The notes under the pieces are model-generated. The model was not told the DNA's origin. It was given only the letters and a program-made list of their open reading frames with translations, and did not search any database. A stretch of 64,000 nt of DNA from Cellulomonas soli (lineage in GTDB: Bacteria > Actinomycetota > Actinomycetes > Actinomycetales > Cellulomonadaceae). Position numbers and translations under genes: made by a program. Location of the stretch: the NCBI RefSeq assembly GCF_013409305.1, contig NZ_JACBZJ010000001.1, forward strand, positions 1,984,001 through 2,048,000. The letters are read 5' to 3'. This document shows positions 1-64,000 of the stretch, in pieces (within the stretch, counting starts at the first letter, position 1; each line of letters starts with the position of its first letter).

Positions 1-22
1 CGTCCTGCGGGGACGAACGTCC

Positions 23-499
23 GTGGCCTCCGGGCGCCGGCAGGCATGGGATGAGCGGGTGCGACGGACGCCGATCTACTACTACTCGAGCGCGAGCGGG
101 CTGGTCCGCACCTTCGCCGAGCGGCTGGACCGGCCGGTCTACAACCTGGCCGAGCGGGAGCACCGGCTGAGCGAGGCCGACGGCCCGTGGGTGCTGCTCA
201 CCCCGTCGTACAAGACGGGCAACGAGAGCAACGACACGATCCCCGAGGGAGTCCGGCGCTTCCTGCGCTCGGCCGTGAACCGGCGTCGGCTCGTGGGCGT
301 CATGGGGTCGGGCAACCGCAACTTCGGGCGGTTCTACCAGATGGCCGCACGCGAGGTCGCACGCCGGTCGGGGCGGCCGGTGCTCTTCGAGTTCGAGCTC
401 TCCGGCACGCCGTGGGACGTGCAGGAGGCCCTGCGGATCATGGAACGGCTGGACCGGGCGCTGACTGCGGCACCGGGGATGGCGCTGCTGCCGGAGTGA
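23..499 (+). CDS. nrdI: NrdI flavodoxin-like activase of class Ib ribonucleotide reductase
   Basis: About 158 residues, the usual NrdI size. NrdI is a flavodoxin that supplies the oxidant to assemble the manganese-tyrosyl cofactor in NrdF. Seen in the sequence: the FMN phosphate loop near residue 20 (YYYSSASG), the TPSYKTGN loop in the middle, and the MGSGNRNFG segment followed by a C-terminal FELSGTPWDV, all typical of the family. The GTG at 23 is the first plausible start, but the window begins just upstream so an earlier start cannot be excluded. No nrdE, nrdF or nrdH is present here; they would have to lie to the left. The end overlaps the convergent membrane protein gene by 62 bases. Confidence 0.88.
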   Translation: MASGRRQAWDERVRRTPIYYYSSASGLVRTFAERLDRPVYNLAEREHRLSEADGPWVLLTPSYKTGNESNDTIPEGVRRFLRSAVNRRRLVGVMGSGNRNFGRFYQMAAREVARRSGRPVLFEFELSGTPWDVQEALRIMERLDRALTAAPGMALLPE

Positions 500-1631
500 G
501 GGCGGGCAGCTCGCAGGCCTCGCGCCGCGCGGTGTACCGGTCGTACAGGGTGACGACGAGCGCGACCAGGTAGGCGAACAGCAGGACGTCGCCGACGTGC
601 ACGGTGCCCCGCCGACCGGTTGCGAACGCGGCGAACACGAGCATGGCCACGACGCTGATCGCGGTGTTCGCCCCGACCTGCACGCCGAGGGGCAGCCGAC
701 CGACCCGGGCGCCGTGCCCCCGCGCACGCCACACGGAGAGCCCCGCGTGCGCGACCACGGTCGCGGCCACCACGAGCGCCACGACCGACAGCGGCCCGTC
801 GACGTTCGGGTACGACTCGAACATGATCATCGTGACGAGCGCCGCGAGCGCGATCTTCTCGAGCAGGTGACCCAGGCCGCGCGGGGCGACCGCCACCGGG
901 CCGTGCGGCACGAAGCCGGTGAGCGCCGACACGCGGTCGGCGTCGACCGCGAACGGCCAGTCCTGCGGGGGCAGACGCCGGGACAGCCGACGCCAGCCGA
1001 ACCACAGGGCCACCACGAGCGCGAGCAGCAGGACGACCACCCACGGCCGGTTCGCGAAGCCGTCGGCCCACGAGTCCGTCGGGTCGACGCCGAGGACCGC
1101 GCGCTTGAACTCGTCGGTGAAGTCCAGCTGGGCGACGTGGATCCACCACTCCTGCGGCAGCTTGATGACGACCCAGATCAGCGCGGCGATCCACACCAGG
1201 GCCTTGCGGGACAGGCGCCCGGCGTCCCACCGGGTACGGACGACCTCGATCGCGATGACGACGTACTCGAACGTGTTCGGGAAGACCATGAGCAGCCATC
1301 GCTCGCCGGTCAGCTCGAAGGCCAGCACGCCGACCAGGCGGTAGTACCAGAGGCCCGCCGCGAGCCACAGCGAGAACGGTGCGCGCCAGTTCCGGATGAC
1401 CGCCAGGTACGCGATCGTCAGGTAGTAGATGTCGAGCGCCTTGTCGTACGACTGGTAGTTGTCGAGCGGCAGGTCCGTGAACGTGGCGAACACGGTCTGG
1501 TCGACGCCGTCGATCACGAGCGCGGCGATGAGCGCAGGCAGCGGGAACCGCGGGATGAACAGCGGCACCACCAGGCGCAGCCCGAGGACCAGCACGAACA
1601 CGGCCAGGTCGAGATTCGAGGCGTCCGCCAT
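438..1631 (-). CDS. Polytopic integral membrane protein, unknown function
   Basis: 397 residues starting from ATG at 1631, MADASNLDLAVF. Hydrophobic segments are spread through the whole length, with about 9-10 likely membrane spans and a hydrophilic loop around the middle (PTDSWADG). I do not recognise the family. An open frame continues far upstream of this ATG over the dehydrogenase gene, but that part has the composition of an antisense shadow and is not included. The 3' end overlaps nrdI tail to tail. The start is divergent from mmsA, and the roughly 110 bases between them must hold both promoters. Confidence 0.75.
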   Translation of the reverse strand: MADASNLDLAVFVLVLGLRLVVPLFIPRFPLPALIAALVIDGVDQTVFATFTDLPLDNYQSYDKALDIYYLTIAYLAVIRNWRAPFSLWLAAGLWYYRLVGVLAFELTGERWLLMVFPNTFEYVVIAIEVVRTRWDAGRLSRKALVWIAALIWVVIKLPQEWWIHVAQLDFTDEFKRAVLGVDPTDSWADGFANRPWVVVLLLALVVALWFGWRRLSRRLPPQDWPFAVDADRVSALTGFVPHGPVAVAPRGLGHLLEKIALAALVTMIMFESYPNVDGPLSVVALVVAATVVAHAGLSVWRARGHGARVGRLPLGVQVGANTAISVVAMLVFAAFATGRRGTVHVGDVLLFAYLVALVVTLYDRYTARREACELPALTPAAAPSPVPQSAPGPAVP

Positions 1632-1742
1632 GGCGGGCACTCTAGGGCCGGCGGGCGCGCACCGCGTGCGGAACGGGCGGGGCCACGCCACCATCTGTCC
1701 AGCACGTCGACGGCGACGGGCACGCGCGGGAGGCGGAGGCCG

Positions 1743-3242
1743 GTGGAGCGCATCACGCACTGGGTCGGCGGGGCCCCGGAGGACGACGGGACGGCACGGA
1801 CGATCCCGGTGGTCGACCCGGCGACGGGCAGGCAGAGCGCCGAGCTCACGCTGGGCGACGCCGACGTGGTCGACAGGGCGGTGCGTGCGGCGACGGTCGC
1901 GCAGCGCGCGTGGGGGCGGGCCTCGCTCGTCACGCGCACGGCGGTGATGTTCCGGCTGCGCCAGCTGCTGCTCGACGAGATCGACGTGCTGGCCCGGATC
2001 ATCTCCGCCGAGCACGGCAAGACGGTCGAGGACGCTGTCGGGGAGATCCGCCGGGGCTGCGAGACGGTCGACTACGTGTGCGGCATCAGCGCGGCCACGA
2101 AGGGCGAGTTCTCCGCCGACGTCTCGACCGGTGTCGACGTGCACGCGTTCCGGCAGCCGCTCGGGGTGGTCGCGGGGATCACGCCGTTCAACTTCCCGGC
2201 GATGGTGCCGCTGTGGATGCACCCGGTGGCGATCGCGACGGGCAACGCGTTCGTCCTCAAGCCGTCCGAGCGGGACCCCTCGGCGTCGATGTTCGTCGCG
2301 GACCTGTACCGACGGGCCGGGCTGCCCGACGGGGTGTTCTCGGTCGTGCACGGCGACAAGGCGGTCGTCGACGCGATCCTCGACCACCCGGGGATCGCGG
2401 CGGTCTCCTTCGTCGGGTCGACGCCGGTCGCCCGGTACGTGCAGCAGCGCGGCGTCGCGGCGGGCAAGCGCGTGCAGGCGCTCGGCGGGGCGAACAACCA
2501 CGCCGTGGTGCTGCCCGACGCGGACATCGCGTTCGCGGCCGCGCAGATCGCGTCGGGGGCCTTCGGGTCGGCGGGTGAGCGGTGCATGGCCGTCCCGGTG
2601 GCGATCGCCGTGGGGGAGGCGGCCGACCCGTTCGTCGACGAGCTGCGGCGACTGGCCGCGGCGGTCGTCGTCGGGCCCGGCGACCGGCCGGGTGTCGAGA
2701 TGGGACCGCTCATCACCGCGACGTCGCGGGACCGTGTGGTCGAGCTGGTCACCCAGGCCGTGGACGCGGGTGCGCACGCCGTGGTCGACGGTCGCGGCCT
2801 GGTCGTCGCGGGGTACGAGGGCGGGCACTTCGTCGGACCGACGGTGCTCGACCACGTCACGACGGACATGCGGGCGTACCGCGAGGAGGTGTTCGGACCC
2901 GTGCTCACCGTGCTGCGCGTCGACACGTTCGAGGACGCCCTGGCCCTGGTGAACTCCTCGCCGTTCGGCAACGGGTCGGCGGTCTTCACCTCGTCGGGCG
3001 AGCTCGCGCGCCGCTACGTGCACGAGGTGCAGGCCGGGATGGTCGGGGTCAACGTGCCGATCCCGGTGCCCGTCGCCTTCTACTCGTTCGGCGGGTGGAA
3101 GGAGTCGCTGTTCGGCGACCACCATGCGCACGGGCCCGAGGGCGTGCGGTTCTGGACGCGGCAGAAGGTCGTGACGACCCGGTGGCCGCACCAGGACCGG
3201 CCGGTCGCCGCGAGCATGGCCTTCCCGAACGTCGTCGCCTGA
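1743..3242 (+). CDS. mmsA: CoA-acylating methylmalonate-semialdehyde dehydrogenase
   Basis: 499 residues, the normal length for MmsA/IolA. These enzymes convert methylmalonate (or malonate) semialdehyde to propionyl-CoA (acetyl-CoA) in valine or inositol breakdown. Visible: the ALDH cofactor segment ITPFNFPAMVP, the SFVGSTPVARY motif, the catalytic cysteine at residue 281 in GSAGERCMAVP, and the MMSDH-type ALGGANNHA in place of the ELGGK of ordinary ALDHs, consistent with the missing general-base Glu of this subfamily. The GTG at 1743 is chosen because GGGAGG at 1728-1733 sits nine bases upstream and family homology begins there. No other valine or inositol genes are nearby, so the exact substrate is inferred. 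Confidence 0.9.
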   Translation: MERITHWVGGAPEDDGTARTIPVVDPATGRQSAELTLGDADVVDRAVRAATVAQRAWGRASLVTRTAVMFRLRQLLLDEIDVLARIISAEHGKTVEDAVGEIRRGCETVDYVCGISAATKGEFSADVSTGVDVHAFRQPLGVVAGITPFNFPAMVPLWMHPVAIATGNAFVLKPSERDPSASMFVADLYRRAGLPDGVFSVVHGDKAVVDAILDHPGIAAVSFVGSTPVARYVQQRGVAAGKRVQALGGANNHAVVLPDADIAFAAAQIASGAFGSAGERCMAVPVAIAVGEAADPFVDELRRLAAAVVVGPGDRPGVEMGPLITATSRDRVVELVTQAVDAGAHAVVDGRGLVVAGYEGGHFVGPTVLDHVTTDMRAYREEVFGPVLTVLRVDTFEDALALVNSSPFGNGSAVFTSSGELARRYVHEVQAGMVGVNVPIPVPVAFYSFGGWKESLFGDHHAHGPEGVRFWTRQKVVTTRWPHQDRPVAASMAFPNVVA

Positions 3243-3247
3243 CGGGC

Positions 3248-4354
3248 TCAGCCCGTCGAACCCGTCCGGGACTGGTCGCGCCCCGACTCCTTGGCCAGGT
3301 ACAGCGCGCGGTCGGCCTCGGTCAGCGCCGCCAGGCCGTCGCCCGTGCCGTCGTACGCCGCGATCCCCGCCGAGAACGTCACCGCGGGGTCCCGGGCCAG
3401 CCACGCCATGCGCAGGGTGTCGACCGCGTCGACGGCGTCCGCGACCGACGTGTGCGCGAGCACGAGGGCGAACTCCTCGCCGCCGTACCGGGCCGCGTAG
3501 TCGTCCGGCAGCAGCACCCGGCGGACCGTGGAGCCGAACAGGGCGATCATCTCGTCGCCCGCCGCGTGCCCGAACGCGTCGTTGAGGTCCTTGAACCGGT
3601 CGAAGTCGCAGATCACCACGCAGTCACCCGCCGCGAGCCCCGACAGCCGCTGCTCCAGGCCGCGGCGGTTGCCCAGCCCGGTCAGCGGGTCGGTGACGCT
3701 CAGCTCGGCCAGCCGGGCGCGGGAGATGCGCTGGTGAGCGCGCAGGGTCGACAGGGCCACCCCGGTGACGACCCAGGCCACGCCGTGCACGAGCAGCCGG
3801 TAGTCCTCGGTGATCGACAGGTCCCTGAAGCCGCTGCTCTCCGCCCACCAGGCCAGCGGCAGCAGCGCAAGGGACGCCCAGCGCTGGTGGAACAGCCCGG
3901 TGTACACGAACGTCAGCGGGATCAGACCCGACCAGAGACCGGCGTCGTGGTCGATGGCCGCCGAGGCCGCGCCGAGCACGACGAGCGCCCCGGCCGGGTA
4001 CAGCATCGTGCTCCACCGGTCCCAGAGCCGCCGGGACAGCATCGCGGTCAGGACGGCCAGGACGGCGAGCAGGGCCGCCACCAGGAGCGGCGCCGTCCCC
4101 GGGTTCGGCGCAGGCAGGTCCGGCGGGCGGTGCCGCGCGATCTTCATGCTCGCCACGACGGCGAGCACGACGAAGCCGACCAGCAGCCGCCCGATGCCGA
4201 TCGCGGGTCCCCGGGCGTACACCCACCGGGGCGCGCGGCGCAGCAGGGGTGCCACGAGCGGGTCGTCCGCCCAGGCGTCGACCAGCGCCGGCGCGACCGC
4301 ACCGGGCGGACGAGCGCCGGGGTCGGCGGCGGCGTGGCCGTGGGGTGGGGTCAC
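3248..4354 (-). CDS. Membrane-bound GGDEF diguanylate cyclase
   Basis: 368 residues. The N-terminal half has about six hydrophobic segments; the C-terminal ~160 residues are a GGDEF domain with SVTDPLTGLGNRRGLEQRL, the metal-site CDFDRFKDLNDAFGHAAGD and an intact active-site GGEEF. This predicts synthesis of c-di-GMP from two GTP at the inner membrane face. The RxxD inhibitory site that normally lies nine residues before the signature reads LPDD, so the arginine is lost and product inhibition is probably weak or absent. The gene is convergent with mmsA, with only five bases between the stops. The sensor part is not recognisable as MASE or 7TMR. Confidence 0.87.
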   Translation of the reverse strand: MTPPHGHAAADPGARPPGAVAPALVDAWADDPLVAPLLRRAPRWVYARGPAIGIGRLLVGFVVLAVVASMKIARHRPPDLPAPNPGTAPLLVAALLAVLAVLTAMLSRRLWDRWSTMLYPAGALVVLGAASAAIDHDAGLWSGLIPLTFVYTGLFHQRWASLALLPLAWWAESSGFRDLSITEDYRLLVHGVAWVVTGVALSTLRAHQRISRARLAELSVTDPLTGLGNRRGLEQRLSGLAAGDCVVICDFDRFKDLNDAFGHAAGDEMIALFGSTVRRVLLPDDYAARYGGEEFALVLAHTSVADAVDAVDTLRMAWLARDPAVTFSAGIAAYDGTGDGLAALTEADRALYLAKESGRDQSRTGSTG

Positions 4355-4518
4355 CCACCGCCGATCGGCGGGACACGTCGTCGTCTGAGCCGTCCGGTGT
4401 CACCCGTTCGGCCGCAGGGTGACGACGGGCGTGTTCTGCCTGGACCGGGCGCGTTTTTCACCCGCGGCGTAGCGTCGACCACGGCGGCCGGACGGCCGCG
4501 AGAGGCGAGGAGGGCACG

Positions 4519-4743
4519 ATGGGGCACCACCGGGAGTGGAAGGACCTGAGCGCGGGTCGCAAGGTCGGGATCGTGGTCGTCTCGGCCGCGCAGGTCGCGC
4601 TCGCCGGAGCAGCCTTCCGGGACCTGGCGCGACGTCCCGCGGAGCAGGTCGACGGGCCCAAGCTCGCCTGGGGGCTCGCGCTGCTCGTCAACTGGATCGG
4701 CCCGATCGCCTACTTCACGAAGGGCCGTCTGCCGCAGGCGTGA
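4519..4743 (+). CDS. Small PLDc_N-like membrane protein
   Basis: 74 residues with two hydrophobic helices (about 18-35 and 50-66). The second ends in NWIGPIAYFTKGR, which resembles the phospholipase D N-terminal-type small membrane proteins (usual form W-hydrophobic-GPIAY-hydrophobic-GR). Function unknown. A good ribosome site (GCGAGGAGGG) ends just before ATG 4519. A T-rich motif GTTTTTCACCCG lies 55-66 bases upstream. The 3' end overlaps the convergent TehA-like gene by 29 bases. Confidence 0.72.
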   Translation: MGHHREWKDLSAGRKVGIVVVSAAQVALAGAAFRDLARRPAEQVDGPKLAWGLALLVNWIGPIAYFTKGRLPQA

Positions 4744-5725
4744 GCGCCGGGGGCGTCGGAGGCGTCGGAGGCACGCTGGCCGGGGGCACGAGCCGGCCGC
4801 GGACGAGCAGCACCAGGGTCTGCGCGACCAAGGCGAGCAGCAGCACGTTCGCCAGGACGAGCACGACCACCGCCAGCACCCGCATCCCGAGCGTGCCGGT
4901 CGCGTGGTCGAGGCGCAGCGCGGTGTTCGCCATGGCCGCCAGACCGAACGAGAACGCCCACAGGCCGGGGCTGAAGCCACCCTGGAGGAACCACGGCACG
5001 AGCCGGGCGAGCAGCAGCAGCTGCAGCAGGCCGTAGCCGAACAGCGCGAGCGCGAACGGGTCGAACCGGCCGCCGTCGACCGACAGGTAGGCGTAGCAGG
5101 CGACGAACGGCGGCGCGAGCTGCACGCCGATCACCGTCCGGGCCTTCGGGGGCATCGGCGGGCCGGTGCGCAGCCGGTGGGTCACCAGCGGCTCGAGGGT
5201 CAGCCAGGAGATCAGCCCGGCGCCCAGGAACATGTAGCCGAGCTCCGTGTGCCCGGCGGGGCCGAGCGCGATCGCGCAGATGAAGTTCGCCGCGACGGTC
5301 GGCAGGTAGAAGCCGGGCGTCGTCGCGTCCAGCGGCTGCGTGCCGCGCCACAGCGGGGCGCAGCGCACGACGGAGAACGTCAGCTGCCCGACGATCCCGG
5401 CAGCGAGCAGCACCCCGGACACCACGGGCATGTACGGGCGCACGCCGGCCGAGACGAGCACGGCGCCGGCGGGCAGCAGGCTGATGAAGGCGAACTGCCC
5501 GGGGTCGCGCCACTCGGCGAGGACGCGCTCGCGTGCGGTGAGGAACCGGTAGCCGTAGATCAGGGCCAGGACGAGCCACACCCCGCAGCCTGCGAGGACG
5601 CCGACCTCGCCGACCCAGTGCGGGGCCAGGCCGATCGTGCCGGCGTACCGCCAGGCGGTGCCGAGGCCGAAGATCCCGAGCACCATGCCGAAGAAGCCGA
5701 CGGGCACCCGCTGCAGCGTCCTCAT
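4715..5725 (-). CDS. TehA/SLAC1-type (TDT family) membrane channel or transporter
   Basis: 336 residues from ATG at 5725, with about ten regularly spaced hydrophobic segments and a proline-rich cytoplasmic C-terminus (VPPTPPTPPAL). The first helix RVPVGFFGMVLGIFGLGTAWR matches the start of TDT-family proteins (TehA tellurite-resistance/C4-dicarboxylate or anion channels), and the length fits. Substrate cannot be told. Upstream in-frame codons from 5923 are ignored because the family N-terminus begins here. Divergent from the LapA gene. Confidence 0.78.
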   Translation of the reverse strand: MRTLQRVPVGFFGMVLGIFGLGTAWRYAGTIGLAPHWVGEVGVLAGCGVWLVLALIYGYRFLTARERVLAEWRDPGQFAFISLLPAGAVLVSAGVRPYMPVVSGVLLAAGIVGQLTFSVVRCAPLWRGTQPLDATTPGFYLPTVAANFICAIALGPAGHTELGYMFLGAGLISWLTLEPLVTHRLRTGPPMPPKARTVIGVQLAPPFVACYAYLSVDGGRFDPFALALFGYGLLQLLLLARLVPWFLQGGFSPGLWAFSFGLAAMANTALRLDHATGTLGMRVLAVVVLVLANVLLLALVAQTLVLLVRGRLVPPASVPPTPPTPPALTPAADGPS

Positions 5726-5904
5726 CCGTCCCCGCCACCCTCGTTCCCGCTGTCGTCGCCCTCGGCGCTGCCGGGACGACGGTAGTGCGGGACGGCACGT
5801 CCCGACCGGGACCCGTCGGGGTGTGCCGGAGTATTCTCGGAGCAGCCCGGGCTCCACGACCTCACGGACGAGGGGGTGGCCCGGATCCAGCACCGGAGGG
5901 CGCG

Positions 5905-6285
5905 ATGCCCGTCCAACCCCCACCGCCCCCGCGCCGCACGGCCGGCATGGCTCCCGCCGTGGCGATGCCCCTCATGTCGTCCGCGTCGCTTCGCACGGGT
6001 GAACGGCTCGAACGGAGGGGTTCCGGCGGGGCCTGGTTCGGCGTCCTCGTGGCGACGCTGCTGGTCGTGGCGCTGGCCGTCCTGATCCTGCAGAACCCGA
6101 CGCCCGTCGACGTCACGTTCCTGTCGTGGACCGCCACCGTGCCGCTCTCGCTCCTTTTCCTCGGTGTGGCCGTGGGAGTGGGTATCGTCGCTCTCGTCAT
6201 CGGGTCCCTCCGGACCGCGCAGCTGCGCCGCCGTCTGGCGGAGGAGCGCACGATCACGATGCCCGGGCGCCTCCCGCGCCGGTGA
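5905..6285 (+). CDS. LapA-domain (DUF1049) membrane protein
   Basis: 126 residues. After about 40 polar residues come two membrane helices separated by ILQNPTPVDVTFLSWTATVP and followed by a basic, coiled tail (RTAQLRRRLAEER); this is the LapA/YciS layout. In enterobacteria these proteins help lipopolysaccharide assembly; the role in an actinobacterium is unknown. ATG 5905 is chosen over upstream in-frame codons because GGAGGG ends four bases before it. The desaturase gene follows after 40 bases, so they may be co-transcribed. Confidence 0.8.
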   Translation: MPVQPPPPPRRTAGMAPAVAMPLMSSASLRTGERLERRGSGGAWFGVLVATLLVVALAVLILQNPTPVDVTFLSWTATVPLSLLFLGVAVGVGIVALVIGSLRTAQLRRRLAEERTITMPGRLPRR

Positions 6286-6325
6286 ACCACGCCCCTTGCG
6301 GGGCCGGCGAGGAAGCGGAGCGACG

Positions 6326-7426
6326 ATGACCGGGACCGATGCGGTACGACCGGGGGTCCTGGCGCCGCCGCGCACGGGCGACCGCCGCGAGCAGTACGTT
6401 AGCGACTTCACCGCCCTCACCCAGCGCGTCCAGCAGGCCGGGTTCATGCGCCGCGCCTACGGGTACTACTGGACGAAGCTCATCGGGCTGACCGCGGCCG
6501 GTCTCGGGCTCGCCGTCGTGTTCGTGCTCGTCGGCGACACGTGGTGGCAGCTGGTCACCGCGACCGCGCTCGCCCTGCTCATGACGCAGATCGCGTTCCT
6601 CGGGCACGACGCCGCGCACCGGCAGATCTTCGTCTCCGGCGGGTGGAACGAGTGGGTCTCGCTCGTGGTCGTCAACCTGTACGCCGGGATGGGCCTGGGC
6701 TGGTGGCAGCACAAGCACACCAAGCACCACGCGGCACCCAACACCGTCGGGACCGACCCCGACATCGACCCCGGGATCGTCGCGTTCACGTCCGAGGCCG
6801 TCGAGGCCCGACGGACGCCGCTGACGCGCTGGCTGACCGAGCGGCAGGGCTGGTTCTTCTACCCGCTGCTGCTGCTCGAAGGCCTCAACCTGCACGTGCA
6901 GGGCATGCGGCGCGTGCTCGGCCGTCGGCCCGTCAAGCGGCGCTGGGTCGAGCTGTCGTTCATCACCGCTCGGCTGAGCAGCTACGTCGTGCTCGTCTTC
7001 CTCGTGCTGCCGCCCGGCAAGGCGGCCGCGTTCATCGGCGTGCAGCTGGCCGTGTTCGGCCTGACCATGGGGCTCGCGTTCGCACCGAACCACATCGGCA
7101 TGCCCGTGGTGCCCCGCGGCGTCAAGGTCGACTTCCTGCGCCGTCAGGTGCTCATGAGCCGCAACATCTCCGGCGGGCGCGGGGTCGACACGCTCATGGG
7201 CGGCCTCAACTTCCAGATCGAGCACCACCTGTTCCCGTCGATGGCGCGCCCGCACCTGCGCCGGGTGGCCCCGCTCGTCCGGGCGCACTGCGACGAGATC
7301 GGTGTGGGGTACACCTCCACGACGCTCGCGCAGGCCTACAAGGCCGTGACCAGCCACATCAACCAGGTCGGCCGTGGGGCGACCGACGTGTGGGCCTGCC
7401 CGCTGGCCACGCAGCTGCGCGTCTGA
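6326..7426 (+). CDS. Membrane fatty-acid desaturase (acyl-CoA/linoleoyl-type)
   Basis: 366 residues with the three histidine boxes of integral-membrane di-iron desaturases: GHDAAH (~residue 93), HKHTKHH (~130) and QIEHHLFPSM (~300). The Q-x-x-HH form of the third box is that of front-end/DesA-like enzymes. Four to six hydrophobic helices flank the boxes. It should introduce a double bond into membrane acyl chains using O2 and an electron donor, likely for membrane fluidity. ATG 6326 follows GGAAGCGGAG. No ferredoxin or reductase gene adjoins it. Confidence 0.9.
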   Translation: MTGTDAVRPGVLAPPRTGDRREQYVSDFTALTQRVQQAGFMRRAYGYYWTKLIGLTAAGLGLAVVFVLVGDTWWQLVTATALALLMTQIAFLGHDAAHRQIFVSGGWNEWVSLVVVNLYAGMGLGWWQHKHTKHHAAPNTVGTDPDIDPGIVAFTSEAVEARRTPLTRWLTERQGWFFYPLLLLEGLNLHVQGMRRVLGRRPVKRRWVELSFITARLSSYVVLVFLVLPPGKAAAFIGVQLAVFGLTMGLAFAPNHIGMPVVPRGVKVDFLRRQVLMSRNISGGRGVDTLMGGLNFQIEHHLFPSMARPHLRRVAPLVRAHCDEIGVGYTSTTLAQAYKAVTSHINQVGRGATDVWACPLATQLRV

Positions 7427-7486
7427 CCCGGGTTTCGCCCGGTCCCCTCCCTTCTGCGGCGGTGGCGGGTCGGGCATCCTTTCGGC

Positions 7487-8035
7487 GTGCTCGACGACTT
7501 CGACCCGGTGCTCGAACGAGCGCGCGCCGGGTCGGGGGACGCGGTCGGCCTGATCTACGAGGACCTCGCCAGGCCCGTCGCCGCGTACCTGCGGGCCAAG
7601 GGCGTGCACGAGGTCGAGGACGTCACCAGCGAGGTGTTCCTCGCCGTCTTCACCGGGCTGGGCCGGTTCACGGGCGACCAGGTGCAGTTCCGGTCCTGGG
7701 TGTTCACGATCGCGCACCGACGTGTCGTCGACGGCTGGCGGCGCGGGGGGCGTGCGCCCGCCCCCGTGCCGTACGAGCCTGCGGAGGACACCCGCACGTC
7801 GCCGAGCGCGGAGGCCGGTGCCCTGGAGTCGGTCGGCACCGACCGGGCGATGGAGCTGCTGGCCACCCTCACCGACGACCAGCGTGAGGTGCTCGTGCTC
7901 CGTGTCGTCGCCGACCTGACGGTCGAGGACGTCGCGGCGGTCGTCGGCAAGCGGCCCGGCGCGGTCAAGGCGCTGCAGCGTCGGGGTCTGGCGACCCTGC
8001 GACGGCAGCTCGTCACCGAGGGCGTACCCCTGTGA
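7487..8035 (+). CDS. ECF-type RNA polymerase sigma factor
   Basis: 182 residues. Region 2 is at about 15-85 (LIYEDLARPVAAYLRAKG, then EDVTSEVFLAVF and FRSWVFTIAHRRVVDGWR); region 4 is at about 120-175 (LTDDQREVLVLRVVADLTVEDVAAVVGKRPGAVKALQRRG). No extra C-terminal domain. The GTG start at 7487 has a -10-like CATCCT exactly six bases before it, so the mRNA is probably leaderless. The next gene begins inside its stop codon (GTGA overlap), as expected for a sigma factor and its membrane regulator. Confidence 0.9.
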   Translation: MLDDFDPVLERARAGSGDAVGLIYEDLARPVAAYLRAKGVHEVEDVTSEVFLAVFTGLGRFTGDQVQFRSWVFTIAHRRVVDGWRRGGRAPAPVPYEPAEDTRTSPSAEAGALESVGTDRAMELLATLTDDQREVLVLRVVADLTVEDVAAVVGKRPGAVKALQRRGLATLRRQLVTEGVPL

Positions 8036-8889
8036 GCCACGTCGACGATGACCTGGACGTGCAGGCGCGACAGGACGAGCGGCTCCTCACGGGTCGCTCC
8101 ACGGACGAGGACCCGGCCCTCGTCGACCTCGTTGCCGCGCTGCGCGCCTCCGCAAGCCCTGACGCCGGTCCGGCACCGCGTCCCAGCCAGGCGCTGCAGG
8201 CCGTGCTGCGCGACGGCCTCCCACCTGTCACCCCGCTCGCCGCGGAGCGGGCCTCGGCGCCCGCCGCGAGGCTGCTCGCGATGCGTCGCCGCACGGTGCG
8301 CCGGCTCCTCGGGCTCGGGCTCGCCGCCAAGGTCCTGCTCGGGGCCGGGGTCGCGATGGCTGCGGTCGGTGGCGCGGCGACCTTGGACGTCGTGCCGGAC
8401 GCGGTCCAGCGCCCGGCGTCCGCCGTGGTGTCCGACGTGCTCGACGTGCTCGGCGTGGACGAGGGCGGCACGGACGTGCCGGTGCCGTCCTCGTCGCCCT
8501 CGCCGTCGGCGGTGCCGTCCGTGACGCCGGAGCCCGGCGCGTCCCCGACGGCCGCACCGACAGCCGCACCGACAGTCGCACCGACAGCGTCGCCGGGGCG
8601 GTCCGCGGATGCGCCCGGGCACACCGGAGAGACCGGTCCGGCGACCGACGGCGGGGTCGGGGCGAGCGGCCAGGAGACCCCCGGCGAGGCTGCGTCCTCG
8701 GGCGGGGTCGGGAAGGCGGTCCCTGCCGTGCCCGCGGTTCCGGCGACGCCCGCGACCGGTCGAGGTGCGACCACGGCACCGGGGCGGGCGGACGGGTCCG
8801 CCGCCGCGCCTGCCGCGCCTGCGGTCCCCGCCGCACCGGCCGAGCCTGCCGGCAGGCCGACGTCCGCAGGACGGCCCGCGGACGGGTAG
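8032..8889 (+). CDS. Probable anti-sigma-like single-pass membrane protein with low-complexity tail
   Basis: 285 residues translationally coupled to the sigma gene. A hydrophilic N-terminus (~1-80) precedes a basic stretch (MRRRTVRRLL) and one membrane helix (~98-125). The rest is Pro/Ala/Thr/Ser-rich with repeats such as TAAP-TAAP-TVAP and VPAVPAVPATPATG. No ZAS zinc motif (HxxxCxxC) is present, so calling it an anti-sigma factor rests on position and topology only. The exposed tail resembles a cell-wall spacer. Confidence 0.6.
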   Translation: MSHVDDDLDVQARQDERLLTGRSTDEDPALVDLVAALRASASPDAGPAPRPSQALQAVLRDGLPPVTPLAAERASAPAARLLAMRRRTVRRLLGLGLAAKVLLGAGVAMAAVGGAATLDVVPDAVQRPASAVVSDVLDVLGVDEGGTDVPVPSSSPSPSAVPSVTPEPGASPTAAPTAAPTVAPTASPGRSADAPGHTGETGPATDGGVGASGQETPGEAASSGGVGKAVPAVPAVPATPATGRGATTAPGRADGSAAAPAAPAVPAAPAEPAGRPTSAGRPADG

Positions 8890-8933
8890 TGCTGCGGTGC
8901 TCGCCCCCGGGCGTAGCCGTGGCCACCCTGTCG

Positions 8934-8968
8934 CTTTTTCACCCGTTCAGGCCAGTACCTGCAGGTAC
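8934..8968 (+). promoter_or_regulatory. T-rich TCACCCGTTC motif next to a 14-bp perfect palindrome
   Basis: CTTTTTCACCCGTTC at 8934-8948 is followed by GTACCTGCAGGTAC, a perfect palindrome, at 8955-8968. A run of five Ts is rare in this base composition. TTTTTCACCCG recurs at 4454-4464 and TCACCCGTTC at 4400-4409, both upstream of another small gene. Probably a promoter or operator for the gene at 9057; which regulator uses it is unknown. Confidence 0.35.
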
Positions 8969-9056
8969 GGGTGGTGCGATGACCGTCGTGGAGGCGGCGA
9001 TCGGACCGTGTCCGGCGAGGTCGTCCCCGAGGGCGACGGGTCGAGGGAGGGTCCTG

Positions 9057-9251
9057 ATGAACGCGGCAGTCCTGACGACGGTCCTCACCGGTCTGAGCGG
9101 GCTCGGTCCGGGTCGGTCCGAGGAGTGCGCTCCGGGCGCCGCAGGGCATCACGCCGACCTCCCGGTGGCCGGCTACGCACCGGCGACCGCGCCCGCCGGT
9201 GCCGCGCCGGTGGGGCTGCGCCGGGTCTCCGACGACGGGCGTCGTGACTGA
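9057..9251 (+). CDS. Small hypothetical protein
   Basis: 64 residues, MNAAVLTTVLTGLSGLG..., with a short hydrophobic N-terminus and a Pro/Ala-rich remainder. Support is the strong ribosome site GGGAGGG at 9045-9051 six bases before ATG, the motif region upstream and a terminator-like hairpin downstream. No family is recognised, and longer upstream starts in the same frame are less well supported. Confidence 0.4.
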   Translation: MNAAVLTTVLTGLSGLGPGRSEECAPGAAGHHADLPVAGYAPATAPAGAAPVGLRRVSDDGRRD

Positions 9252-9310
9252 CCCGAACCCCTTGAGCTGCCGCCTCGCAGGGCGGCCGACGAGCAGCCGG
9301 GCTGCCGTCG

Positions 9311-9348
9311 AGGGCTCGTGCTCCGGTGCCGACCGGGTCACGAGCCCT
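9311..9348 (+). terminator. Hairpin, probable terminator
   Basis: Perfect 10-bp arms AGGGCTCGTG (9311-9320) and CACGAGCCCT (9339-9348) with an 18-base loop, followed by TTCGTCG rather than a T-run. It sits between the small gene at 9057 and the leaderless methyltransferase gene. Confidence 0.5.
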
Positions 9349-9411
9349 TCGTCGTCCCCGCGCCGTGGCGGCCCCGAGCGACTCGGTGCCCGTCCGGCGC
9401 ATGATGGGCGG

Positions 9412-9960
9412 GTGACCGCTGCCCCGCGCGTGCCTGGTGCACCGGACGTGCCGCCCGATCCCTCAGGGGCCGGTGGCGACGAGGCGACCTCGGCGGAGGT
9501 GCGCACGGCACGGCTTCTCGTGGCCGCCCAGATGGTGCTGCTCGCCCTGCTCGTGCTGCTGCCGGGTGGCGAGGCCTGGCCGGTGCCGTCGTGGTTGCGC
9601 GTGCTGTGCGCGGCGGGCGTGGCGGTCGGTCTGGTGGTCATGGTGCTGGCAGGAACGGCCTTGGGGCGCGGGCTGACGGCGGTCCCGCTGCCCAACCGTC
9701 ACGCGGTGCTGCGCACCGGGGGGCTGTACCGGGCCGTGCGGCACCCGATCTACACGGGCCTGCTGCTGACGACCGGCTCGTTCACGGTGGCGTCGGGCAG
9801 CGTGCCCCGGGCGCTGGCCTTCGTGGTTCTGGTGGTGCTGCTGCGCGGGAAGGCCCGCTGGGAGGAGGAGCGCCTTGCGCGGGCGTTCCCGGGGTACCGG
9901 GAGTACGCCGCGCGGACACCGAGGTTCGTGCCGGGAGGTCGACGCCGCGGCGGGCGGTGA
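9412..9960 (+). CDS. Isoprenylcysteine carboxyl methyltransferase-like (PEMT/NnrU fold) membrane methyltransferase
   Basis: 182 residues with four or five hydrophobic helices. The C-terminal half carries the ICMT/PEMT signature: GLYRAVRHPIYTG with the key RHPxY, then EEERLARAFPGYREYAARTPRFVP. Such enzymes methylate lipids or prenyl cysteines using S-adenosylmethionine; the bacterial substrate is unknown. GTG 9412 is chosen because CATGAT lies exactly six bases upstream (leaderless pattern). The final codons overlap one arm of a 13-bp hairpin. Confidence 0.8.
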   Translation: MTAAPRVPGAPDVPPDPSGAGGDEATSAEVRTARLLVAAQMVLLALLVLLPGGEAWPVPSWLRVLCAAGVAVGLVVMVLAGTALGRGLTAVPLPNRHAVLRTGGLYRAVRHPIYTGLLLTTGSFTVASGSVPRALAFVVLVVLLRGKARWEEERLARAFPGYREYAARTPRFVPGGRRRGGR

Positions 9961-9971
9961 CCTCCCGGCAC
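9928..9971 (+). terminator. Strong hairpin between convergent genes
   Basis: Arms GTGCCGGGAGGTC (9928-9940) and GACCTCCCGGCAC (9959-9971) are perfectly complementary with an 18-base loop. It spans the stop of the methyltransferase gene and precedes the stop of the opposing monooxygenase-like gene, so it probably ends transcription in both directions. Confidence 0.65.
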
Positions 9972-9978
9972 GCAGGGA

Positions 9979-10272
9979 TCAGCGGGCGACCTCGGAGAGC
10001 ATGGACAGCTCCGGCTCGCCGTCCTCCCACCGGTCGAACGGCAGGCCGTCCGCCCCGGCGAGAAGGGTCGGGGCTCCCGCCTGGAGCGCCTCCATCGATC
10101 CCCACAGCGAGATCGCGACGATCTTCCCGGTGGCGGGGTCCTGGAAGGCGCCGATGTGCTCCAGGCCGTCCAGGCCGTCGGCCGCGGTGTTGATCGCGGA
10201 CATCGCGGCGAGCAGGTCGTCGACGTGCTCGGGTCGGGGCTGGTGCACGGCGTGCATGAGGATGCGGGTCAT
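9979..10272 (-). CDS. Small alpha+beta-barrel-like protein (antibiotic biosynthesis monooxygenase type)
   Basis: 97 residues, MTRILMHAVHQPRPEHVDDLL..., with the pattern of dimeric alpha-beta barrels: N-terminal strand, helix of ~20 residues, strand with GAFQDPATGKIVAISLWGS. Function unknown. It is last in the ArsR-SRPBCC operon and overlaps the preceding gene by four bases (ATGA); GGAGGG precedes its start. Confidence 0.65.
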   Translation of the reverse strand: MTRILMHAVHQPRPEHVDDLLAAMSAINTAADGLDGLEHIGAFQDPATGKIVAISLWGSMEALQAGAPTLLAGADGLPFDRWEDGEPELSMLSEVAR

Positions 10273-10757
10273 GGTCGTCCCTCCGGTTGGTGCTCCGTTG
10301 ACTGATACGGGTGCTCGCTGGTCGTGGTCAGGGCGGCGAGGATGACCTGCCAGCCGCGGGAGTAGCCGCCGGCAGCACTCGTGGTGGTGCGCAGCTGCTC
10401 GGGCGAGAGGCGTTCCCAGCCTCGGTGCTCGAGCTCCACCCGGGTGAGCTGCGGTCCGAGCTCCTGGAACCGGACCTCCACCTCGGTGCCGCCGGCGAAG
10501 ACCTCCCAGCTCAGCGCGAACCGGGTCGGTGGCTCCCAGAGGAGGACGTGGCCCCAGGTCGCGGTGGTGCCGTCGCCGCGCGTCTCGAACACCCGACCGT
10601 CGAGCTCGGGGGTGAAGGTCACGTCGACGACCTGGTCCTGGCCCAGTGAGTACGGGCGCACGGGCCACCACCGGCCGATGTGACGGACGAAGGTGTCGAA
10701 GGTGTGCGGTCGACCGGCGCGCACGAGCGTCGATCGGCGGATCGGCTCGGCGGTCAT
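10269..10757 (-). CDS. SRPBCC (AHSA1/Aha1-like) domain protein
   Basis: 162 residues covering one START-like ligand-binding domain: strand RRSTLVRAGRPHTFDTFV, then VDVTFTPELDGRVFE, WGHVLLWEPPTRFALSWEV and the C-terminal helix SAAGGYSRGWQVILAAL. AHSA1-family proteins are often encoded with ArsR-type repressors, as here; the ligand is unknown. Overlaps both neighbours by four bases, so all three are translated as one unit. Confidence 0.85.
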   Translation of the reverse strand: MTAEPIRRSTLVRAGRPHTFDTFVRHIGRWWPVRPYSLGQDQVVDVTFTPELDGRVFETRGDGTTATWGHVLLWEPPTRFALSWEVFAGGTEVEVRFQELGPQLTRVELEHRGWERLSPEQLRTTTSAAGGYSRGWQVILAALTTTSEHPYQSTEHQPEGRP

Positions 10758-11149
10758 CCGGCGTGCCTGGCGGCGGCGGAACGGTCGCCCGTCCGGGCCG
10801 GCCCTACCTCGTTCGTCCCTACCTCGTTCGTCCCTACCTCGTTCATCTCAGCCTCGGCGAGCTCGCGGGCGGTGTCCAGCGACGTCGACCAGAGGTCCTC
10901 GAGGAAGAGACGCAACGGCGCCAGGCCCGAGAGGTCGGCGCGGTAGAGCCGCCGGGTGCCGTCGCGACGCTCGTGCAGGAGGCCGGCGGAGCGCAGGACG
11001 CCGAGGTGCTGCGACACCGCCGGGCGGCTGATGTCGAACTCGGCGGCGATCTCGCCGGCCGGGAGCTCGCGGTCCGCAACGAGGTGCAGGATCGCGCGTC
11101 GTCGAGGTTCGGCGACGGCGCGAAGGGCGTCGTCGAGCGGCTCGGTCAT
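10754..11149 (-). CDS. ArsR-family winged-helix repressor
   Basis: 131 residues. The wHTH is at about 10-75: AEPRRRAILHLVADRELPAGEIAAEF, recognition helix SRPAVSQHLGVLRSAGLL, wing RRDGTRRLYRA. No metal-binding CxC motif, matching the subclass that regulates SRPBCC partners. The C-terminus contains NEVGT repeated through a 15-bp DNA triplication. It probably represses its own operon from the palindrome at 11197-11208. Confidence 0.9.
   Translation of the reverse strand: MTEPLDDALRAVAEPRRRAILHLVADRELPAGEIAAEFDISRPAVSQHLGVLRSAGLLHERRDGTRRLYRADLSGLAPLRLFLEDLWSTSLDTARELAEAEMNEVGTNEVGTNEVGPARTGDRSAAARHAG
10802..10846. repeat. Triple 15-bp tandem repeat inside the arsR gene
   Basis: Three consecutive copies of CCCTACCTCGTTCGT (the third ends CAT). 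In the minus-strand gene this encodes three NEVGT units near the C-terminus. The exact identity of the units points to recent slippage, so copy number may vary between strains. Confidence 0.9.
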
Positions 11150-11196
11150 GGTGCGGCTCCTCGTTCGGACGGTAACCGAGACGAGTGTCGCATCTG

Positions 11197-11208
11197 ACTT
11201 ACGTAAGT
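11197..11208. promoter_or_regulatory. Palindromic operator ACTTACGTAAGT
   Basis: A perfect 12-bp palindrome 48 bases before the arsR start, in the 64-base gap between that gene and the methyltransferase stop. Its AT-rich content stands out, and ArsR-type repressors commonly bind such sequences at their own promoter. Inferred from position and symmetry. Confidence 0.6.
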
Positions 11209-11213
11209 GGCAA

Positions 11214-12347
11214 CTAACGCTTTGTCGAGGCGGTCACCGTGAACTTGGCGTTGCGCGCCACCTGGCGCGTCGGACCCACCGCCCGCTCGAGCGCCGGCCG
11301 GTAGAGCAGGTGCGAGTTCCACACCGTCCACAGCTCACCGCCCGGTCGCAGCACGCGCCCGGCCGCCGCGAAGAGCTTGTGCGCGACCCCGGTGTGCACC
11401 GACGCCCCCACGTGGAAGGGCGGGTTGAGCACCACGAGGTCGACCGAGGAGTCGGGCAGGGTCGCCGCGGCGTCGTCGCGCAGCACCTCGACCCGGTCGG
11501 CCACCCCGTTGGCCCGGGCGGTCGCCAGCGCCGAGGCGACGGCGGCCGCGGAGTCGTCGGTCGCCACGACCTGCAGCGCAGGACGCGCCACGGCCAGTGC
11601 CGCGGCCACGACACCGGTGCCGCAGCCCAGGTCGACGGCACGGGTCGCGTCGGGAGCCATCGCGTCGAGCGAGCCGAGCAGGAACCGGGTGCCGAGGTCG
11701 AGACGGGTCCCCGCGAACGCCGATCCGTGCGCGCAGATCGTCAGGCCCAGCTCCGCGTGGTGCTCGGACGCTGGCCAGGTCGTCGTCGGGCGCTCCGCGG
11801 CCGGGCGGGGTGAGGAGGCGACCAGCACGCGCGATTTCTGCCGGGCCAACCGGGCCTCGACCGTGCCCAGGTATCGGCCCAGGACCTCGTTCATCGCGAC
11901 CGACATGTGCTTGACCCGGCCGCCGGCGACCACCACCACCTGCGGGTCGGCATGCTCGGCGACCAGCGCGGCGATCTCGTCGAGCGCGTCCAAGGACCTC
12001 GGCAGCTGCAGCAGCACGACCCGGGCGCCGGTCAGGAGCGTCGCGTCCAGGTCGTGCGAGGTGAAGGTGTCCGTCAGCCCGGCGCGGTCGGCGTTGGCTG
12101 CCAGCGCTCGTTCGCCGGTCAGCGCGTCCTGGTGGGTGCGGACGGCCGTCGCGCCGTGCAGGGCCGCCGCGCCCAGGGTGAGAGCGCCGTAGCGGTCACC
12201 GATGACGACGACCGTCCCGGTGGGGGCCGCAGCGAGCGCCTCCGCCGCCTCGTCCAGGATCAGCCGGTCGGTCGCGTCGACCGCGACCAGGTTAGGTGCC
12301 TCGACGTCGGGGAAGCGGCGCAGCGCCTCGAACGAGAAGTCGGCCAT
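11214..12347 (-). CDS. RlmG/RsmC-type two-domain rRNA guanine-N2 methyltransferase
   Basis: 377 residues, the RlmG size. A degenerate N-terminal Rossmann domain (~40-180, GTVVVIGDRYGALTLG) is followed by a catalytic domain with motif I AVDLGCGTGVVAAALA (~233) and the N2-guanine motif VVLNPPFH (~302). Members methylate a guanine of 23S or 16S rRNA with S-adenosylmethionine. The sequence alone does not separate RlmG from RsmC, so no symbol is given. The methyltransferase stands upstream of the ArsR operon on the same strand but is probably independent of it. Confidence 0.82.
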   Translation of the reverse strand: MADFSFEALRRFPDVEAPNLVAVDATDRLILDEAAEALAAAPTGTVVVIGDRYGALTLGAAALHGATAVRTHQDALTGERALAANADRAGLTDTFTSHDLDATLLTGARVVLLQLPRSLDALDEIAALVAEHADPQVVVVAGGRVKHMSVAMNEVLGRYLGTVEARLARQKSRVLVASSPRPAAERPTTTWPASEHHAELGLTICAHGSAFAGTRLDLGTRFLLGSLDAMAPDATRAVDLGCGTGVVAAALAVARPALQVVATDDSAAAVASALATARANGVADRVEVLRDDAAATLPDSSVDLVVLNPPFHVGASVHTGVAHKLFAAAGRVLRPGGELWTVWNSHLLYRPALERAVGPTRQVARNAKFTVTASTKR

Positions 12348-12525
12348 CGGTGGTGCTCCCTGCGGTCGGGTCCGTCGGTCCTCGAACCGGGCGCGTCGCG
12401 CGGGGCGCGGACGACAGAGCCGGGTCCTGGGCGGCCGGGTGTCGGCGTCGCCGTGCTGACGGGCGCCCCGAGACTACCCGGCCGGTCTCGTCCGCCCCCT
12501 CGCGGGCTGTCGGCCGGGCCGGGTG

Positions 12526-12945
12526 TCAGCCGTCCGCGAGCGACCGCCCGGCCTGCCCCGGGCCGAGCGAGCGGAGCGTGGAGCGCAGTCGCTGCGGGAG
12601 CCCGGCGACGACGTTGTCGTAGGAGTCCTCCACGAGCTCGGCCACCAGCGCACGGTCGACGTCCGGGGCCAGCACGACGCTCACCCAGTGCTTCTTGTTC
12701 ATGTGGTACCCGGGCAGCACGGCCTCGTGCTCGGCGACGAGCAGCGGCACCTCGTCGGGCTCGGCCTTGAGGTTGACGATCATGTGCTCGCTGACCCGTG
12801 GGACGTGCATGAGCAGCGCGAACACCTTGCCGTGCACCCGGAACACGTCCGTCTCCGGGCCGAACGGGTTGTCCTGCGTCGCGCCGGGCAGCGCCAGGCA
12901 CGTGCTGTGGCACCAGGCGGCGGCGTCGTGATGGGCGGGGAGCAC
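12526..12945 (-). CDS. MmcQ/YjbR family protein
   Basis: 139 residues. The family pattern is clear: WCHSTCLALPGATQDNPFGPETDVFRVHGKVFALL, then VNLKAEPDEVPLL and the C-terminal NKKHWVSVVL...LVEDSYDNVVAGLP. MmcQ/YjbR proteins have a CyaY-like fold and are thought to bind DNA; function unproven. The GTG start at 12945 is chosen because a leaderless-type CATGAT lies six bases before it, in a sequence nearly identical to the one before the gene at 9412. Confidence 0.85.
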   Translation of the reverse strand: MLPAHHDAAAWCHSTCLALPGATQDNPFGPETDVFRVHGKVFALLMHVPRVSEHMIVNLKAEPDEVPLLVAEHEAVLPGYHMNKKHWVSVVLAPDVDRALVAELVEDSYDNVVAGLPQRLRSTLRSLGPGQAGRSLADG

Positions 12946-13056
12946 CCGCCCATCATGCTCGGCCCCGCCGACAGGGACCCGCGCGCCTCGGTGGGGCCCG
13001 GTCGGTGTCAACCTGAGGCTCGTGCCGTGCGTGGAAGGGGTGTGACAGCACTCGTG

Positions 13057-13752
13057 ATGGACGCGTGGCCCGAGCCGGGCGCGGAGGCGTCGGCGGCCGA
13101 CGTCGACGTGGTGCTCACGACCGCCGGTCGACGCGACCGTGACGCGGAGTTCACCGCGTTCGCCGCCCAGGCGCGCGAGCCGCTCGCTCGGCTGGCCTGG
13201 CTGCTGTGCGGTGACACGCACCAGGCCGCCGAGCTCGTCCAGACCGCGCTGGTGCGCACCTACGTCGCCTGGCCGCGTGCGAGGGAGGGCGATCCGTTGC
13301 GCTACGCCCGCCGGGTGCTCTCCAACGCCCGGATCGACCTGTGGCGGCGTCGTCGTCGCGAGGTCCTGCTCGCGCCGACGGACCTGCCCGAGCGCGCGGC
13401 CGTCGGGTACGGCGCGGGTGGCGGCGTCGAGGAACGCGACGCGCTCGTGCGCGCGCTCATGCTGCTCAGCCCCCGCCAGCGGCGCGTCGTGGTGCTGCGG
13501 TACATGGTCGGGCTGTCCGAGCGGGAGGTGGCCGACGACCTCGGGGTCACGGTCGGCACGGTGAAGACGCAGGCGTCTCGGGGACTACGCCGGCTGCGCT
13601 CGACCATGACCGAGCTCGGCGCGCACGGCGACCGGGTCGTCGGCACGGCGGCAGGCCAGCCGGTCCGGGCAGCAGAGGGCGGCGCGTCCGGGTCGGGGAC
13701 GACCGGGCGAACCGTGACGGGTGCAGCGGAGGAGGTCGGGCGACGTGCGTGA
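13057..13752 (+). CDS. ECF sigma factor, SigE/SigL-like (SigM-type) family
   Basis: 231 residues. Region 2: FAAQAREPLARLAWLLCGDTHQAAELVQTALVRTYVAWPR; region 4: LSPRQRRVVVLRYMVGLSEREVADDLGVTVGTVKTQASRGLRRLR. The GTVKTQ recognition helix is typical of the actinobacterial SigE family with short partners. ATG 13057 is preferred; GTG at 13042 or 13054 is possible since GGAAGGGG lies at 13032-13039. The C-terminal ~50 residues are low complexity. The next gene overlaps by eight bases. Confidence 0.85.
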   Translation: MDAWPEPGAEASAADVDVVLTTAGRRDRDAEFTAFAAQAREPLARLAWLLCGDTHQAAELVQTALVRTYVAWPRAREGDPLRYARRVLSNARIDLWRRRRREVLLAPTDLPERAAVGYGAGGGVEERDALVRALMLLSPRQRRVVVLRYMVGLSEREVADDLGVTVGTVKTQASRGLRRLRSTMTELGAHGDRVVGTAAGQPVRAAEGGASGSGTTGRTVTGAAEEVGRRA

Positions 13753-14422
13753 GGTGGACGAGCAGGACGCGACGTGGGCGCGCGAGGTGTTCGCCCGTGC
13801 CACGGACGGCGCACCGGACGTGTCCGTGGACGTGCCGACGGCGCTGCGCAGGGGGCGGCGCCGTCGGGCGGTCCGGGCGGTGGGGGTGCCGGGGGCGTTC
13901 GCGATCGGGGTGCTCGGCGCTGTGCTGATGCTCCCGCACGTCGTCCCGGGACCCACGCCGGCCGCGGTGGCGCCGACCGCCACCGGCGTGTCGGCCACGC
14001 CTTCGCCGTCGCCGTCCGACGGGGCGGCCGCGCTGACGGACCTCGTCGAGGACGCGCGGCGTGAGGCCGAGCACGACCGCGCGGTCGAGGAGCTGCTCGC
14101 GCAGCGCGAGGCGGCGCGGATCGCGGCCGAGGCGGCGGCCGCCGCGAAGACCCCGGACGACTACCTCGAGCTCGGGCCGATGACCGCGGACTCGGTCGTC
14201 GAGCTGTTCGCCCTCGCGGAGGTGCCCGACGTCGACCTGGTCAGGGTGATCCCCTCGGATCGCTGGCCTGCACGGATGGACAGGTGCATGCAGGACCGTG
14301 GCGGCTGGCACTTTGCCGCGGTCGGTGAGGGCGGCTGGCGGGTCGGCCCGCAGGGCGCCGACCAGGACGCGCTCGGTGCTGCGCTCTACGCGTGCCTGGT
14401 GATGTTCCCCGAGGAACCCTGA
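13745..14422 (+). CDS. Sigma-linked single-pass membrane protein
   Basis: 225 residues from GTG 13745, which overlaps the sigma gene and has GGAGGAGG upstream. Hydrophilic N-terminus (~1-35), basic RRGRRRRAVRAV, one membrane helix (~42-62), then a Pro/Ser linker, an Ala/Glu-rich helix (~95-140) and a C-terminal domain with two cysteines (MDRCMQ and ALYACL) that may pair. Coupling to the sigma gene suggests a regulator or sensor partner; no ZAS motif is present. Confidence 0.65.
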   Translation: MREVDEQDATWAREVFARATDGAPDVSVDVPTALRRGRRRRAVRAVGVPGAFAIGVLGAVLMLPHVVPGPTPAAVAPTATGVSATPSPSPSDGAAALTDLVEDARREAEHDRAVEELLAQREAARIAAEAAAAAKTPDDYLELGPMTADSVVELFALAEVPDVDLVRVIPSDRWPARMDRCMQDRGGWHFAAVGEGGWRVGPQGADQDALGAALYACLVMFPEEP

Positions 14423-14450
14423 CGGGAGGTCGCGTCGCTACCCTGCACGG

Positions 14451-14840
14451 GTGCAGCCGATGACCCCTTGCCCGTGCGGCTCCGGTGACCCGTGGGACGC
14501 CTGCTGCGGTCCGGTGCTCGACGGCTCTCGTGCGGCCGCGACCGCGGAGGCGCTCATGCGCTCGCGGTACAGCGCGTTCGCGGTCGGCGACCGTGCCTAC
14601 CTGCTGGCCACCTGGCACCCCTCGACCCGACCGGCCGAGCTCGACCTGGACGACGACGTCGAGTGGCGGCGGCTGACCGTCCTGGGCACCTCGGCGGGCG
14701 GGCCGTGGGACGAGACGGGCACGGTCGAGTTCGTCGCCGCCTACCGGACGTCCGACGGGCGGGGACGGCTGCACGAGCGCAGCCGGTTCGTCCGCGAGGG
14801 CGGCCGCTGGTCCTACGTCGACGGCGACGTGCAGCCCTGA
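14451..14840 (+). CDS. ychJ: YchJ family SEC-C zinc-motif protein
   Basis: 129 residues. The N-terminus CPCGSGDPWDACCGP is the SEC-C metal-binding motif; the central EALMRSRYSAFAVGDRAYLLATWHPSTRP and the C-terminal RSRFVREGGRWSYVDGD are diagnostic of YchJ (UPF0225), an NTF2-like domain. Biological role unknown. The GTG start has TACCCT exactly six bases upstream, so it is probably leaderless. Confidence 0.92.
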   Translation: MQPMTPCPCGSGDPWDACCGPVLDGSRAAATAEALMRSRYSAFAVGDRAYLLATWHPSTRPAELDLDDDVEWRRLTVLGTSAGGPWDETGTVEFVAAYRTSDGRGRLHERSRFVREGGRWSYVDGDVQP

Positions 14841-14913
14841 TCCGTCGGCGGCAGGATCGGCGCACGAGCAGTCTGCGGAGCCCGTGCAGGTCGCGTGGCA
14901 GAGGGCAGGAACG

Positions 14914-15249
14914 ATGGGCGAGGACTCCGAGCGGAGCCACGGGTCGGCCGTCGAGGCCGTCCTGGTCGACCCGCGGGACGTGAACCGGGAGGGGCGACCG
15001 CCGCGGTTCCGCGTGGCGCTGTGGACCGGCACGCCGTACGACGTGGCGGACGGTGGCACGACCTGGTCGAGCCATGAGGAGACGTACGAGCTGCGTGGTG
15101 TCGACGTGCTCGGCGCGGTCGCGTGGGCCGAGGACCGTGCGCGCGTGACGCCGGACCTGGTGCTGGTCGAGGTGCTGACGGTGCACGACTGCGACGGGGG
15201 AGGGCTCACGTCGCAGCGGTTGTGGGTCGGCCGTCGGGCGGCGGGTTGA
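14914..15249 (+). CDS. Hypothetical protein
   Basis: 111 residues, MGEDSERSHGSAVEAVLVDPRD..., predicted soluble and mixed alpha/beta with WTGTPYDV and VEVLTVHDCDGGGL. No family recognised. ATG 14914 follows GGCAGGA; an earlier GTG-type start at 14884 is possible. Base composition matches its neighbours. Confidence 0.55.
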   Translation: MGEDSERSHGSAVEAVLVDPRDVNREGRPPRFRVALWTGTPYDVADGGTTWSSHEETYELRGVDVLGAVAWAEDRARVTPDLVLVEVLTVHDCDGGGLTSQRLWVGRRAAG

Positions 15250-15259
15250 CGGTGGGTGA

Positions 15260-15293
15260 TTACCGGGTAACCTCATCCATGGTTACTCGGTAA
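15260..15293. promoter_or_regulatory. Double operator TTACC-G-GGTAA / TTACT-C-GGTAA
   Basis: TTACCGGGTAA at 15260-15270 is a perfect palindrome around a central G; TTACTCGGTAA at 15283-15293 differs in one arm base. Centres are 23 bases apart, about two helical turns, and the pair ends 26 bases before the padR start. A promoter-embedded site for autorepression by PadR is the simplest reading. Confidence 0.65.
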
Positions 15294-15319
15294 GTCAGTC
15301 GATCCAGGGGGCCCGTCAG

Positions 15320-15952
15320 ATGTCGATCCGTCAGGGGATGCTCGCGCTGCTCGCCGAGCAGCCGATGCGCGTCTACCAGCTGCGTCAGCAGTTCGAGCAG
15401 CGCACGGGCGGCACGTGGCCGCTCAACATCGGGCAGGTCTACACGACCGTGCAGCGACTGGTCCGGGACGGCCTGGTCGAGCACGCGCCCGCCGAGCCGG
15501 ACGATGACGGCGAGTGGTTCCGGCTCACCGACACCGGCCGGGCCGAGGCCACCGCGTGGTGGTCGCGACCCGTCGAGCGCGGGGCACCGGCGCGCGACGA
15601 GCTCGTCATCAAGCTCGCGCTGGCGGTCACCGCGCCGGGCGTCGACGTCCGCGACGTGATCCAGCGACAGCGCCGCGAGTCGATGCGCGCGCTGCACGAC
15701 TACACGCGCCTGAAGTCCGCCCCGACCGAACCGGGTGCGGCCGACGAGCTCGCATGGTCGCTCGTCCTCGATCACCTCGTGTTCGCCGCGGAGGCCGAGG
15801 TGCGCTGGCTCGACCACGTCGAGGCACGAGCGTCCCGGGCGGCGTCCGAGGGCCGTCCTGCCACGCCGACGAGCGAGGGACCCGACGACGTGCGCGACGA
15901 GTCCGCGCGTACCGCGACCGCAGCGGCGTCCGAGCGGCGGACCGTCCGATGA
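15320..15952 (+). CDS. PadR-family transcriptional repressor
   Basis: 210 residues. PadR wHTH at about 1-75: MLALLAEQPMRVYQLRQQFEQRTG, IGQVYTTVQRLVRDGLVE, wing with EWFRLTDTGR. The helical C-terminal domain (~80-175) is a Vir_act-like dimerisation region, and a charged tail follows. It heads an operon with an ABC ATPase and FtsX permease (ATGA overlap), so it probably controls that exporter in response to its substrate through the double operator upstream. Confidence 0.9.
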   Translation: MSIRQGMLALLAEQPMRVYQLRQQFEQRTGGTWPLNIGQVYTTVQRLVRDGLVEHAPAEPDDDGEWFRLTDTGRAEATAWWSRPVERGAPARDELVIKLALAVTAPGVDVRDVIQRQRRESMRALHDYTRLKSAPTEPGAADELAWSLVLDHLVFAAEAEVRWLDHVEARASRAASEGRPATPTSEGPDDVRDESARTATAAASERRTVR

Positions 15953-16686
15953 GCCCCGCAGGGCCCGTCCTGCTCACGCTGGCCGACGTCACCCGGGTGC
16001 ACGGCAGCGACGAGGTCGCGGTGCACGCGCTGCGCGGCGTCGGCCTCGAGGTCCGGCTCGGCGAGCTCGTGGCGGTCATGGGCGCCTCCGGCTCGGGCAA
16101 GTCGACGTTGCTCAACATCGCCGGCGGGCTCGACACCCCGACCGCCGGCTCGGTCGTGCTCGACGGCACGGAGCTGACCGGCCTCGACCAGAAGGCCCGT
16201 GCGGCGCTGCGCCGGCGGTCGGTCGGCTACGTGTTCCAGGACCTCAACCTCATCCCGGCCCTCACGGCCGTGGAGAACGTGTCCCTGCCGCGTGAGCTGG
16301 ACGGCGTGCCGCTGCGCACCGCCCGCAGCGAGGCGATCGCCGCGCTCGCGGAGGTGGGCCTGGACCCGCTCGCGGACCGGTTCCCGGAGGAGATGTCCGG
16401 CGGTCAGCAGCAGCGCGTGGCCATCGCGCGGGCGCTCGTCGGCCCGCGTCGGCTCGTGCTCGCCGACGAGCCCACCGGTGCGCTCGACTCGACGACGGGC
16501 GAGGACATCATGCGGGTGCTGCGGGCCCGGGTGGACGCCGGGGCGGCCGGGCTGCTGGTCACGCACGAGCCCCGGTTCGCCGCGTGGGCCGACCGGACGG
16601 TGTTCCTGCGGGACGGCGTCGTCGTGGACTCCACGGGCGGGGTGCACGGCCCGGAGTCGCTGCTCGCCGGCGCGGGCGAACGCTAA
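15949..16686 (+). CDS. ABC transporter ATPase, LolD/MacB/SalX type
   Basis: 245 residues with Walker A MGASGSGKSTLLN (~residue 44), Q-loop YVFQDLNLIP, signature EMSGGQQQRVAIARAL, Walker B LVLADEPTGALD and H-loop LLVTHEP. The order and the TGALDS segment mark the MacB/LolD class that works with FtsX-like permeases. Start overlaps the padR stop by four bases and its own stop overlaps the permease start (TAATG). Confidence 0.93.
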   Translation: MSPAGPVLLTLADVTRVHGSDEVAVHALRGVGLEVRLGELVAVMGASGSGKSTLLNIAGGLDTPTAGSVVLDGTELTGLDQKARAALRRRSVGYVFQDLNLIPALTAVENVSLPRELDGVPLRTARSEAIAALAEVGLDPLADRFPEEMSGGQQQRVAIARALVGPRRLVLADEPTGALDSTTGEDIMRVLRARVDAGAAGLLVTHEPRFAAWADRTVFLRDGVVVDSTGGVHGPESLLAGAGER

Positions 16687-19439
16687 TGCGGCGGTGGTGG
16701 GGCGGTCTGCGGACCGCCGGTCGTCTCGCGCGCCGGGACGCCGCCCGCAGCCGCGGTCGCACGGCGCTCGTCGCGGTCATGGTGGGGCTGCCCGTCCTGG
16801 TCGGCGCCGCCGGCGGCACCCTCTACCGCTCGACCGTGCCCACGCCCGAGCAGGACCTGCAGGACCGGCTCGGCTCGGTCGCGCAGGCGCGGGTGGACTC
16901 CTACGCCGGCGGTCCCGTCGAGCAGAACGCGGACGGCAGGTCGGGCGGCGGGACTGCGAGCGACGGGGCGCAGGGGGCCCCGTCGCTCGCAGAGTACGAG
17001 TCCGATCTCGCCGCCGCGCTGCCCGAGGCGGACCGCCTCGTGCGAACCCTCGAGGGTTACGGCCGGCTGAGCACCGCCGACCGTGCCCCGGATCAGGACG
17101 TGCAGGTGCGGCAGGTGCCGGCGGCGGACATCGCGGACGTCATCAGCGTCCCGGTGGGCGAGGGAGCGCTGCCGACCGGTGTGGGGGAGGCGCTGCTCTC
17201 CGCGAGGTGGGCCCGGACGCTCGACGTCGGGGTGGGCGACGAGTTCACCGTTGACGCGCCGGGCGAGGACCCGGTCTCGCTGACCGTTGCGGGCGTGCTC
17301 GCCCGGTCACGCGGGGCGTCGGACGTGGTCGTCGTCGAGGGGACCCTGTGGGACCCGCCGACCTCGGTGGAGCCGGGCCAGCAGGTCTGGCCCACGTGGT
17401 GGGTGCTCGGCGAGGACCCGGTGACGTGGTCGGACGTGCGGGCGGTCAACGCGGTGGGTTCGATGGTGACGAGCCGTGCCGTTCTGCTCGACCCGCCGGC
17501 GGTCGACCCGCTGCCGGGGACGACGGCACGGCTCGACGGGCGGACGGTCGCCTTCGGTGCGCTCCTGGCCGTCGTCGCCGTGCTCGAAGCCGTGCTGCTG
17601 ATCGGTCCCGCGTTCGCGGTCGGTGCCCGGCGCTCCGAACGACATCTCGCTCTGCTCGCAGCCGCCGGTGCGGAGCGGCGGACCCTGAGCCAGGTCGTCC
17701 TGCTCGGTGGTGTGATCGTCGGGCTGGTCGCCTCGGCCTTGGCCGTGGTCGCGGGCCTCGCGCTGGCCGCCGTGGTCGTCGGGGTGAGCGGGCTCGTCGC
17801 CGACGCGCCGCCGTTCCCCGGGCTGCGTGTCCTGTGGTGGCCGCTGCCGCTCCTCGTGGCGCTGGGCACGGTCGTCTCGGCGGCAGCCGCGTGGCTCCCG
17901 GCACGCCGTGCGGCACGGGTGGACGTCGTGGCGGCCCTGGCCGGTCGCCGGGTCGAGGTGCCCCCTCGCCGCGGTGTGCCGGTCATCGGTCTGCTGGTCT
18001 TCGTGGCGGGCGCGGTGGCGGCCGTCGTCGGTGCGACCTTCGCGCGGACGGCGCTGCTCGTGGCGGGAGTCCTGGCGCTCGAGCTGGGCCTGGTCCTGGC
18101 CTCCGGCGGGCTGGTCACGCTGATCGGCCGGCTCTCGCCGTGGCTCGGGGTCGCCGGGCGGTTCGCGGTGCGGGACGCGGCCCGCCAGCGGGGGCGCACG
18201 GCCCCGGCTGTCGCCGCGATCATCGCCGCGATGGCCGGAGCCACCGCCGGGATCGTCTACGTGGCCTCGGACCAGCAGCACCAGGCGGCCCAGTACACCC
18301 CGATCGGTCAGGTCGGGACGGTGGCCGTCGGTGCGTCGGGCAGCATCGTCGACGCGGCACAGCTGGACGCCGGGGACGTCGCGTCGGCGAGCGACGTGCT
18401 GCGTGGCACGCTGCCGGTCGACCGGACCGCGACCGTCAGCTCGGTGCAGTTCCCGGGCGAGTCCGCGACCGTCAGCTACTGGGTGCAGGCCGTGACGCCG
18501 CCGGCGAACGTCTGCCCGCTGTTCTCCCCGCTCGGTGGCGACACCGACCTCCGCTCCGCCCGGTCCGACCCGCGCTGCACGAGGTCGACCGGGGGGAGCC
18601 TCGCGTGGGTGTCGCCGGCGACCGGGGCCTCGGTGATCGTCGATGACGGCACCGCGATCGGTCTGCTCGGCGGCAGCGCGGCCGCCCGCGCGGCGGATGC
18701 GCTCGCCTCGGGCGCGGTCGTGGTGCCCCAGGCACTCGACCTGCAGCCGGACGGGACCGTGCACCTTGAGGTCGTCCGTACGGAGGGCGGTCAGAGCGAG
18801 ACGGTCACCGCGATCGACGTTCCGGGCGTGGCGGCCGACCTGGGCAACGTTGCGCAGTTCGCGCTGGTGCTCCCGCCGGCGGTCGCAGAGGAGATCGGAG
18901 CCGGGCAGCGCCCGGTCGGGCTGGTCGCCTCGACGACCAGCCTGCCGACCGGGGCAGAGGAGCGGGCCGCGGTCGTCGCGCTCGCGACCGCCGTCCCGGA
19001 GCTGGGCGTGCAGGTGGAGCGTGGCTGGAACGGTGGTTCGTCGGCCGGGGTGTGGGTCGTGGTGCTCAGCGCGTTGCTGCTCGGGCTCGCGGCCTCTGGT
19101 ACGTCCGTCGCGCTCGCCGCGGCCGAGATCGGGCCCGACCTGGCGACGCTCGCCGCCGTCGGTGCCCCGCCGCTCGTGCGTCGTCGGGTGGCGGCTGCGC
19201 AGGCGGGCGTGCTCACGATCGTGGGGGTCGGGTTCGGTGTGCTCACGGGCCTGCTGCTCGGTCGCGTCTTCGTCACGGCGGGCGGGAACCAGTGGGACGT
19301 CATCGCTCCGCAGCTGGTCATCGTCACGCCCTGGCCCGCGGTGGCCGCGATCCTGATCGGGATGCCCGTCCTGGCGATGCTCGGGGCGTTCGTCCTCACG
19401 CGGTCACGGTTGCCACTGGTCCGCCGGCTGGCTGCGTGA
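16686..19439 (+). CDS. FtsX-like ABC permease (duplicated 8-10 TM type)
   Basis: 917 residues: an N-terminal membrane helix (~27-46), a large extracytoplasmic domain (~50-280), a helix triplet (~290-440), a second helix block including GVPVIGLLVFVAGAVAAVVG, a second extracytoplasmic domain (~530-770) and a final three-helix FtsX block (~790-910). The layout matches actinobacterial mechanotransmission exporters of peptides or lipids. Substrate unknown. Coupled to the ATPase by TAATG. A hairpin terminator follows. Confidence 0.88.
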   Translation: MRRWWGGLRTAGRLARRDAARSRGRTALVAVMVGLPVLVGAAGGTLYRSTVPTPEQDLQDRLGSVAQARVDSYAGGPVEQNADGRSGGGTASDGAQGAPSLAEYESDLAAALPEADRLVRTLEGYGRLSTADRAPDQDVQVRQVPAADIADVISVPVGEGALPTGVGEALLSARWARTLDVGVGDEFTVDAPGEDPVSLTVAGVLARSRGASDVVVVEGTLWDPPTSVEPGQQVWPTWWVLGEDPVTWSDVRAVNAVGSMVTSRAVLLDPPAVDPLPGTTARLDGRTVAFGALLAVVAVLEAVLLIGPAFAVGARRSERHLALLAAAGAERRTLSQVVLLGGVIVGLVASALAVVAGLALAAVVVGVSGLVADAPPFPGLRVLWWPLPLLVALGTVVSAAAAWLPARRAARVDVVAALAGRRVEVPPRRGVPVIGLLVFVAGAVAAVVGATFARTALLVAGVLALELGLVLASGGLVTLIGRLSPWLGVAGRFAVRDAARQRGRTAPAVAAIIAAMAGATAGIVYVASDQQHQAAQYTPIGQVGTVAVGASGSIVDAAQLDAGDVASASDVLRGTLPVDRTATVSSVQFPGESATVSYWVQAVTPPANVCPLFSPLGGDTDLRSARSDPRCTRSTGGSLAWVSPATGASVIVDDGTAIGLLGGSAAARAADALASGAVVVPQALDLQPDGTVHLEVVRTEGGQSETVTAIDVPGVAADLGNVAQFALVLPPAVAEEIGAGQRPVGLVASTTSLPTGAEERAAVVALATAVPELGVQVERGWNGGSSAGVWVVVLSALLLGLAASGTSVALAAAEIGPDLATLAAVGAPPLVRRRVAAAQAGVLTIVGVGFGVLTGLLLGRVFVTAGGNQWDVIAPQLVIVTPWPAVAAILIGMPVLAMLGAFVLTRSRLPLVRRLAA

Positions 19440-19445
19440 GGTCTT

Positions 19446-19479
19446 GTCGCGGGCCGTCCGGAGGGGGACGGTCCGCGAC
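19446..19479. terminator. Bidirectional hairpin terminator
   Basis: Arms GTCGCGGGCCGTCC (19446-19459) and GGACGGTCCGCGAC (19466-19479) pair with one G-T exception and a 6-base loop. It lies between the convergent permease and tetR genes. Confidence 0.7.
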
Positions 19480-19506
19480 GCCCGACCGGAGGTGCCGGAG
19501 GTGCCG

Positions 19507-20226
19507 TCAGGCGTCGGTCGGACGGGTGAGCACCAGCACGGCGCGCGCGAGCGTCCCGCTGAGCTCCTCGTCGACGGCGTCCTGGCCGGCGAGCACGGCG
19601 CTGCGCAGGGCGTCCTCGTAGACCGCGGTGATCATCTGCAGGGCCTGCTGCGTCTCGAGGACGAACTCGCGCCCGGCCCGGTCCAGGGCCCGGTGCACGA
19701 TCGGCACGAGCGACGAGCGGAACCGGTCGCGGTAGGCGAGGAACTCGGTCGACACCGACGGGTCGCGCATGGCGAGGAGGGCGAACTCGCCGGTGACCAG
19801 GCACCACTGCCGGTTGTCGAACGGTCCGCGCATGAGGGCCAGGACGAGGGCGCCGATGGTCGGTTCGTCGAGGGGCTGCACGGCGGCCTCGAGCTGCGGG
19901 CGCAGGGCGTCGACCTGCTCGTCGAGGCTGGACAGGCGCAGCTCGTGCTCACGTTCCATGAGCGCGAAGAAGAGCTCCTCCTTGGTGGAGAAGTTCGAGT
20001 AGAACGCGCCGCGGGTGAACCCGGCGCGCTCGCAGACCTGCTCGACGGTGGCCGCATGAACGCCCTGTTCGGCGAAGACCTCGTACGCTGCATCGAGTAG
20101 GCGTTCGCGCGTGCGTCGGCGGCGTGCCGACTCGGGGGGCGCGACGGGGGAAGCAGCAGGGGGAGTGGCAGGGGAACCGGCAGGGTCGCCGGTGCCGGCG
20201 TCGTCGTGGCCGGTCATGTCCTGCAC
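19507..20226 (-). CDS. TetR-family repressor of the MMPL/YhgE exporter
   Basis: 239 residues. After a Pro/Ala-rich 35-residue extension comes the TetR HTH: RRRRTRERLLDAAYEVFAEQGVHAATVEQVCERAGFTRGAFYSNFSTKEELFFALM split over residues ~36-90. The C-terminal ligand domain is helical. ATG 20226 or the Met three codons later are both possible. Divergent from the MMPL gene with palindromes between; it most likely represses both genes and is released by the exporter's substrate. Confidence 0.9.
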   Translation of the reverse strand: MQDMTGHDDAGTGDPAGSPATPPAASPVAPPESARRRRTRERLLDAAYEVFAEQGVHAATVEQVCERAGFTRGAFYSNFSTKEELFFALMEREHELRLSSLDEQVDALRPQLEAAVQPLDEPTIGALVLALMRGPFDNRQWCLVTGEFALLAMRDPSVSTEFLAYRDRFRSSLVPIVHRALDRAGREFVLETQQALQMITAVYEDALRSAVLAGQDAVDEELSGTLARAVLVLTRPTDA

Positions 20227-20333
20227 CTCGATCCTCTGACGGAGGCTCCTCGGTCGTCCTGACCCGCCCCCTGCTCGTCCCGACCCGCGTGCTGTCGCGT
20301 CGGCAGCGTCAGTCTAGTTGCCGATGCACGAAT

Positions 20334-20361
20334 GTATCGGATACGTTCCCGTATCGGATAC
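20334..20361. promoter_or_regulatory. Two copies of the palindrome GTATC-G-GATAC
   Basis: GTATCGGATAC occurs at 20334-20344 and 20351-20361, seventeen bases apart, and a further half-site GTATC is at 20367-20371. Each copy is a perfect dyad about its central G. They stand in the 195-base divergent tetR/MMPL promoter region, which is otherwise GC-rich, and are the obvious TetR operators. The rest of this gap shows nothing else. Confidence 0.75.
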
Positions 20362-20421
20362 GACGGCGTATCGAACCGGGGGTCGCCGCGCGGCCCCGCC
20401 TTCCTCACACCGGGAGCAACC

Positions 20422-23286
20422 GTGTCCTCCGTGCTCTACCGCCTCGGCCGCGCGGTGTTCCGCGCCAGGCGCAGGGTCGCCGTCCTGTGGGTCGTCGTGC
20501 TCGTCCTCATGGGCGCCGGCGCGGCGCTGTTCAACCAGGGCACCGACAACACGTTCTCCATCCCCGGCACCGAGTCCGGCGAGGCGCTCGCCCAGCTCAG
20601 TCGCACGTTCCCGCAGGTCAGCGGCACCTCCGCGAGCCTGGTCGTCGTGGCCCCCGACGGGCAGGACGTGCACGACGAGGGCGTGCAGACGCCCGTCGAG
20701 ACCGCCGTCACCGCCTTCGGGGAGGTCGACGGCGTCTCCGCGGTCACCGACCCCTACAGCGACACGGTCACCGGCGCGATCTCCGACGACGGCCAGGCGC
20801 TCGTCGTCACCATCCAGGTCTCCGGGCAGAGCAACACCGTCAGCACCGAGCTCCTCGACGCGGTCTCCGGGATCACCGACACGCTCGAGGGCGAGCTGCC
20901 GGACGGCTCCCAGGTCTCGCTCGGGGGTGATCTCTACGGCAACCAGGTGCCGACCGTGAGCATCACCGAAGGCCTCGGTGTCGTCATCGCGCTCGTCGTC
21001 CTCATCATCACGTTCGGCTCGTTCCTCGCCGCCGGGATGCCGCTGCTCACGGCGCTGCTGGGCGTCGCGCTGTCCATGTCCGCGATCTACGTCGCCACCG
21101 CGTTCGCGACGATCTCCTCGACGACACCGCTGCTCGCGCTCATGCTCGGCCTGGCCGTCGGCATCGACTACGCGCTGTTCATCATCTCCCGGCACCAGGG
21201 CCAGCTGCGGGCCGGCATGGACCCCGAGGAGTCGACCGCCCGGTCGCTGGCCACCGCCGGGTCCGCGGTCGTGTTCGCCGGGCTCACCGTGATGATCGCG
21301 CTCGTCGGGCTGGCCGTCGCACGCATCCCGTTCCTCACCGTGATGGGCGTCGCAGCCGCGTGCGGGGTCGGGATCGCCGTCGTCATCGCGCTCACCCTGA
21401 CCCCCGCCCTGCTCGGGTTCGCGGGGGACCGGCTGCGTCCGGGGTACCGCCGCGACCGCAAGGCCGCCCGCCGGACGGAGCGGGCCGCCGCTCACAAGGC
21501 CGCGGGATCCGCGCCGGCCGTCGAGGCGTCGGAGACCGCCGGTGCCACGACGGGTGCCGCAGCGGCCGCACCCGTCGACCACCGGCACGACCCCGTCGTC
21601 GCACCCGAGGGGCACAACCGGTTCTTCCTCGGCTGGGTGCGCACCGTGACCCGGTGGCCCGTCGTGACGATCCTGCTCGTCGTCCTCGGGCTCGGTGCGC
21701 TCACGCTGCCCGCCCGCGACCTGCGGCTCGCGCTGCCCGACGCCGGCTCGCAGCCCGAGGGGTCGGCCGCCCGGGTCACCTACGACCTGCTGGCCGAGTA
21801 CTTCGGCCCCGGGTACAACGGGCCGCTCATCGTCACCACCACCATCGTCGGCTCGACCGACCCGCTCGGACTGATGGCCGACCTGCAGGCCGAGATCGAG
21901 CCGATGGCCGGCGTCGCCGCCGTGCCGCTGGCCACCCCGAACCAGAACGCCGACACCGGCATCGTGCAGGTCATCCCCGAGGGCGGGCCCGACTCCGCCG
22001 AGACCAAGCAGCTCGTGCAGGACATCCGCGACCGGCACGACGAGCTGCAGCAGAAGTACGGCGTCGACATCGCCGTGACCGGCACGACGGCCGTCGGCAT
22101 CGACATCTCGGCCCTGCTCGGCGCGGCCCTGCTGCCGTTCGGCATCTTCGTCGTCGGGCTCTCGTTCGTGCTGCTCACGATGGTGTTCCGGTCGCTGTGG
22201 GTGCCGCTGAAGGCGACGGTCGGGTACCTGCTGTCCGTCGGGGCGGCGTTCGGCGTCATCGCGCTCGTCTTCGAGCAGGGCTACGGCGCCGACGCCCTCG
22301 GCGTGGACCGGCTCGGACCCGTGATCAGCTTCATGCCGATCGTGCTCATGGGCGTGCTGTTCGGCCTCGCGATGGACTACGAGGTGTTCCTCGTCTCCCG
22401 GATGCGCGAGGACTACGTGCACGGCGGCGACGCCCGCCGGGCCGTCACGACCGGGTTCGTGTCCTCGGCCAAGGTCGTGACGGCCGCCGCGATCATCATG
22501 TTCTCCGTGTTCGTGGCCTTCGTGCCCGAGGGCGACGTGAACATCAAGCCGATCGCGCTCGGCCTGGCCGTGGGTGTGGCCGTGGACGCGTTCGTCGTGC
22601 GCATGACGCTCGTGCCCGCGGTGCTGCACCTGCTCGGCGACCGGGCCTGGCACATGCCGCGCTGGCTCGACCGCGCGCTGCCCTCGTTCGACGTCGAGGG
22701 CGAGAGCCTGGCCCGCGAGATCACGCTCGCCGACTGGCCCGAACCCGGGGCCACCGACGCGCTGGCCGCCGACGGGCTGCGGCTCGACGCGCCCGACGGG
22801 CACCCGCTGTACGCCGACGTGTCGTTCCGGGTGCCCGAGGGCGACGTCCTCGTCGTCGCCGGGCCGCACCGCAGCGGACGGACCGCGCTGCTGCTCACGC
22901 TCGCCGGACGCGCGCACGCCGAGTCCGGGACGCTCAAGGTCGCGGGTTTCGTCGCCCCCGAACGTGCGCCGGCCATCCGGGGGCGGGTGGCCGTCGCGCC
23001 CCTTGCCCGGGCGCTCGACCCCGTGGGCGTGCTGCGCGAGGCGTTCGCCACCGCGGCGCCGATCGTCGTGGTCGACGACCTCGACACCGTCGCCGACCCG
23101 GCCCTGCGGCACGCCGTGGCGACCGAGCTCGTCGCGGCACGGGCCGCGGCCGCCACGGGCGGGCGCCCCCTCACCCTCGTCGTCAGCTGCCTGGCACCCG
23201 ACGGCCTCGCGGGTCTGCTGCCCGCCGACGTCCGCACGCACGACGTCGTCCTCGTCGACCGCACCGACCTCGCGAAGGCGCTCTGA
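20422..23286 (+). CDS. MMPL-family RND exporter fused to an ATPase-like C-terminal domain
   Basis: 954 residues. Residues ~1-760 are a complete MMPL transporter: two repeats of one plus five membrane helices around two extracytoplasmic domains, with GLAVGIDYALFIISRH and the paired GLAMDYEVFLVSRMRE that carry proton-relay residues. Residues ~770-954 form a second domain resembling a shortened ABC ATPase: LRLDAPDGHPLYADVSFRV, a P-loop-like GPHRSGRTALLL (~814, lysine replaced by arginine) and IVVVDDLDTVADP (~879, Walker B-like), but no LSGGQ signature. Start GTG 20422 follows GGGAG. YhgE-type gene follows after five bases. Confidence 0.9.
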   Translation: MSSVLYRLGRAVFRARRRVAVLWVVVLVLMGAGAALFNQGTDNTFSIPGTESGEALAQLSRTFPQVSGTSASLVVVAPDGQDVHDEGVQTPVETAVTAFGEVDGVSAVTDPYSDTVTGAISDDGQALVVTIQVSGQSNTVSTELLDAVSGITDTLEGELPDGSQVSLGGDLYGNQVPTVSITEGLGVVIALVVLIITFGSFLAAGMPLLTALLGVALSMSAIYVATAFATISSTTPLLALMLGLAVGIDYALFIISRHQGQLRAGMDPEESTARSLATAGSAVVFAGLTVMIALVGLAVARIPFLTVMGVAAACGVGIAVVIALTLTPALLGFAGDRLRPGYRRDRKAARRTERAAAHKAAGSAPAVEASETAGATTGAAAAAPVDHRHDPVVAPEGHNRFFLGWVRTVTRWPVVTILLVVLGLGALTLPARDLRLALPDAGSQPEGSAARVTYDLLAEYFGPGYNGPLIVTTTIVGSTDPLGLMADLQAEIEPMAGVAAVPLATPNQNADTGIVQVIPEGGPDSAETKQLVQDIRDRHDELQQKYGVDIAVTGTTAVGIDISALLGAALLPFGIFVVGLSFVLLTMVFRSLWVPLKATVGYLLSVGAAFGVIALVFEQGYGADALGVDRLGPVISFMPIVLMGVLFGLAMDYEVFLVSRMREDYVHGGDARRAVTTGFVSSAKVVTAAAIIMFSVFVAFVPEGDVNIKPIALGLAVGVAVDAFVVRMTLVPAVLHLLGDRAWHMPRWLDRALPSFDVEGESLAREITLADWPEPGATDALAADGLRLDAPDGHPLYADVSFRVPEGDVLVVAGPHRSGRTALLLTLAGRAHAESGTLKVAGFVAPERAPAIRGRVAVAPLARALDPVGVLREAFATAAPIVVVDDLDTVADPALRHAVATELVAARAAAATGGRPLTLVVSCLAPDGLAGLLPADVRTHDVVLVDRTDLAKAL

Positions 23287-23291
23287 TCCCC

Positions 23292-25481
23292 ATGCCGCAG
23301 CTGTCCACGATCCTCATGCAGCCCGAACGCGCACGGGCCCACGGCCGCGCCGGCCGGGTGTCCCTCCTCGGCCTCGTCCTCGTCCCCCTCGTCGTTGGAG
23401 GGCTGCTGACCTGGGCGCTCTGGCAGCCCACCGAGCACCTCGACCGCATGCAGGCGGCCGTGGTGAACCTCGACACCCCGGTGCAGCTCAACGGGCAGAC
23501 CGTCCCGCTCGGACGGCAGCTGACGTCCGCGCTCGTGACGTCGACGGGCTCCGGCGCGAGCGAGGACACCGACGCGGTGCCCGACGTCGCCGGGTCGACC
23601 TCGACCCAGAACTTCACGTGGGTCATCACCGACGCGGACGACGCCTCCGAAGGGCTCGTCGACGGCCGCTACGCCACGGTCGTGACCATCCCGTCCGACT
23701 TCTCCGCGGCAGCCACCTCGGCCGCGGGCGGGGACGCGTCGGCCGCCGTGCAGGCCACGATCGACATCGCCACCAGCGAGCGCTCCCGGCTGGTCGACAG
23801 CGCCGTCTCGCAGGCCGTGACCAGCACGGCCGTCAGCCTGCTCAACACCCAGCTGACCAACGCGTCCCTGAACAGCGTGTTCCTCAGCTTCACCACGCTG
23901 CACGACAGCCTCGGCCAGGCCTCCGACGGCGCCGCCCAGGTCGCCGACGGCGCCGGGCAGCTCGCCGACGGCACCACCGAGCTGGCCGCCGGCACCGTCT
24001 CGCTCGCGGACGGCATGGCGCAGCTCGCCTCGGGGGCCGACGACCTCACGCAGGGCGTCGGTGCGCTCACCAACGGTGCCGACGACCTCGCCGACGGGCT
24101 CGACCAGATCGCCTCGCAGACCGCGGCCTCCGCGCAGACGGCGAACGCCGCCGTGCCGCAGGCCCAGCAGCTCGGGGCGGGCATGGACGCGCTGAACGCG
24201 GGGATCAACGGGAACCCGGGTGTGGCGACCGGCGTCAGCGGGCTCGCCCAGGGGACCGCAGGCGTCCAGCAGACGGCCGCCGCCGTGCTCGACGCGCTGC
24301 ACGCGGCGACCCAGGCCTGCGTGGCCGGGGTCCCGGACACGTGCCAGGCCGCCGCGGACATCGTCGTCGCCCAGCAGGGCACGGCGCCCGTTGCCGGGCA
24401 CGACACGCTCACCGCGCTGTCCGCCCAGGTCGCGGCCGGTGCCGCCGCGCTCAACACCTCGGTGAACGTCGGCACGGCGACCACCCCGCCGCTGACCAGC
24501 AGCGTCACGCAGCTCACCGCGGGCGTGCACCAGCTCGTCGACGGCGTCTCCGCCTCCGCCACCGGTCTGGGCACCCTCAGCGGCTACCTGCAGCAGTCGG
24601 CCGACGGCGCGAGCCAGCTCGCCGACGGCGCCGGTCAGGCCGCCACCGGCGCGGCCCAGCTCGCCTCGGGCATGCACGGCGCGGCGACCGGTGCGACCGA
24701 CCTGTCGACCGGTGCGGCCCAGCTCGGCTCAGGCGCCGGCGACCTGTCCTCCGGCACCGACGAGCTCGCCTCCGGCCTCGACCAGGCCGTCGACCAGGTC
24801 CCGACCTACACCGACGACGAGGCGCAGACGATGGCCGACGTGCTCGGCACCCCGGTCGTCGCCGACGAGGGCGAAGAGGACCAGGCCGCCCTGTTCGGCT
24901 CCACGAGCGTGCCGTTCCTCGCGACCGTCGCCCTCTGGCTCGGGGCGCTGGCCACGTTCGTCGTCATCGGCGCGGTCGGCCGCAAGACCCTCGGATCCAC
25001 GCAGCCGTCAGCGGTCATCACGCTGCAGCAGTTCGCCCCCGGCGCGCTCGTCGGCATCCTGCAGGGGCTGGCGATCACGGCCGTGATGGCCGGTGCGCTC
25101 GACCTCAGCCCGGGCGGCTGGGTCGCGTTCGCGTCGGTGGCCGTGCTCGCCGGCGTCGCGTTCGCCGCCGTCAACCAAGGGCTCGTCGCGGTCCTCGGCG
25201 GGATCGGTCGGTTCGTGTCCGTGGTGATCGCCGTGATCGGCCTCGCAACGGCCGTCATCTCGACCGTGCCGTCGGTGCTCGTGGACGTGGCCGGCGTGCT
25301 GCCGCTCAACGCCGCCCTCGACGGGTTGCAGGGCGTGGTGCTCGGCGACGGCGGGGTCGGCGGCGCGATCGTGCTGCTGCTCGTCTGGACGCTCTTCGGC
25401 CTGGCCCTGACGATGTCGGCGGTGGCCCGCCGGCGCGTGGTCCCTGCCGGTCAGCTCGCCCGTTGGACGCGCGCCGCCTGA
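23292..25481 (+). CDS. YhgE/Pip-type ABC-2-like membrane protein
   Basis: 729 residues. One N-terminal membrane helix (~24-44), then a large extracytoplasmic region with VVNLDTPV and about a dozen heptad-like units of the form LADGAxQLAxG (~200-510), and a C-terminal block of six membrane helices (~540-720). This is the layout of YhgE/Pip phage-infection proteins, whose helical region may bridge the cell wall. It is downstream of the MMPL gene by five bases and co-regulated; together they probably export a lipid or hydrophobic compound. Confidence 0.87.
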   Translation: MPQLSTILMQPERARAHGRAGRVSLLGLVLVPLVVGGLLTWALWQPTEHLDRMQAAVVNLDTPVQLNGQTVPLGRQLTSALVTSTGSGASEDTDAVPDVAGSTSTQNFTWVITDADDASEGLVDGRYATVVTIPSDFSAAATSAAGGDASAAVQATIDIATSERSRLVDSAVSQAVTSTAVSLLNTQLTNASLNSVFLSFTTLHDSLGQASDGAAQVADGAGQLADGTTELAAGTVSLADGMAQLASGADDLTQGVGALTNGADDLADGLDQIASQTAASAQTANAAVPQAQQLGAGMDALNAGINGNPGVATGVSGLAQGTAGVQQTAAAVLDALHAATQACVAGVPDTCQAAADIVVAQQGTAPVAGHDTLTALSAQVAAGAAALNTSVNVGTATTPPLTSSVTQLTAGVHQLVDGVSASATGLGTLSGYLQQSADGASQLADGAGQAATGAAQLASGMHGAATGATDLSTGAAQLGSGAGDLSSGTDELASGLDQAVDQVPTYTDDEAQTMADVLGTPVVADEGEEDQAALFGSTSVPFLATVALWLGALATFVVIGAVGRKTLGSTQPSAVITLQQFAPGALVGILQGLAITAVMAGALDLSPGGWVAFASVAVLAGVAFAAVNQGLVAVLGGIGRFVSVVIAVIGLATAVISTVPSVLVDVAGVLPLNAALDGLQGVVLGDGGVGGAIVLLLVWTLFGLALTMSAVARRRVVPAGQLARWTRAA

Positions 25482-25627
25482 CCCGCCCGCGGCTGGCCGC
25501 TGGCGTCTGTGCAGGTCACGGACACATCTCGATCCTCAGTTCGCACACAGGAAGGTCGGCGCGTCGTTACGCTCGCCCCATCCACGGGGGTGTCGACCCC
25601 CGTCCGAGCGTGTTCCAGGGGGTCGTC

Positions 25628-27388
25628 GTGGGCGTGGTTCCGATGTCGTCAGCAGGGGCGCGATGGGCCTCGTGGGTGGTCAGGCTCACCGCAGTCGTCG
25701 GGGCGTTCTGCCTCCTGGTGACGGCCGCTGCGGGGTCGCCGGCGCGGGCGGACGAACGACACGCCTCCGCCGCGGACGGAGGGAAGGTCGTCGGCCGTGT
25801 CACCGACACCGCCCGGCGTCCGGTCGTCGGCGCTCGGGTCGAGGTGCTCGAGGTGCTCGACCCGGACGGCGAGACGCGGCTGGTGGCGTCCGCGACCACA
25901 GGCAAAGACGGCCGCTACACGGCCACCGCCGTGTCGGCCGGCACGTACCGGGTGCACGTGATCCCGCGCGAGGGCACGGGCCTGGCCGCGCAGTACCAGC
26001 CGGCGGCGCCCAGCGTGCTGGAGGGGGACGACGTCACCGTCCGGGCGGGGCGGACGACCCGCGGTGTGGACGTTGCGCTCCGGCCGGAGTCGCAGATCAG
26101 CGGTGTCGTGCGCGACGCGAACGGCGACGCCGTCCCGGGGATCCAGGTCACGGCCGACCTCTTCGTCGACGGCATCGGCGTGTGGATCTCGACCGGGACG
26201 ACCACGACGACCGCGAGCGGCGGCTACACCCTGCGCGGTCTGCCTGCGGGCATCTACCGGATCGGCTTCGAGAGCCTGGCGACCCCGTCCCCGTTCGTCG
26301 TGCAGTACTACCCCGGCGTCGGCACGACGTGGCAGGCAACGGGGATAGCGGTCGCGGTCGGGAAGAGCGTCACCCACATCGACGCGACGCTGGCGGCGCC
26401 GGCGCAGATCTCGGGAGCCGTGACGAACGAGTCGGGTGCGGCCATCCCCGGAACCAGGGTGACCGCCTACGCGATGGACGGCGCCAACTACAGCCTGGTG
26501 AGTGAGACCCTCACCGCTGACGACGGCTCCTACGTCCTCGGTGGGCTGGCCCCCGGCGGATACCGGGTCTCGTTCAGCGCACCTGCCAGCTACACGACCT
26601 TCTACCCGGGCGTGGACACACTCGCCGACGCCAGCACGCTGACCGTCGAGGGCGGTGGGCGCCTGGCCGGCATCGATGCGAGGTTCGTCCTGGGCGGTTG
26701 GGCTGACCCCGACGACCCGGTCACCGGTGGGATTCTGCGTGGCACCGTCAGCAGCGACGGGGGCGCCCCGGTCGTCGGTGTCGACGTCACGGCCTTCCAG
26801 CTCGTGGACTCCGAGTGGGGTTCCCTCTGGTACTACGCGGGCTCGGGGGTCACAGGCCTCGACGGCTCCTACGAGGTCGCCGGTGTGGCCGACGGCACCT
26901 ACCGGCTCGGTTTCGGCGACCCCGCCGGCACGCACCTGACCACCTACTACCCGTCGGCCTCGGACGTCGGCTCCGCGACCTCGGTCCAGGTCGTCGATGC
27001 CGCGGTCGTTGACGGCCTCGATGTCCGGATGTCCGCCGCCGGGGTGATCAGCGGCACCGTGACCGTGGCGGGCGCCGGTGAGGTGCCGCCGACGGCCTAC
27101 GTGAGCGTCTACCGGGCCGACGAGATCGACGGGTCGGTCTCCTGGTCGTACGTCACCGCGACAGGGCTCGGCACGGACGGCGCCTACCGGATCGGCGCGC
27201 TCCCGTCCGGCACGTACCGGGTGGGCATCGACGACTACGGGACGGAACCCGTCTACGCCCCTGCTTTCTACCCGGCCTCCGCCGACCTCTTCGGGGCCGC
27301 GGACGTGGTCGTGACCGCCGGTTCCGTGAGCAGCGGGATCGACGTGGTGCTCACAGCGCTCGCGGGCGGGCTCGTCCCGAGCGCGTAG
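25628..27388 (+). CDS. Secreted protein with tandem carboxypeptidase-regulatory-like (Cna-B/SdrD-like) beta domains
   Basis: About 586 residues. A long signal peptide (~10-45, ending near GSPARA-DE) is followed by six ~90-residue beta-sandwich units. Units begin with G-x-V-x-[ND] (GRVTDTARRPVVGARV, GVVRDANGDAVPGIQV, GAVTNESGAAIPGTRV), include a DG-Y-hydrophobic-GL-x-x-G-x-YR motif and close with an F/Y-Y-P segment. Such units are rigid extracellular spacers or adhesins. No LPxTG sorting signal, so it may be released. GTG 25628 follows AGGGGG; ATG 25643 is an alternative. Confidence 0.82.
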   Translation: MGVVPMSSAGARWASWVVRLTAVVGAFCLLVTAAAGSPARADERHASAADGGKVVGRVTDTARRPVVGARVEVLEVLDPDGETRLVASATTGKDGRYTATAVSAGTYRVHVIPREGTGLAAQYQPAAPSVLEGDDVTVRAGRTTRGVDVALRPESQISGVVRDANGDAVPGIQVTADLFVDGIGVWISTGTTTTTASGGYTLRGLPAGIYRIGFESLATPSPFVVQYYPGVGTTWQATGIAVAVGKSVTHIDATLAAPAQISGAVTNESGAAIPGTRVTAYAMDGANYSLVSETLTADDGSYVLGGLAPGGYRVSFSAPASYTTFYPGVDTLADASTLTVEGGGRLAGIDARFVLGGWADPDDPVTGGILRGTVSSDGGAPVVGVDVTAFQLVDSEWGSLWYYAGSGVTGLDGSYEVAGVADGTYRLGFGDPAGTHLTTYYPSASDVGSATSVQVVDAAVVDGLDVRMSAAGVISGTVTVAGAGEVPPTAYVSVYRADEIDGSVSWSYVTATGLGTDGAYRIGALPSGTYRVGIDDYGTEPVYAPAFYPASADLFGAADVVVTAGSVSSGIDVVLTALAGGLVPSA

Positions 27389-27476
27389 CCGGGCGGTCAC
27401 GGGCGAGCCGTCCGGCCAGCTGGGGCCTCTTGGAAGGACGCCTAGGGTGGGCAGGTCCCGTCCCCAAGGAGGCCCC

Positions 27477-27932
27477 ATGACCGACGTGTCCGCCCCGACC
27501 TGGGACAAGGTGCGGGACGCCGTGGCGCGCGCGCTCGCAGGCCTGTCCGACGGCGCCTTCGTGGTGATCGGCGAACCCGAGCCCGTGCGCACGCGGCACG
27601 CTGGTCTGCGTGGCCTGCTCGGTGGTCGTGCAGCGCCGACGCCGACCCGGTTCGTCCAGGTGCGACGGGACGGCGACTGGTTCGGCGCGGAGTGCGTCGG
27701 GGCGCAGTCGTTCGGCGGCCCGTACCCGGTGGACGCGGCGACGGATGCCCGGCTGCGCGCGCTCGGGTGGTCCGCACCAGGCGATGCCGGCTACGAGTCG
27801 ATGGGCGGACCGGCGTATCGGCATGAGGAGCCCGTCACTGCGGCAACCGCGGTCGCCGCGTTGCTCGTGGCCTCGCTGGGTTCGCTGGGGCTCGACCCCT
27901 CCGGACCGCTCGAGCTGACCGGCGGGCACTGA
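27477..27932 (+). CDS. TY-Chap/YbjN-like hypothetical protein
   Basis: 151 residues with an N-terminal ~10-30 helix (TWDKVRDAVARALAGL), a strand FVVIGEP, and RFVQVRRDGDWFGAECVGAQSFGG, then RLRALGWSAPG and a helical C-terminus. The LGW and the strand pattern resemble TY-Chap (type III secretion chaperone-like) domains common in actinobacteria. A perfect AAGGAGG sits four bases before ATG, and TAGGGT at 27443-27448 could be its -10. Confidence 0.6.
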   Translation: MTDVSAPTWDKVRDAVARALAGLSDGAFVVIGEPEPVRTRHAGLRGLLGGRAAPTPTRFVQVRRDGDWFGAECVGAQSFGGPYPVDAATDARLRALGWSAPGDAGYESMGGPAYRHEEPVTAATAVAALLVASLGSLGLDPSGPLELTGGH

Positions 27933-28057
27933 CCCTCGCCTCGCCCCAGTCGCCCGCGACCGGGGTGCGGGCCGTTCCTGCGCCCCGGGCGGATCGCTAG
28001 GTTGAGCCGCGGACTCGCCGCGACGCCCGTCGGGGGAGCACGACCAAGGAGGTGCAC

Positions 28058-28432
28058 GTGATCGACTTCGAGAACGCGTCGTTCAAGAAGCTGACCGAGT
28101 GGGATGCGGACAAGGCGCGTGAGGACCTGCAGGACCTGCTGGTCCCGGACGAGGTCGTCCAGCTGGCGTTCAAGGGCGTGCGTGACTCGGTGACGTTCAC
28201 GAGCCGGCGGATCATCGCGATCAACACGCAGGGCATGACGGGCAAGAAGAAGGACATGACCTCGCTGCCCTACGGCAAGGTGCAGGCGTTCTCGATCGAG
28301 ACGGCCGGCACGTTCGACCTGGAGTCCGAGCTCGAGCTGTGGTTCTCCAGCCTGGGCCGCGTCCGGCTCGAGTTCGGTCGCGGCGTCGACATCCGGGGCG
28401 TGAGCCGCGTCCTCGGGGAGCACGTGCTCTGA
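28058..28432 (+). CDS. Bacterial PH-domain protein (bPH family)
   Basis: 124 residues. N-terminal helix with REDLQDLLVPDEVVQLAFKGVRDSVTFTSRRIIAINTQG, then KKKDMTSLPYGKVQAFSIETAGTFDLESELELWFS; this is the bacterial pleckstrin-homology pattern (YvbH-like), which assembles as a ring and may bind membrane or protein partners. GTG 28058 is preferred to GTG 28052 because AAGGAGG at 28046-28052 would overlap the latter. Confidence 0.85.
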   Translation: MIDFENASFKKLTEWDADKAREDLQDLLVPDEVVQLAFKGVRDSVTFTSRRIIAINTQGMTGKKKDMTSLPYGKVQAFSIETAGTFDLESELELWFSSLGRVRLEFGRGVDIRGVSRVLGEHVL

Positions 28433-28447
28433 GGCGCGGTTCCGTCG

Positions 28448-28494
28448 GGCGCCTCCACGTCCGCCCCTGCCGTCCGGGGGCCTGTGGAGGCGCC
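28448..28494 (+). terminator. Hairpin terminator after the PH-domain gene
   Basis: GGCGCCTCCAC (28448-28458) and GTGGAGGCGCC (28484-28494) are perfectly complementary, starting 15 bases after the stop codon. The 25-base loop is C/G-rich and there is no T-run. Confidence 0.6.
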
Positions 28495-28612
28495 GCACGG
28501 GCACCCGCCCGAGGTCGGTAGCCTGCGGCGGCCGGGTGCCGGACGGTCCCGTCTCACCGAGCCCGGGGCCGGCCCTGACCTCTGCGGGCCGGACCAGAAC
28601 AGGACCCTGCTC

Positions 28613-29311
28613 ATGTCGTCGCCCGTCACGTCGGACCCCGTGCCCGTCTATCCGCCGCTGCTCGCCCAGGGCGTGGGCGGGTCGGGCCCGCGAGACGCAC
28701 CTGACGACGCGCCCGGTCCTGACGACGCCATCGGTCCTGATGACGCGCCCCGTCCTGACGACGCGTCAGCCGAGCCGTCGTCCGAGACGCGTCGGCGACT
28801 CGTCCTGGTGCTCGTCGTGCTGGGTGTCGCCGGGGTGGTATTCGCACTGCTCGTCGTCGCGCTGGTCCGAGGGCTCTCCGGCCTCGGCTCGAGCGTGCAC
28901 GGCGGTTCCGCGACGGACGTCGGCTGGGAGGCGCAGGGGGACCCGATCACCGAACGACCGGGCTGGGACCCGCTCGTCGCGCACGGGCAGGAGCTGAGCG
29001 ACACCTACCTGGCGATGGTCGACGACGGCACGATCTACGAGCTCGTCCCGCGCACGCAGGAGGGCCTGAACTACGTCCACGACTTCCTGCTGCTGCTCGC
29101 CGACGAGAACGGCGCGCTGAAGTTCATGACGACGACCAGCGACGACCCGGCGGAGCTGGACGCGACGATCCAGGAGCGCTGGGACCGCTTCGACGAGCTC
29201 GAGCGGATCTTCCTCGCGGGGGAGGACTTCGATGTCGACATCAGCATCACCGACAGTGACGGCACCACCTACACCTCGGACGGGCTGAACCACTGGGACG
29301 ACGCCCCGTGA
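28613..29311 (+). CDS. Single-pass membrane protein with extracytoplasmic domain, unknown
   Basis: 232 residues. An acidic N-terminus contains three GPDDA-type units encoded by an imperfect 18-bp DNA repeat (about 28700-28760). One membrane helix follows (~63-88), then a ~140-residue exposed domain with WEAQGDPITERPGWDPLVAHG and YVHDFLLLLADENGAL. No family recognised. The ATG at 28613 lacks a strong ribosome site. Confidence 0.6.
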   Translation: MSSPVTSDPVPVYPPLLAQGVGGSGPRDAPDDAPGPDDAIGPDDAPRPDDASAEPSSETRRRLVLVLVVLGVAGVVFALLVVALVRGLSGLGSSVHGGSATDVGWEAQGDPITERPGWDPLVAHGQELSDTYLAMVDDGTIYELVPRTQEGLNYVHDFLLLLADENGALKFMTTTSDDPAELDATIQERWDRFDELERIFLAGEDFDVDISITDSDGTTYTSDGLNHWDDAP

Positions 29312-29332
29312 GGACCGCCCTACCCGCCTCGC

Positions 29333-29779
29333 TCAGTCGCAGCTGTCGCAGCGGCCGGTGGCCGGGAGGGCCATCGAGCACGTCGGGCAGATCAGGACCG
29401 GGGCCTCGCGGACGGCGGACGGCCGCGCGACGGGGGTCCGGGGTGCGCGCGGGGCGCGGGGTGCGCGCGGTGCTCGCACCGGCGCCGCTCGGACGACGCC
29501 CGCGGGCTCGGTGACCTCGAACCCGCGCTTGCGCAGGATCGCGACGGCTGCCTCCGGGCCGCTGTCGAACTCGTCCGAGCTGGCCAGGCGACCGGTGGCG
29601 AACCGATGGGCGAGGCCGAGCAGGGCCCTCGCGTCGTAGCTGCGGCCCTCGTGCACGAGCGTGTGCTCGTACGACGGCGCGAAGCCGTACAGCTGGAGGA
29701 ACTCCTCGCGACCCCGGTCGTCGTGCTCGGCGATCGCCTGGAGGACATGCTGCTTCGACACAGAGGAGAACGTGGCCAC
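29333..29779 (-). CDS. ScoMcrA head-like domain with C-terminal zinc ribbon
   Basis: 148 residues from GTG 29779. Residues ~5-90 (VSKQHVLQAIAEHDDRGREEF, LQLYGFAPSYEHTLVHEGR, SYDARALLGLAHRFATG) match the N-terminal head domain found in ScoMcrA-type modification-dependent endonucleases and many actinobacterial nucleases. A linker of RAP repeats follows, then a zinc ribbon CPTC...CDSC. The nuclease domain itself is missing, so this may be a DNA-binding accessory or a stand-alone relative. It is 1.9 kb from the EVE-HNH gene. Confidence 0.65.
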   Translation of the reverse strand: MATFSSVSKQHVLQAIAEHDDRGREEFLQLYGFAPSYEHTLVHEGRSYDARALLGLAHRFATGRLASSDEFDSGPEAAVAILRKRGFEVTEPAGVVRAAPVRAPRAPRAPRAPRTPVARPSAVREAPVLICPTCSMALPATGRCDSCD

Positions 29780-29926
29780 GACAAATGAGCGTACGTCGCC
29801 GCGGGCCTGCTCCCGTCCACCGGGGTCCTGCCGTCCGGGTCCCGCCACGTGCGGTCCGCGCGGCTCGTGCCTACGGTGGGCCGGACGCGTCCGCACCGAC
29901 GCGGGCGCCGGTCCTGGGGGGTTGGC

Positions 29927-30301
29927 ATGGCACACGGCGACATCACGCACATCGACATCCCGGTCGGCGACGTGGACCGGGCGAAGGCCTTCTACGGTGA
30001 GCTGTTCGGCTGGGACATCCGCGACTTCCCCGGCTACGAGGGCTACCCCATGTGGCAGGCGCCCAACAAGATCAGCGGCGGCGGCCTCGCCCCCCGCAGC
30101 GACGACTTCCGCTCTCCGCGTTCCTACGTCGAGGTCGACTCGATCGACGACACGCTCGCGAAGGTCACGGCGCAGGGCGGCCGGGTGGCGATGCCGAAGT
30201 CGGAGATCAGCCCGACGAGCTGGTGGGCGGCGTTCGTCGACCCCGACGGCAACGAGGTCGGTCTCTACGAGGGCACGACCGACGCCGGCGGATCGGTCTG
30301 A
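29927..30301 (+). CDS. VOC (glyoxalase/bleomycin-resistance) family protein
   Basis: 124 residues, one pair of beta-alpha-beta-beta-beta units: HIDIPVGDVDRAKAFYGELFGWDI and WWAAFVDPDGNEVGLYEGT. Candidate metal ligands are the His in THIDIP and the Glu in GNEVGLYEG. The family includes dioxygenases, isomerases and drug-binding proteins; the substrate is unknown. Confidence 0.88.
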   Translation: MAHGDITHIDIPVGDVDRAKAFYGELFGWDIRDFPGYEGYPMWQAPNKISGGGLAPRSDDFRSPRSYVEVDSIDDTLAKVTAQGGRVAMPKSEISPTSWWAAFVDPDGNEVGLYEGTTDAGGSV

Positions 30302-30362
30302 GCGGATCGCTCCGCGCTCGTGCCCCGCGCCTCCGCACGTGCCGGTGGGCTAGGTTCGCCCG

Positions 30363-31586
30363 GTGAGCACGGCGGGCGTGATCGGCGGCGGCCCGGCGGG
30401 CCTGATCGCCGCTGAGGTGCTGGCCCGCGCGGGCGTGAGCGTCACGGTCTACGAGCGGATGCCGTCACCGAGCCGCAAGTTCCTGCTCGCGGGCCACGGC
30501 GGGCTCAACATCACGCACTCCGAGGACCGTGCCCGCATGCTGCCCCGGTACGGCCGCTCGGCCGACCGGCTCGCTCCCATGCTCGACGTGTTCGGCCCCG
30601 ACGACCTGCGCGCGTGGTGCGCGGGCCTGGGGGAGCCCACGTTCGTCGGGTCGAGCGGGCGGGTGTTCCCGCAGTCGTTCCGCGCGACGCCGCTGGTCCG
30701 CGCGTGGCTGACCCGTCTGACCGAGCTCGGCGTCGACGTCCGACGCCGGCACCGCTGGACCGGCTGGACGGACGACGGATCGCTGCGCGTCACCGGCCCC
30801 GACGACGTGACCAGCGAGGTCGCGCACGACGCCGTGCTCTTCGCGCTCGGCGGCGCGTCCTGGCCACGGCTCGGCGCGGACGGCGGCTGGGTCGGCCCGT
30901 TCACGGAGCGGGGGATCGAGGTCGCCCCGCTGCGCCCGGCCAACGTCGGCCTGCGCGTCGACTGGACCGACACGTTCGTCGACCGCTTCCCGGGCACCCC
31001 GCTCAAGCACGTCGCCCTGACCGTCCGCGGCCACGACGGCCCCCCGTCGCGCGGCGACGCGATGCTCACCCGGACCGGCATCGAGGGTGGCCCCGTCTAC
31101 GCCCTCGGCGTCCCCGTCCGTGACGCCCTCGACGCCGACGGCCGGTGCACCCTGCTGGTCGATCTGCGCCCCGACCTCACCGCCGACCAGCTCACGGACC
31201 GCCTCCGCACCCGTCGCCCCAAGGACTCCCGCACGAGCTGGCTGCGCCGCACCCTCGGCCTGGACCACGCCTCCGTCGCCCTGATGTGGGAGGCGACCGC
31301 CGGCGCCCTACCCGACGACCCTGCCGCAACCGCCGCCCTCGTCAAGGCCGTGCCCGTCACGATCACCGGGACCATGCCGATCGACCGCGCGATCTCCACG
31401 GCCGGCGGCGTCACCTGGTCGCAGGTCGACGAGCACCTCATGCTCCGCACCCTGCCCGGCACGTTCGTCGCCGGCGAGATGCTCGACTGGGAGGCGCCCA
31501 CGGGCGGCTACCTGCTGCAGGCCTCGTTCAGCACGGGGGTGGTGGCGGCGCGGGGGATGCTGGCGTGGCTGGGGCCAGATACGTAG
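30363..31586 (+). CDS. BaiN/HI0933-type FAD flavoprotein (TIGR03862-like)
   Basis: 407 residues. N-terminal FAD motif VIGGGPAGLIAAEVLARAG, the YERMPSPSRKFLLAGHGGLNITHSE segment (split here) diagnostic for the HI0933/BaiN family, and C-terminal ISTAGGVTWSQVDEHLMLRTLPG followed by FVAGEMLDWEAPTGGYLLQ, which closes the FAD site. Probably an NAD(P)H-linked reductase; substrate unknown. GTG start with TAGGTT six bases upstream, so leaderless. A 66-bp portion of its 3' end is repeated 1.4 kb downstream. Confidence 0.9.
   Translation: MSTAGVIGGGPAGLIAAEVLARAGVSVTVYERMPSPSRKFLLAGHGGLNITHSEDRARMLPRYGRSADRLAPMLDVFGPDDLRAWCAGLGEPTFVGSSGRVFPQSFRATPLVRAWLTRLTELGVDVRRRHRWTGWTDDGSLRVTGPDDVTSEVAHDAVLFALGGASWPRLGADGGWVGPFTERGIEVAPLRPANVGLRVDWTDTFVDRFPGTPLKHVALTVRGHDGPPSRGDAMLTRTGIEGGPVYALGVPVRDALDADGRCTLLVDLRPDLTADQLTDRLRTRRPKDSRTSWLRRTLGLDHASVALMWEATAGALPDDPAATAALVKAVPVTITGTMPIDRAISTAGGVTWSQVDEHLMLRTLPGTFVAGEMLDWEAPTGGYLLQASFSTGVVAARGMLAWLGPDT
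31503..31568 (+). repeat. Left copy of the flavoprotein 3'-end repeat
   Basis: Segment from GGCGGCTACCTG to GCTGGCGTGG inside the last 30 codons of the flavoprotein gene. It matches 32940-33000 with one substitution and one five-base difference. The two copies bracket 1.37 kb holding the EVE-HNH and HTH genes. Confidence 0.9.
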
Positions 31587-31734
31587 AACGGTAGTGTTTG
31601 GCTCCGAATATCGGGAGCGTAAGGGCGCGCAAGACGGTCTCGTCTGAGAGTGCCTCACCTACCGGGAGTCAGCGGCCCTGACCTGCATGCGCGTCTCAGC
31701 CCCGGTGTCCGCACGGCGTGCCAAGCTGACGTTC

Positions 31735-32712
31735 ATGGTGACTGGTCAGCCGATGCGCGCCTGGCTGCTGATGGCTGCTGGCGACGACCGCGGCCACGGC
31801 GGTAACGCCGGTTACGACGACCAGGTCGATTCGCACTACACGTGGGACAGCAAGGTTCCGAACCACAAGAACCCGCGTGTCGGTGACTCGGTCGCCATCT
31901 GGGACAAGGAACGTTTGCTCGGGGTGTCGGTCATCGAGCAGATCGTGACGTCACTCGGCACCAAGACACTGAACCGCTGCCCACATTGCGGCACGACTCG
32001 GATTTCCTCACGCAAGACGGTGCTACCTCAGTTCCGGTGCATGAAGTGCCACGAAGAGTTCTCGATCCCTCGATCCGAGGTTGTCGAGGTGACGCACTAC
32101 ACCGCTCGCTACGACGCGGCGTGGACGGCGCTGGACGGAATCCTGACCGGCCGTGAGGTCCGTGGTCTCGCGGTCAACGCTGGCGAGTTCAACTCCATCC
32201 GTTCGCTCGACTGGGATGCCGTGCGCGCGGCGTTCGTAGCGAAAGGTGCCGATCGCGCCGTGCATCGGGTCGAGGCGCGTGTCGATCTCAGTTGGGGGTC
32301 CGCCACGGGCGGGCGCGTGGAGTTCTCCCAAGGCTTCGATCACGCCCTCGTCCGGGTCCGGCGTGGCCAACAGCAGTTCCGTGAGCACATCCTCGCGACG
32401 CAAGGGAGCGTGTGCGCCTTCACGGGGGATGCACCCCCTCGCGTGCTTGAGGCCGGTCACCTGTACAGCTACGCACGACTCGGTACTCACGTCGAGCACG
32501 GCGGCGTGATGCTCCGCCGCGACATCCATCGGTTGTTCGACGATGGGCTCCTCGCGGTGGAACCGAACCGACTCCGTGTCGACGTCGCGCCGAGCCTGGC
32601 GGTGTATCCGCAGTACGCCCGCCTCGACGGTGAGCCGCTGAGCCTGCGGCTGCGTGATCAGCAGGTCGAGTGGTTGGCCAAGCACTGGGACGAGCACCGT
32701 GTCGGGTCGTGA
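31735..32712 (+). CDS. EVE-like - zinc ribbon - HNH endonuclease (probable modification-dependent restriction enzyme)
   Basis: 325 residues. Residues ~1-75 (RAWLLMAAGDDRGHGGNAGY, VGDSVAIWDKERLLGVSVIEQI) look like an EVE/PUA-type modified-base reader. A zinc ribbon CPHC...CMKC is at ~82-108. After a ~100-residue linker domain there is an HNH_2-type nuclease: VCAFTGDAPPRVLEAGHLYSYA with the catalytic His (~242) and LRRDIHRLFDDGLLAVEP (~265). Reader-plus-HNH is the layout of type IV restriction enzymes cutting modified DNA; activity is inferred. ATG 31735 chosen for the EVE start. Confidence 0.78.
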   Translation: MVTGQPMRAWLLMAAGDDRGHGGNAGYDDQVDSHYTWDSKVPNHKNPRVGDSVAIWDKERLLGVSVIEQIVTSLGTKTLNRCPHCGTTRISSRKTVLPQFRCMKCHEEFSIPRSEVVEVTHYTARYDAAWTALDGILTGREVRGLAVNAGEFNSIRSLDWDAVRAAFVAKGADRAVHRVEARVDLSWGSATGGRVEFSQGFDHALVRVRRGQQQFREHILATQGSVCAFTGDAPPRVLEAGHLYSYARLGTHVEHGGVMLRRDIHRLFDDGLLAVEPNRLRVDVAPSLAVYPQYARLDGEPLSLRLRDQQVEWLAKHWDEHRVGS

Positions 32713-32723
32713 CGACGCGGGGG

Positions 32724-32924
32724 CTACCTCGGCTTTCGCTCGTAGCGCGAGCGCTGGTACTCCGTGACCCATGCGCGGGTCGACCGCCACTGTCCGTCGT
32801 CGCCCCGTTGGGCCTTGAGGCGTCCGCGCTGTGCGGCGGTGCGGAGGGCGATCACGCTGGTCCCGCGTGAGGCGAGTGACGCGAGCGGAACCAGTTGGGC
32901 GGGTCCGGCGAGGGTTGGGACCAC
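32724..32924 (-). CDS. Small excisionase-like HTH protein
   Basis: 66 residues: LVPLASLASRGTSVIALRTA, AQRGRLKAQRGDDGQWRSTR, then AWVTEYQRSR. The pattern (two-helix HTH, then a turn ending in a strand and a helix beginning with W) is that of HTH_17/MerR-like excisionases and small regulators. It is convergent with the EVE-HNH gene and lies within the segment bounded by the flavoprotein repeats. Likely DNA-binding; role unknown. Confidence 0.5.
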   Translation of the reverse strand: MVPTLAGPAQLVPLASLASRGTSVIALRTAAQRGRLKAQRGDDGQWRSTRAWVTEYQRSRYERKPR

Positions 32925-33000
32925 GAACCGCAGGGTGCCGGCGGCTACCTGCTGCAGGCCTCGTTCAGCACCGGGGTGGTCGCGGGGGATGCTGGCGTGG
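32907..33000 (+). pseudogene. Remnant 3' end of a BaiN-type flavoprotein gene (right repeat copy)
   Basis: In one frame this reads GEGWDHEPQGAGGYLLQASF then STGVVAG, homologous to GEMLDWEAPT-GGYLLQASFSTGVVA of the intact gene. The part 32940-33000 is nearly identical in DNA to 31503-31568, while the part before it is similar only as protein. It has no body of its own and is the scar of a duplication or recombination. Confidence 0.75.
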
Positions 33001-33101
33001 ATCGACTCGCGGGGGTCGACCGGCTGATCGGGTCAAGGTCGCACTGCAGCGGGCCGATGCCTAGTCGTCACGATGGAGGCGCACAAGGCGAGGGGGACGG
33101 C

Positions 33102-33569
33102 ATGCGGGTTCTGGCCGGCGTCACCACGCTGCTCATGGTGTGGATGTGCGCCTACTGGACTCGCGCCCTCATCAATCCGGAACGCCACCGCGCCGCATGG
33201 GCCAGGTTCTACCGGATTCTCGTCCTGTCGTCGCCGATGTCGCCGACCAGGTTCGCGCGGATGGCTGTGACCCTGAACTTCATGATGGGCCCGATGACAG
33301 TCATCGCGCTCGCGGGGGTCGTCGTGGCCGACCCGGCTGCGCCGGTCGGTGCAACCGGCCCCGTGCTGCTCGTCGGTCTCGTCGCGTTCGTCTTCGTCGC
33401 GGCCCTCGGGGTCCTCCTCCTGATCGTCGCCGCGAGCGGCAGACCCCGGCTTCTGGTTCTCCGGCCGTTGCGTGACCTGTCCGAGGACGAGATCGATCGG
33501 TGGCTCACCCCGCCCGAGCCAAGCGCGGGGATGAGGAGCGCTTCGGGTCGTGACGATGCGGCGCGGTGA
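33102..33569 (+). CDS. Small integral membrane protein
   Basis: 155 residues with three hydrophobic helices (~3-22, ~52-78, ~85-112) and a hydrophilic C-terminus (RDLSEDEIDRWLTPPEPSAG). Not assigned to a family. ATG 33102 is preceded by GAGGGGGA. Convergent with hipA. Confidence 0.55.
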   Translation: MRVLAGVTTLLMVWMCAYWTRALINPERHRAAWARFYRILVLSSPMSPTRFARMAVTLNFMMGPMTVIALAGVVVADPAAPVGATGPVLLVGLVAFVFVAALGVLLLIVAASGRPRLLVLRPLRDLSEDEIDRWLTPPEPSAGMRSASGRDDAAR

Positions 33570-33628
33570 GTTCGGACGAGGACGCCCGTTCCGACCACCG
33601 GGCAGACGCGGGTGTGTGGGGCCCCCGC

Positions 33629-34918
33629 CTACGCCTCGGCGTAGTCGACGTACGGGTGCGCGAACTCCCGCCCCCAGAGCGTGGCCCGTTCGGCGCGGGT
33701 CAGCCCCACCTGGTCGCACACGTCGTCCCAGCCGTCGACGACCGCCGCACGGACGCGGCCGATGTTGTCGATGGCCTGCGCGTCCGTCAGCAGGAACTCG
33801 CCGGCGACCTCCCGGCACAGCCGCAGCTGGCTGGCGCGTCGGCCGTCGGCGGTGATGCCGATCGCCTGCGTGGCCGTGTTCGTCGAGCGGCGCTGCGGGG
33901 CGATGTCGTAGGCCGGTGTGAGCGACAGGCGCGTCCCGTCCCAGAAGGCCGCGTGGTTGCGCAGGTGATCGTCGGTGTTGCCGACGAGCACGTTGATCAC
34001 CAATCGTGTGAACAGCTCACGGAGCGTGCCGGGCACGTCGGCCCATGGTCCGGTGCGGACCTGCTGCGCCATGAGCGCGTAAGAGCCGTAGCGGGCGCTT
34101 GACTCCGACAGGCCCAGCACGGTCAGCATCGACAGCATCTGCCTCCGGGCGATGCCCGCCTGCCCGTCGGGTCCGGCCAGCGCCTGCCGGTCGAACCGTT
34201 CGACGAGCAGCACGTCCTTGCCGCCGGCGTGTACGACGGACACCGGTGCGACGTCGGCGCCCGCCCGTGCGGCGAGCAGCATCGCCGCACCTTCCGCCTT
34301 GACCACGGGCCGGTCGTCGGTGCTCGAGGAGAACTTGGCGATCAGGTGTCGGTCACCGTCGTGCAGCAGCGCCTTCGGGCGTGCGCCACCGATGCTCGTG
34401 CCGTGCCCGACGGCAGCCAGGGCGGGGGGCAGGTGCTCACCGCGCTCGACGAGTGCGGCCCCCTCCATGAGCTGGTCCAGGGACGCGCGCTGCTCGCGCG
34501 GCACGTACTGCGTCGGTGACTCCTGGAAGTCCAGTGCGCCGATGCGGTCGCTGCCTGAGCGGAGCAGGTAGGTGACCTCGGACAGATGGACGTCCGGGTC
34601 GTGGCCGACCTCGAGGTTGATGACACGGCGGCCCCACGCGTCCGGTGCGGCGTCTCGCAGGCACCCCGCGAGCGCCAGCGGGTCACGGTGGGCCACCCGG
34701 GTCGGGTCGAGCACCTCGGAGCCCAGTGGCAGCTCGGGCGGGTAGAGGGAGATCGCGTCCGGGCGGGCGCGGTAGCTGGCGGCGTACCGGAACGCGAGCA
34801 CGGGCTCGCCGGCCAGGGCCGTGCCCGTGGCCTGCAGCACACCGGCGACGACGGGCGACGTGGCTCCGGGCAGCCACACCCACACGTACGCGCGGGTGCC
34901 GGGCTGCTCAGAAATCAT
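33629..34918 (-). CDS. hipA: HipA-type Ser/Thr kinase toxin
   Basis: 429 residues. HipA family features: N-terminal couple domain with ISLYPPELPLG, the GGARPKALLHD glycine-rich loop (~170), K in HLIAKFSSS, catalytic INVLVGNTDDHLRNHAAF (~315) and metal-binding LTPAYDIAP. HipA kinases phosphorylate aminoacyl-tRNA synthetases and cause dormancy. All catalytic residues look intact. Overlaps the hipB gene by 11 bases and is held in check by it. Confidence 0.9.
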   Translation of the reverse strand: MISEQPGTRAYVWVWLPGATSPVVAGVLQATGTALAGEPVLAFRYAASYRARPDAISLYPPELPLGSEVLDPTRVAHRDPLALAGCLRDAAPDAWGRRVINLEVGHDPDVHLSEVTYLLRSGSDRIGALDFQESPTQYVPREQRASLDQLMEGAALVERGEHLPPALAAVGHGTSIGGARPKALLHDGDRHLIAKFSSSTDDRPVVKAEGAAMLLAARAGADVAPVSVVHAGGKDVLLVERFDRQALAGPDGQAGIARRQMLSMLTVLGLSESSARYGSYALMAQQVRTGPWADVPGTLRELFTRLVINVLVGNTDDHLRNHAAFWDGTRLSLTPAYDIAPQRRSTNTATQAIGITADGRRASQLRLCREVAGEFLLTDAQAIDNIGRVRAAVVDGWDDVCDQVGLTRAERATLWGREFAHPYVDYAEA

Positions 34919-35243
34919 CGCTGATCTCTGCCTTCGGCTGGCGTACCCGCTGGGGGAGGAGCGCGAGCGTCGCCCTGGTCCGGTCGGCGACCCCGGGCAG
35001 CTCTGCGGTGTCCACGCCGAAGAGTGGGACCCCGCACACGACTGCCGCTTCGAGCGCGGTGCCGAGGGCGGTGCCCGGAGCGCCCTTCTCGAGGCGGGCG
35101 ACGAGGGTCGGTGTCACCCCGATCCGCCCGGCCAGCTCGGCGGCGGTCCACCCGAGCTCTCGGCGGGCGATCGCGATTTGGGTGCCGAGTGCGCGCGCTG
35201 CGTCGAGCGTGGCCGGCAGGTACGTGTGAGTCCGCCTCGGCAC
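34908..35243 (-). CDS. hipB: HipB-like XRE antitoxin
   Basis: 111 residues. HTH at ~17-70: LGTQIAIARRELGWTAAELA, GRIGVTPTLVARLEKG. The C-terminal tail is flexible and ends AEISDDF. GTG start preceded by AGGAGG. Binds the operator upstream and neutralises HipA; the operon promoter is the AT-rich stretch ending near 35282. Confidence 0.88.
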   Translation of the reverse strand: MPRRTHTYLPATLDAARALGTQIAIARRELGWTAAELAGRIGVTPTLVARLEKGAPGTALGTALEAAVVCGVPLFGVDTAELPGVADRTRATLALLPQRVRQPKAEISDDF

Positions 35244-35265
35244 AAGTGACCTCCTATAGAACGCG

Positions 35266-35281
35266 ATTTACGTCTGTAAAT
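35266..35281. promoter_or_regulatory. HipB operator ATTTAC-GTCT-GTAAAT
   Basis: Perfect 6-bp arms around a 4-base spacer, 23 bases before the hipB GTG, within an unusually AT-rich stretch. TATAGA and TCTATG flank it on either side. Typical place for autoregulation by the antitoxin-toxin complex. The remainder of the gap up to 35456 has only a GTCAGG-CCTGAC palindrome (35305-35316) and the 21-bp repeat below. Confidence 0.65.
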
Positions 35282-35327
35282 ATCGGTCTATGATCGCTCG
35301 TGATGTCAGGCCTGACAAGACCTCGCC

Positions 35328-35348
35328 GGCTCGTGAGGCGGGACGGTC
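35328..35348 (+). repeat. 21-bp intergenic repeat, copy 1
   Basis: GGCTCGTGAGGCGGGACGGT plus C at 35328-35348 is identical to 36850-36870. Both copies lie in non-coding DNA, at the two outer ends of the lipoprotein gene pair. Origin unknown. Confidence 0.8.
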
Positions 35349-35456
35349 GGGCCGTCAGGCAGGTCAGAGCCGATGTGCTGCGCACAGCCCAGAAGAACTG
35401 GAGCAGAGCAAGAAGGGCGCCTCGCCCGACGTGCGTCGCGTCCGCGCACCGCCCGT

Positions 35457-35873
35457 TCAGCCGACGCCCTGGTCGAAGACGACCCAGCGTCCGTCCTGCT
35501 GCACCAGGAGGTAGCCCCAGCCGATCTGCTCGCCCTCGGGCAACGAGCCGTCGGAGCCGTGGACGACGACCTGGACCGGGACGCCGATGACGTCCTCGCC
35601 GTCGTGGCGGGTCCCCGCACCTGTGTCGGCGTACGGTTCGTCGATCTCGACCAGGTCGATCCGGGTGCCGAGCCAGGTCTCGGGGATCGCGCCGTCCTCG
35701 CTCAGGGTGGCCAGGGCGTCGCGATCGCGGGCGTTGATCGCCGCGACGTAGGCCTGGACGACCTCGGTCGGGTCGGCGTCCGTGGGTGGAACCGTGACGT
35801 GCTGCGGTTCGGAGCAGGCTGCCAGGGTCGTCGCGAGCAGGAGCAGCAGGGCTGTGCCGGCCGAGCGGGTCAT
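35457..35873 (-). CDS. Lipoprotein with NTF2-like domain
   Basis: 138 residues. Type II signal peptide MTRSAGTALLLLLATTLAAC with lipobox LAAC. The mature part (DPTEVVQAYVAAINARDRDALATLSED... GYLLVQQDGRWVVFDQ) has the helix-then-curved-sheet pattern of SnoaL/NTF2-like domains. Surface-anchored, function unknown. ATG 35873 is six bases after CACCCT (leaderless form). Confidence 0.8.
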   Translation of the reverse strand: MTRSAGTALLLLLATTLAACSEPQHVTVPPTDADPTEVVQAYVAAINARDRDALATLSEDGAIPETWLGTRIDLVEIDEPYADTGAGTRHDGEDVIGVPVQVVVHGSDGSLPEGEQIGWGYLLVQQDGRWVVFDQGVG

Positions 35874-35997
35874 GGGGGAAGGGTGCCACGCGCACCGTGC
35901 TGCCGGTGGGGGTTCGAGGCCACGACCTGCGAGTGCGTGTGGGCGGCGGCGTCGAGACGCCCATGTGCGTGAGGTGTCGCCGTTACTCTCGCCGAGC

Positions 35998-36804
35998 ATG
36001 GGGGATCACGGAAGTACCAGGGTGCGCCGGGTCGTCGCGGCGATGACCTCGTCCTTGCTCCTGACGCTCGCCGGCTGTGCCGCGGGTGCGGGCGCGGGTG
36101 ATGCCGACGGAGCCGTGGAGGCGCGGACGGAGCTCGTGGACTTCCTGCAGAAGACCGCGATGAGCGCCCACACGACCGACGTGAACGACGTCGCTCGCGC
36201 CGCCGTCGGGCTGCAGGGCCCGCGGCTGATCGGCATCGACCCTGCGGAGTCTCCGTCCGACTCGTCCATCGGGACGCTCACGTTCGTGGTGTGGGTGGCG
36301 GCGCCGCCGTACACGGGCACGGACCTGGATGCGGACCCCGATCCTGACCCCGTCCCGCGCTGCGTCGAGGTCGAGTTCGACCCGTGGGGCAAGGTGGGTG
36401 AGTTCGGCACGGACGACGGCCTCACGTCCGTGGAGTGCCCGGCCGACCTCACGGAGGTCGCACCCCCGCCTTCGGGCGAACCCGCGGCGGCCCCGAACGC
36501 GGAGGAGGCCATCAGGCAGGTGCTGGAGGCGCTGCCGGCGGACGACGCCGACGCGGATGCGATCGCGCAGCAGATCACCGCGTTGCTCGAGGAGCCGGAG
36601 GACGGGCGCCCGCTCGCGGAGGTGCAGGTCGAGGTCGACGGCACCAGCGTGGGGGTGGCGACGGGCGGGCCGGACGACTGCGTCATGCTCGTCCGGGGTG
36701 CGGCCGGCGTGTCCTACGTGCACGTCTCACCCGTCCAGCTGCAGCCGGGGGAGTCCGGCTGCAACCCGTGGACAGCCCTCGACCCGCCGCCACCGCCGCA
36801 CTGA
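35998..36804 (+). CDS. Secreted lipoprotein, unknown
   Basis: 268 residues. Signal peptide with lipobox LTLAGC (~residue 22-27). The mature part is acidic, with DADPDPDPVPR and a Pro-rich region; three cysteines (RCVEVE, VECPAD, DDCVML) and a C-terminal GCNPWTALD could form disulfides. No family found. TACTCT lies eight bases before the ATG. Divergent from the other lipoprotein gene. Confidence 0.7.
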   Translation: MGDHGSTRVRRVVAAMTSSLLLTLAGCAAGAGAGDADGAVEARTELVDFLQKTAMSAHTTDVNDVARAAVGLQGPRLIGIDPAESPSDSSIGTLTFVVWVAAPPYTGTDLDADPDPDPVPRCVEVEFDPWGKVGEFGTDDGLTSVECPADLTEVAPPPSGEPAAAPNAEEAIRQVLEALPADDADADAIAQQITALLEEPEDGRPLAEVQVEVDGTSVGVATGGPDDCVMLVRGAAGVSYVHVSPVQLQPGESGCNPWTALDPPPPPH

Positions 36805-36849
36805 TCACGCGGGGACGGGTGCGCCCGCCCCGGTGGTCCCGGGACGGGC

Positions 36850-36870
36850 GGCTCGTGAGGCGGGACGGTC
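36850..36870 (+). repeat. 21-bp intergenic repeat, copy 2
   Basis: Identical to 35328-35348; lies between the lipoprotein stop and the end of the sulfatase operon. Followed by CGTACG. Confidence 0.8.
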
Positions 36871-36876
36871 CGTACG

Positions 36877-37041
36877 TCAGTCGCGGCGGTCGCCACGCCG
36901 GTCGCGGCGGTCCTCGCGGCGGTCGCTGCGGCGGTTGACGCCGTGCGAGACGACGGCCGCGGTGCCGACGACAGCGGCCGTGCGGGCGACGGGTGCGCCG
37001 ATGACGCCTCGGCGGGCGACGCGTGCTGCGCGCAGTGGCAT
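36877..37041 (-). CDS. Small basic protein with D-R-R repeat tail
   Basis: 54 residues. MPLRAARVARRGVIGAPVAR then a hydrophobic TAAVVGTAAVVSHGV and a tail of DRR/EDR repeats. It begins one base after the stop of the DUF6325 gene, so is translated with it. Small proteins of this design (short hydrophobic core plus charged tail) commonly follow DUF6325 genes in actinobacteria; function unknown. The tail DNA is a run of CGGCGGTC-type repeats. Confidence 0.6.
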   Translation of the reverse strand: MPLRAARVARRGVIGAPVARTAAVVGTAAVVSHGVNRRSDRREDRRDRRGDRRD

Positions 37042-37042
37042 G

Positions 37043-37507
37043 TCAGTTCCCTTCCTCGGAGGCCAGCTCGGCCTCGATGGATGCGGCGATCGCCTGGATC
37101 GGGATGCGCCCGGCGGCGATGAGCTGACCGCCGGCGCGTCGTGCGGCGGCACCGAACGGCGCTGCCCACAGGTTCTCGTAGACCAGCACGCCGGCCACCG
37201 AGTCGGGCTCCATGGCCGCGGCGAGCATGTCGACGTCCTCGGCGGCGAGCAGCTCGGCGATCTGCGTCTCGAACACGCGGATCTCCGCCTCGTCCTCGAG
37301 GTCGTCGATCTCCACCGCGTCCACGGAGCCGTCGGCGTTCTTCTGGAGCACCAGCAGGTCGAGCACGCGGATCGTGCCGGCCTCGGACAGACGGGCGAGC
37401 TCGTCGACGACCTCACCGGTGAAGTTCTGCTGACCTGCCGGGAACTCCAGCATCAGGTAGTCGACGGGGCCCAGCTCGTCGAGCGTGGGCTCGCGGTCGT
37501 CGTTCAT
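37043..37507 (-). CDS. DUF6325 family protein
   Basis: 154 residues with the family pattern: LGPVDYLMLEFPAGQQNFTG, VVDELARLSEAGTIRVLDLL, VLQKNADGSVDAVEIDDLED and the C-terminal AGVLVYENLWAAPFGAAARR, then GRIPIQAI. Cytoplasmic, function unknown, often encoded near DUF1269 proteins and stress genes. GAGGAGC precedes ATG 37507. Third gene of the sulfatase operon. Confidence 0.85.
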   Translation of the reverse strand: MNDDREPTLDELGPVDYLMLEFPAGQQNFTGEVVDELARLSEAGTIRVLDLLVLQKNADGSVDAVEIDDLEDEAEIRVFETQIAELLAAEDVDMLAAAMEPDSVAGVLVYENLWAAPFGAAARRAGGQLIAAGRIPIQAIAASIEAELASEEGN

Positions 37508-37525
37508 GTCGTGCTCCTCTCCGTG

Positions 37526-37565
37526 GGTCGTGCGGGGTCGTGCGAGGTCGTGCGAGGTCGTGCGG
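37526..37565. repeat. Four tandem copies of a 10-bp unit GGTCGTGCGR
   Basis: Perfect units at 37526-35, 37536-45, 37546-55 and 37556-65, then a degenerate fifth. They occupy the 73-base gap between the sulfatase stop and the DUF6325 start, just upstream of the latter's ribosome site, and could affect read-through or translation of the distal genes. Confidence 0.85.
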
Positions 37566-37580
37566 GGGCGTGCACCGGGG

Positions 37581-40484
37581 TCAGCCGGCGGCCCCGTGGG
37601 CGAGCGCCGCTTGGGCGGTCGCCTCGTGCAGGTCGAGCTCGGCGTCGTGCGCACCCGGTGCGAGGTCGAACACCACCTGGCGCACGGTGCCGGTGAACGC
37701 GTACGGCGCCCGGTCCTCGTAGTCGAGGTCGACCACGCCGCCGTTGTCCCGGCCGATGTCCAGGCCCGCGTAGGTGCTGAACAGCAGACCGACGGTGCGC
37801 GGGAGGTCGCCCTCGCCGATCTGCTGGTCGTCGGCCCACAGGGTCACGTGCCCGCCGGTGCCCGGGACCGCCTTGTCGGCGTCGAAGCGCATGGTCAGCG
37901 TGACGTCGCCCGTGGGGACGGGCACCGTGGAGGTCTGCCGGTAGGTCTCCACCCCGAGGAACTGGTAGGTGTGGTTGAGCAGCCCGTTCTCGTCGATCCA
38001 CAGGGCGAAGCCCCCGATGAAGTCCGCGAACGCCACGAGCACCCCCTGGGCGCCGCTCTCCGGCACGTGCACGGCCGCCTCGATGGCGTACGACCGGCCG
38101 TAGATGCGCGGGATCATCGTGGTCTGCACGTTCTGCACGTCACCGGCGAAGGTGTACCGGGTCCGCGTCGGCATCGGCGGCAGCATCCCGAAGAACACCG
38201 CGAACCCACCGAGCAGCGGCAGCACGCGGTGACGTTCGGCCTCCGCCCAGAACAGCTCGACCAGCTCGGCGACCTTCTCCGGACGGTCGGCCGCCAGGTC
38301 GTGCGCCTGCGAGAAGTCGTCGGGCAGGAAGTACAGCTCCCACACGTCCGCGTCGGGGTCCCAGCCGCTGCCCGGACCGAACCGCGACAGGGTCGCCGCC
38401 GAGAAGTCCCAGGGCATCTTGTCGAGCTTGGTGCAGGCCCACCAGCCGTCCTTGTAGATCGCCCGGCTGCCGTACATCTCGAAGTACTGCACGGTGTGCT
38501 GCTCGTCGGCGTCCGGTGCGTCGAACGTGTACGCGAAGCTGGTGCCGTCCAGCGGCTCCTGCCCGATCCCGTCGACCACCGTCGGCGTCGGCAGCCCCAC
38601 GACCTCCAGGATCGTGGGCACCACGTCGATGCAGTGCGTGAACTGCGTGCGCAGGGCCCCGCCGCCGGCGATCCGCCTCGGCCAGGCGATCACCATCGGG
38701 TCACGGGTGCCGCCCAGGTGCGAGGCCATCTGCTTGCCCCACTGGAACGGCGTGTTGTTCGCGTGCGCCCAGGCCGCGGAGAAGTGCGGTGCGGTGTGGA
38801 AGCCGCCCAGCTCCGCGATGCCGCCGTACTTGTCGATGAGCTCCGTCTGCTCCTCGGCGTCGAGGACGAGTCCGTTGAAGAACGTCGTCTCGTTGAACGA
38901 CCCGGTGACCGTGCCCTCCATCGAGGCGCCGTTGTCGCCCCAGATGTAGATGACCAGGGTGTTGTCCAGCTCGCCCATCTCCTCGACGGCGTCCAGCAGC
39001 CGGCCCACGTTCCAGTCGGCGTTCTCCGAGAACCCGGCGAACACCTCCATCTGCCGCGCGTACAGCCGCTTCTCGGCGTCCGAGAGGCTCTCCCACGCCG
39101 GGTAGGCCTCGGGGCGCGCGGTCAGCTCGGCGTCCTGCGGGACGACACCGAGCCGCTTCTGCCGCTCGAGCGTCTTCTCCCGGTAGACGTCCCAGCCCTC
39201 GTCGAACTGCCCGGCGTACCGGTCCGCCCAGGCCTTCGCCACGTGGTGCGGCGCATGCGTGGCGCCCGTGGAGTAGTACACGAACCACGGCTTCTCGGCG
39301 TCCTGCGCGCGCACGGCGTGCAGCCACTCGACGGCCTTGTCGGTGATGTCGTCCGGGAAGTAGTACAGCGCGCCGTCGGTCCCCTCGGGGACACCCAGGG
39401 TGGAGTTGTCCTGCGTGATGATCGGGTCGTACTGCCCGGCCGCACCGGTGAGGAACCCCCACCAGTGGTCGAACCCCCAGCCCGTGGGCCAGTGGTCGAA
39501 GGACCCGGCGGCGCCCATCTCCCGACCGGGGGTCATGTGCCACTTGCCGAAGCCGCCGGTGACGTACCCGTTCTCCTTGAGGATCCGCGGCAGCGCCGTG
39601 CACGCCTTCGGGCGGGTGCCGGTGTAGCCGGGGAAGGGTCCGGGGAACTCGGCGATCCCGCCCATGCCGACCCGGTGGTGGTTGCGTCCGGTGAGCAGCG
39701 CGGCACGCGTCGGGGAGCACACGGCGGTGACGTGGAACCGGTTGTAGGTGACGCCCTGCTGCTGCACGCGGGTCAGGTTCGGGGTGCGGATCTGGCCGCC
39801 GAACGTGTCCGGCCCGCCGAACCCGGCGTCGTCGATGAGCACGATCAGCACGTTCGGCGCGTCGTCCGGTGCCTTCACCGGTGCCACGAGCGTCCAGTCG
39901 CCGACCGAGTCGTCGATGGTGTGCCCGGCCACCCCGCCGAACGGCTTGTCCGGCACGGGCAGGACCGTGCGGTCCGGGGTGAACTTCCCCATGGCCTCGG
40001 CGAGGGCGTCCTTGAGCTCGTCGATGCCGCCCTCGTCCGACTCGACGACGGACCGTAGCGGTGCACCGGCCAGGGCCTGCGAGACCGCGAGCCGCTCGTC
40101 GGCGGGGAACACGCCGATCACCACGGCGGTGCCGTCCTTGAGTGCCGCCCCGACCTGATCCTGGATCGCACCGGTCAGCCGGTGGCCCGCGAACCGACCG
40201 ACCACCGCGCCGGCCGCGGCGCCCACGGCCACCGAGGCGAGCATCGCCGGGGCGAACAGGCCGACGAGCACCCCCACGCCACCACCCCAGCCCGCACCGC
40301 GGCGGCCCAGGTGGTTGCCGGTGTCCAGCAGGCGCGGGCTGCCGTCGGCGTCCTTGCCGACCAGGATCATCCCGTGACTGTGCAGGTCCCGGGCGGCGAC
40401 CTTGTCGGCCAGCGACCGGAACTCCCGCTCGGCGAGGTCCACGTCCTGGTACCCCGCGACCATCAGCATCTTCGTCTCACTCAT
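37581..40484 (-). CDS. Cys-type sulfatase with N-terminal DUF1269-like membrane domain
   Basis: 967 residues, much longer than ordinary sulfatases. Residues ~1-165 are a DUF1269-like module: MLMVAGYQDVDLAEREFRSL, a glycine-zipper membrane helix pair (~66-100) and VVIGVFPADERLAV. From ~205 a complete sulfatase: NVLIVLIDDAGFGG (metal Asp 218, 219), the formylglycine motif C-S-P-T-R with Cys 256, GFGKWHMTPG, HAPHH and IWGDNGAS. The C-terminal ~220 residues are a beta-sandwich-like domain. The Cys-type motif fits the adjacent radical SAM maturase. No Sec signal is seen. Start overlaps the maturase stop by eight bases. Confidence 0.9.
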   Translation of the reverse strand: MSETKMLMVAGYQDVDLAEREFRSLADKVAARDLHSHGMILVGKDADGSPRLLDTGNHLGRRGAGWGGGVGVLVGLFAPAMLASVAVGAAAGAVVGRFAGHRLTGAIQDQVGAALKDGTAVVIGVFPADERLAVSQALAGAPLRSVVESDEGGIDELKDALAEAMGKFTPDRTVLPVPDKPFGGVAGHTIDDSVGDWTLVAPVKAPDDAPNVLIVLIDDAGFGGPDTFGGQIRTPNLTRVQQQGVTYNRFHVTAVCSPTRAALLTGRNHHRVGMGGIAEFPGPFPGYTGTRPKACTALPRILKENGYVTGGFGKWHMTPGREMGAAGSFDHWPTGWGFDHWWGFLTGAAGQYDPIITQDNSTLGVPEGTDGALYYFPDDITDKAVEWLHAVRAQDAEKPWFVYYSTGATHAPHHVAKAWADRYAGQFDEGWDVYREKTLERQKRLGVVPQDAELTARPEAYPAWESLSDAEKRLYARQMEVFAGFSENADWNVGRLLDAVEEMGELDNTLVIYIWGDNGASMEGTVTGSFNETTFFNGLVLDAEEQTELIDKYGGIAELGGFHTAPHFSAAWAHANNTPFQWGKQMASHLGGTRDPMVIAWPRRIAGGGALRTQFTHCIDVVPTILEVVGLPTPTVVDGIGQEPLDGTSFAYTFDAPDADEQHTVQYFEMYGSRAIYKDGWWACTKLDKMPWDFSAATLSRFGPGSGWDPDADVWELYFLPDDFSQAHDLAADRPEKVAELVELFWAEAERHRVLPLLGGFAVFFGMLPPMPTRTRYTFAGDVQNVQTTMIPRIYGRSYAIEAAVHVPESGAQGVLVAFADFIGGFALWIDENGLLNHTYQFLGVETYRQTSTVPVPTGDVTLTMRFDADKAVPGTGGHVTLWADDQQIGEGDLPRTVGLLFSTYAGLDIGRDNGGVVDLDYEDRAPYAFTGTVRQVVFDLAPGAHDAELDLHEATAQAALAHGAAG

Positions 40485-41694
40485 GACCTGCTCCTGTGTC
40501 GGGTCCGGCGGTGTACGAGTCCATGACGTCGTCGGCGTAGCGGCCCTGACGCACGAGGTCAGCCATCGCGCGCATGGGTCCGTCGACGTGCCGGAAGAAG
40601 GCGAGGTAGCCCTCGCAGAGGTAGTTCACGGGCGGCTCACCGTCACCCGCGGGGACGAACCGGTCCTTGGGGCACCCGCCGTTGCAGGCGAAGAGCACCT
40701 CGCACTCGCGGCACCGCGTCGGCAGCGTGTCGCGCTTCGCCTGGCCGAACGCGACCTGGCGCGGGCTGTCGACGATCTGCAGCAGCGTGCGGCCGTCGGC
40801 CAGGTTGCCGATCAGGTGCTCCGGCGAGACGAAGTGGTCGCACGAGTAGACGTCCCCGTTGTGCTCGAGCGCGACCGAGCGTCCGCACGTCTCGGCCTGC
40901 ACGCACAGGCCCGCCTCCGGCATGCCGAGCCAGTGCGCCAGGGCCGTGTCGAACGACTGCACGAAGACCGTCCCGACGTCGTGGCGCACCCACTCCTCGA
41001 ACACCTCGACGAGGAACTGCCCGTAGGCGTCGCCCGTCACCGTGCGCCGGCTGACACCGGCACCCTCCCGTTCGACGATCGGGATCAGCTGCACGAACGT
41101 GGCGCCGAGCTCGTCGCGCAGGAACCGGTACACCTCGGTGCCGTGGCCGGCGTTCGCCGCGTTCACGGTCGTCAGCGCGTTCCAGTCGACCTCGTGCCGG
41201 CGCAGCACGTCGATCCCGCGCACCACCCGGTCGAACGTCGGCTTGCCGCCCTTGTCGGTGCGGAACGCGTCGTGCATGGCGCGTGGGCCGTCGATCGAGG
41301 CCCCCACGAGGAAGCCCTCGCGGGCGAGGAAGCCGCCCCAGCGGTCGTCGAGCAGCGTCGCGTTCGTCTGCAGCGTGTTGAGCACCTGCTGGCCGGGCAT
41401 CGCGTACGCGCGCTCCAGCTCCAGGACCCGCTCGAAGAACTCGAGGCCCATGAGCGTGGGCTCACCGCCCTGGAACGCCACGACGACCTCGTCGGCACCG
41501 CGATGGGCCTCGAGCAGCCCGCTCACGTAGCGCTCGAGCACCTCGTCGTTCATCCGGAACGAGCTACCGGCGTACAGCTGCTCCTTCGCCAGGTAGAAGC
41601 AGTACTCGCAGTCGAGGTTGCAGATCGCACCGACGGGCTTGGTCATCACGTGGAAGGCGCGCGGCACGGCTCGTGCCGGGTCGGCAGTCAGCAT
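40477..41694 (-). CDS. Anaerobic sulfatase-maturating radical SAM enzyme (anSME)
   Basis: 405 residues. The radical SAM cluster CNLDCEYC (Cys 25, 29, 32) follows a typical FHVMTKPVGAI; next come VVVAFQGGEPTLMG and TNATLLDDRW. A SPASM domain in the last third carries the auxiliary-cluster cysteines: CVQAETCGRSVALEHNGDVY, then SCDHF and CRECEVLFACNGGCPKDRF. anSMEs oxidise the active-site Cys of sulfatases to formylglycine without oxygen. Gene order and overlap with the sulfatase make it the dedicated maturase. GAGGGAGG precedes ATG 41694. Confidence 0.92.
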   Translation of the reverse strand: MLTADPARAVPRAFHVMTKPVGAICNLDCEYCFYLAKEQLYAGSSFRMNDEVLERYVSGLLEAHRGADEVVVAFQGGEPTLMGLEFFERVLELERAYAMPGQQVLNTLQTNATLLDDRWGGFLAREGFLVGASIDGPRAMHDAFRTDKGGKPTFDRVVRGIDVLRRHEVDWNALTTVNAANAGHGTEVYRFLRDELGATFVQLIPIVEREGAGVSRRTVTGDAYGQFLVEVFEEWVRHDVGTVFVQSFDTALAHWLGMPEAGLCVQAETCGRSVALEHNGDVYSCDHFVSPEHLIGNLADGRTLLQIVDSPRQVAFGQAKRDTLPTRCRECEVLFACNGGCPKDRFVPAGDGEPPVNYLCEGYLAFFRHVDGPMRAMADLVRQGRYADDVMDSYTAGPDTGAGHE

Positions 41695-41745
41695 CAGGCC
41701 TCCCTCGTCCGTGCTCCCGATGGTCGTCCGGTCGGGTCGTGGGCG

Positions 41746-41767
41746 AATCCTCCGGATCGGATGAACG
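41746..41767. promoter_or_regulatory. Dyad motif ATCCTCCGGATCGG-ATGA (copy 1)
   Basis: AATCCTCCGGATCGG followed by ATGAACG lies between the divergent maturase and LuxR genes. The same pattern ATCCnCCG(G)ATC-n-G(A/G)TGA occurs at 44178-44200 and, inverted, at 44735-44757. Likely binding site of the LuxR protein encoded here. Confidence 0.6.
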
Positions 41768-41905
41768 TGGGGGACGGAGGGCGAGGAGCCCGGTCCACGG
41801 CGACAGCCGGTGGCCGCGGTGCCACCATGGCCGGAGGGTGGTGCGCGAGCGGGCTCCGCGCACCCCAGGGCCGGGGCGGAGCGGCTCCGGACGCAGGGAG
41901 ACGAC

Positions 41906-44170
41906 ATGAACCTGTCGCAGGGGGCGGAGCCGCCCCCGGCACTGCCTGCCCCGCCTGCCCTGCCGGGGCCGACCGGGCAGGGCACGGCCTGGGTGGCGCG
42001 GACGCGGCTGCTGGCGCGCCTGTCGGCGGCGGCCCGGACGCCGGTCGTGCTGGTCAGCGCCCCGGCCGGGTCGGGCAAGTCGACCCTCCTGCACCAGTGG
42101 TCGCACCTGGACGGGCGTGCGTGCGTCACCGTCTCGGCCACGTCCTGGCTGGACGACCCCGCACGGCTGGCCCGTGCCCTGGTCGACGCCTTCGAACGCA
42201 TCGGGCCACCCGGATCCGACCCCCGCGCCGGTGTCACCGCGCAGGAGCCGGGCTGGGCGACCGTCGTCCTGCCCGGGCTGGCCCGTCTGGCCGTGACCCG
42301 GCTGTGCGACTTCGTCCTCGTCGTGGACGACGTGCACCTGCTGCAGGCGGCGGCCTGCCACGAGGCGCTCGCGGCCGTCGCGGACGCCGTGCCGGAGGGG
42401 AGCCAGGTCGTGCTCGCCACCCGTGAGGAGGCACCCCGGTACCTCGCCCGGGCGCGCGCGGCGGGCCGGCTGCTGGAGATCGAGCCCGACGACCTCGCCT
42501 TCGACCTCGAGGAGGCCGCGGCGCTCTTCGCGGGGCTCGCGGTGACCCTCTCCGACGAGGAGCTCGCCGAGACGGTCGAACGGGCCGAGGGCTGGGCCGT
42601 GGGGCTCTACCTGCACGCGCTGTCGATGCGGGGCCACGGCACGGGCGGCCCCCGGGACGGCGGGCCGTCCCGTCGGGGACGCGACGGCTTCGTCTTCGAC
42701 TACATCGGCACGCAGGTGCTCGACGGCCTGGACCCGCGGACGCGGCACTTCCTCACCCGCACCGCCCCCCTCGAGGAGCTGCGGCCCGCGGTGTGCGACG
42801 CGATCCTGGACCGGCAGGACTCGGTCGCGGTCCTGCCCGGTCTGTGCGAGAGCCTGCAGCTGGTGATCCCGGTCGACGACTCCGGCCGCCGGTTCCGGTA
42901 CCACCACCTGCTGCGCGACGCGCTGCTGAGCGAGCTGACCCGCGAGTCCCCGGCCGAGCTGGACGACCTGCACCGCCGGGCCGCGCGCTGGTTCGCCGAG
43001 GCCGGCGACCTCGACCAGGCCGTACGGCACGCCCGGGCGGCACGCGATCACCGGCTGCTGGCCGACGTCCTGTGGCCCGCGCTGCCCGACTGCCTGACGA
43101 GCGGCTCCCTCGACCGGCTCGCCGGATGGCTGCGCGGCATCTCCGACCACGACCTGCAGCAGGAGCCCCGGCTGACGGCGGCGGCGGCCTGGCTGGCGCT
43201 GCAGCAGGGCGACGCCGAGCGGATGGACCGCTGGATCCTGCACGCCGAGCGCCTGGCCGGCATCCACTGGCGGGACCTCGCGCGCACCGACGAGGTCACC
43301 GCGGCGCTCGCGTGCGCCGAGGCCGTCGTCGGCCGGGGCGGGCTCGCCGACAGCATCGCGCTGAGCGAGGCGGCGCTGGCCGGGCTGCCCCCGGACTCGG
43401 GCTTCCGCAGCGCGGCCGCGTTCGTGCGCGGCGTCTGCCTGACGTTGCAGCGCGACCTCCCGGCCGGGCTGGAAGGTCTGCGCACGGCCGAAGGGCTCGC
43501 GCGGGCGCTGGGTCAGCCGCTGCTCGTCGCCGACTCGCTGTCGTGGCAGGGACTGCTCGCCCTCGCGTCCGGTGACCAGCGACGCGGCACCGAGCTCGTG
43601 CTCGAGGCGAGAAGCCTCATCGGCGACCACCACCTCGAACGGCTCGCGACGTCGGCGCACTGCGTCACGGCGCTGGCGCTCGTCCTGGCCCTGAACCACG
43701 ACCCGAGCGCCGCACGTGTCCTGGGCACGGCCCGTCGCCTGACGGCGGGGACGGACGGGATCGCACCCTGGTTCGCGGTGTGCGGGCGGCTCGTCCAGGC
43801 CCGGGCGGCGGTGGCCCTCGCCGACGGCTCCCTGGCCCGGCGGCTGATCGGCGAGGCCAAGGTGCACCTGACCGCCGACCTGCGGGACACGCTCGTGAGC
43901 GACTTCCTGGCCGAGGCGCAGCAGGCGCTCACGATGCTCTCGGTCGACGGCGTCTCGGCCGCCACCCTCTCGCCCGCGGAGATCCGTGTGCTGCAGTTCC
44001 TGCCCAGCCACCTGACGATCCCGCAGATCGGTGAGCACCTGTGCCTCTCGCCGCACACGGTGAAGTCGCACACGCTGGCGATCTACCGCAAGCTCGGGGT
44101 CTCCTCGCGCGACGAGGCCGTCGAACGCGCCCAGCGACTCGGTCTGGTCGAGGGGCCGCCGCGAGACTGA
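41906..44170 (+). CDS. Large LuxR-family (LAL/MalT-like) ATP-dependent activator
   Basis: 754 residues. STAND ATPase: Walker A SAPAGSGKST at 51-60, Walker B FVLVVDDVHLLQA, sensor VVLATRE, then a winged-helix (~275-350) and ~300 residues of TPR-like helical repeats. The C-terminal LuxR HTH (~690-745) has LSPAEIRVLQFLPSHLTIPQ, IGEHLCLSPHTVKSHTLAIY, RKLGVSSRDEAV. MalT-type proteins activate on binding an inducer and ATP. Divergent from maturase/sulfatase and followed by a SulP gene, so it probably governs this cluster. AGGGAG precedes ATG 41906. Confidence 0.9.
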   Translation: MNLSQGAEPPPALPAPPALPGPTGQGTAWVARTRLLARLSAAARTPVVLVSAPAGSGKSTLLHQWSHLDGRACVTVSATSWLDDPARLARALVDAFERIGPPGSDPRAGVTAQEPGWATVVLPGLARLAVTRLCDFVLVVDDVHLLQAAACHEALAAVADAVPEGSQVVLATREEAPRYLARARAAGRLLEIEPDDLAFDLEEAAALFAGLAVTLSDEELAETVERAEGWAVGLYLHALSMRGHGTGGPRDGGPSRRGRDGFVFDYIGTQVLDGLDPRTRHFLTRTAPLEELRPAVCDAILDRQDSVAVLPGLCESLQLVIPVDDSGRRFRYHHLLRDALLSELTRESPAELDDLHRRAARWFAEAGDLDQAVRHARAARDHRLLADVLWPALPDCLTSGSLDRLAGWLRGISDHDLQQEPRLTAAAAWLALQQGDAERMDRWILHAERLAGIHWRDLARTDEVTAALACAEAVVGRGGLADSIALSEAALAGLPPDSGFRSAAAFVRGVCLTLQRDLPAGLEGLRTAEGLARALGQPLLVADSLSWQGLLALASGDQRRGTELVLEARSLIGDHHLERLATSAHCVTALALVLALNHDPSAARVLGTARRLTAGTDGIAPWFAVCGRLVQARAAVALADGSLARRLIGEAKVHLTADLRDTLVSDFLAEAQQALTMLSVDGVSAATLSPAEIRVLQFLPSHLTIPQIGEHLCLSPHTVKSHTLAIYRKLGVSSRDEAVERAQRLGLVEGPPRD

Positions 44171-44177
44171 TCGGCCC

Positions 44178-44200
44178 GATCCACCGGATCGGGTGATGCG
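44178..44200. promoter_or_regulatory. Dyad motif ATCCACCGGATCGG-GTGA (copy 2)
   Basis: GATCCACCGGATCGG followed by GTGATGCG, starting eight bases after the LuxR stop and upstream of the unknown gene at 44275. Fifteen of the central bases match copy 1. Confidence 0.6.
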
Positions 44201-44274
44201 GGCGCCCGCGCCGGCTGGTGGCCTGGACGTGCGCCGCCCCCGTGACGAGCCCGGCGCGCGGGGGGCGTGCCGCG

Positions 44275-44712
44275 ATGAGAGCACCACGTGGCGGACGGTC
44301 GCAGGCCGTGCCCGACCACCCCCGGGCGGGCTTCCCCGGAGTGGCGTACGTGCAGCTGGCACGCGGGCTGCGGTACGCCCGCGGCGCCCTCCGTCTGGAG
44401 CAGCTCGCGCCCGCGACGATCTGGGTGCTCGACGAGCCGACGACCACCGTCGGCCAGATCTCCACCGGCGCCTTCCTCGACCTGTGGTGGCAGCCGCACG
44501 AGGGGGTGGGGGCACCGTCGTCGGTCGCCCGGCTGCGGCTGCTCGGCGCCGACACGCACCTGCTCGGGGACCCGCTCCTGCGGGTCCGGTCGCCGCGGAT
44601 CACCGGCTCGGGCCTCACGTACGACGTCGAGGTGCTCGCCGGGGTCGTGCCCGGCAGGGCCGGCGGGTGCGTCCTGTTCATCAACCCGCCGGTCGGGCCC
44701 ACGAGCCATTGA
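44275..44712 (+). CDS. Unknown protein of the sulfatase cluster
   Basis: 145 residues, MRAPRGGRSQAVPDHPRAGF..., then a beta-rich region (GVAYVQLARGLRYARGALRL, TIWVLDEPTTTVGQISTGAF, LRLLGADTHLLGDP, LTYDVEVLAGVVPG, CVLFINPPVGP). No signal peptide or membrane helix. I do not recognise the family. Sits between two copies of the cluster motif, between luxR and the permease. GTG 44218 is an alternative start. Confidence 0.6.
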   Translation: MRAPRGGRSQAVPDHPRAGFPGVAYVQLARGLRYARGALRLEQLAPATIWVLDEPTTTVGQISTGAFLDLWWQPHEGVGAPSSVARLRLLGADTHLLGDPLLRVRSPRITGSGLTYDVEVLAGVVPGRAGGCVLFINPPVGPTSH

Positions 44713-44734
44713 CGTGCGGACGGTCGCCAGCGGG

Positions 44735-44757
44735 GCGTCATCCAGATCGGTGGATGC
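44735..44757. promoter_or_regulatory. Dyad motif, inverted (copy 3)
   Basis: On the minus strand this reads GCATCCACCGATCTGGATGA, matching the other two copies with one base missing in the centre. It is 56 bases before the SulP start, a normal activator position. Confidence 0.55.
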
Positions 44758-44812
44758 GACCCGTGGCCGCCGCGCTCCAGACTCGGAGCAGTCGCACCTG
44801 ACGGAGGCACCC

Positions 44813-46576
44813 ATGCCCGGTGGCGAGGACCGACCCGGCCCGAGCGTGCGACGGACGGTGCGCGACGCCTACGGCCGCCGTTCCCCGTTCGCCTCGTCCG
44901 TCCGGGAGCCTCTGGCCCGTCGACTCGTCCCGGTGGTGACCTCGGTGCGCGGGTACTCCCGCAGCCGCCTCCAGCAGGACGTGGTCGCGGGTCTGACCGT
45001 GGCCGCGCTCGCGCTGCCCGCGGGCATGGCGTATGCCGAGCTCGCCGGCCTGCCCGTCACCGCCGGCCTGTACGCCCTGCTGCTCCCGGTGCTGGTCTAC
45101 GCCGGGATGGGTGCCACCCGTCGGGGGGTGATCGGCCCCGAGGGCGCCGTCGCGCTGCTGGTCGCCTCCGCGCTCGGACCGCTCGCGGTCGCCGGGTCGG
45201 CCGAGTACTCCACGCTCGCCGCCGCCCTGGCGATCGGCGTCGGGTGCCTGTTCCTGGTGGCCAGGCTGCTGCACCTGGGGTGGCTCGCCGACTACTTCTC
45301 GCAGTCGGTGCTCGTCGGCTACATCTCGGGCGTCGCGGTGCTCATGGCCCTGGGTCAGCTCACCAAGCTCACGGGCGTCTCCAGCAGCCTCGAGGGGGAG
45401 CTGCGGGCGGCCGCCGACACGCTCCTGCACCTCGGCGACGCGAACGTGTGGACCGTGGCCGTCGGTGTCGTCACGCTCGTGATCCTCGTCGTCCTGCCGA
45501 GGTTCGCCCCGCGGGTGCCTGCCGCCCTCGTGGTGGTGGTCCTGGGTGTGGGCGTCTCCTGGGCGCTGGACCTGCAGGCGCACGGGGTCGCGCTGACCGG
45601 ACCCGTGCCGCCCGGGCTGCCCGACCTCGCGCGACCGGAGGTCGGCGCGGACGAGATCCGGTCGCTGGTGATGCCGGCGCTGGCCATCTTCCTGGTGAGC
45701 TTCGCCGACGCGATCCTCATCGCCCGCTCGTTCGCCGCCAAGCATCGCGAGACGGTCGACGCCGACCAGGAGCTGCTCGCCTACGGCCTGGCCAGCGTGG
45801 CGTCCGGGTTCAGCCACGGGATGCCGATCGGGGCGAGCGGGTCGCGCACCGCGGTCAACGACTCGATGCGGGCGACCAGCCAGGTCAGCGGGTTCGTCGC
45901 CTTCTCGGCCATCGCGCTGATCCTGCTGGTGCTCACCGAGCCCATCCAGTACCTGCCCTCGGCCGTGCTGGGCGCGGTGATCCTCGTCGCGTCGCTGCGC
46001 CTCGTGGAACCCGCGCAGTGGCGTGCGCTGACGCGCAGCAGCCGCGCCGAGGTGGTCATCGCCGCCGTCACCGCGGTGTTCGTCGTCACGATCGGGGTGC
46101 TCGCCGCGATCGCCGTGGCCGTCGTGCTCTCGCTCGTCGACGTGATCCGACGGATGGCCGCCCCCGAGGACGCCGTGCTCGGCTGGTCCGAGGAGGACGG
46201 CCGGTTCGCCGACGTGCGCACCCGCCCGGACGCGGTCGTCACGCCCGGGGTCGTGGTCTACCGCCTCCAAGGCCGGTTGTTCTTCGCGAACGCGCACTTC
46301 TTCAAGCGGCGCATCTGGGCGGCCGTCGACGGCGCCCCCCGCCCCGTGGCCACCGTCGTGCTCGACGCCGGCGGCATCTCCGGCATCGACGCCACCGCCG
46401 TGGACGCCGTCGCGGAGGTGCACGCCGGCTGCCTGGCACGCAACATCACCCTGGAGGTCGCCCGGGCGACCGCCGACCTGCGCGAGCACTTCGACTCCAC
46501 CGGGTTGACCGACGTCATCGGCGCCGGGCACTTCCACCCGACGGTGGTGGCCGCGGTCGCGGCCGCGACCACGTGA
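44813..46576 (+). CDS. SulP-family sulfate permease with STAS domain
   Basis: 587 residues. About 12 membrane helices from residue ~60; signatures LQQDVVAGLTVAALALPAGM and AYAELAGLPVTAGLYALLLP near the start, GLASVASGFSHGMPIGASGSRTAVN in the middle. A C-terminal STAS domain (~470-580) has VVVYRLQGRLFFANAHFFKR and VVLDAGGISGIDATAVDAV. SulP proteins move sulfate, bicarbonate or other anions; next to a sulfatase, sulfate is most likely. GGAGG five bases before ATG 44813. Confidence 0.92.
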   Translation: MPGGEDRPGPSVRRTVRDAYGRRSPFASSVREPLARRLVPVVTSVRGYSRSRLQQDVVAGLTVAALALPAGMAYAELAGLPVTAGLYALLLPVLVYAGMGATRRGVIGPEGAVALLVASALGPLAVAGSAEYSTLAAALAIGVGCLFLVARLLHLGWLADYFSQSVLVGYISGVAVLMALGQLTKLTGVSSSLEGELRAAADTLLHLGDANVWTVAVGVVTLVILVVLPRFAPRVPAALVVVVLGVGVSWALDLQAHGVALTGPVPPGLPDLARPEVGADEIRSLVMPALAIFLVSFADAILIARSFAAKHRETVDADQELLAYGLASVASGFSHGMPIGASGSRTAVNDSMRATSQVSGFVAFSAIALILLVLTEPIQYLPSAVLGAVILVASLRLVEPAQWRALTRSSRAEVVIAAVTAVFVVTIGVLAAIAVAVVLSLVDVIRRMAAPEDAVLGWSEEDGRFADVRTRPDAVVTPGVVVYRLQGRLFFANAHFFKRRIWAAVDGAPRPVATVVLDAGGISGIDATAVDAVAEVHAGCLARNITLEVARATADLREHFDSTGLTDVIGAGHFHPTVVAAVAAATT

Positions 46577-46590
46577 CGCCCGCGCGACCG

Positions 46591-47547
46591 TCAGCAGCTG
46601 TGCTCGGGAACGGATCCCGGCCCGCAGACCGGCGGGTCGGCGGCCGGCGCGGTGTCGGTCGGCCCCTGCGACAGGATCGTCATGCGCCAGGAGACCGCGC
46701 CGGACTCGTCGTAGGAGACCTCCTCGAGGAGGTTCCCGTTGTCCGGATCGATGATGAATCGCATGCGGTGCCAACCGATGTCGGACTCGTCGCGCTCGAC
46801 GGCGGTACCGGTCCGCCCTACGGAGTCCGTGACCGTCCCGACGACCACGACGCCGGGGATCCGCGACGCCACGGTCCACAGGGCGGAGCGCAGGGCGGGG
46901 GAGGCCGGGGTCTCGCTCTGCAGCTCACCGACAACCGACCACAGCTCGCTGTCGGGGTTGGGTCCCTTGCCGTCCCCGCCCTCCCGGAGGACGCGCTCGA
47001 GCTCGGTCGGGTCGGTCGGCAACGCGTACAGCCCCGCCCAGTCCACCGCCGTCCCGGCGTCGAACTGAGTCGGCCCGAGGCTCATCGTGTACACGCCGTC
47101 GGCACCGGCCAGGTCGGCATGCTCGCCGAGCGCGCCGTCCTGGAAGACGGTGTCGGTGAGCCGACCACGCCAGATCTCGCGCGGGTAGGTCTGCCCGTCG
47201 TACTCCTGCGTGGACACCACGTGCCAGTAGGCCGCGTCGGGCCAGCCTTCCCCCTGGCTTCCGGCGGCGGCCGCCGCCGAGACGAGGACAGCGGCGGCCT
47301 CGGCACTGGCGGCCCCGGGGCTGCCGCCGAGGTCGAGCGTCGGCGCGATGACGAAGGCGGTGGCCGCCGCGACCGACACGAACGAGACGAGTGCGGCGCG
47401 GCGGCGGCGGGCCCGTCGGGTGGCGTGCACCCGTGCCCCGGCCGCGCGCACCTCCGCGTCGAGCCGGGTGCGGGCGCGGGAGAGTGCGTCGGCGGAGAGG
47501 TCGCGGTCGACGGGGGCGGTCGACTCGAGCAGCGTGGTCAGGTCCAT
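46591..47547 (-). CDS. CU044_5270-type sigma-linked membrane protein
   Basis: 318 residues. Hydrophilic N-terminus (~1-48), basic RRARRRRAALV, one membrane helix (~50-70), then an exposed domain with AAYWHVVSTQEYDGQTYPRE, YALPTDPTELERVLREGG, and VVVVGTVTDSVGRTGTAVE plus IDPDNGNLLEEVSYD. These match the CU044_5270 family of actinobacteria, regularly encoded after an ECF sigma gene. Two cysteines at the C-terminus. AAGGAGA eight bases before ATG 47547. Confidence 0.78.
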   Translation of the reverse strand: MDLTTLLESTAPVDRDLSADALSRARTRLDAEVRAAGARVHATRRARRRRAALVSFVSVAAATAFVIAPTLDLGGSPGAASAEAAAVLVSAAAAAGSQGEGWPDAAYWHVVSTQEYDGQTYPREIWRGRLTDTVFQDGALGEHADLAGADGVYTMSLGPTQFDAGTAVDWAGLYALPTDPTELERVLREGGDGKGPNPDSELWSVVGELQSETPASPALRSALWTVASRIPGVVVVGTVTDSVGRTGTAVERDESDIGWHRMRFIIDPDNGNLLEEVSYDESGAVSWRMTILSQGPTDTAPAADPPVCGPGSVPEHSC

Positions 47548-47561
47548 GGTCGTCGTCTCCT

Positions 47562-48113
47562 TCAGTCCGCGATCACGGCGGCGGTGTCGAGCGTGTGCTG
47601 CGCGCGTCGGCGCGCACGGGCGAGGCGTGAACGTGCGGCCTCGGCGGTGATGCCGAGCAGGGCGGCCGACTCGGCCGGGGTCAGGCCGTTCCAGGCGACG
47701 AGCAGCAGGACCTCCCGCTCGTCCGCGGTCAGCACGGCCAGGACCCGACGCAGCTCGTCGCGACGTCCGAGCGCGTCGATCCGCTCGTCGACGGCCGCCC
47801 AGTCGATGTCGTCGTCGACCGGCCACCCCGCGGGCCGGGGTCGGCTGCGCAGGTGCGCGCGGATGACGTTCCGCGCGATGCCGTAGAGCCACGGCAACGC
47901 CGAGCCCGACGCGTGCGGGCGGACCCGGACCCGCGCCGAGACCGCAGCCACGAACACCTCGGCGAGCAGGTCCTCCGCCGCCTGGGCGCCGACGCGACGC
48001 GACAGGAACCGGTGCACGGCGCCGGAGTGGCGCTCGAACAGGGGTCCCATCGCCTCGGGGTGCAGCGGCAGCCGCAGCAGCAGCTCGTCGTCGGACGGGG
48101 TGTCGGGGTTCAC
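47562..48113 (-). CDS. ECF-type sigma factor
   Basis: 183 residues: region 2 (PLFERHSGAVHRFLSRRVGA, AEDLLAEVFVAAVSARVRVR, ALPWLYGIARNVIRAHLRSR) and region 4 (LTADEREVLLLVAWNGLTPA, ESAALLGITAEAARSRLARA). Followed after 14 bases by the CU044_5270-type membrane partner. Confidence 0.9.
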   Translation of the reverse strand: MNPDTPSDDELLLRLPLHPEAMGPLFERHSGAVHRFLSRRVGAQAAEDLLAEVFVAAVSARVRVRPHASGSALPWLYGIARNVIRAHLRSRPRPAGWPVDDDIDWAAVDERIDALGRRDELRRVLAVLTADEREVLLLVAWNGLTPAESAALLGITAEAARSRLARARRRAQHTLDTAAVIAD

Positions 48114-48164
48114 ACCCCTCCTATGCGTGCGCGGCTGCGGGCGTGACGCGCGAAGGGTAGCGAC

Positions 48165-48530
48165 TCAGGCGCCGCCCGCCGCGACGGCCCTCAGCCTCAC
48201 CGCGCCGTCGCGGTCGACGACGATCTCGTGGTCCGGGCACACCGGTCCGGGCAGGATCACCGTGCTTCCCGAGGAGAGCTCGATGGTGACGTCACCCGGG
48301 GTGCAGCCGTAGTCGAGGAGGACCACGCCTCCCGATGCGGAGACCGTCGCCTCCTCGTCGCCCGTCAGGATCGTGACCTCGTAGTCGCTCTCGTTGACCA
48401 CGGACAGGTCGCCTTCGTCGCTGCACGCCGCCAGGGTGAACGCCACGCCCAGCACGAGCGCCACGGGCACGACGACCGTCAAGGCCACGGAGAGGACGCC
48501 GATCACTGCGAGCCGTGCACGGCCGTCCAT
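48165..48530 (-). CDS. Small lipoprotein
   Basis: 121 residues. A long hydrophobic signal with lipobox FTLAACSDE at ~32-40, then a small beta-rich domain (LSVVNESDYEVTILTGDEEA, VVLLDYGCTPGDVTI, TVILPGPVCPDHEIVVDRDG) with two cysteines that could pair. Function unknown. The 216 bases upstream to 48747 hold the divergent promoters and a small CCCCTCC/GGGGAGG stem; nothing else is seen. Confidence 0.7.
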   Translation of the reverse strand: MDGRARLAVIGVLSVALTVVVPVALVLGVAFTLAACSDEGDLSVVNESDYEVTILTGDEEATVSASGGVVLLDYGCTPGDVTIELSSGSTVILPGPVCPDHEIVVDRDGAVRLRAVAAGGA

Positions 48531-48746
48531 CGCACCCTCCGCCTGAGCCTCGTCCTCCAGAGGATCTCGACGCTAGCCACGGCGGGCGCGCGCGGCAGGG
48601 AGATCACCTCGCGCGCACAGAACCCGCACAGGAATCGCCCCTGACCAGCCCGCCGGTGAGCGATCCCCTCCGGGGAGGGAGGGTGTCCGTGCCGGAAGCG
48701 CTGCCGGAACTGCAGCGCTACCGTTGCGGGAGCTGGTCTCCCCCCT

Positions 48747-49043
48747 GTGAAGGAGCCGATCGTGTTCCTGCTCGTCACCGTCGTGAGCGTCGTCCTCGGC
48801 GTGGCCTACGCGGGACTCGTCGACCGGCGCTTCGGCCTGAGGGACCGGCGACGGTGGATCGCGCTGGTGCCGTTCTGGGTGCTGGCCGTCGCGGTGGCCC
48901 TGGCGCTGCACCGCGTGAACCAGGAAGGACTGCTCCCGCAGGCCATCCAGTCGTTCGCGGTCGGCTCGCTCGGCGAGACCCTGGTCGACGGCGTGCGTGC
49001 GCTGCGGCGCCGACGTGTCGAGGCATCCACGCGGACTGCCTGA
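48747..49043 (+). CDS. Small membrane protein
   Basis: 98 residues, GTG start. Two membrane helices (~4-24 and ~38-56) with a charged loop DRRFGLRDRRRW, then a soluble C-terminus ending in basic residues. No family recognised. Convergent with the broken HEPN gene. Confidence 0.55.
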   Translation: MKEPIVFLLVTVVSVVLGVAYAGLVDRRFGLRDRRRWIALVPFWVLAVAVALALHRVNQEGLLPQAIQSFAVGSLGETLVDGVRALRRRRVEASTRTA

Positions 49044-49072
49044 AGACGAGGCGCCGACCGGGTGTCGCCGGC

Positions 49073-49530
49073 TCAGAATGGCGGCATCTGCCCTATGACG
49101 CGCGTGGCGATGTCGACGATTTTCTGGCACCCGGGGTGGTCGGCGACGACATCGGCTGCCACGGCTTCGTGCTCGTCGCGGTAGTCGCCGGCGTTGCGGG
49201 TGCGTCGCACCCGGTTGTAGGTAGCGAGGTCACGGCCAAGCGGAGGCTCGAGCTGGGCGTGCACCGCCTCGTAGACGGCGATGTGCCCGCCGGCCCGCGT
49301 CGGTCTCAGCCCCTGCGCGACGAGGATCGCCGTAGCGCCTTGCGGTTTGCGCCGTGAAGCGCGTCGTAAGCGAGGACGACATCGCTGTCGGCGACGGCAA
49401 GCGCCGAGGTGAGGTGCCGTTGCGCCACCTCGAGCAGCGAGCGTGCCGCGTCCGCGCTGGGCGGCACCCTCTCGAGCGTTCCCTTGTTGAGCATGTCCTC
49501 GATGGTCGATCGACCCTGCTCCCAGGGCAT
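49073..49530 (-). pseudogene. HEPN-type toxin, frameshifted
   Basis: Starts at ATG 49530 (ATGA overlap with the MNT gene): MPWEQGRSTIEDMLNKGTLE, then HLTSALAVADSDVVLAYDAL. This frame ends at about 49306, but the family continues in another frame from about 49355: ATAILVAQGLRPTRAGGHIA, then YNRVRRTRNAGDYRDEHEAV to a stop at 49073. The length (458) is one short of a multiple of three, so one base is lost near 49345-49365. The R-x-H type motif is in the second part. Inactive here unless the sequence is in error. Confidence 0.7.
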
Positions 49531-50126
49531 CAGGCCCCCTTCGTGTCGGTGTCGGTGAGGTGCAGTGGCACCATCGGGCGTTGGCGGATCGCGACGAGGA
49601 ACGTCTCCTCTCCGGACTCCCAGCGCGCAGGTGACGCGAACGTGACGTTGACCTCGCGACCGAGCGCGGTGTCGATGCCCTCGAGCGCGTCGTAGACCTC
49701 GTCGCGGTTGGGTGACCCGACCACGAGAACATCCACGTCTCCTGGCGTCGGGCCCAGCTCACCGTGCCAACGCGCGGCCCACGAGCCATAGATCGCAGCC
49801 TTCTGGATCCCTGCGATGCCGGAGAGTGCGCGCTCGAGGTAGGGCGCCGGCCCGTACGTCACCGTCAGGAGCTGGCGCAGCGGCGCCGTCGCGGGGTTGT
49901 GGTCGGCAGGTTTCAGGACGTTCGCGCGTCCGACGGCTGAGCTGGTGAGCAGGTCCGCGTCGAGGAGTCGTCGGACCTCGCGGTGCACGGTCGGTTCGGG
50001 AGCCCGCAACAGCCGCGCGAGCTCGGCGGCTGTGTGCGGCTCGGCATCGGTGAGGACACGCAGGAGAAGCCGGGCCTGGAGGTCCGACCGGAAGATCGGG
50101 ACCAGCGCGGGTGCGGCGGTTCTCAT
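49530..50126 (-). CDS. HTH-nucleotidyltransferase (MNT-type) antitoxin
   Basis: 198 residues. Winged HTH (~10-70: LLLRVLTDAEPHTAAELARL, PEPTVHREVRRLLDADLL), then a minimal nucleotidyltransferase: IYGSWAARWHGELGPTPGDV followed by DVLVVGS (GS-x10-DxD). In MNT-HEPN systems this enzyme neutralises the HEPN RNase by AMPylation. ATG 50126 has TAACCT seven bases before; ATG 50144 is the alternative. The fused HTH suggests self-regulation. Confidence 0.8.
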   Translation of the reverse strand: MRTAAPALVPIFRSDLQARLLLRVLTDAEPHTAAELARLLRAPEPTVHREVRRLLDADLLTSSAVGRANVLKPADHNPATAPLRQLLTVTYGPAPYLERALSGIAGIQKAAIYGSWAARWHGELGPTPGDVDVLVVGSPNRDEVYDALEGIDTALGREVNVTFASPARWESGEETFLVAIRQRPMVPLHLTDTDTKGA

Positions 50127-50231
50127 ATGGCGAAGGTTAGCCATCGATAAATGAGAGTGCAATCGAGGCATGACCCGTCGGCGACGACGGTCCGGCACTG
50201 CCACCTTCCGCCGCACTCGTGTGGCGAACGC

Positions 50232-50273
50232 GAAGGGCCCGCCACCCACATCGCTGCGAGTCACGGGCCCTTC
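50232..50273 (-). terminator. Hairpin following the tRNA remnant
   Basis: GAAGGGCCCG (50232-50241) and CGGGCCCTTC (50264-50273) form perfect arms with a 22-base loop. On the minus strand it lies five bases after the tRNA-like 3' end and is what the original tRNA gene would have used. Confidence 0.7.
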
Positions 50274-50277
50274 ACCG

Positions 50278-50303
50278 GCGGAGGATGGGGGATTCGAACC
50301 TCC
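50278..50303 (-). other. tRNA-Ser-like 3' end fragment, probable attachment site
   Basis: The minus strand reads GGTTCGAATCCCCC then ATCCTCCGC: T-loop, 3' T-stem, acceptor 3' strand and discriminator G of a tRNA whose acceptor would begin GGAGGAT, as in serine tRNAs. There is no 5' part, D-arm or anticodon next to it. Such isolated 3' ends are left at the distal end of elements integrated into tRNA genes. The rest of the gap 50,127-50,529 contains only this, the hairpin and a -10-like site for the next gene. Confidence 0.75.
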
Positions 50304-50529
50304 TGAAGATCCATCCCTGACCAGGTCAGGTGTCAGATTGAGCGTGTTCCCGCGCTTCACGACCCATCGTTGAGTGCAGTTGACCGCAGTTCGCCGCACT
50401 CCGTGTTCCCCTGGGAACACGAGACGTGGCCGAGGTGCCGTCGGACACGCTACGGCCGGCGTGCAGCTCGTCCGACGCCCGCTGGAAGGAAGCGACGACG
50501 GTCCTGGTCGCGGGGTCTACCGTTCCCCT

Positions 50530-51153
50530 GTGACTGAGGCGTGGGTGTCGGTAGGCGTGAACGTCGTGCTCGTTGTTGTGACGATCATCTACGTGGTGCT
50601 CACCCGGAAACTAGCGCAGTCGTCGACGGCGGCAGCCGAGTCCGCGGCCGAGTCGGCGCGGGCTGCGGCGGAGTCGGTGCGAGCCCAGCGCGCTGCGATT
50701 GAGGCCGAGGTCAACCGCCGCCACGCGTGGTTCAAGACCGGCGGTGGAGGCGCCTACGAGGCGTGGCAGTTCGGGATCCGTCCGCTCATCGGGGCATACG
50801 AACTGCGCAAGGTTGTCCTCCTGGACTTCCACTTCATGCCGACGGTCGCCGACGCATCCGGCGCCAGTTCGTCTGTGTCGGTCAACGTGAACCGCACGAT
50901 GACGCCGCTCGGGCAGCCCTTCCCCGTCCACGTGGATGAGGTCGAAGGTGCACGGTTCGAGGTTGACGTCGCGGCTCTCGCACGGGAGGTCTTCGCGGAC
51001 GACCAGTGGGAGATCCTCCACTGGTCATGCGAGGTGACCTTCTCGCTCTCGGAGTTCTCGGACAGTGAGCGACGAGTGATTGTCTTCTCGGACCCGAAGA
51101 TGGACCCGCGGCTGCACTGGCTGCGGGAGGCAGGTGAGTTGGGGCTCCGCTAG
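50530..51153 (+). CDS. Membrane-anchored coiled-coil protein, unknown
   Basis: 207 residues from GTG 50530 with TACCGT exactly six bases upstream. One N-terminal membrane helix (~6-26), an Ala/Glu/Ser heptad-rich coiled coil (~32-60) and a ~140-residue cytoplasmic domain (AWFKTGGGGAYEAWQFGIRP, VVLLDFHFMPTV). First gene inside the presumed element. Topology resembles sensors of phage-defence loci, but no family is recognised. Confidence 0.6.
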   Translation: MTEAWVSVGVNVVLVVVTIIYVVLTRKLAQSSTAAAESAAESARAAAESVRAQRAAIEAEVNRRHAWFKTGGGGAYEAWQFGIRPLIGAYELRKVVLLDFHFMPTVADASGASSSVSVNVNRTMTPLGQPFPVHVDEVEGARFEVDVAALAREVFADDQWEILHWSCEVTFSLSEFSDSERRVIVFSDPKMDPRLHWLREAGELGLR

Positions 51154-51191
51154 GCAGGGGCAAAGGCGGTCGAGACGACGAAGCGGGGGTC

Positions 51192-51371
51192 CTAGACGAC
51201 GTCGCTGATCGACTGATCCCGCCCGTTGGTCGGGCAGGCGCGGTTCGAGCAGACGCGCCGTTCCTCGACTGGTGGTGTCGCATCAGCGATGGACATCTCG
51301 CCGGCGACTCGAACGATGCGCACGAGTGACCCACAGGTGCGGCACGGGGGTGTATCGGGCAGGTCTGTCAC
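51192..51371 (-). CDS. Small zinc-ribbon protein
   Basis: 59 residues from GTG 51371: VTDLPDTPPCRTCGSLVRIV, then RRVCSNRACPTNG. CxxC plus CxxxxC can bind zinc. TAGGTT seven bases before the GTG gives a leaderless start. Probably a DNA- or protein-binding accessory; function unknown. Confidence 0.55.
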   Translation of the reverse strand: MTDLPDTPPCRTCGSLVRIVRVAGEMSIADATPPVEERRVCSNRACPTNGRDQSISDVV

Positions 51372-51452
51372 GCTCGCGAACCTAGCGGTCCCGAGGCCGC
51401 CCGTCTCGCTGGGCTGGCCTGCTCGTGGGTGCTGTCGAGTACACCGGCGGTC

Positions 51453-51956
51453 ATGTCGAGCACACCGAGCACCACCTCCACCCCGGCCCCTACCCCGCCC
51501 TACAACGGCTACGCCCTGACGAAGGTGCGCCGCGCGGGCGGTGCCGAGACGGAGCGTTTCGAAGCCGTCCTGACCCGCGACGGCCGCCCCATCGCGCACG
51601 TCGCCAACGGGGGCGAGGGCGGGTCGCACAGGTGGTCACCCATCGACCCGGACGGGTGGGCGGCCATCGACCAGTTCAACGAGTTCGCGGCGGCGTGGAA
51701 CGCCGGGAGTGAGCTCGCCGGGATCGAAGACGGCGACCAGCTCGTGAACAGGCTCCTCGAGGTTGACCAGCTCAACCGGAAGCGGTCGTTGCCGTTCCTC
51801 CTCGACGGGGCGGATTTCTGGACCAGCGGCGAGTACGCGGTCTTCCGCGGAGCGACCCCTGCGCAGACGCTCGAGGCACTGCGGAGCCCGATGTACTCGC
51901 ACCGCCAGCCGCGCGTTTGGAGCCGCGAGGTCGGCGACTTCATCCCGGTGGGTTGA
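51453..51956 (+). CDS. Hypothetical protein
   Basis: 167 residues. Ser/Thr/Pro-rich N-terminus (~1-16), then an alpha/beta domain with YALTKVRRAGGAETERFEAV and WAAIDQFNEFAAAWNAGSEL. No known family. Its end overlaps the convergent 92-residue gene by 17 bases. Confidence 0.55.
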   Translation: MSSTPSTTSTPAPTPPYNGYALTKVRRAGGAETERFEAVLTRDGRPIAHVANGGEGGSHRWSPIDPDGWAAIDQFNEFAAAWNAGSELAGIEDGDQLVNRLLEVDQLNRKRSLPFLLDGADFWTSGEYAVFRGATPAQTLEALRSPMYSHRQPRVWSREVGDFIPVG

Positions 51957-52218
51957 CTGCTCGCCAACCCGCAATCGCCATGGCAGCGATGATCGCGCCG
52001 TGCTCTTGGCCATGAGCGAACTCGCGGCAGAGGTCGGTGAGGCATATGCGCACCTCCTTGCACTCGATGATCGCGTCGAGGTCGGCGGTCGTGGCGTCTT
52101 CCAGCGCCTCGTCGATCGCGTCGAGCACGCGCTGAGGTTCTGGGTGCGGTGGTTTGCAGAGCTTCAGATGCTCATCCATGGCGCGGAACGCTTCCAGCGC
52201 CCGATCGGGCGTGGTCAT
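51940..52218 (-). CDS. Small helical protein coupled to the recombinase
   Basis: 92 residues, mostly helical: MTTPDRALEAFRAMDEHLKL, VLDAIDEALEDATTADLDAI, CREFAHGQEHGAIIAAMAIA. Start overlaps the stop of the resolvase gene by four bases, so it is translated with it. Unknown function; possibly a regulator of recombination. Confidence 0.55.
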   Translation of the reverse strand: MTTPDRALEAFRAMDEHLKLCKPPHPEPQRVLDAIDEALEDATTADLDAIIECKEVRICLTDLCREFAHGQEHGAIIAAMAIAGWRAVNPPG

Positions 52219-52859
52219 CGGCCCACCGGTCGTTCACCGCTCGCTGTTGGCGCGCTCTCGGGGCGCTGCGGGAGGTGGCGGTAGAGAGTCGCGACGCCGA
52301 CTTCGAGGCGACGCGCGATCTCGGGGACCGTCAGGCCCTCGGTGTCACGCAGGTGGGCGGCATATCGGATCTGCTCGTCAGAGAGGCGGCGTGGCCGGCC
52401 GACCCGTCCTCCCTTGGCCTCCATCACGGCCCGGGCGTGTGCCACGCGTTCGCGGTTGTAGACCCGCTCGAGCTCACTGAACAGGGCCAGCAGGGAGAGC
52501 GCGATTGTGGCGGTCGGATTTTCGTCGGTGGTGTCGATCGGGAGCGGGTCCGCGAGCGTTCTGAGGCCGATGCCGCGCTCGCGCAGGTCGTGGACGAGGT
52601 TGAGGGTGTCCCGCAGCGACCGGCCGAGGCGATCGAGGGTGTAGACGAGGACGGTGTCGCCCGAGCGCGCGTAGGCCAGCATCGCCTGGAGCCCTTCACG
52701 CTGGGTCGTGGCCCCGGACCGCTTGTCGACAAAGACGCGCTCGGCCGGGACGCCGGCCGCCTCCATGGCGGCGAGTTGGCGGTCCAGGTGCTGGGCGGTG
52801 GTCGATACCCGGCAATACGCAATCGTCTGTCCTTGCGGGGCGGTGGCCGGGGTCGTCAT
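52215..52859 (-). CDS. Serine recombinase (resolvase/invertase family)
   Basis: 214 residues. Catalytic domain: IAYCRVSTTAQHLDRQLAAM with nucleophile Ser 19 or so, VFVDKRSGATTQREGLQAML, VLVYTLDRLGRSLRDTLNLV. C-terminal HTH: GRPRRLSDEQIRYAAHLRDT, VPEIARRLEVGVATLYRHL. The length is that of Tn3 resolvases and DNA invertases, not large integrases, so it is more likely for resolution or inversion than for integrating the island. Inverted repeats lie just upstream. Confidence 0.9.
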   Translation of the reverse strand: MTTPATAPQGQTIAYCRVSTTAQHLDRQLAAMEAAGVPAERVFVDKRSGATTQREGLQAMLAYARSGDTVLVYTLDRLGRSLRDTLNLVHDLRERGIGLRTLADPLPIDTTDENPTATIALSLLALFSELERVYNRERVAHARAVMEAKGGRVGRPRRLSDEQIRYAAHLRDTEGLTVPEIARRLEVGVATLYRHLPQRPESAPTASGERPVGR

Positions 52860-52860
52860 G

Positions 52861-52904
52861 TGTCGACAGTATCGAAATCCTGACCTTGTCGTACGCTATT
52901 TCGA
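52861..52904. promoter_or_regulatory. Inverted repeats upstream of the recombinase (possible res site)
   Basis: TGTCGACA (52861-52868) is a palindrome, and TCGAAAT (52872-52878) with ATTTCGA (52898-52904) are inverted arms 19 bases apart. The location immediately before the recombinase start is where resolvase binding sites and promoters normally lie. Confidence 0.45.
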
Positions 52905-53039
52905 GGGCGAGTTTTGAGCACTACATGCGAGAGACCACGCGAGCGTGAGCGACGCGCGGCCGGCGCCATCCACGCGCCCCTCTCGAATCCAAGGTTTCGA
53001 GAGGCGCCAAGCGGCGAGGTGATCTGTCATCCTGGGCTC

Positions 53040-53927
53040 GTGGGCGACGACGTGCCGGGCTTAGCGTTCTTCCGCCATCCGACGCCGACGCTGGGCTGGC
53101 TCCAGACGAACCATGGTCGTCCACACCCTGCTGACCCCGCCACGCTGTTCGCGCGCATCGCGTTCTACCACCGCACGACCGCCGAAGCAGAGGCGACGCC
53201 ACCTGTGCCTGGCTCGCCATTGGCGGTCGACGATGCCGCACTCGGTGCGTACCCGCTGTCGCACGGAGTGTCGATGGCTACTGGGGTGGCGATGGACCAC
53301 CTCGAAGCGATCCGCAGTCTCGTCCAGGACGCCGGCGTCACGCACCCGTGGGCGGAGCACACGCTGCTCCGAGCCGCGTTCGAGAGTGCGTGCACAGCGC
53401 TCTGGCTTATCGGACCCGACGACGCTGGGGAACGTCGGCATCGCCGCCTGAGGCAGGTATGGAACGACGCCGATGAGAGCCGCAAGGCTCGGACGAAGCA
53501 CAACGTTGAGCGACCCTCGGGCAGAACTCGCGACGAGATTGAAGCGTCGATTCTCGCCCTGGCTCCCGACGAGCGGTCGGTGTCGCACTGGACCTACCTC
53601 GACGTCGTTCGCGGCGCTGCGCTGCATATCGGGCAGCAGCCAGACTTCTTCGAGCTCGTATGGCGCGCGCAGAGCGGGCTAGCGCACGGGAAGAGTTGGG
53701 CGACGCTCGCGATGCTCGAGCGCGAGGAAGCCACCGGTGCCAGCGATGGAGAGGTCAGCATCCGGTTGACGACATCGGTGGAGCAGTTGGCGCCCGCAGC
53801 GGCGATGACCTTGAACATCGTGCGGCGAGCATGGGCTCTCTCAGAGACGCGAGGACGTTCCACCGGCGAAGAGAGGATCTCTCCTCCGGCCGACGGGGCG
53901 ACTGTGCTGCCGACGGTCACTTCGTAG
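53040..53927 (+). CDS. Hypothetical helical protein, possibly HEPN-like
   Basis: 295 residues from GTG 53040, which follows CATCCT by six bases. Helix-rich: DHLEAIRSLVQDAGVTHPWA, LLRAAFESACTALWLIGPDD, WRAQSGLAHGKSWATLAM. The last holds an R-x6-H spacing as in HEPN RNases, but family membership is uncertain. Longer starts to 52914 exist but have no promoter or ribosome site. Confidence 0.6.
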   Translation: MGDDVPGLAFFRHPTPTLGWLQTNHGRPHPADPATLFARIAFYHRTTAEAEATPPVPGSPLAVDDAALGAYPLSHGVSMATGVAMDHLEAIRSLVQDAGVTHPWAEHTLLRAAFESACTALWLIGPDDAGERRHRRLRQVWNDADESRKARTKHNVERPSGRTRDEIEASILALAPDERSVSHWTYLDVVRGAALHIGQQPDFFELVWRAQSGLAHGKSWATLAMLEREEATGASDGEVSIRLTTSVEQLAPAAAMTLNIVRRAWALSETRGRSTGEERISPPADGATVLPTVTS

Positions 53928-54111
53928 GTTCGGTCACGATTTCCGGTACACCCGGCCCCTGGCCTGGTGAGTGTGGTCGTGCGGCACGACGGCGGCCTGC
54001 ACGCGCACGTGCTGGCGGACCACGACTCCGTGAGCGTCATCCCGACCGCGCGGGGCCCTCCTGTCTGCGCGCCGGGCACCATCTGTCGGTGCACTCTGCG
54101 ATCGTCGGCTC

Positions 54112-54312
54112 ATGGAGTGTTGGGGGGTAGCACGCGCGGTGGGGCCGAGGCTTCCGCGCACGTTGGCGATGCTCGCCGGTAGTGGCGTGCTCGCCTGGAT
54201 GATCATCACCGGCAACTACTGGCTGATCTGGTCTGCGATCACCAGCGGCATCAGCACAGTGGCGCAGTGGACCGGCGTGTACGACGCCCTGACACACGTC
54301 GGCGCACCGTGA
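54112..54312 (+). CDS. Small membrane protein
   Basis: 66 residues with two hydrophobic segments (GPRLPRTLAMLAGSGVLAWM, YWLIWSAITSGISTV). The following gene starts within its stop codon (GTGA), so the two are coupled. Function unknown; could be the membrane partner of the next protein. Confidence 0.5.
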   Translation: MECWGVARAVGPRLPRTLAMLAGSGVLAWMIITGNYWLIWSAITSGISTVAQWTGVYDALTHVGAP

Positions 54313-55442
54313 CGCTGCCCGCTGGCCGGTACGGCTGGCTCCCCGACCACCAACTCCACCTAGTGGCGACGCTCGCGCACGCGGACCATCTGATCGAGCT
54401 GGCGTGCGAAGCGCTGCGGCCGATCATCCGGGACGGCGCCGTAGACCTCCGTGACCGCTACGAGGGCGCCTACTGCCTCGCCACCGTGAGCGCCGTCAAG
54501 CCGATCCCGCCGGCGGTCAGCCGCTACACCGCTGACGCGCTCACGCAACTGCGCGCGGCCGTTGAACATGTCCTGTACGCGGAGGTGGAGCACACCCTCG
54601 GGAGAGACCTCACGGATCGGGAGGAGAAGGTAGTCGAGACGCCCGCGTTCACCGACGCGGACAACCTCACGCGGTGGTTCAACGACAGCCGCCGGAAGAC
54701 CATCGGGCCACTGCAGGACGGCACACGCCTCGCCAAACGGGTGCGGGAGCTCCAGCCCTACAACCTCCGGAAGACCCCAGATCAGCACCCTCTGCGGCTG
54801 CTGGCCGAGCACACGAACCATGCGAAGCACCGCGCCCCGGTCATCGCCGCCACGCGGATCGGCACGGTCATCCCGGACTGGATGCCACCGGGCGTGGAGA
54901 TCCCGGCACAGGCCGAGCGCCCGGTGGAGGTCGGCGACGTCCTCGCGATCAGCCCTCGAGGCGTAGTCCTACCGATGGACATCTGGCCGACGATCAGCAT
55001 CCGACGCCCTCACACCGGGCAGTACCCCGTCCTCGCCCACGAACTCGATCTGATCGCCGACTGGGTGCGGACCGTCGCGATCCCGATCCTCATTGCGGGA
55101 ACCCGCGACGTCGCCCCACTGCCCGTGCAGCTCGACACGTCGGCACCGTGGGCGGACGTGCGCGACGCCCTTGCTGACGGTGGGCACATGACTGCGGCCG
55201 CGCGGTTCCGGCGCTCGATTCAGGTCGCTATCGCTCGCGACAACCTCGCCTTCGTCATGGACAGCCACCCGGAGCAACCCGGCAGGAGCGACGTTCGGCG
55301 GTGGGTCGCCGCCCTCAGCGACGAGGAGGTGCTCGAGCGGGCGACCTCGATCGGCGGCGTGGTGTCGGTCGATGACGCCGTGTACGCGAAATCGGTGACG
55401 GACCGCTGGGTCGACGAGATTCGAGCCGTGGCGACTCCGTAG
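54309..55442 (+). CDS. Large hypothetical protein of the island
   Basis: 377 residues, soluble. N-terminal half helical (LVATLAHADHLIELACEALR, ALTQLRAAVEHVLYAEVEHT) with LLAEHTNHAKHRAPVIAATR, a motif seen in several uncharacterised defence-island proteins. C-terminal part more mixed (VRTVAIPILIAGTRDVAPLP). Not assigned. Coupled to the small membrane protein before it. Confidence 0.6.
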   Translation: MTLPAGRYGWLPDHQLHLVATLAHADHLIELACEALRPIIRDGAVDLRDRYEGAYCLATVSAVKPIPPAVSRYTADALTQLRAAVEHVLYAEVEHTLGRDLTDREEKVVETPAFTDADNLTRWFNDSRRKTIGPLQDGTRLAKRVRELQPYNLRKTPDQHPLRLLAEHTNHAKHRAPVIAATRIGTVIPDWMPPGVEIPAQAERPVEVGDVLAISPRGVVLPMDIWPTISIRRPHTGQYPVLAHELDLIADWVRTVAIPILIAGTRDVAPLPVQLDTSAPWADVRDALADGGHMTAAARFRRSIQVAIARDNLAFVMDSHPEQPGRSDVRRWVAALSDEEVLERATSIGGVVSVDDAVYAKSVTDRWVDEIRAVATP

Positions 55443-55557
55443 CGGGCGCGCAGTCCCGTCCGGGTGATCACCTACCGTTCAGCGCCGCGCCGGCCATGGT
55501 TTCCGGCGCTTGACCCGATGCTGCCCCGACAACGCGCGACTCTGTCACGATGGCGCG

Positions 55558-56418
55558 ATGAAGGCGGAGTCGAGCCCGGAGTACCTCCGCAGTGTGCTCA
55601 GCGCGGTGAGGACCTTTCGATCCGAGCTTGAGTACTTCCTCACGTTGCACGTCGTGAACGAAACCATCGCGCGTGGGATCGCACCCGCCATCTTCGCCCG
55701 CGATGGTGTCGACCAGGCGACGATCGACTTGTCCGCCGCGCGGGTGAGTGAAGCCGCCGGCCGCGCGTCCGAGGCGACCGGTCTGACCAACTGCTACGTG
55801 TCGGTCCAGGGGGCGGGCTCCGTCGACCCCATCGCCGCGTGGCTCTCAATGACGCAGCCCAAGCCGGTGCTTGAGTCAGGCGACGTTGTGGGCGCCGCCA
55901 ACCAGATGGTTGGGCGGCTTGAGGCGATGATCGCGAGGGCTGAGGCCGAAGAGCCCCCGACCACGGGAGTCGCGGCGATGCACCCGTTGGTGTGGGGCGC
56001 GGCGAGTCGGCTCTGGCGTGACGGTCACTACCGTGAAGCCGTCGCAACTGCAGGAGAAGCGCTGGCGGACAACGTGAAGGCGGTCACGGGTCGCCGAGAT
56101 GTGGCCGACACCGCGCTCTGGCAGGAGGTGTTCTCGGACAGGGCGGCCGCGCCCGGACGGCCGAGACTGCGATGGCCGGGCGATCCGGCAGATCGCGACG
56201 TGAAGAACATGACCGACGGCCTCCGACAGTTCGCTCCGGGTGCACAGATGGTGATCCGTAACCCCGCAGCCCACAGCACGAGCCCGATCAGTGCGCAGGA
56301 GGGGTTGGAGCGCCTCGCTGCGCTCAGCCTCCTGGCGCGATGGGTGGACGATTGCGACCTCGTCGTTGAGGCCGGCGAAGTCTCGACACCCGGACCGATG
56401 CCAGGCTCACGCACATGA
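55558..56418 (+). CDS. TIGR02391/Ymh-type HEPN protein
   Basis: 286 residues. The C-terminal ~150 residues match the TIGR02391 (Ymh) family: HPLVWGAASRLWRDGHYREA, VATAGEALADNVKAVTGRRD, GAQMVIRNPAAHSTSPISAQ, with R-N-P-A-A-H forming the HEPN R-x4-H RNase motif, then LAALSLLARWVDDCDLV. The N-terminal ~130 residues are specific to this protein. Ymh proteins are common in defence islands and are presumed RNases. ATG 55558 has CACGAT six bases upstream. Confidence 0.8.
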   Translation: MKAESSPEYLRSVLSAVRTFRSELEYFLTLHVVNETIARGIAPAIFARDGVDQATIDLSAARVSEAAGRASEATGLTNCYVSVQGAGSVDPIAAWLSMTQPKPVLESGDVVGAANQMVGRLEAMIARAEAEEPPTTGVAAMHPLVWGAASRLWRDGHYREAVATAGEALADNVKAVTGRRDVADTALWQEVFSDRAAAPGRPRLRWPGDPADRDVKNMTDGLRQFAPGAQMVIRNPAAHSTSPISAQEGLERLAALSLLARWVDDCDLVVEAGEVSTPGPMPGSRT

Positions 56419-56924
56419 TCGACGGACAGCGACCGCGCGAGTGCGACGCGTTCGACCTACCCGACGTCATCCTCGGTCGGAACGACGAAGAGCTCTACGG
56501 CGCCCTTGGCAGGGTCGCGTGCCTCGCTGCCGTGCTGGAGGATCAGCTCCGCACGCTCCTCCAGGCGCTGCACGGCGTCGACGCGTCGGCGTACTCGCGG
56601 AAGCCGGCAGGTCAACTCGTGGCCGCGCTCCGCGCGGGTGCCGAGGGCTTGAGTTGCGCTGCGGCCGAACGTGACCTCCTGCGCACCTACCTCGATGGGG
56701 CCGCGGCGGCGCTTGTGCGACGTAACGACCTGCTCCACAGCCTCTGGCCGGCTCAGCCGGACGGTTCGGCGTTTCGTCACCGACTCGATCCCGACGGGAT
56801 CCGGGTGACTGTGCGTACGAGCGTTAGCGACGTCCGGGAAGTGCTCAGGTCGCTGGTCGGCCTCGTCATGGGATGGCCCCGTCTGTACGCCATTGTGGGC
56901 GCCTCGGCGCGAGCAACTAGGTGA
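56415..56924 (+). CDS. HEPN-like partner protein
   Basis: 169 residues. Helical, with LGRVACLAAVLEDQLRTLLQ and an R-N-D-L-L-H motif in AALVRRNDLLHSLWPAQPDG, which fits the HEPN R-x4-H signature. Overlaps the Ymh gene by four bases (ATGA), so the two form one unit. Exact family not recognised. Confidence 0.6.
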   Translation: MIDGQRPRECDAFDLPDVILGRNDEELYGALGRVACLAAVLEDQLRTLLQALHGVDASAYSRKPAGQLVAALRAGAEGLSCAAAERDLLRTYLDGAAAALVRRNDLLHSLWPAQPDGSAFRHRLDPDGIRVTVRTSVSDVREVLRSLVGLVMGWPRLYAIVGASARATR

Positions 56925-57034
56925 GATCGCGTCGTCGGATTGGTGCGGCCCCGACTGGGCAACGCGGCGGACTTGGTGATCCGCTCTGCCGCAACTTCCG
57001 GAGCACTTGCTCGCTGCAGAGGCGCGATTGCCGC

Positions 57035-57055
57035 TTGTACACTAAGAACGTACAA
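57035..57055. promoter_or_regulatory. Inverted repeat TTGTAC-N9-GTACAA
   Basis: Perfect 6-bp arms in an AT-rich spot 84 bases before the excisionase-like gene; TACACT overlaps the left arm and could be a -10 (TTGCCG at about 57028 as -35). The likely operator/promoter of the conjugation gene block. The rest of the 214-base gap shows nothing else. Confidence 0.5.
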
Positions 57056-57138
57056 CACGCAATGACTGTAACGCATTTGTAGCTCAATTCTGCCCGGCTT
57101 CTCTTCCCGCGTCCCTTTGCTAGAGGGACCGTGGAGGC

Positions 57139-57393
57139 ATGGAATCGCGCACCCGAACGCACCCGAACGCACCCGATGCCCCGCCATTGGCATTCCCACT
57201 GCCCGCGGCTGCCCGCCACGCGGGGATCTCGATCCGAACCCTCCGCTATGCGATCGCACGCGGCGAGATCGCCGTGCATCGGCCCAGTTCCCGCCCCGTG
57301 GTCCTGGCGACCGATCTGCAGGCGTGGCTCGAGGGCGCCCCCGCCGACCGGGCCGCAGCGCCGCGTCGGCCAGCCACGGGGCGTGCAGCATGA
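57139..57393 (+). CDS. Excisionase-like HTH protein
   Basis: 84 residues. LPAAARHAGISIRTLRYAIA then RGEIAVHRPSSRPVVLATDL and QAWLEG: the HTH_17 pattern of excisionases and small regulators. First gene of a tightly coupled set (ATGA overlaps) leading to the conjugation membrane protein. Role in excision or transcription cannot be told. Confidence 0.65.
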   Translation: MESRTRTHPNAPDAPPLAFPLPAAARHAGISIRTLRYAIARGEIAVHRPSSRPVVLATDLQAWLEGAPADRAAAPRRPATGRAA

Positions 57394-57740
57394 ACGCCTC
57401 GACCTGGGAGCCCGGGACTGTGGCGACGGTCGAGGTCGCGATGCACGAGGGCCGCTACGCGGCCGAGGCGCTGGCCGTGGCCGTCGTGCTCGACCAGGCC
57501 GACGACAGCGGGGGTGAGAGCCGGTACCTCTTCCTCGACGTCGCGCCCGACTCCACGTGGGCCCCGATCCTTGCTGCCGCGGCTTCGGCCCTGCGCGAGG
57601 CTGGCTGCCCCGCCGGTGCCGTCACGTGGGCGGGCCAGCCTGAGCGCCTCGTCGAGGACTGCGGCTGTAGCTGGATCAGCCGCGAGCTTGCCCTCCCCAC
57701 CGCTGGGGACACGGAAACCTACGAGGGAGCTCGACGATGA
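57390..57740 (+). CDS. Hypothetical protein of the conjugation block
   Basis: 116 residues; alpha/beta, MNASTWEPGTVATVEVAMHE, AVVLDQADDSGGESRYLFLD, PILAAAASALREAGCPAGAV. Overlaps both neighbours by four bases. No family recognised. Confidence 0.55.
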   Translation: MNASTWEPGTVATVEVAMHEGRYAAEALAVAVVLDQADDSGGESRYLFLDVAPDSTWAPILAAAASALREAGCPAGAVTWAGQPERLVEDCGCSWISRELALPTAGDTETYEGARR

Positions 57741-57967
57741 CCACCGACCCGACCACCACCCCCACCCCTGCCCCTGCCCGTCGCCCCTCGTGGGGCGTGC
57801 GGGCGTGGCGCCGTGGCTACGGCCCTGCTGCCGGCGGTGGTGTGCGCGGCCGGGTGCGGCGGGTGTTCGCGATGACCGTGGCCGGTGCGCCCCTCGCGCT
57901 GGTCGCCGGCTGGGAGCTCGCCAGCCTGCAGGCCGGCAACGGCTGGACGATCCCGGGCGTCCTCTGA
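57737..57967 (+). CDS. Small membrane protein of the conjugation block
   Basis: 76 residues. Thr/Pro-rich N-terminus, basic WGVRAWRRGYG and VRGRVRRVF, one membrane helix (~45-62). Coupled to the previous gene. The 155 bases to the next gene are C-rich and hold no clear signal. Confidence 0.5.
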   Translation: MTTDPTTTPTPAPARRPSWGVRAWRRGYGPAAGGGVRGRVRRVFAMTVAGAPLALVAGWELASLQAGNGWTIPGVL

Positions 57968-58122
57968 CCCACCCACCATCCACCTTCTCCCTCTACCCAG
58001 GGTCGGCACCCACCACCTAGGCCGACCCGCACCCGCACCGAACGACACGCACAACCCCCCGTGTGGGGTGGTTGGCAGCAGACCGACCCTGAGAAGCGGG
58101 TCAGAGAGAACGTGGTGGTCCC

Positions 58123-60522
58123 ATGGCCCGCACCCGCACACCCCGCACCGGGCGACGCCGGTTGTCCCGGTGGGCGCTCATCCCCGCCGTCGCACTCATC
58201 CTCGGCGTGGGGTTCGTGGTCACCGGCATCGGTGGGACACCCGCAGCGCAGGCCGGGTTCCTCGGCATCTGCGACGCGGACACGACCTTCCCCGTCCCCG
58301 CCGACCCGGGAGGCACGACCGACGGGATCACCTACAGCACCGTCTCGCAGACGCCCGCAGCGGCGGCCGACGACGTCGACCCCAAGGTCTACACGGTCGT
58401 CATCGCCGCGACCGAGCAGAACACGACCCTGCAGCAGTTCGCCGGTGGAGGGTTGCACTGGCACGCGTACGCGATGTCGTGCATGGACGCTCAACCGCAG
58501 ATTCAGGGCCTCGTGGCGAACTGGGTGTACGAGCTCGTAGCGCTGTGGCCGATGCGGGTCCTGGGGATCCTCATGCAGCTGTCGTTCTCCACGGTGATCG
58601 CTGACGCGCTCCTCGGCGCCACCGGTGGGCTTGTGTCCACACTCGAGGCCAGCATCTGGACGAAGTGGTCACCGATCATCATGATGGCGATCCTCGCCGT
58701 CGCTGCGATCAAGGTCGCTCGCGGGCGTGGCCGTCAGGGCCTGAGCTCGGTCGTGTGGATGGTCGGCGTGTCCGTCGTCGTCACGAGCGCCCTCACCGGG
58801 CCTGGGCTCGACCTGGTGAAGTCGCTGAACGACTACACACGGACGATCACGTCGTGCGTCACGTTCGCGACCACCGGTGCCGGGTGCTCCGTCAGCGACA
58901 GCAGCTCGGCGTCGCTGTACGCAGACTCGATGGTCGAGTCCCTCGCGTCGGACGTCTGGGCTACCGGTGCGCTCGGTGACCTCGCAGGCGACACCCCCGC
59001 TGACACCAACGGCGGCAGCTGGAACCTGACGGTCACCAGCCACGACGGCACCCCAGACCTGGACGACCAGGCAGAGGTTCACATCCCGACGGCCGCGATC
59101 CCGGCGAAGGTCGCCGGTTCGCCCACGTGGGCTGAGGTCTTGCGGTGGACGCAGACGTACACGAACGCGGAGGTCGCCGCGATGAACGCCGACCCGGCCC
59201 TGCAGTGCACCGCGGCACCCGACCAGTCCCCGTCGTCCGGTGAGGTCACGAACCTTGACGACGGCGAGGGGTGGGAACCGGGTCAGCTCTGCTCGTACAA
59301 GTGGTTGGTTCGCTCAGCGATCGTCTCCGAGCTCTACAACGCCCACCCGCAGGCGTACGCGACGTTCCGTGGCGTCACCCAGCAGGGATGGACGGCGGCG
59401 ATCGCGGGCCTTGGCCTGCTACCCCTGGGCATCGGTATCGGTGTCATGGGCTTCATGGTCTTCCTGTACCAGGTCGAGCTCGTCGCTCTGTTCGTGGTCA
59501 CCCCGCTGGTGGGCCTGATCAGCCTCAAGAGCGCGAACGCCGCCCGGAAGTGGGCGGAGATGATCGGTGCGACCCTCGTGAAGCGCATCGCCGTCGGGTT
59601 CGTCCTCGGTCTGACGATCTGGCTCGCGTCGCTCGCCAACTCGACGTTCGCTAACGCCATCTCGGGTCCGGATGCGACCCTCGCGATGCCACGCCACATC
59701 ATCCCGGTCGCCGCATCGATGCTGACCATCGGGTGCATGGTCGTCGGCTTCATGCTCCTGAAGAAGGTCCAGGGGATCCTCCTCGAGGGCGTCGAACTAC
59801 CCACCGCGCCCGGGATGGCCGACAGTGCCATGGACAAGGGCAAGAAGCTCGGCAAGAAGGCCCTCAAGCTCGGCGTCGGAGCGACCGCCGGGGCCCTGGG
59901 GGCCGGCACCGGTCTGCGCATGACGGGCGCCATGCGCGGCATGACCCGTTCCGGCGCACTCGGTGGCACCCTCGGCCGAGTGACCCGCGCGGGTGACCTC
60001 GCCGGGGTGATGCGTGGACAGCAGACGGGTCGCGGGACGAACGCGGCTGCCGGTGGTCGCGGGAAGCCTGCCGACTCGGGGCCGCAGACAGGCGCCAGCC
60101 GCGTTGACGCCGCTCGCGAGGCGCTTATGAGCTCGCCGGTCTTCCGCCCGGCTGGGTGGGCTGACGCCCGTGCGGCACAGCAGCAGGCGGGCCGCGCTCG
60201 TGCCGCCCAGGAAGCCCGGGTCGATGAACTGCGCACAGGGCGTGCCAGCGGTGTCGCGGCCATGACCCAACAGGGCGTCGCAGCCGGCATGGACCCGACC
60301 GCCGCGCAGGCACGGGCGACCGCGCAATGGGACGCGCAGATCGAGTCCGAGCTCGCGACCCTCCGGACGTTCGAGGCCGCCCTCACCGCCGCGTCCGGGA
60401 CCCTGGCGGCCCTCGACGACGACGCCCATCGCGCCGCCGGCAGGGTTGTAGACGCCGTCCACCAGGGCCACGACGTCGATGCCGTGGCGGTGGGGTCTGC
60501 CCCGAGTTTGGTTGACACCTGA
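58123..60522 (+). CDS. TrbL/VirB6-like conjugal transfer membrane protein, C-terminus cut by an IS
   Basis: The frame runs 799 codons, the last ~8 inside the IS. Signal-like first helix (~18-40, ending GTPAAQAG), a ~60-residue exposed domain, then six or so membrane helices (~135-230 and ~420-555: GIGVMGFMVFLYQVELVALF, GFVLGLTIWLASLANSTFAN, MLTIGCMVVGFMLLKK). The long cytoplasmic tail (~560-790) is Ala/Gly/Arg-rich. This is the layout of the polytopic channel protein of type IV secretion in actinobacterial integrative elements. The natural last 39 codons lie beyond the IS. Confidence 0.75.
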   Translation: MARTRTPRTGRRRLSRWALIPAVALILGVGFVVTGIGGTPAAQAGFLGICDADTTFPVPADPGGTTDGITYSTVSQTPAAAADDVDPKVYTVVIAATEQNTTLQQFAGGGLHWHAYAMSCMDAQPQIQGLVANWVYELVALWPMRVLGILMQLSFSTVIADALLGATGGLVSTLEASIWTKWSPIIMMAILAVAAIKVARGRGRQGLSSVVWMVGVSVVVTSALTGPGLDLVKSLNDYTRTITSCVTFATTGAGCSVSDSSSASLYADSMVESLASDVWATGALGDLAGDTPADTNGGSWNLTVTSHDGTPDLDDQAEVHIPTAAIPAKVAGSPTWAEVLRWTQTYTNAEVAAMNADPALQCTAAPDQSPSSGEVTNLDDGEGWEPGQLCSYKWLVRSAIVSELYNAHPQAYATFRGVTQQGWTAAIAGLGLLPLGIGIGVMGFMVFLYQVELVALFVVTPLVGLISLKSANAARKWAEMIGATLVKRIAVGFVLGLTIWLASLANSTFANAISGPDATLAMPRHIIPVAASMLTIGCMVVGFMLLKKVQGILLEGVELPTAPGMADSAMDKGKKLGKKALKLGVGATAGALGAGTGLRMTGAMRGMTRSGALGGTLGRVTRAGDLAGVMRGQQTGRGTNAAAGGRGKPADSGPQTGASRVDAAREALMSSPVFRPAGWADARAAQQQAGRARAAQEARVDELRTGRASGVAAMTQQGVAAGMDPTAAQARATAQWDAQIESELATLRTFEAALTAASGTLAALDDDAHRAAGRVVDAVHQGHDVDAVAVGSAPSLVDT

Positions 60523-60559
60523 CCTGTGAGGATCTGGTCCTCGCTGGAAGGATGTCCCC

Positions 60560-60847
60560 GTGGCAAAGCCGTATCCCAAGGAGTTCCGCGACGACGTCGT
60601 GGCCGTGGCCCGCAAGGGGCAGGTGCCGCTGACGCAGATCGCGAAGGACTTCGGTATCTCCGAAGGGTCGTTGTCGAACTGGATGAAGCAGGCCGACGTC
60701 GAGGACGGCCGACGGTCCGGGCCGACCCAGGCCGAGCGCGCCGAGCTGCGTGAGGCGCGCAAGCGGATCCGGGTGCTGGAGCAGGAGAACGAGGTCCTGC
60801 GCCGCGCGGCCGCCTACCTCGCGCAGGCGGGTCTGCCGGGAAAATAG
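60560..60847 (+). CDS. IS3-family transposase OrfA
   Basis: 95 residues. HTH (YPKEFRDDVVAVARKGQVPL, TQIAKDFGISEGSLSNWMKQ) and a C-terminal leucine-zipper coiled coil (AERAELREARKRIRVLEQEN). Binds the terminal repeats and, via a -1 frameshift at 60838-60844, is joined to OrfB. Confidence 0.93.
   Translation: MAKPYPKEFRDDVVAVARKGQVPLTQIAKDFGISEGSLSNWMKQADVEDGRRSGPTQAERAELREARKRIRVLEQENEVLRRAAAYLAQAGLPGK
60838..60844 (+). other. Programmed -1 frameshift site G GGA AAA
   Basis: The heptamer fits X XXY YYZ in the orfA phase and is followed at once by the TAG stop. Shifting back one base gives a frame that is open through GTC TTC CCG CTC into orfB. Confidence 0.8.
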
Positions 60848-60867
60848 TCTTCCCGCTCGTCCGTGAG

Positions 60868-61749
60868 ATGGCCGCGGCCGGCGCCCGCATCAGGGTGCCG
60901 GTCGCGGTGGCGTGCCGGGTCCTGGGCCTGTCGACCCAGGGGTACTACAAGTGGCTCAAGAACCCGGTCTGCGACCGGGACTGGGACGACGCGCACGTCC
61001 TTGCCGCGATCTACGAGATCCATGGCGACGACGCGACACTCGGCTACCGGTTCATCACCGACGAGCTGGCCGACGAGCACAAGATCAGCGTCGGGGAGAA
61101 CCGGGTGCACCGGTTGTGCCGGATCGCCGGCATCACCGCCAGCCACCACAAGAAGCGGTCCAAGCCCGCGACGGCCGGCCCCGCGCCGCACGACGACCTG
61201 CTCGCGGTGGTCGACGAGCACGGCGTGGTCCGTCACGAGTTCGTCGCGCACGCCCCGAACCAGGTGTGGCTGTGGGACATCTCCGAGCACCCCACCGCCG
61301 AGGGCAAGCTCTACATCTGCGCGATCAAGGACGTCTACTCGAACAAGATCGTCGGGTACTCCATCGACTCGCGCATGAAGTCGTCCCTCGCGCGGGCGGC
61401 GATGCGCAACGCGATCGCGCTGCGCTCACCGGCCGGCACGGTGTGTCATTCGGACCGAGGCGGCCAGTTCCGTGCCAAGGCGACCCAGCGGCTGCTGGCG
61501 AACAACGGCCTGGTCGGGTCGATGGGCCGCTCCTACGGCGCGGGCGACAACGCGAGCATGGAGAGCTTCTTCTCCCTGCTGCAGAAGAACGTCCTGAACA
61601 CCCGCCGCTGGCACACCCGCGACGACCTGCGCCTGGCGATCGTGACCTGGATCGAGACCAAGTACAACCGCCGACGCCGCCAACGCGCCCTCGGCAAACT
61701 CACGCCCGTCGAGTTTGAGATGATCTACACGGCCGCAGACGCGGCCTGA
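60868..61749 (+). CDS. IS3-family transposase OrfB (rve integrase core)
   Basis: 293 residues from ATG 60868; the active form probably begins in orfA. HTH_21 region (ALGYRFITDELADEHKISVG here LGYRFITDE), then the DDE domain: first Asp in QVWLWDISEH, second in VCHSDRGGQF, Glu in NASMESFFSLLQKN, 35 residues apart as in D-D-35-E. All catalytic residues intact, so probably active. Confidence 0.93.
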   Translation: MAAAGARIRVPVAVACRVLGLSTQGYYKWLKNPVCDRDWDDAHVLAAIYEIHGDDATLGYRFITDELADEHKISVGENRVHRLCRIAGITASHHKKRSKPATAGPAPHDDLLAVVDEHGVVRHEFVAHAPNQVWLWDISEHPTAEGKLYICAIKDVYSNKIVGYSIDSRMKSSLARAAMRNAIALRSPAGTVCHSDRGGQFRAKATQRLLANNGLVGSMGRSYGAGDNASMESFFSLLQKNVLNTRRWHTRDDLRLAIVTWIETKYNRRRRQRALGKLTPVEFEMIYTAADAA

Positions 61750-61788
61750 CTACCGCAAACCCCGAGTGTCAACCAGACCGGGGGCAGA

Positions 61789-61908
61789 CCCGTGCACTAC
61801 GGCCTGGACGACCGCACCCAGGCCGCACTCGCCGCCTACGCGCAGGCTGCCCACGACGCCGGCCTCATCGGCGGGGCTCCGTGGGCCGAGTACCCGCCAG
61901 CCGCCTGA
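61789..61908 (+). pseudogene. Severed 3' end of the TrbL-like gene
   Basis: In phase with the gene before the IS it reads PVHYGLDDRTQAALAAYAQA, then a stop after EYPPAA at 61906-61908, 39 codons. It has no start or promoter of its own. This restores the expected C-terminus when the IS is removed. Confidence 0.75.
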
Positions 61909-61985
61909 ACCCCCGGCCCCCGGCGGGTTCACAGCCGGGGGCAGGGCCCACCTACCGATCGCCCACGAGCAGGAGAACACCCGCC

Positions 61986-62168
61986 ATGAAGCACCTGACC
62001 CGATACCTGACCGTCGACCACATCCACGCCCCGGACCCGAACACATCCGCCGCACAGGTCGCCATCGACCGATGGATCTGGCGCGCCGCGTACGTCGCCG
62101 TCGCGGGCGGCGGCCTGATCGCCCTCGTCGCCCTGGTCGCCCGCATCGCCACCGCAACCGCCCACTGA
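61986..62168 (+). CDS. Small membrane protein of the conjugation block
   Basis: 60 residues. Soluble first half (MKHLTRYLTVDHIHAPDPNT), one membrane helix (~34-56). AGGAGAA lies upstream. Position after the TrbL-like gene suggests a small type IV secretion component; family unknown. Confidence 0.6.
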   Translation: MKHLTRYLTVDHIHAPDPNTSAAQVAIDRWIWRAAYVAVAGGGLIALVALVARIATATAH

Positions 62169-62186
62169 CACGAAGGAGCGTCACTG

Positions 62187-62345
62187 ATGAACAGCACCAC
62201 GACCTTGACCACCGACACCGACACGCAGTGGGCCGGGTCGGCCTTCCGCAGCGAGGCCGAGCTCGCCGGCTTCACCCTCACCGCCGCAGGCATGGGCATC
62301 ATCGCCGCGCTCGGGATGATCGTCTTCTACGCAATCGCCAGGTGA
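62187..62345 (+). CDS. Very small membrane protein
   Basis: 52 residues: MNSTTTLTTDTDTQWAGSAF then RSEAELAGFTLTAAGMGIIA with one membrane helix to the C-terminus FYAIAR. AAGGAG at 62173-62178 is eight bases before ATG 62187, and the gap to the previous gene is 18 bases. Probably co-transcribed with it. Confidence 0.65.
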   Translation: MNSTTTLTTDTDTQWAGSAFRSEAELAGFTLTAAGMGIIAALGMIVFYAIAR

Positions 62346-62648
62346 CCCCACCGCCCGGGGAACGGTCACTTCCCCGGGCGTGGCGGACGCCCTCGCCTCG
62401 CTCTGACCAGCCCGCGACCCGAGCCTCCACGGCAGTGAACAGGGTGTTCCCGCCGTGGTGCCCCCACCCCCCACCCAGCCCTCGCCACGACCCGCACTGG
62501 AAGCCACGGAACGGGCGGGTGCCGGGCTGAGCGGGTGGGGTGGCGTCAGGCCCGGAGACAGGCACGTACGAAGCACCGGAAGGGCGCCTGACCTGGGGTG
62601 ACGCAGGCGGCATGACCGATGCAGGGGCCGGGTCTTGTGGGTAGAACA

Positions 62649-62699
62649 CAGCCCGGGAGCGCTTCCTTCGCGTGCCGCTGGGGAAGCGCTCCCGGGCTG
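62649..62699. repeat. 18-bp perfect inverted repeat (candidate oriT or terminator)
   Basis: CAGCCCGGGAGCGCTTCC (62649-62666) and GGAAGCGCTCCCGGGCTG (62682-62699) with a 15-base loop TTCGCGTGCCGCTGG. It is the longest perfect hairpin in the window, in a 457-base non-coding stretch (62,346-62,802) between convergent genes. A second stem GGCAAGC/GCTTGCC is at 62771-62790. Could be a transfer origin or a strong terminator. Nothing else is seen in the stretch. Confidence 0.7.
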
Positions 62700-62802
62700 G
62701 AGCCAAGGACCTCTCGCAGCAAGGTGCACCGGTGGCGTCCTTGCAGGGATCCTCTGCAGTTCCTGCGCAAGGCAAGCAAAGAGGCTTGCCGACTCTGGCG
62801 AA

Positions 62803-62988
62803 CTACTTGTCGTGGGCCGCTAGCGCCCGGCGCGACTCCAACAGTCGGCGGCCATGCCAACCGATGAACATCAGGCCAACGATGACCATCGCGACTGACG
62901 GTGGCACCTTGCCGTTGGCCGCGCCAAGTAGGCCGAGGATCACGAACGCTAGGCCGACGCCGGCACCAGCGATGTTCTTGCCGCTCAT
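62803..62988 (-). CDS. Small two-helix membrane protein
   Basis: 61 residues: MSGKNIAGAGVGLAFVILGL, then a turn NGKVPPS and a second helix VAMVIVGLMFIGWHG, basic C-terminus. Overlaps the secreted-protein gene by four bases. Could act with it, for example as an immunity or export partner. Confidence 0.6.
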   Translation of the reverse strand: MSGKNIAGAGVGLAFVILGLLGAANGKVPPSVAMVIVGLMFIGWHGRRLLESRRALAAHDK

Positions 62989-63395
62989 CCGCACCCCCAG
63001 ATGGACACCGCGGCGCCGAGGATCGCGACGCCTAGCGGACCAGTGTAGAGCCCGATGATCGAGACCCCGAGTCCAGCCGCGCACTTATGGGCGCTGACGT
63101 TGTTCACGGCCTCGAGTCCGCTTCCGATCCACCGGTAGTTCTTACCGTCAATGGTGACGCAGCCGACCGACGGGCTGCAGTAGCCCGTGACGGGGCTCCA
63201 CTTGCCGTTGACGCATGATGCCTTGGTTGGTGGGCAGTACTGCGACTCCGGGATGATCACGCACTTCTTGGGTGCGCAGATCTGAACGTATCCATCGGGG
63301 AGATACACGACAGCTGACGCCGGTGATGCGAGTCCACCGACGACGAGCGCGCAGACCGCCACGACGATGGCAAGACATCGTCTGGATCTAGTCAC
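62985..63395 (-). CDS. Secreted cysteine-rich protein
   Basis: 136 residues from GTG 63395, which has AGAGAGGA seven bases upstream (better placed than ATG 63401). Sec signal peptide to GLASPASA (~28), then a compact region with eight cysteines: YVQICAPKKC, SQYCPPTKASC, TGYCSPSVGC, and a C-terminal hydrophobic part LGVSIIGLYTGPLGVAILGA ending WGCG. The latter resembles the membrane-active helix of some bacteriocins, but this is only a likeness. Gene is coupled to a small two-helix membrane protein. Confidence 0.6.
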   Translation of the reverse strand: MTRSRRCLAIVVAVCALVVGGLASPASAVVYLPDGYVQICAPKKCVIIPESQYCPPTKASCVNGKWSPVTGYCSPSVGCVTIDGKNYRWIGSGLEAVNNVSAHKCAAGLGVSIIGLYTGPLGVAILGAAVSIWGCG

Positions 63396-63481
63396 AAACA
63401 TTCCTCTCTTTGGGAAGGTTCGCTGCAACATAGTGCTCAGAGACATCACCGCGCAGGCGTTCTGTGCGTCGTTGACTCCAG

Positions 63482-63497
63482 TCACTCGAACGAGTGA
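63482..63497. promoter_or_regulatory. Palindrome TCACTCG-AA-CGAGTGA
   Basis: Perfect 7-bp arms around AA, 87 bases upstream of the secreted-protein start on the minus strand. A plausible operator. The remaining gap to 63,813 has no convincing gene. Confidence 0.45.
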
Positions 63498-63813
63498 TGG
63501 CGGCGGAGGCTCCAGCAGTCCAGTCCGGTGCGAACTCGTGCCCCGGCACCGCGATGGCTGGCCCGAGGTCAGCGAGCTACTCGACTCGTCTTGACGAAGA
63601 CCCGGTCGGTCCGCTCATCAGGCACCGCAAAGCCGGCTTCCTGCGCCCCCGGTGCCGACCGGCTGAGCCCCACCCCCACAGCGGTCCGCCTCGCGGCTCT
63701 CTGAGCCCCCCCGAATCGCCCCGCCGCGCTCGCGGGCGTCGGCGCCACGCTGGCTCCTCACACGGGCACCACGCGCCCCCACCGGACGGTCCTCGTGGGT
63801 GGTCGCCGGTCGG

Positions 63814-64000
63814 ATGCGGGGCATGGAACCCCACCTCGACATCGCCCCTGACGGCACCCGTCTGCCGCTCCGCCATGTTCACCTGACCGTCACCGAAGCC
63901 GAGGGCACTGCACTCGCCGGGCTGCTCGAGCGGGCCGTTCGTGACGCCGACCCCGACGACGACGCTGGGGTGGTGGACGCGGTCGAGGGGGCCGGGCGGT
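63814..64000 (+). CDS. Partial hypothetical protein, runs off the window
   Basis: At least 62 residues, MRGMEPHLDIAPDGTRLPLR, then HVHLTVTEAEGTALAGLLER and an Asp-rich ADPDDDAGVVDAVEGAG. Open to the right edge. ATG 63823 is the alternative start. No family assigned. Confidence 0.45.
   Translation, partial: MRGMEPHLDIAPDGTRLPLRHVHLTVTEAEGTALAGLLERAVRDADPDDDAGVVDAVEGAGR

Follow-up and report, generated by a model that had tools for sequence, protein, structure and literature searches.

A DUF1269-arylsulfatase fusion encoded with an anaerobic maturase, a LAL-type regulator, and a SulP-family permease in Cellulomonas soli

Seven genes lie at positions 36877..46576 of the window, the whole 64,000-nt stretch of Cellulomonas soli DNA (NZ_JACBZJ010000001.1) that was analyzed. 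The minus-strand side encodes an anaerobic sulfatase maturase (anSME), a DUF1269-arylsulfatase fusion, a DUF6325 protein, and a 54-aa basic protein, and the divergent plus-strand side encodes a LAL-type regulator, a 145-aa orphan, and a SulP-family permease. The initial annotation had placed these genes here and named their families, and both the profile matches and the reading frames agree with it. Start sites were corrected for the anSME, DUF6325, 54-aa, LAL, orphan, and SulP genes. Third-position GC was of the coding type in the frames of six of the seven genes; the 54-aa frame failed that filter.

Sulfatases are enzymes that remove sulfate from organic compounds. The sulfatase encoded here (967 aa, positions 37581..40484, minus strand) matches PF00884 at E 2e-65 in a Pfam profile search and is the sole PF00884 match in a profile search of the genome. 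Its DUF1269 domain (PF06897) occupies residues 64-142 and scores 30.2 bits, above the gathering score of 26.9. A Cys-type CxPxR motif (C256 of CSPTR), the sulfatase fold, and conserved active-site residues identify it as a formylglycine-dependent S1 sulfatase. In an alignment of 50 chosen proteins, C256, D218, D219, K314, H316, H413, D517, N518, and K584 were invariant in all 50 sequences, and most of these residues line up with AtsA of Pseudomonas. AtsA of Pseudomonas aeruginosa (PDB 1HDH) is classed as S1_4 in PMC5066984; compared with AtsA, the protein here has a further domain, DUF1269, at its N terminus, has a beta region at its C terminus, and is encoded with an anSME. Structure prediction modelled the glycine-rich hairpin of DUF1269 with low confidence (block means 31-49), and no signal peptide was recognizable by eye. 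Because of the hairpin and the lack of a recognizable signal peptide, the sulfatase most likely sits in the cytosol, at the inner membrane face. Its most likely substrate is a small sulfate ester, aryl or alkyl.

The anSME gene (405 aa, positions 40477..41694, minus strand, starting at 41694) ends within the sulfatase gene, its stop overlapping the sulfatase start by 8 bp. The protein scores 450.8 bits on TIGR03942 (anaerobic sulfatase maturase), against a cut-off of 349.45, and has the radical-SAM CxxxCxxC motif as CNLDCEYC and a SPASM domain (PF13186, 33.0 bits versus 21.5). Its nearest solved structure is the anSME 4k36. Enzymes of this family convert cysteine to formylglycine without O2. 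As in anSME-sulfatase pairs in general (solved anSME 4K36-4K39), the maturase belongs to the same family above the cut-off and its gene adjoins that of its sulfatase; in contrast to them, it overlaps a DUF1269-fused sulfatase here, in a host family with an anSME above the cut-off in 6 of 121 genomes. The FGE cysteine pair (CxxxxC) is missing from the sole PF03781 match in the genome. An FGE was therefore rejected as a second maturase, leaving the anSME as the one recognizable maturase of the genome. Together with the overlapping frames and the single PF00884 protein, this gives good support to the description of the maturase as dedicated. A search of the open-access literature for an anaerobic sulfatase in Cellulomonas found nothing.

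The two maturase types were compared in 32 genomes carrying this sulfatase or a close relative, several of them incomplete MAGs. An anSME was found in 15/15 genomes without a Cys-pair FGE and in 3/17 with one (Fisher p 1.5e-6); thus, 14 of these 17 differ from C. soli in having no anSME. Sampling covered 43 of 80 related loci, many further mycobacteria being left out, and the 32-genome set consists of G000 and 31 of the 43 (all but L017, L019, L020, L021, L026, L029, L032, L042, L043, L064, L070, and L082). Only the best PF03781 match was read, in 17 + 9 genomes; the remaining 6 of the 32 had no PF03781 match at E <= 1e-45. Since the best PF03781 protein lacked the cysteine pair in 9 of the 15 FGE-less genomes (the 9 in which it was read), PF03781 counts taken as FGE counts can mislead. 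Of the 31 control loci, 9 have an FGE gene beside a P0003-like sulfatase, so anSME is not the only maturase with such linkage.

The DUF6325 gene (154 aa, positions 37043..37507, minus strand, starting at 37507) matches PF19850 with 39.4 bits versus 23.4. Of the 32 host-family genomes with a P0003-like sulfatase, 18 have a DUF6325 gene no more than 5 kb from one. An hhalign comparison of DUF6325 with DUF1269 gave a probability of 48% and an E value of 1.8e-4 for one comparison, colinear around a missing hairpin. Probably, DUF6325 is soluble and distantly related to the DUF1269 domain, for which it may serve as a partner. Literature searches of open-access sources for DUF6325 found nothing. The 54-aa basic protein (positions 36877..37041, minus strand), with a (D/E)RR-repeat tail, starts at 37041, one base past the DUF6325 stop. 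Because its frame failed the third-position GC filter, this gene call rests on the conserved homologue found directly after DUF6325 in L006, L008, and L009. The long ORF that holds the 54-aa protein overlaps DUF6325. Neither the ORF of this protein nor that of the 145-aa protein matched a Pfam or NCBIfam family at E <= 0.01.

On the plus strand, the LAL-type (MalT-like) regulator (754 aa, positions 41906..44170) has a C-terminal LuxR HTH (GerE, 37.8 bits versus 23.5) and a visible P-loop, APAGSGKST, so that both a LuxR HTH and a P-loop ATPase are present; AAA_16 scores 29.5 bits, under the cut-off of 32.6. It is not MalT itself, scoring 241.6 bits on the NF003420 MalT model against a cut-off of 537. 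The protein is 51-52% identical to those of L006 and L150. Of 29 unfused host-family sulfatases, 14 had a LAL gene in their short flanks, versus 0 of 31 control loci, controls that were not taxon-matched. For LAL and DUF6325, these controls were 31 of 35 loci after L002-L005, which had entered because their DNA resembled the query region, had been dropped; the dropped control L002 contains a DUF6325 gene. No report of an arylsulfatase with a LAL family regulator was found in the open-access literature searched.

The orphan (145 aa, positions 44275..44712, plus strand) has five database matches, itself included, with relatives in L006, L014, L025, and L150, and its structure model (pLDDT 82) predicts a small beta-rich fold. 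The permease (587 aa, positions 44813..46576, plus strand) has the SulP architecture, with PF00916 at 291.5 bits versus 23.2 and a STAS domain at 64.3 versus 22.6. The initial annotation had assigned it to sulfate transport; at 373.6, it falls just under the cut-off of 380.45 of the sulfate-permease model TIGR00815, and it was therefore filed as a SulP-family permease without an assigned cargo.

A shared motif was said to tie the promoters together. The motif ATCCWCCGGATCGGRTGA is found at 41747-41764, in the divergent anSME/LAL intergenic region (positions 41695..41905), and at 44179-44196 on the plus strand, upstream of the 145-aa gene; a gapped and weaker relative on the reverse strand lies upstream of SulP at 44738-44755. 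The case for a shared motif is weak: 2 of 100 window shuffles reached two matches within 3 mismatches, and 8 of 300 first-order Markov resamplings produced a match of at least 16/18 between two regions of this kind. No further copy within 2 mismatches was found elsewhere in the genome, for a pattern itself derived from these sites. Comparable places in L006, L008, L009, L010, and L150 gave no good match, the best being 14/18 upstream of the L006 sulfatase. The motif was therefore rejected as proof of one regulon, and the "LuxR activator" of the initial annotation is better regarded as a putative regulator.

We think it somewhat probable that the locus is a sulfate-ester utilization unit for low-oxygen conditions. 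The anSME would turn Cys256 of the sulfatase encoded beside it into formylglycine with no need for O2, and the cytosolic sulfatase, at the inner membrane face, would then cleave a small aryl or alkyl sulfate ester. The LAL protein, encoded divergently, probably responds to a ligand and so switches the locus, and the cargo of SulP is probably an anion from the pathway, either sulfate or the ester itself. Recurrent linkage is consistent with such a unit. Among 19 anSME genomes, 11 have an anSME gene within 5 kb of a P0003-like sulfatase, and at least 8 have one within 5 kb of SulP versus 0.27 expected. At least 10 of 44 genomes (43 loci and G000, placements read by eye) have SulP no more than 10 kb from their best sulfatase, versus 0.77 expected; these are simple estimates that ignore genome relatedness and use rounded sizes. 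Against this reading, the surrounding genes have no match in the majority of the related loci (the best 80 of 97, many cut by contig ends): the window's proteins found an anSME in 9, SulP in 9, a LAL-like protein in 4, and DUF6325 in 6, and most also have no orphan. The SulP score under the TIGR00815 cut-off counts against it as well, and so does the presence of SulP in one of the 31 control loci (L134). Mycobacterial synteny and shadow frames dominated the outcome of unbiased neighbor clustering, which served only to pick families for targeted tests.

Two independent back-to-back units without shared control, an anSME-sulfatase-DUF6325 operon and a LAL-orphan-SulP set for anion transport, are a fairly unlikely alternative. 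It would account for the weak promoter motif, for L150, a single genome of another family in which LAL (minus strand), orphan (plus strand), and SulP (plus strand) occur together without a sulfatase in 19 kb, and for L034, L042, and L063, which pair anSME and sulfatase without a LAL or SulP match. It fits poorly with Nostocoides sp. F2B08 (L006), in which all parts lie inside 10.2 kb in a different order, with LAL adjoining unfused host-family sulfatases, and with the linkage of SulP to anSME and sulfatases in distant lineages. The same loci decide how far the earlier interpretation, partly supported overall, can be kept: two or three of the genes turn up together far more often than simple chance estimates predict, the full seven-gene set was met again only in L006, rearranged and with the anSME frame broken, and L150 and the majority of the 80 loci speak against the unit being self-contained.

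We regard as unlikely an extended version in which the DUF1269 hairpin docks the sulfatase at the inner membrane beside SulP as a membrane-tethered desulfation unit, with DUF6325 as a soluble partner of the DUF1269 domain. SulP would import sulfate esters or handle the freed sulfate, and the choice of anSME or FGE would suit a single widespread cytosolic sulfatase to life without or with oxygen. If true, SulP-anSME-sulfatase linkage would be a new marker of sulfate-ester import. It is very unlikely that the enzyme is mainly another formylglycine hydrolase of the alkaline phosphatase superfamily, such as one that acts on phosphonate or phosphate diesters, with SulP carrying an unrelated anion. 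The promiscuity of the superfamily and a match to the PehA model, at 69.7 bits and far under its cut-off of 900, speak for it. Against it, AtsA is the solved protein closest to the enzyme in both sequence and fold, and the multifunctional enzyme 2vqr matches far less, at 34 bits.

For the low-oxygen utilization unit that we favor, all parts are of known types and their combination appears undescribed, as the initial annotation had proposed; searches of the open-access literature for a sulfatase-maturating and sulfate permease gene cluster found nothing. The fusion it had counted as part of that novelty is not peculiar to the locus: both domains are present in 119 of 120 relatives among the matches listed, and the fusion is common in databases, although no description of it was found in the open-access literature searched. 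With a single PF00884 sulfatase, a single oxygen-sensitive maturase, and no recognizable Cys-pair FGE, the genome offers a clean actinobacterial test case for when cells desulfate organic matter. The locus also connects sulfate-ester metabolism with three families that are uncharacterized, namely DUF1269, DUF6325, and the 145-aa orphan.

The ~967-aa architecture is shared with DUF1269-arylsulfatase fusions of Nostocoides, Pedococcus, Nocardioides, Mycobacterium, and others, and the best sulfatase segments of the five nearest loci are 82-85% identical. At least five genomes behind the 80 loci (L060, L068, L070, L073, and L082) carry an unfused sulfatase, since their matches begin only at about residue 167-170; three of the five fall inside the 32-genome maturase comparison. 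P0085 was rejected as a natural DUF6325-DUF1269-sulfatase fusion because its reading frame is visibly disrupted. A plasmid search with the sulfatase matched 105 records, all at <60% identity, and the 12 matches listed all begin at residue 158 or later.

The host genome (G000) is a single contig of 4.26 Mb, in which the window occupies G000:C1:1984001-2048000 and has a GC content of 72%. All seven genes of the initial annotation were present as named, with corrected start positions. On the minus strand, the anaerobic sulfatase maturase (anSME) gene is followed by those for the sulfatase, a 967-aa DUF1269-arylsulfatase fusion (window 37581-40484), a DUF6325 protein, and a 54-aa basic protein; the sulfatase start overlaps the anSME stop by 8 bp, and the DUF6325 stop and basic protein start are one base apart. 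Divergent from anSME, the plus strand encodes a MalT-like regulator (LAL), a 145-aa orphan protein, and a SulP permease, in that order. The gap between the sulfatase and DUF6325 genes (window 37526-37575) is mostly filled by a direct repeat of four 20-nt copies in a 10-bp register, of the type GGTCGTGCGA. A HipA-like gene (PF07804; window 33629-34918) lies close to the locus, and an ECF-type sigma factor gene (window 47562-48113) lies about 1 kb past the SulP gene.

Two formylglycine routes, FGE and anSME, are named in PMC3920027. The genome search returned one PF00884 match in G000, and the sole PF03781 match (L117, G000:C1:1608259-1608753) lacks the Cys pair of high-scoring FGEs. Maturases were compared in 32 genomes that carry the window sulfatase or one closely related to it; the protein is fused in 29 and aligns only from about residue 170 in 3. 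A CxxxxC-bearing PF03781 protein was present in 17 and absent in 15; anSME scored over the curated cut-off (TIGR03942) in 15/15 genomes without it versus 3/17 with it (Fisher p 1.5e-6, kinship of genomes ignored). The proposal that anSME is the dedicated maturase of this sulfatase is well supported. Over the cut-off, anSME was found in 6/121 genomes of the host's family, Cellulomonadaceae, and in none of the nine other genomes of the host genus listed. It also adjoins an unfused sulfatase in two other genomes (G046 and G047). FGE genes adjoin sulfatases likewise, with a P0003-like sulfatase in 9/31 FGE-type loci.

A P0003-like sulfatase lay within 5 kb of anSME in 11/19 anSME genomes. With expectations that ignore phylogeny, SulP was within 5 kb of anSME in 8/19 (0.27 expected), the best sulfatase had SulP inside 10 kb in at least 10/44 genomes (0.77 expected), and a P0003-like sulfatase had DUF6325 inside 5 kb in 18/32 sulfatase-bearing family genomes, 10 of them inside 1.5 kb (about 0.3 expected, calculated with assumed gene numbers). 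Short flanks of unfused family sulfatases contained LAL in 14/29 and DUF6325 in 9/29; FGE-type control loci, unmatched for taxon, gave 0/31, 0/31, and 1/31 for LAL, DUF6325, and SulP. Counting against such linkage, a search of the best 80 of 97 sulfatase loci with the window proteins gave anSME in only 9, SulP in 9, DUF6325 in 6, and LAL in 4, although many of these loci end at a contig edge.

In Nostocoides sp. F2B08 (L006), all seven genes fall within 10.2 kb in a different order, with the local anSME split across several frames; an intact anSME adjoins a different sulfatase on another contig. A Pedococcus locus (L008) has consecutive genes for sulfatase, DUF6325, basic protein, Na/H exchanger, anSME, and SulP. 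In L150, which belongs to a different family, a 19-kb stretch contains LAL, orphan, and SulP but no sulfatase. A search of 396 genomes from the order found the orphan only there and in G000; the nearest named relative of the window's orphan is from Cellulomonas soli (73% identical), which makes G000 probably a Cellulomonas. In Anaerolineae (L014 and L025), orphan relatives upstream of the sulfatase have a (D/E)RR-type C-terminal tail resembling that of the basic protein. As a complete set, then, these genes are seldom found, and the blocks that make it up are modular. This is a real, coherent, modular sulfate-ester locus built from known families. The same architecture was not found in the literature searched; its novelty lies in the combination and not in kind.

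The promoter motif said to be shared is weakly supported. One copy of an 18-base motif lies in the divergent region and a second precedes the orphan gene, while the region upstream of SulP holds a gapped relative; there are no further matches at up to 2 mismatches elsewhere in the genome. A comparable match between two regions arose in 8/300 resamplings, i.e., not very rarely, and the motif was not found in the relatives checked. Control of both strands by LAL is likely, but unproven.

In a profile comparison, DUF6325 aligned colinearly with DUF1269, with gaps (probability 48%, E 1.8e-4), and two of the DUF6325 proteins listed carry the source name 'DUF1269 domain-containing', which suggests a hairpin-less relative of DUF1269. 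Since DUF6325 has at least 7998 relatives (7998/7998 candidates scored) and occurs in 57/121 family genomes, most members need no sulfatase connection. G000 has a second DUF6325 gene (G000:C1:3787005-3787406), which is not near its only PF00884 sulfatase. An open frame with DUF1254, DUF1214, and a sub-threshold DUF1269 match (L014:478-2850) adjoins a DUF1269-sulfatase, hinting that the domain serves as a shared N-terminal module. Neighbors of DUF1269-sulfatases at six other loci (L013, L015, L020, L034, L041, and L062) include channels, membrane proteins, or unknown proteins, of the types ion channel, CLC, DUF2252, MIP, DUF2254, Sap/SfLAP, and stand-alone DUF1269.
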